Shown here in pieces: positions 1 to 9,494 of a stretch of DNA of 9,494 nucleotides (the stretch's first letter is position 1; every line of letters begins with the position of its first letter). Source of the stretch: a bacterium (GTDB lineage Bacteria > JAMCPX01); NCBI GenBank assembly GCA_021789095.1, contig JAJYJX010000099.1, positions 1-9,494 of the forward strand, given 5' to 3'. The notes beneath the pieces are model-generated. The model saw nothing but the letters and a program-made list of their open reading frames with translations. It was not told the DNA's origin and made no database searches. A program made the position numbers and the translations under genes.

Positions 1-1208
1 ACCTTTTTAAAGTTCTCCATTGACTGGGTGGTCTGGGCGAGTACAGCAAGCTTTTTAATGTTCCATAAAGAAGGCAGTTCTTCCGGGCTTTTTACCACGG
101 TAACCTGGCGCGGCAGTGCATAGCTCAGAAGACTTTTCACTTCCGGATGCATGGCATCTCCTATGATAACAACATGAAAGCCCTTTTTGGTGAGGGTTTT
201 GACCAGTTTCTGTGATCGTGTGACAAAGGGACAGGTCGCGTCTATTATATGAAGGCCTTTTTTGCCTGCGTTCCCGGATTCTTCGGTAGTTACGCCGTGT
301 GAACGGTATACCAGTGTACCGGATGATATATTATCTATATCCTCGACGGGCCTTATGCCTATCTCTTCAAGTCTTTGAACCTCCTGCGGGTTATGGATAA
401 GCGGGCCGAGAGTGTAAATGTCTTTGTGCTGTTTGGCCGTTTTAATGGCTATTTCAACTGCTCTTTTTACGCCGAAACAAAAACCGGCGGATATTGTTGT
501 GAAGAATTGGACGCCGTGTACGGTATCTATATACTTCTGTGACAATCTTGCCTTTGTTTCATTGTATAAGAAGGCGATGGCATTATCAATGGATTTATCG
601 GTGGTATCAACTATAATGGCTTCATCGGCGGGTTTGAGCGGAGCTATAACTCTGTGTTCATCCCTGATGTCGCGTTTCCTTATTTCAGAAAGTACATACT
701 CATAGGTTGTATCCGGCTCTATCGCTCTCAGCTCTTCATACCTCCTGGCTGCTCTTGCCTCCGGCGAAGCTGTTATGAAAAATTTTATATCTGCTGACGG
801 GAAAACAACGGTGCCGATGTCCCTGCCTTCAACAACGGTATTGCCCTTTACCATGTTATGTATAACGCTGTTTACGATATTTCTTATGCCCGGAAAAACA
901 GAGATTTGCGATGATGCCTGGGCGACATCCGCACGTTTCAGTTCGCCGTCGACCTCTTTATTGTCCATAAACAGGCTCCATGTCTTGCCGTTCTTCCTGA
1001 TCTCTAAAACAGTGTTTTGCGCAAGTCCTGCAAGGGAACGTTCATCATTGACCGGAACGTTATTCATGAGTGCCTTGAGTGCAAATGCCCTGTACAGGCT
1101 ACCGCTGTTTATGTAGTTATATCCGAGACTCCTGGCAAGCCCGGAACTTACCGTGCTTTTACCGCTTCCTGAGGGACCATCTATTGCTATGATTGTAGGT
1201 TTTTTCAT
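1..1208 (-). CDS. cmk-ispH: Fused cytidylate kinase / 4-hydroxy-3-methylbut-2-enyl diphosphate reductase (partial, 3' end cut by window)
   Basis: I read one open minus-strand frame of 402 full codons with no stop before the window edge. Residues 1-227 are cytidylate kinase (phosphorylates CMP/dCMP with ATP): P-loop GPSGSGKST at 11-19, NSGSLYRAF at 34-42, EGRDIGTVVFP at 127-137 and the lid RDIRDEHR at 179-186. From about residue 233 the same frame is IspH, the [4Fe-4S] enzyme that makes IPP and DMAPP in the last MEP-pathway step. It shows AGFCFGVKRA with cluster Cys244, LIHN (His272), SHG (His304), DATCPFV with Cys326, HPEV at 354-357 and QTT at 392-394. The spacing of Cys244 and Cys326 matches E. 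coli Cys12 and Cys96. The third cluster Cys lies beyond the edge. No ATG, GTG or stop separates the halves, so I infer a bifunctional protein with almost no linker; a TTG at residue 222 is a weak alternative IspH start. The ATG overlaps the aroA stop (ATGA). Gene order in related genomes suggests rpsA follows, perhaps fused too. Confidence 0.9.
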   Translation of the reverse strand, partial: MKKPTIIAIDGPSGSGKSTVSSGLARSLGYNYINSGSLYRAFALKALMNNVPVNDERSLAGLAQNTVLEIRKNGKTWSLFMDNKEVDGELKRADVAQASSQISVFPGIRNIVNSVIHNMVKGNTVVEGRDIGTVVFPSADIKFFITASPEARAARRYEELRAIEPDTTYEYVLSEIRKRDIRDEHRVIAPLKPADEAIIVDTTDKSIDNAIAFLYNETKARLSQKYIDTVHGVQFFTTISAGFCFGVKRAVEIAIKTAKQHKDIYTLGPLIHNPQEVQRLEEIGIRPVEDIDNISSGTLVYRSHGVTTEESGNAGKKGLHIIDATCPFVTRSQKLVKTLTKKGFHVVIIGDAMHPEVKSLLSYALPRQVTVVKSPEELPSLWNIKKLAVLAQTTQSMENFKK

Positions 1209-2518
1209 GCGTGCCTCAGCATATTGAATATATTTATGAATTCGGGGAAAGAAATACTGACGGCATCAAAATTATCTATAGAAATTTCCTTTTCGCTGGA
1301 AACAGATGCTGCTGCAAATGCCATTGCAATCCTGTGATCCCCGCAGCTTGATACAGAACCACCTTTAACTTTACCACCTTCAATAAGCATGCCGTCGCCA
1401 AGGTCTTTTGCTTTAATGCCTATCCCTGACAGCCCGTTGACAACAGCCTTTATCCGGTCTGTTTCTTTTACCCTTAATTCTCCTGCATTCCTTATAACTG
1501 TTTCTCCATGAGCATAAGCAGAAATAACAGCCAGCAGCGGCAGTTCATCAATAGCTCTTACGATAAGCTTTCTGTCGTCAAGGGTAATGCCGTGCAGTTT
1601 CGAATGGACAACATGGATATCAGCAACAGGTTCACCCGCCTCGTACCTTGTGTTGAGCAACTCTACGGATGCACCCATGCTCTTTAATATATCGATCAAC
1701 CCGGTCCTTCCCGGATTTACACCGACATTTGTGATAAGAATGTCCGAATGCGCCGCTATGGTACCTGCGCCTATGAAGAAAGCAGCGGAAGAGAAATCAC
1801 CCGGTACCGCTATATTTAAAGGCAGCGGTTTTTGTGCACATGCGAGCTGTACGGTACTGTCCCAGGACTTGAGATCAACACCGCTTGCTTTGAGTATTCG
1901 CTCTGTGTGATCCCTGGTACTTACCGGTTCTGTTATGGTCATGATGCCCCTTGCACCCATTGAAGCCATAATAAGTCCTGTTTTTACCTGAGCAGATGGA
2001 ACGGGCATGCTGTAATGAATGCCTTTCAGTTTTCCTCCCCTTACGGATAGAGGGAGGAGGTTTGCACGGTCCCTCCCGTCGAGGCTCGCACCCATCGCCA
2101 TCAACGGTGTTACTATCCTTTTCATAGGTCTTGTTTTCAGCGATTCATCGCCTGTCAATGCTGAAAAGAAGTCCCTGGTGCTCAAGAGGCCGAGCATGAT
2201 CCTTGCGGTAGTGCCTGAATTCCCGGCGTTCAGTATATCGGATGGTTCTTTTAACCCGTCGATTCCGTTGCCTGTTATGACGGCATAGGTATCTTTTATT
2301 TCAATATCGACACCCAACATACGCAGGCAATTTACGGTGCTCATCGTATCGTCGGCAACAAGAAGGTGTTCTATCCTGCTTATACCGGATGCTATGGCTG
2401 ATATGAAAAGGGCCCTGTGAGATATGGATTTGTCCCCCGGGACTGCTATCCGTCCTTCAAGTTTTTTAACCGGCCGGAAAAACACCGTACCACCTGACAT
2501 TGCAGCGATGTCGTTCAT
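1205..2518 (-). CDS. aroA: 3-phosphoshikimate 1-carboxyvinyltransferase (EPSP synthase)
   Basis: This cytoplasmic enzyme joins shikimate-3-phosphate and phosphoenolpyruvate to give EPSP, the sixth step of the shikimate pathway. At 437 residues it has the normal family length. Visible signatures are PGDKSISHRAL at 27-37, NAGNSGTTARIM at 97-108, PSAQVKTGL at 174-182, the catalytic-site DELPLLAV at 324-331, RVKETDRI at 349-356 and GDHRIAMA at 393-400. The GNSGTT form resembles Bacillus-type enzymes rather than the GNAGTA of enteric AroA; what that means for glyphosate sensitivity is not judged here. A TAG stands in frame directly before the ATG, so this is the earliest possible start. Met7 is an alternative that would put the PGDKS motif nearer its usual position, but it has no good ribosome site. 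A perfect AAGGAGG lies 14 nt upstream of the ATG, inside tyrA. The start overlaps the tyrA stop and the stop overlaps the cmk start, each as ATGA. Confidence 0.96.
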   Translation of the reverse strand: MNDIAAMSGGTVFFRPVKKLEGRIAVPGDKSISHRALFISAIASGISRIEHLLVADDTMSTVNCLRMLGVDIEIKDTYAVITGNGIDGLKEPSDILNAGNSGTTARIMLGLLSTRDFFSALTGDESLKTRPMKRIVTPLMAMGASLDGRDRANLLPLSVRGGKLKGIHYSMPVPSAQVKTGLIMASMGARGIMTITEPVSTRDHTERILKASGVDLKSWDSTVQLACAQKPLPLNIAVPGDFSSAAFFIGAGTIAAHSDILITNVGVNPGRTGLIDILKSMGASVELLNTRYEAGEPVADIHVVHSKLHGITLDDRKLIVRAIDELPLLAVISAYAHGETVIRNAGELRVKETDRIKAVVNGLSGIGIKAKDLGDGMLIEGGKVKGGSVSSCGDHRIAMAFAAASVSSEKEISIDNFDAVSISFPEFINIFNMLRHA

Positions 2519-3387
2519 CTATCTGTAATCTGCCTCCTTACATCTCTTACGCTTTCAAGAAACTCGCGTATGCCTTTCGTGTCTTTTTCCCTTATCATAC
2601 GGCTCAATGATTCAATGGTCCTTGAAAATCTGTCAATTGAGTTAAGTATCTCTTTTGAATTTGTAACGAATATATCCTTCCACATAACGGGATCGCTGCC
2701 TGCTATACGCGTGTAGTCCTTCAGCCCCCCTCCCGCATACTTGATAATTGCGTCACCGGTGTTCTGGTGTTCCATAATGCAGCCTATCAGCGCATAGGCG
2801 ATTATATGGGGCAGGTGTGAGACCATTGCCATGACCCTGTCATGCTCATAGGGGTCCATCACTATTACATCGCTGCCCAGGGATTCCCAGAACCTTGTTA
2901 TTGCTTCCACAGCAAACTGTTCCGTCCTGTCTGTGGGTGTAATGATACATTTTTTGTTCTCATATAATCCGTCAACAGCATTTATTGCACCTGACTTCTC
3001 CGTACCTGTAACAGGGTGACTGCCTATGTAGTTGCTGTGGCCGCGGAACAGCTCTGTCATCTTATTTACAATTTCACCCTTGGTGCTGCCTATATCTGTG
3101 ATGATGGCGTCCTTTCTTACGGCATAGACAATCCTTTTTGCTATCTCAAATGTTGCCAGGACCGGCGTTGCGAAAATAACAAGTACGGCCTCTGTAATTC
3201 CATCTTTAAGGCAGTCTGTATAGCTGTCAATCGCAGAGAGAGCCCTGGCGGTCTTCAGATTGTCGAAATTCCTGTCGATACCTATAATCTTGCCGCATAA
3301 CCCCTTTTTCTTTATAGCAAGGCCAAGGGATGTTCCCATCATCCCTGCGCCTATTATTGCGATCTGTTCATAAAAAGGCTTGTTCAT
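2515..3387 (-). CDS. tyrA: Prephenate dehydrogenase
   Basis: Oxidative decarboxylation of prephenate to 4-hydroxyphenylpyruvate, the committed step to tyrosine. The 290 residues show an N-terminal Rossmann fold with GAGMMGTSLG at 13-22. An acidic Asp38 at the end of beta-2 (IGIDRN) predicts NAD+ rather than NADP+ use. TDIGSTKG at 97-104 is followed by the active-site segment GSHPVTGTEKSG at 122-133 with catalytic His124. SHLPHIIA at 190-197 and GGGLKDYTRIAGSDP at 219-233 belong to the helical dimerisation domain. There is no chorismate mutase domain and no C-terminal ACT domain, so this is the short monofunctional form, and tyrosine feedback through an ACT domain is not expected. The ATG overlaps the hisC stop (CTATGAAC) and the ribosome site is weak, which suggests translational coupling to hisC. 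The 4-hydroxyphenylpyruvate made here is a likely substrate of the neighbouring aminotransferase. Confidence 0.95.
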   Translation of the reverse strand: MNKPFYEQIAIIGAGMMGTSLGLAIKKKGLCGKIIGIDRNFDNLKTARALSAIDSYTDCLKDGITEAVLVIFATPVLATFEIAKRIVYAVRKDAIITDIGSTKGEIVNKMTELFRGHSNYIGSHPVTGTEKSGAINAVDGLYENKKCIITPTDRTEQFAVEAITRFWESLGSDVIVMDPYEHDRVMAMVSHLPHIIAYALIGCIMEHQNTGDAIIKYAGGGLKDYTRIAGSDPVMWKDIFVTNSKEILNSIDRFSRTIESLSRMIREKDTKGIREFLESVRDVRRQITDR

Positions 3388-4496
3388 AGCCTGCCTGTCA
3401 GGATCTTCCTGAATTCCATTATAAACTTCCTGTTCTCTGCAGGTTTGCCAACATTGATCCTTATGTAATCGGCGAGTCCATAACTTGTCATGTCTCTTAC
3501 TATGACGCCTTTCATTAAAAGTGATTCAAATGCCTGTCTTGCTGTCATATAAGGGGATACCTTTACCAGAAAAAAGTTTGCCTGTGTTGGAATAAAATGT
3601 ATGTTGATTTTGTCAAGCATCCTGTACAGGTAATCAAGGCCGGCTTTGTTATTATCGAGCGTCCTCCTTACGAACTGCCTGTCATCCAGTGCTGCAAGAG
3701 CCGCCACCTGTGCAAGGCTGTTTACATTGAATGGCTGTCTGACGCGCTCTATGTAATCAGCAAGTTCAGGTGTTGTAATACCATAGCCTATCCGCAGTCC
3801 TGCAAGCCCGTAGAGCTTTGAGAAGGTCCTGAGCACTATAAGGTTTTTTACTTTTTTCTTGATGTATCCAATGCCGTCGGGGTATTCTTTTGACACGACG
3901 AACTCCCTGTATGCAGCATCGTCGACGACGATAACATGCTCGGGTATGCTTTTTATAAGCAGGTCATAATCTTTTTTCTTTAGTATCGTTCCGGTAGGAT
4001 TGTTGGGGTTGGAGATAAATATAAGTCTTGTCCGCTTATTTATGGCCCTTAGTATCCCTTTTATATCGTAGCTGTAATCGTCCATCAGTTTTATAATGAT
4101 AGACTTGCCTCCGGAAGCCTTTACCGTGATTGAATAGATAAGGAAGCTCGGATCAGATATGATTGCCTCATCTCCGGCCTGTATGAATGTTCTTATGATA
4201 AGTTCAATAAGCTCGTTTGAACCATTACCTATTACTATGGATTCTGTTGGTATTCCGTGGGTGGCTGAAAGTTTGTTTTTAAGATAAAACGCACTACCAT
4301 CGGGATAGCGATTTAATTTTTTTAAGGTCTTCTTTATAGCCTGTATGGCAAGCGGAGACGTGCCCAACGGGTTCTCGTTTGACGCTATCTTTACAGAATT
4401 TTTTATACCGAGTTCTCTCTCTACTTCTTCAATGGGCTTACCCGGAGGATACGGAACAATATCTTTAATATATCGGGGAATAAATCTGTAATTCAT
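3384..4496 (-). CDS. hisC: HisC-type class I/II aminotransferase, probably serving phenylalanine/tyrosine synthesis
   Basis: A PLP-dependent fold-type I aminotransferase of the histidinol-phosphate aminotransferase family, 370 residues (normal length). Motifs in order: SNENPLG at 39-45, RYPDGS at 63-68, NGSNELIELI at 91-100, SNPNNPTGT at 152-160, VDDAAYREF at 181-189, TFSKLYGLAGLRIGY at 214-228 with Lys217 as the expected Schiff-base lysine and Arg225 as phosphate ligand, and Arg336 in DYIRINVG as the expected substrate-carboxylate ligand. Family knowledge: HisC enzymes often also transaminate phenylpyruvate and 4-hydroxyphenylpyruvate. Inference: lying between pheA and tyrA with ATGA overlaps on both sides, its main job here is probably the last step to Phe and Tyr. 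No other his gene is in view, so a dedicated histidine role is less likely, but a dual role is possible if the genome has no second hisC. An AGGAG stands just before the start. Confidence 0.92.
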   Translation of the reverse strand: MNYRFIPRYIKDIVPYPPGKPIEEVERELGIKNSVKIASNENPLGTSPLAIQAIKKTLKKLNRYPDGSAFYLKNKLSATHGIPTESIVIGNGSNELIELIIRTFIQAGDEAIISDPSFLIYSITVKASGGKSIIIKLMDDYSYDIKGILRAINKRTRLIFISNPNNPTGTILKKKDYDLLIKSIPEHVIVVDDAAYREFVVSKEYPDGIGYIKKKVKNLIVLRTFSKLYGLAGLRIGYGITTPELADYIERVRQPFNVNSLAQVAALAALDDRQFVRRTLDNNKAGLDYLYRMLDKINIHFIPTQANFFLVKVSPYMTARQAFESLLMKGVIVRDMTSYGLADYIRINVGKPAENRKFIMEFRKILTGRL

Positions 4497-5581
4497 GCAT
4501 TCTCCTGCTTTGTTTTTGGATAAGAACCAAGGAATTTAAAGAACACCGTATGGAGCTTTAATGCCGCTATAGCCTTCTTGATCTTCTGATCTTCAATATG
4601 TCCATCAATATCCACAAAGAAAAGGTATTCCCATGCCTTTTTCTTTAACGGTCTTGATTCTATTTTTGTAAGGTTCACTCTGTAATCCGAAAATGGTTTT
4701 AACGCTGAATACAGGGCGCCCGCCTTGTGCTTTACTGCAAAAATAATGGAGGTTTTGTCGTTGTCCGTCCTGTCGGGCATAATCTTTCCTATAACAACGA
4801 ACCTGGTAACATTGTTAGGATTTTCTTCGAGTCTGTTGGCAAGTATTTTAAGTTTATAAAGCCTTGCTGCAAGCTCACTTACGATAGCTACGGATGAGAC
4901 TGTCTGCTGCACTATTCTGGCGGCCTGGCTTGTACTGTCTGTATCAACGGTAAGAGCATTCGGAAGTTTCTCCCTTATCCATCTTCTGCACTGTGCGATA
5001 GCCTGTGGATGGGAGTATACTTTTTTAATAGTGTTTAAATTGGTCTTTTCCTTTGCTGCAAGTACATAGCTTATAGGAACAAAGATTTCTCGGGCTATTA
5101 ACAGGTTTGAATCTATAAACCGATCAAGTGTTTGCGGTACAGTACCTTCCATGGAGTTTTCTATCGGAACAACGCCGAAATCGCAGTTGCTGTATTCTAC
5201 CTCGTTAAAGATCTCGGAAATGTTTTTGGCTGGCACAAGAGGGGATGAATTCCCGAACTCAAGAAGTGCTGCCTGATGTGCCCATGTACCTTCAGGACCA
5301 AGGAATGCTATCTTTGGAGGTGTTACGGATGCTCTTGAAGCGGAAAAAACTTCCTTGAATATGTGTTTGATAAATTCGTTTTTAAGCGGTCCTCTGTTAA
5401 GGCGCATGAGCCTGTTTATAATGAATGCTTCCCTTGACGGGTAATATACCGGCGCCGCTGTTTTTTTCTTTTCTTTGTTTATATCTATTGCTATTTTTAT
5501 CCGCTTATTCAAAAGTTCAAGAAGCTTATCGTCGATTATATCTATCTGCTTCCTTAAATCATTTACATAATTATTTATCAT
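4493..5581 (-). CDS. pheA: Bifunctional chorismate mutase / prephenate dehydratase (P-protein) with ACT domain
   Basis: Converts chorismate to prephenate and then to phenylpyruvate. Three domains fill 362 residues. AroQ-type chorismate mutase spans about 1-85, with the expected active-site basic and acidic residues Arg10, Arg27, Lys38-40, Arg50 and Glu51. Prephenate dehydratase spans about 90-265, with GPEGTW at 95-100, ENSMEGTV at 141-148, SHPQAIAQC at 190-198 and catalytic NVTRF at 257-261. A C-terminal ACT domain spans about 277-355, with GAL at 288-290 and ESRP at 308-311. The intact ACT domain with its ESRP motif predicts allosteric inhibition by phenylalanine, as known for P-proteins. 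The start ATG sits in an ATGA overlap with the end of the upstream diguanylate cyclase gene, and AGGAG lies about 9 nt before it inside that gene. The stop overlaps the hisC start in the same way. Confidence 0.97.
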   Translation of the reverse strand: MINNYVNDLRKQIDIIDDKLLELLNKRIKIAIDINKEKKKTAAPVYYPSREAFIINRLMRLNRGPLKNEFIKHIFKEVFSASRASVTPPKIAFLGPEGTWAHQAALLEFGNSSPLVPAKNISEIFNEVEYSNCDFGVVPIENSMEGTVPQTLDRFIDSNLLIAREIFVPISYVLAAKEKTNLNTIKKVYSHPQAIAQCRRWIREKLPNALTVDTDSTSQAARIVQQTVSSVAIVSELAARLYKLKILANRLEENPNNVTRFVVIGKIMPDRTDNDKTSIIFAVKHKAGALYSALKPFSDYRVNLTKIESRPLKKKAWEYLFFVDIDGHIEDQKIKKAIAALKLHTVFFKFLGSYPKTKQENA

Positions 5582-7464
5582 GTATCATTCTCCTGCATGG
5601 ATTTGCTGTCGTATTTTATTATAGTATTCCTTCCTTGCTTCTTTGCTTCATAAAGCGCTATATCAGATGCGTACAGGAACTCGTTTGCATTATCAAACAT
5701 TTCATCGGGATATGAAACAAAGCCTATGCTCACCGTAAGAATGATAGTGCCGTCCTGTTTGAATGCTTCGACTGTGGCTTTTCTCAGTTTTTCTGCAACT
5801 ATCATTGCTCCGTCAGCATTTGTGTCAGGAAGTATAATTATAAACTCTTCACCTCCGTACCTGATGGTCGTATCAATACCGCGTATATGCGTCTTAAAGA
5901 TCTGTGACAGTGTACCAAGGGCCTCATCGCCCTTCAGGTGCCCGAATTTATCGTTGTATTCCTTGAACAGATCTACATCAATCATCAATAAGGAAAGCGG
6001 CTGGGAATACCGCTTTGCCCTCTCCCACTCTTTATCAAGCACAACACGCATGTGCCTCCTGTTGAATAATCCGGTGAGGTCGTCCGTTATGGATAGTTCC
6101 TTTGTCTGGGCGTAAAGTCTTGTGTTTTCTATGACAACTGCAATCTGCGCGCATATGGCTGAAAGAAAATCCATATCTTTTCTGGTAAGGCTGTTTGGCA
6201 CATCGTTGCCTACGTTCAATACACCGATGACATTATTTTTATATTTAAGGGGCAGGCTTAAAAAAGAACCTTCGGTTCGTTTCTGTCCTTTGTAATGCAA
6301 GTAGCCTACTTCATTGCTGGTATCATTTATAAGCATGGGTTTGCCTGTGGATGCTACCTGTCCGCTTATGCCTTCATCAAGGCCGAACTCCATGCCTATA
6401 AGTTTTATGTTGTCTTCAAAACCCCATGCCGAAACAATCCTGAGAATATTGTCTTCCCTGAAGAGGATGGCGCATTCTTTGTAATGGAGTGTATCCACGA
6501 TTGTAGTCGTAATAATGCGCAGCAGCTCGTTCATATCCACTGTTGATATGATGTACTGCCCGAAGTTATAAAGCAGGGACAGCTCTTTTACACTTTCTCC
6601 GAGTTCTTTGTTCATCTCCTCTATCTGTTCGGAGCGTTTCTCAAGGATCTTTTTATACCTCAATTCTTCTTTTGCAAACACAAGTTCTCTCTCCCTTTCA
6701 ACGCTGGCGGCCATAAGTTTGGTTATCCTTGAGAGCATCTGATTGAAATTGTTTTCTATTTCTCCAATCTCATCTTTTCTGTTCTGCTCTGCGCGGGGAA
6801 GAAAGTTGTTTGCCTCGGCCTTATGTATGAGTTCCAGGAATCCTTTCAAAGGCCTGACCACCATGGTCTCAGAGATAAATATGGAAATAACCCCGAATAT
6901 GAAGAAAATGGATACAAAGATTAGCCCCAGTTTCTTAGCCATGGCATAGGTATGTTTGTAGATCTGGCTGTAATACACGCTCACCTTTACGAAGCCGAGT
7001 CTGTCACCATTGTGGTGACATTTCTGGCAACCGGCGACGAGCCTTACAGGTGCAATATAATCCAATGTTTTTTCAGACATGCTGGAGATATAATGATCGT
7101 ATGACAAATCCTGAAGCTGGGTTAAGTCTTTTTCTTTTAAAGGCGCCTGCCTGGAAGGTGTGCTTGATATGACAGGTCTGCCGTTATTGTCATACAGCGT
7201 GATGTAATTGACACCGGATGCTTCATCAACTTCCTCTATAATCTGCTGCGGTGAGAGGTTGTGTTCTTTGCCGTTGGTATAAGACAACAGTTCGTTGATC
7301 GTTCTGGTTGCCAGGGAAAATTGATATGCTGAAGTATCGTGTGCGAAATCTTTTTCAAAGTATATATACAGACACAAAACGATACCGAGGGTTATAACGA
7401 CAACAAGACTCAATAAGGCCGTCAGTTTATAGGTGATGCTTTTACCGAATAATGTCCTCAACAT
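5578..7464 (-). CDS. Membrane diguanylate cyclase with periplasmic c-type haem (DUF3365/Tll0287-like) sensor, HAMP, GAF and GGDEF domains
   Basis: A 628-residue inner-membrane signalling protein. TM1 is at about 13-36. The periplasmic sensor spans about 37-178 and carries one CxxCH haem-attachment motif, CQKCH at 146-150, followed by GDRLGFVKVSV as in Tll0287-like/DUF3365 domains. TM2 is at about 179-199, HAMP at about 200-252, a charged coiled coil at 252-298, a GAF domain at about 305-447 and a C-terminal GGDEF domain at about 455-618. The active loop is GGEEF at 537-541, a competent variant, with metal-site Asp496 in MIDVD. The inhibitory I-site RGID (528-531) lies the usual five residues upstream. 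I infer an active, product-inhibited cyclase making c-di-GMP in response to a haem-sensed cue such as redox state or a gas, plus a GAF signal. AAGGA lies 6 nt before the ATG. It is the first gene of the unit and overlaps pheA by 4 nt, so it is probably co-transcribed with aromatic amino acid genes. Confidence 0.93.
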   Translation of the reverse strand: MLRTLFGKSITYKLTALLSLVVVITLGIVLCLYIYFEKDFAHDTSAYQFSLATRTINELLSYTNGKEHNLSPQQIIEEVDEASGVNYITLYDNNGRPVISSTPSRQAPLKEKDLTQLQDLSYDHYISSMSEKTLDYIAPVRLVAGCQKCHHNGDRLGFVKVSVYYSQIYKHTYAMAKKLGLIFVSIFFIFGVISIFISETMVVRPLKGFLELIHKAEANNFLPRAEQNRKDEIGEIENNFNQMLSRITKLMAASVERERELVFAKEELRYKKILEKRSEQIEEMNKELGESVKELSLLYNFGQYIISTVDMNELLRIITTTIVDTLHYKECAILFREDNILRIVSAWGFEDNIKLIGMEFGLDEGISGQVASTGKPMLINDTSNEVGYLHYKGQKRTEGSFLSLPLKYKNNVIGVLNVGNDVPNSLTRKDMDFLSAICAQIAVVIENTRLYAQTKELSITDDLTGLFNRRHMRVVLDKEWERAKRYSQPLSLLMIDVDLFKEYNDKFGHLKGDEALGTLSQIFKTHIRGIDTTIRYGGEEFIIILPDTNADGAMIVAEKLRKATVEAFKQDGTIILTVSIGFVSYPDEMFDNANEFLYASDIALYEAKKQGRNTIIKYDSKSMQENDT

Positions 7465-7494
7465 AAACCATCCTTACAATGACGATGTTAAAAA

Positions 7495-7520
7495 AGTCAA
7501 TCTTGTGGACAGTTTTGACT
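7495..7520. repeat. Inverted repeat AGTCAA-N14-TTGACT upstream of the operon (possible operator)
   Basis: Two perfect 6-bp arms (7495-7500 and 7515-7520) have centres 20 bp apart, about two helical turns. They lie 31-56 bp before the diguanylate cyclase start. The spacing and position suit a dimeric regulator, but arms this short can arise by chance and no regulator is identified. Confidence 0.25.
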
Positions 7521-7564
7521 CTCTTTCAGTTGAGCAGCCATGCTTTTACCGGTTAATATTTTGC

Positions 7565-7593
7565 TTGCCCGGCGATCGATGGCGTAGTATAAA
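7565..7593 (+). promoter_or_regulatory. Candidate sigma-70 promoter for the RAM-FAH unit
   Basis: TTGCCC (7565-7570) is separated by exactly 17 bp from TATAAA (7588-7593). Matches to TTGACA/TATAAT are 4/6 and 5/6. A start near 7600 would leave a leader of about 120 nt before the RAM-protein gene. It is the best plus-strand pair I found in the spacer and was judged by eye only. Confidence 0.45.
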
Positions 7594-7609
7594 CCAAAAG
7601 GGGGACATA

Positions 7610-7702
7610 GTGGCGGATCCGAATCAGTACCTTATCAGGCTAACGCAAACCTTAAATCGGGTGCGGATCGATCTTGTAAGAAACAAGAATAAGTATATAT
7701 AG
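7610..7702 (+). CDS. Possible 30-codon leader ORF before the RAM-domain gene
   Basis: A GTG start is preceded by AAGGGGG (7598-7604) at 5-nt spacing and opens a 30-residue frame beginning (M)ADPNQYLIRL and ending in TAG at 7700-7702, just before the RAM gene's ribosome site. The peptide is basic (five Arg, two Lys) and I do not recognise it. If transcription starts near 7600, its ribosome site would sit at the very 5' end of the mRNA, which weakens the case. The same frame is open upstream to 7433, so openness alone proves little. It could be a leader or attenuator peptide, a small protein, or nothing. Confidence 0.25.
   Translation: MADPNQYLIRLTQTLNRVRIDLVRNKNKYI
7672..7688. repeat. Small inverted repeat TCTTGT-AAGAA-ACAAGA before the RAM-gene ribosome site
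   Basis: Perfect 6-bp arms with a 5-nt loop end about 20 nt before the AGGAGG of the next gene. It could be an RNA hairpin affecting initiation or a protein-binding site. No U-tract follows, so it is not a terminator. Confidence 0.25.
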
Positions 7703-7706
7703 GAGA

Positions 7707-7715
7707 GGAGGAGGT
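7707..7715 (+). promoter_or_regulatory. Very strong Shine-Dalgarno site of the RAM-domain gene
   Basis: GGAGGAGGT, with AGGAGG at 7709-7714, stands 5 nt before the ATG at 7720. It decides the start and predicts efficient translation. A further AGGAG at 7701-7705 makes the stretch purine-rich. Confidence 0.8.
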
Positions 7716-7719
7716 ATCC

Positions 7720-7998
7720 ATGATTACCGCGTTTGTCCATATATCATGCAGTCCGGGGAAGCTTGATGAGCTGGCAGAATCCATTTCTCAGGTGGAAGGT
7801 GTTACAGAGGTATACTCCGTTACAGGAGATTATGACCTGCTGATTATTATAAGGACGGCAAGCATAGATGAACTACCCGGCATTGTCACAGACAATATCC
7901 TTAAAAGGGATGGTATAACAAAGGCGAACACATCGATCGGGTTTAAGGTATATTCAAAGCATAATCTTGAAACAATGTTTTCGATAGGTCTTGACTGA
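7720..7998 (+). CDS. Stand-alone Lrp/AsnC-type ligand-binding (RAM) domain protein
   Basis: The 92 residues match the regulation-of-amino-acid-metabolism (RAM) domain alone, with the beta-alpha-beta-beta-alpha-beta pattern. ITAFVHISC is beta-1, GKLDELAESISQ is alpha-1, VTEVYSVTGDYDLLIIIRT carries the typical turn GDYD at 36-39, DELPGIVTDNILK is alpha-2 and KANTSIGFKVY is the last strand. In full-length Lrp/AsnC regulators this domain binds amino acids and oligomerises. Here the N-terminal helix-turn-helix is absent, and the strong ribosome site at the ATG shows this is not a truncated reading. It therefore probably does not bind DNA alone; known small RAM proteins act as effector-binding oligomers or partners of full Lrp proteins. 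The gene is divergent from the aromatic amino acid operon and 21 nt upstream of an FAH-family gene, probably in the same transcript. An aromatic amino acid ligand is a guess from context. Confidence 0.88.
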   Translation: MITAFVHISCSPGKLDELAESISQVEGVTEVYSVTGDYDLLIIIRTASIDELPGIVTDNILKRDGITKANTSIGFKVYSKHNLETMFSIGLD

Positions 7999-8019
7999 AA
8001 GGAACAGGCAATTTTAAAT

Positions 8020-8772
8020 ATGAAAATAGGCAGATGTGCTGTAGCAGGAGAAGAATACTATTGTGTTGTTAAAGATGCAGAAGTCCACTTGCTTTCCAGT
8101 CATCCGTTTGAAAGTATTACCTACAAAGGGTTGGTCTTTAAAAAAAAGGATATAAAGTTTCTGCCCCCTGTAAAACCTTCAAAGATAGTTGCAATAGGAC
8201 TCAATTACAAGGCGCACGCCCAGGAATTTGAAAAGTCAATGCCGGATGAGCCGCTTATCTTTATAAAGCCGTCAACAGCCTTGATTGGCGATGGTGATGG
8301 CATAATTTACCCTGCCATGTCAAAGCGCGTGGATTATGAAGGAGAACTGGCTGTGGTTATCGGTAGAGAAGCCAGTCATATAAATATGGAAGAGGCAAAA
8401 AACTATATATTTGGATATACAATCATGAACGATGTTACAGCAAGGGATCTACAGGCAAAGGATGTTCAGTACACAAGGGCGAAAGGGTTTGACACCTTTG
8501 CACCGGTTGGTCCATGGATAGAAACAGATATTGACCCGGGCAACCTCTCCATAAAGACGTACGTGAATAATGTATTAAAACAGGAAGGCAGCACTTCTGA
8601 TATGCATTTTACACCTTATTATATAGTCAGCTTTGTTTCCCGGATCATGAGGCTTCTTCCGGGAGATATAATTTCTACCGGCACCCCTCCGGGTATAGGT
8701 CCGATGAACAGGGGTGACTCTGTAGAGGTAGAGATACAGGGTATTGGCAGATTGCACAACAGGATACTCTAA
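8020..8772 (+). CDS. Fumarylacetoacetate hydrolase (FAH) family protein
   Basis: A 250-residue single-domain FAH-family enzyme. The catalytic segment IGLNYKAHAQE (59-69) contains His66. FIKPSTALIG is at 81-90. The divalent-metal site comprises Glu107 and Glu109 in VDYEGEL plus Asp138 in NDVTARD. AKGFDTFAPVGPW (154-166) and GDIISTGTPPGIGPM (215-229) are family hallmarks. Members hydrolyse or isomerise beta-diketo acids (acylpyruvates, fumarylacetoacetate, homoprotocatechuate intermediates) or act as oxaloacetate decarboxylases or tautomerases. The sequence does not tell which, so I give no symbol. The length fits the short acylpyruvase-like branch rather than the 400-residue eukaryotic-type FAH. 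The start is the first ATG after the RAM gene. Its ribosome site AAAGGA is weak and about 16 nt away, so expression may rely on read-through from upstream. No other ring-cleavage genes are in view, so a degradative pathway is not supported here. Confidence 0.88.
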   Translation: MKIGRCAVAGEEYYCVVKDAEVHLLSSHPFESITYKGLVFKKKDIKFLPPVKPSKIVAIGLNYKAHAQEFEKSMPDEPLIFIKPSTALIGDGDGIIYPAMSKRVDYEGELAVVIGREASHINMEEAKNYIFGYTIMNDVTARDLQAKDVQYTRAKGFDTFAPVGPWIETDIDPGNLSIKTYVNNVLKQEGSTSDMHFTPYYIVSFVSRIMRLLPGDIISTGTPPGIGPMNRGDSVEVEIQGIGRLHNRIL

Positions 8773-8824
8773 CATTCAACCTCCCTTATTACGTTTTGGG
8801 GTTATTGCATAGTTAAGAAAATAT

Positions 8825-8852
8825 TTGACATATACTTTTAATATGTTATTAA
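8825..8852 (+). promoter_or_regulatory. Candidate promoter of the tRNA-tuf operon
   Basis: A perfect -35 TTGACA (8825-8830) is followed after 16 bp by TATTAA (8847-8852), in very AT-rich DNA. Transcription would start near 8860, about 10 nt before the first tRNA. The -35 is convincing; the exact -10 is uncertain because several AT-rich hexamers overlap. Confidence 0.6.
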
Positions 8853-8869
8853 TAAATATTTACGCAATT

Positions 8870-8942
8870 GCTAGCGTAGCTCAATTGGTAGAGCAGCTGA
8901 TTTGTAATCAGCAGGTTAAGGGTTCGAGTCCCCTCGCTAGCT
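8870..8942 (+). tRNA. tRNA-Thr (anticodon TGT)
   Basis: A complete 73-nt cloverleaf: acceptor GCTAGCG/CGCTAGC, D-arm GCTC...GAGC, anticodon stem GCTGA/TCAGC with loop TTTGTAA (TGT at 8903-8905, reads ACA), T-loop TTCGAGT and discriminator T. No CCA is encoded. It is the first gene of the tRNA-tuf operon, at the place of E. coli thrU. Confidence 0.97.
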
Positions 8943-8979
8943 TTTTAACGTATTGTTATACATGTTATAATAAGGAAGA

Positions 8980-9064
8980 GGAGAGGTGCCCGAGTGGCTA
9001 AAGGGAGCAGTCTGTAAAACTGCCGGCCGTAGCGCCTACGAAGGTTCGAATCCTTCCCTCTCCA
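8980..9064 (+). tRNA. tRNA-Tyr (anticodon GTA)
   Basis: An 85-nt class II tRNA: acceptor GGAGAGG/CCTCTCC, anticodon stem GCAGT/ACTGC with loop CTGTAAA (GTA at 9014-9016), a long variable arm with stem GTAG/CTAC (9029-9039), T-arm GAAGG TTCGAAT CCTTC and discriminator A. No CCA is encoded. It lies 37 nt after tRNA-Thr, at the place of tyrU. Confidence 0.97.
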
Positions 9065-9208
9065 TTGATTTTGACACGTCAGAAAGAGCCGCCATTTGTG
9101 GCGTGGATAATACGGAGAAGCTGAATTTATAACAGAGAGTGCAGGATATACATCCAGTCCCCTCTAACGGGATTTGATAGTAAATTTGATTGACATTTGA
9201 GGAATTAA
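9065..9208 (+). other. Long spacer between tRNA-Tyr and tRNA-Gly
   Basis: 144 nt without a recognisable gene, in an operon whose other tRNA spacers are 37 and 3 nt. It holds two TTGACA hexamers (9071-9076 and 9190-9195) without well-spaced -10 partners. It also has a small hairpin CGCCA-TTTG-TGGCG (9090-9103) and a weak GGAT/ATCC stem near 9144-9155. It may contain RNA-processing signals or a degenerate gene; nothing can be assigned. Confidence 0.5.
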
Positions 9209-9281
<73 letters not shown>

Positions 9282-9284
9282 TGT

Positions 9285-9357
9285 GCCCATGTAGCTCAGT
9301 TGGCAGAGCACTTCCTTGGTAAGGAAGAGGTCACCGGTTCAATCCCGGTCGTGGGCT
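9285..9357 (+). tRNA. tRNA-Thr (anticodon GGT)
   Basis: A 73-nt cloverleaf: acceptor GCCCATG/CGTGGGC with one G-U pair, anticodon stem CTTCC/GGAAG with loop TTGGTAA (GGT at 9318-9320, reads ACC/ACU), T-loop TTCAATC and discriminator T. No CCA is encoded. It sits at the place of thrT, 40 nt before tuf. Confidence 0.97.
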
Positions 9358-9397
9358 AAAAATAATAAGATATTAATTTATAGGAGGTAAACCATAG

Positions 9398-9494
9398 ATG
9401 GGAAAAGCGAAATTTGAAAGGACGAAGCCGCATTTAAACGTAGGGACTATAGGGCACATAGACCACGGGAAGACAACGCTGACAGCGGCGATAA
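9398..9494 (+). CDS. tuf: Elongation factor Tu (partial, 5' end only)
   Basis: The first 32 codons of EF-Tu, the GTPase that brings aminoacyl-tRNA to the ribosome. The N-terminus [20 protein letters not shown] leads into the G1/P-loop GHIDHGKT (residues 19-26), and the gene runs off the right edge. AGGAGGT (9382-9388) lies 9 nt before the ATG and fixes the start. It follows four tRNA genes in the order known from E. coli thrU-tyrU-glyT-thrT-tufB, so it is most likely read from the promoter near 8825, with the tRNAs processed out of the transcript. In related genomes secE-nusG and ribosomal protein genes usually follow; they are outside the window. Confidence 0.98.

Follow-up and report, generated by a model that had tools for sequence, protein, structure and literature searches.

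A diguanylate cyclase gene with a putative haem-c Cache sensor at the head of the pheA operon in one bacterial family

The operon and its leading gene

The window, that is, the whole stretch of 9,494 nucleotides analysed here, comes from a genome of 2.15 Mb in 203 contigs and carries an operon in which a diguanylate cyclase gene precedes genes of aromatic amino acid synthesis (Table 1). From the operon head, the gene order is cyclase-pheA-hisC-tyrA-aroA-cmk/ispH. The cyclase and pheA genes share four nucleotides (ATGA, 5578-5581), and the later junctions are also 4-nt overlaps. Because the next upstream gene, beginning at 7720 on the forward strand, is divergent, the cyclase opens the unit, and both this position and the overlap agree with the preliminary description of the locus. 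In relatives, cmk-ispH is followed by the S1 gene; cmk and ispH share one reading frame in the window and likewise in G001, G003 and G004. The divergent neighbour (7720-7998, forward strand) encodes an Lrp/AsnC ligand-binding (RAM) domain on its own, with no DNA-binding part attached. It was seen at the same place in G004, G006 and G007, and was not found there in the other family genomes.

The cyclase protein is composed of a first transmembrane segment, a periplasmic Cache sensor with the motif CQKCH, a second transmembrane segment, and HAMP, GAF and GGDEF domains, the transmembrane segments being read from the sequence and the cytoplasmic domains recognised by domain matches. The RGID I-site lies at residue 528, with GGEEF five residues further on. 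The reading frame and the domain matches bear out the TM-sensor-TM-HAMP-GAF-GGDEF order and the three motifs described earlier, and the enzyme belongs to an already known kind. Among the nine family orthologues, CxxCH, RxxD and GGEEF are all intact; 52% of alignment columns are invariant in GAF vs 13% in the sensor, and HAMP and GGDEF are conserved as strongly as GAF. The coding sequence is intact in all nine genomes while fourfold sites along the gene are only 42% identical overall, which indicates that the protein is under purifying selection. The last cyclase codons, which contain the GGAG of pheA, are conserved at their few synonymous sites. Together with the 4-nt overlap, this GGAG in the cyclase tail suggests coupled translation of the cyclase and pheA.

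Table 1. Features of the cyclase-pheA operon and of the region before it (window coordinates unless a locus or residues are given)
Feature	Position	Strand	Remarks
cmk-ispH fused gene	3..1208	-	cut by window end
aroA, EPSP synthase	1205..2518	-	
tyrA, prephenate dehydrogenase	2515..3387	-	
hisC-like aminotransferase gene	3384..4496	-	
pheA, chorismate mutase-prephenate dehydratase-ACT	4493..5581	-	4-nt overlap with cyclase
pheA Shine-Dalgarno-like GGAG in cyclase tail	5590..5593	-	8 nt before pheA ATG, sequence read
Putative haem-c Cache-HAMP-GAF-GGDEF diguanylate cyclase gene	5578..7464	-	ATG start, 628 aa
Periplasmic single-Cache sensor, between TM1 and TM2	6925..7368 (residues 33-180)	-	predicted by model and profile comparison
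CQKCH, haem-c attachment motif	7015..7029 (residues 146-150)	-	CxxCH in 9/9 orthologues
Cyclase HAMP	residues 202-248		domain match
Cyclase GAF	residues 309-446		domain match
Cyclase GGDEF	residues 459-613		domain match
GGDEF domain with RGID I-site, RYGGEEF and guanine-contact N/D residues	5626..6090	-	
-10-like hexamer TGTAAG	7473..7478	-	16-nt spacer, 8 nt before cyclase ATG
-35-like hexamer TTGACT of the promoter-like block	7495..7500	-	conserved despite differing upstream genes
Inverted-repeat elements of g2 genomes	L001 1159-1470; L046 3799-4170; L047 4340-4900		

Linkage of the cyclase and pheA across genomes

The family sample consisted of the window genome and eight others, nine genomes of four genera. 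In each of the eight, the best match to the cyclase is an orthologue with 57-74% identity (PheA identity within the family is 70-91%), and in all nine genomes the cyclase lies directly before pheA. The pairing is therefore fixed in the sampled family rather than a peculiarity of one genome, which the preliminary description had named as the outcome that would count against it. The ATGA overlap recurs at eight of the nine junctions; in the remaining genome, G003, the two genes are separated by a 15-nt gap, and pheA has an AGGAGG of its own. In G006, the contig breaks off after 66 codons of pheA, leaving the start of the gene intact, and the remainder opens another contig. Identical junctions in independent genomes rule out an assembly artefact.

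The cyclase stayed adjacent to pheA while its other neighbours changed, as its 5' neighbours vary between genera. In the window and some g2 genomes they are the divergent RAM-domain gene and a FAA-hydrolase gene, in G003 a penicillin-binding-protein-like gene, and in G001 and G008 other genes, assignments beyond the window's own relatives having been made by eye. G005 carries, about 65 bp upstream of the cyclase and on its strand, a gene for a NapC/NrfH-like multihaem membrane cytochrome (L050, 6127-7515); G002 has a homologue further upstream (L051).

All sampled genomes outside the family are related to the window genome at the domain level only, so the Desulfobacterota and Nitrospirota relatives named earlier were not confirmed. 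The search for pheA was positive in 280 of 386 genomes. From outside the family, 80 loci were examined, some of them shortened by contig ends, using a GGDEF profile that picked up all three positive controls. A GGDEF gene occurred near pheA at two of these loci. At L110 (196-2568, G241), a receiver-receiver-GGDEF gene lies directly downstream of pheA in an unrelated genome, and at L121 a large sensor-GGDEF gene lies about 1 kb upstream with another gene between; neither protein is a haem cyclase of the window type, and L110 is the one case besides the family in which a cyclase was seen close to pheA. With eight GGDEF genes per about 2.1 Mb, some 2% of 5-kb stretches would contain one by chance, so two of 80 is about the chance level. 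On this sample of 80 loci, the linkage was rejected as a wider phenomenon, and an association between haem cyclases and pheA beyond the family is not supported.

Operons of the order pheA-hisC-tyrA-aroA-cmk-ispH-rpsA resemble that of the window in having hisC near pheA, which is also the case at about half of the 80 outside loci, whereas a diguanylate cyclase as the first gene under a putatively shared promoter was seen only in this family. No description of a cyclase-pheA operon was found in the literature searched. A haem-Cache HAMP-GAF-GGDEF cyclase also exists in the unrelated genome G035 (L053, 9324-11240); it resembles the window cyclase in domain order and in its CxxCH sensor, with 33-35% identity, but is not linked to pheA. 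In effect, the cyclase-pheA linkage is genuine and conserved, yet limited to one lineage; it seems to be confined to a single bacterial family.

The periplasmic sensor and the GGDEF output

The sensor had been described as a DUF3365/Tll0287 domain. Pfam gives no PF11845 match for the window protein, and PF21563 (Mcp40H-20_sensor, Geobacter-type) scores 15.5 bits against a cut-off of 27, which is a curation threshold and not a biological feature. Sub-threshold matches were obtained for PF11845 in five of the eight orthologues (best E 0.0045) and for PF21563 in six of the eight (best E 0.0014). When a profile of the orthologous TM-sensor-TM-HAMP region was searched, numerous sensor-HAMP proteins from elsewhere matched; most of the top ones have a correctly placed CxxCH, and several of these are kinases. 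In a sensor-only hhalign comparison with six CxxCH Cache sensors, kinases among them, the match reached 96.4% with an E value of 1.4e-9, and two of these six pass the PF21563 cut-off. A profile search of the PDB placed 3b47 (GSU0582, E 0.067) and 5b82 (Tll0287, E 0.2) as the top two, both weak.

The structure model of the sensor, built from three sequences, is of moderate confidence (mean pLDDT 71). In it, the CxxCH stands between strands 101-109 and 123-132 (strands 3 and 4), in a loop that is among the weakest parts of the model (pLDDT <50). Cache structures such as WalK, CitA, DcuS and PctD fill the Foldseek and VIA-align lists, with Z up to 12. Foldseek ranks GSU0935 26th and GSU0582 46th; GSU0582, GSU0935 and Tll0287 are not among the best 50 VIA-align matches listed, which has no bearing either way. 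Profile comparison and predicted fold thus place the sensor with the haem-c Cache sensors, sCache_heme (GSU0582/GSU0935/Tll0287), so that membership of the superfamily is retained while the strict DUF3365 assignment fails the Pfam threshold. The sensor is predicted to share with sCache_heme, PF11845 and PF21563 an extracytoplasmic single-Cache fold with CxxCH between late strands, but it falls under both cut-offs.

A 2026 preprint (PMC12889525) groups Tll0287, GSU0582 and GSU0935 as sCache_heme and describes such domains fused to c-di-GMP enzymes; one signalling member is reported there to behave as an NO sensor. Geobacter haem-c sensor domains are described in a review (PMC8396549) as redox- or NO-responsive, with loss of the axial Met upon redox change. 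The axial Met of GSU0582 and GSU0935 and the axial Cys of Tll0287, however, are without a conserved counterpart in the window sensor: among the nine orthologues there is no conserved Met or further Cys in the sensor, and apart from H150 only the histidines H68 and H171 are invariant. Either of these may be the sixth haem ligand, or the site may be open. The window sensor would extend the preprint's haem-c Cache sensors by a divergent branch in which the known axial ligands are missing. A ResB haem-attachment gene is present in all nine family genomes. The fold, the CxxCH of every orthologue and ResB support the earlier claim of a periplasmic haem-c sensor, in which haem loading of the CQKCH domain, and hence haem c sensing, is likely. 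By analogy with the characterised families, the signal is probably redox state or NO.

In the output domain, RYGGEEF, the RxxD I-site and the guanine-contact residues ND..GH..GDE are intact in all nine orthologues, in keeping with the complete c-di-GMP-type GGDEF domain originally recognised. The domain aligns with WspR, PleD and further solved cyclases and shares these motifs with them, but the window cyclase would receive its input from a membrane sensor through HAMP and GAF and not from a response-regulator receiver. Hypr (cGAMP) enzymes have a Ser variant at the guanine contact instead of Asn/Asp; the contact Asn/Asp found here, as in WspR, rules out such an enzyme. The expected activity is c-di-GMP synthesis with I-site feedback. 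PilZ matches, numbering four to nine in each of the nine family genomes, represent possible c-di-GMP receptors.

One promoter and the meaning of the linkage

The block TTGACTTTT-N10-CATTGTAA stands unchanged just before the cyclase ATG in eight of the nine family genomes. Its -10-like hexamer is TGTAAA or TATAAT in relatives, and the ninth genome, G003, has TTGCCT-15-TATAAT at the same distance, so that in every genome 8-10 nt separate the end of a TGTAAR or TATAAT hexamer from the ATG. The TGTAAG of the window fits the consensus poorly, and this site is missing from the hits of the promoter scan. A sigma-70-type start at this spacing would leave a leader of about 0-3 nt, and the cyclase message is therefore predicted to be almost leaderless. 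An RNA leader or attenuator was rejected, there being no Rfam match besides four tRNAs and hardly any leader left by the promoter-like block. In seven family genomes scanned, exact copies of the block occur only at the cyclase site (six genomes; G003 is without the block), while inexact matches are about as frequent as for a reversed control. Matches with one or two mismatches precede two other genes, one TPR-like and one acyl-CoA synthetase-like. These close matches before unrelated genes resemble general promoters, and the block was rejected as the operator of a dedicated regulon; it looks like the ordinary promoter type of the lineage. Upstream of the block, g2 genomes contain short inverted repeats of the form TGTCATTGCGA...TCGCAATGACA, which probably represent a mobile palindromic repeat.

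Since the 5' block is conserved and synonymous sites show no conserved block near the cyclase 3' end, a single promoter serving the cyclase and pheA is the simplest reading and likely. Inside the cyclase gene, synonymous conservation is not raised except in the very last codons, and no sequence sign of a terminator or a separate promoter was seen between the two genes, the findings that had been named as able to overturn the idea. Two weak promoter-like matches in the 3' part of the gene could allow pheA to start its own transcript there, with adjacency being merely physical, but such matches are no commoner than in shuffled sequences (16 found vs 19.2 expected), and the GGAG-bearing overlap points to coupled translation. 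Separate promoters are thus improbable. The shared block agrees with the claim of one promoter for both genes, co-transcription being what we infer from it. Taken together, it is reasonably probable that the operon is headed by a membrane haem-c Cache diguanylate cyclase and that a single conserved promoter before this gene drives both it and pheA. Haem c would be attached to CQKCH in the periplasm, and a change in its oxidation or the binding of NO would alter the Cache domain. As in the related families, TM2 and HAMP would relay this signal through GAF to the GGDEF dimer, which would produce c-di-GMP under I-site feedback. Placement at the operon head would make cyclase abundance depend on how amino acid synthesis stands, with haem setting the activity of the enzyme.

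Two readings of the linkage fit such co-transcription: it may be useful for cyclase levels to follow anabolic transcription, or the cyclase cannot leave because the operon promoter comes with it. The latter, in which a general redox or NO sensor arrived at the operon head with a promoter that its loss would remove, needs no functional tie and is a serious though less probable account. It is consistent with the absence of the linkage at the loci sampled outside the family, with promoters of similar -35 serving unrelated genes, and with the G035 cyclase of the same architecture away from pheA. A second cyclase of the window genome also lies in a pdxJ operon, which makes a cyclase in a housekeeping operon nothing unusual there; this 697-aa membrane GGDEF gene (L182, 2222-5041; G000:C127) ends 6 nt before a pdxJ-like gene and follows ctpA- and ftsB-like genes. 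Promoter position alone would permit the coding sequence to decay, yet the cyclase is intact in all nine genomes despite its divergent fourfold sites, although purifying selection could act on a cyclase function unrelated to aromatic synthesis.

The pdxJ-linked and the G035 cyclases call for caution about the functional meaning of the linkage. No sign was seen that c-di-GMP or a haem signal regulates phenylalanine and tyrosine synthesis; a regulatory tie is possible but unsupported, and promoter-anchored co-transcription suffices for the linkage without it. That the haem cyclase and pheA-tyrA form one regulatory unit, in which the c-di-GMP level responds jointly to anabolic state and periplasmic redox and perhaps feeds back on the operon, is unlikely. 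Direct feedback, in which the cytoplasmic GAF binds phenylalanine, tyrosine or a pathway intermediate and c-di-GMP reports aromatic status, is less probable still: GAF domains can bind small molecules, and this one is among the best conserved parts of the protein, but HAMP and GGDEF match its conservation and the ligand is purely hypothetical.

If the tie is functional, a periplasmic haem signal, c-di-GMP and a core biosynthetic operon would be joined in a fixed way that is rare, with one promoter and a prediction open to test. If promoter anchoring is all there is, the operon would be a clean example of how a housekeeping operon can retain a signalling gene as its first gene.
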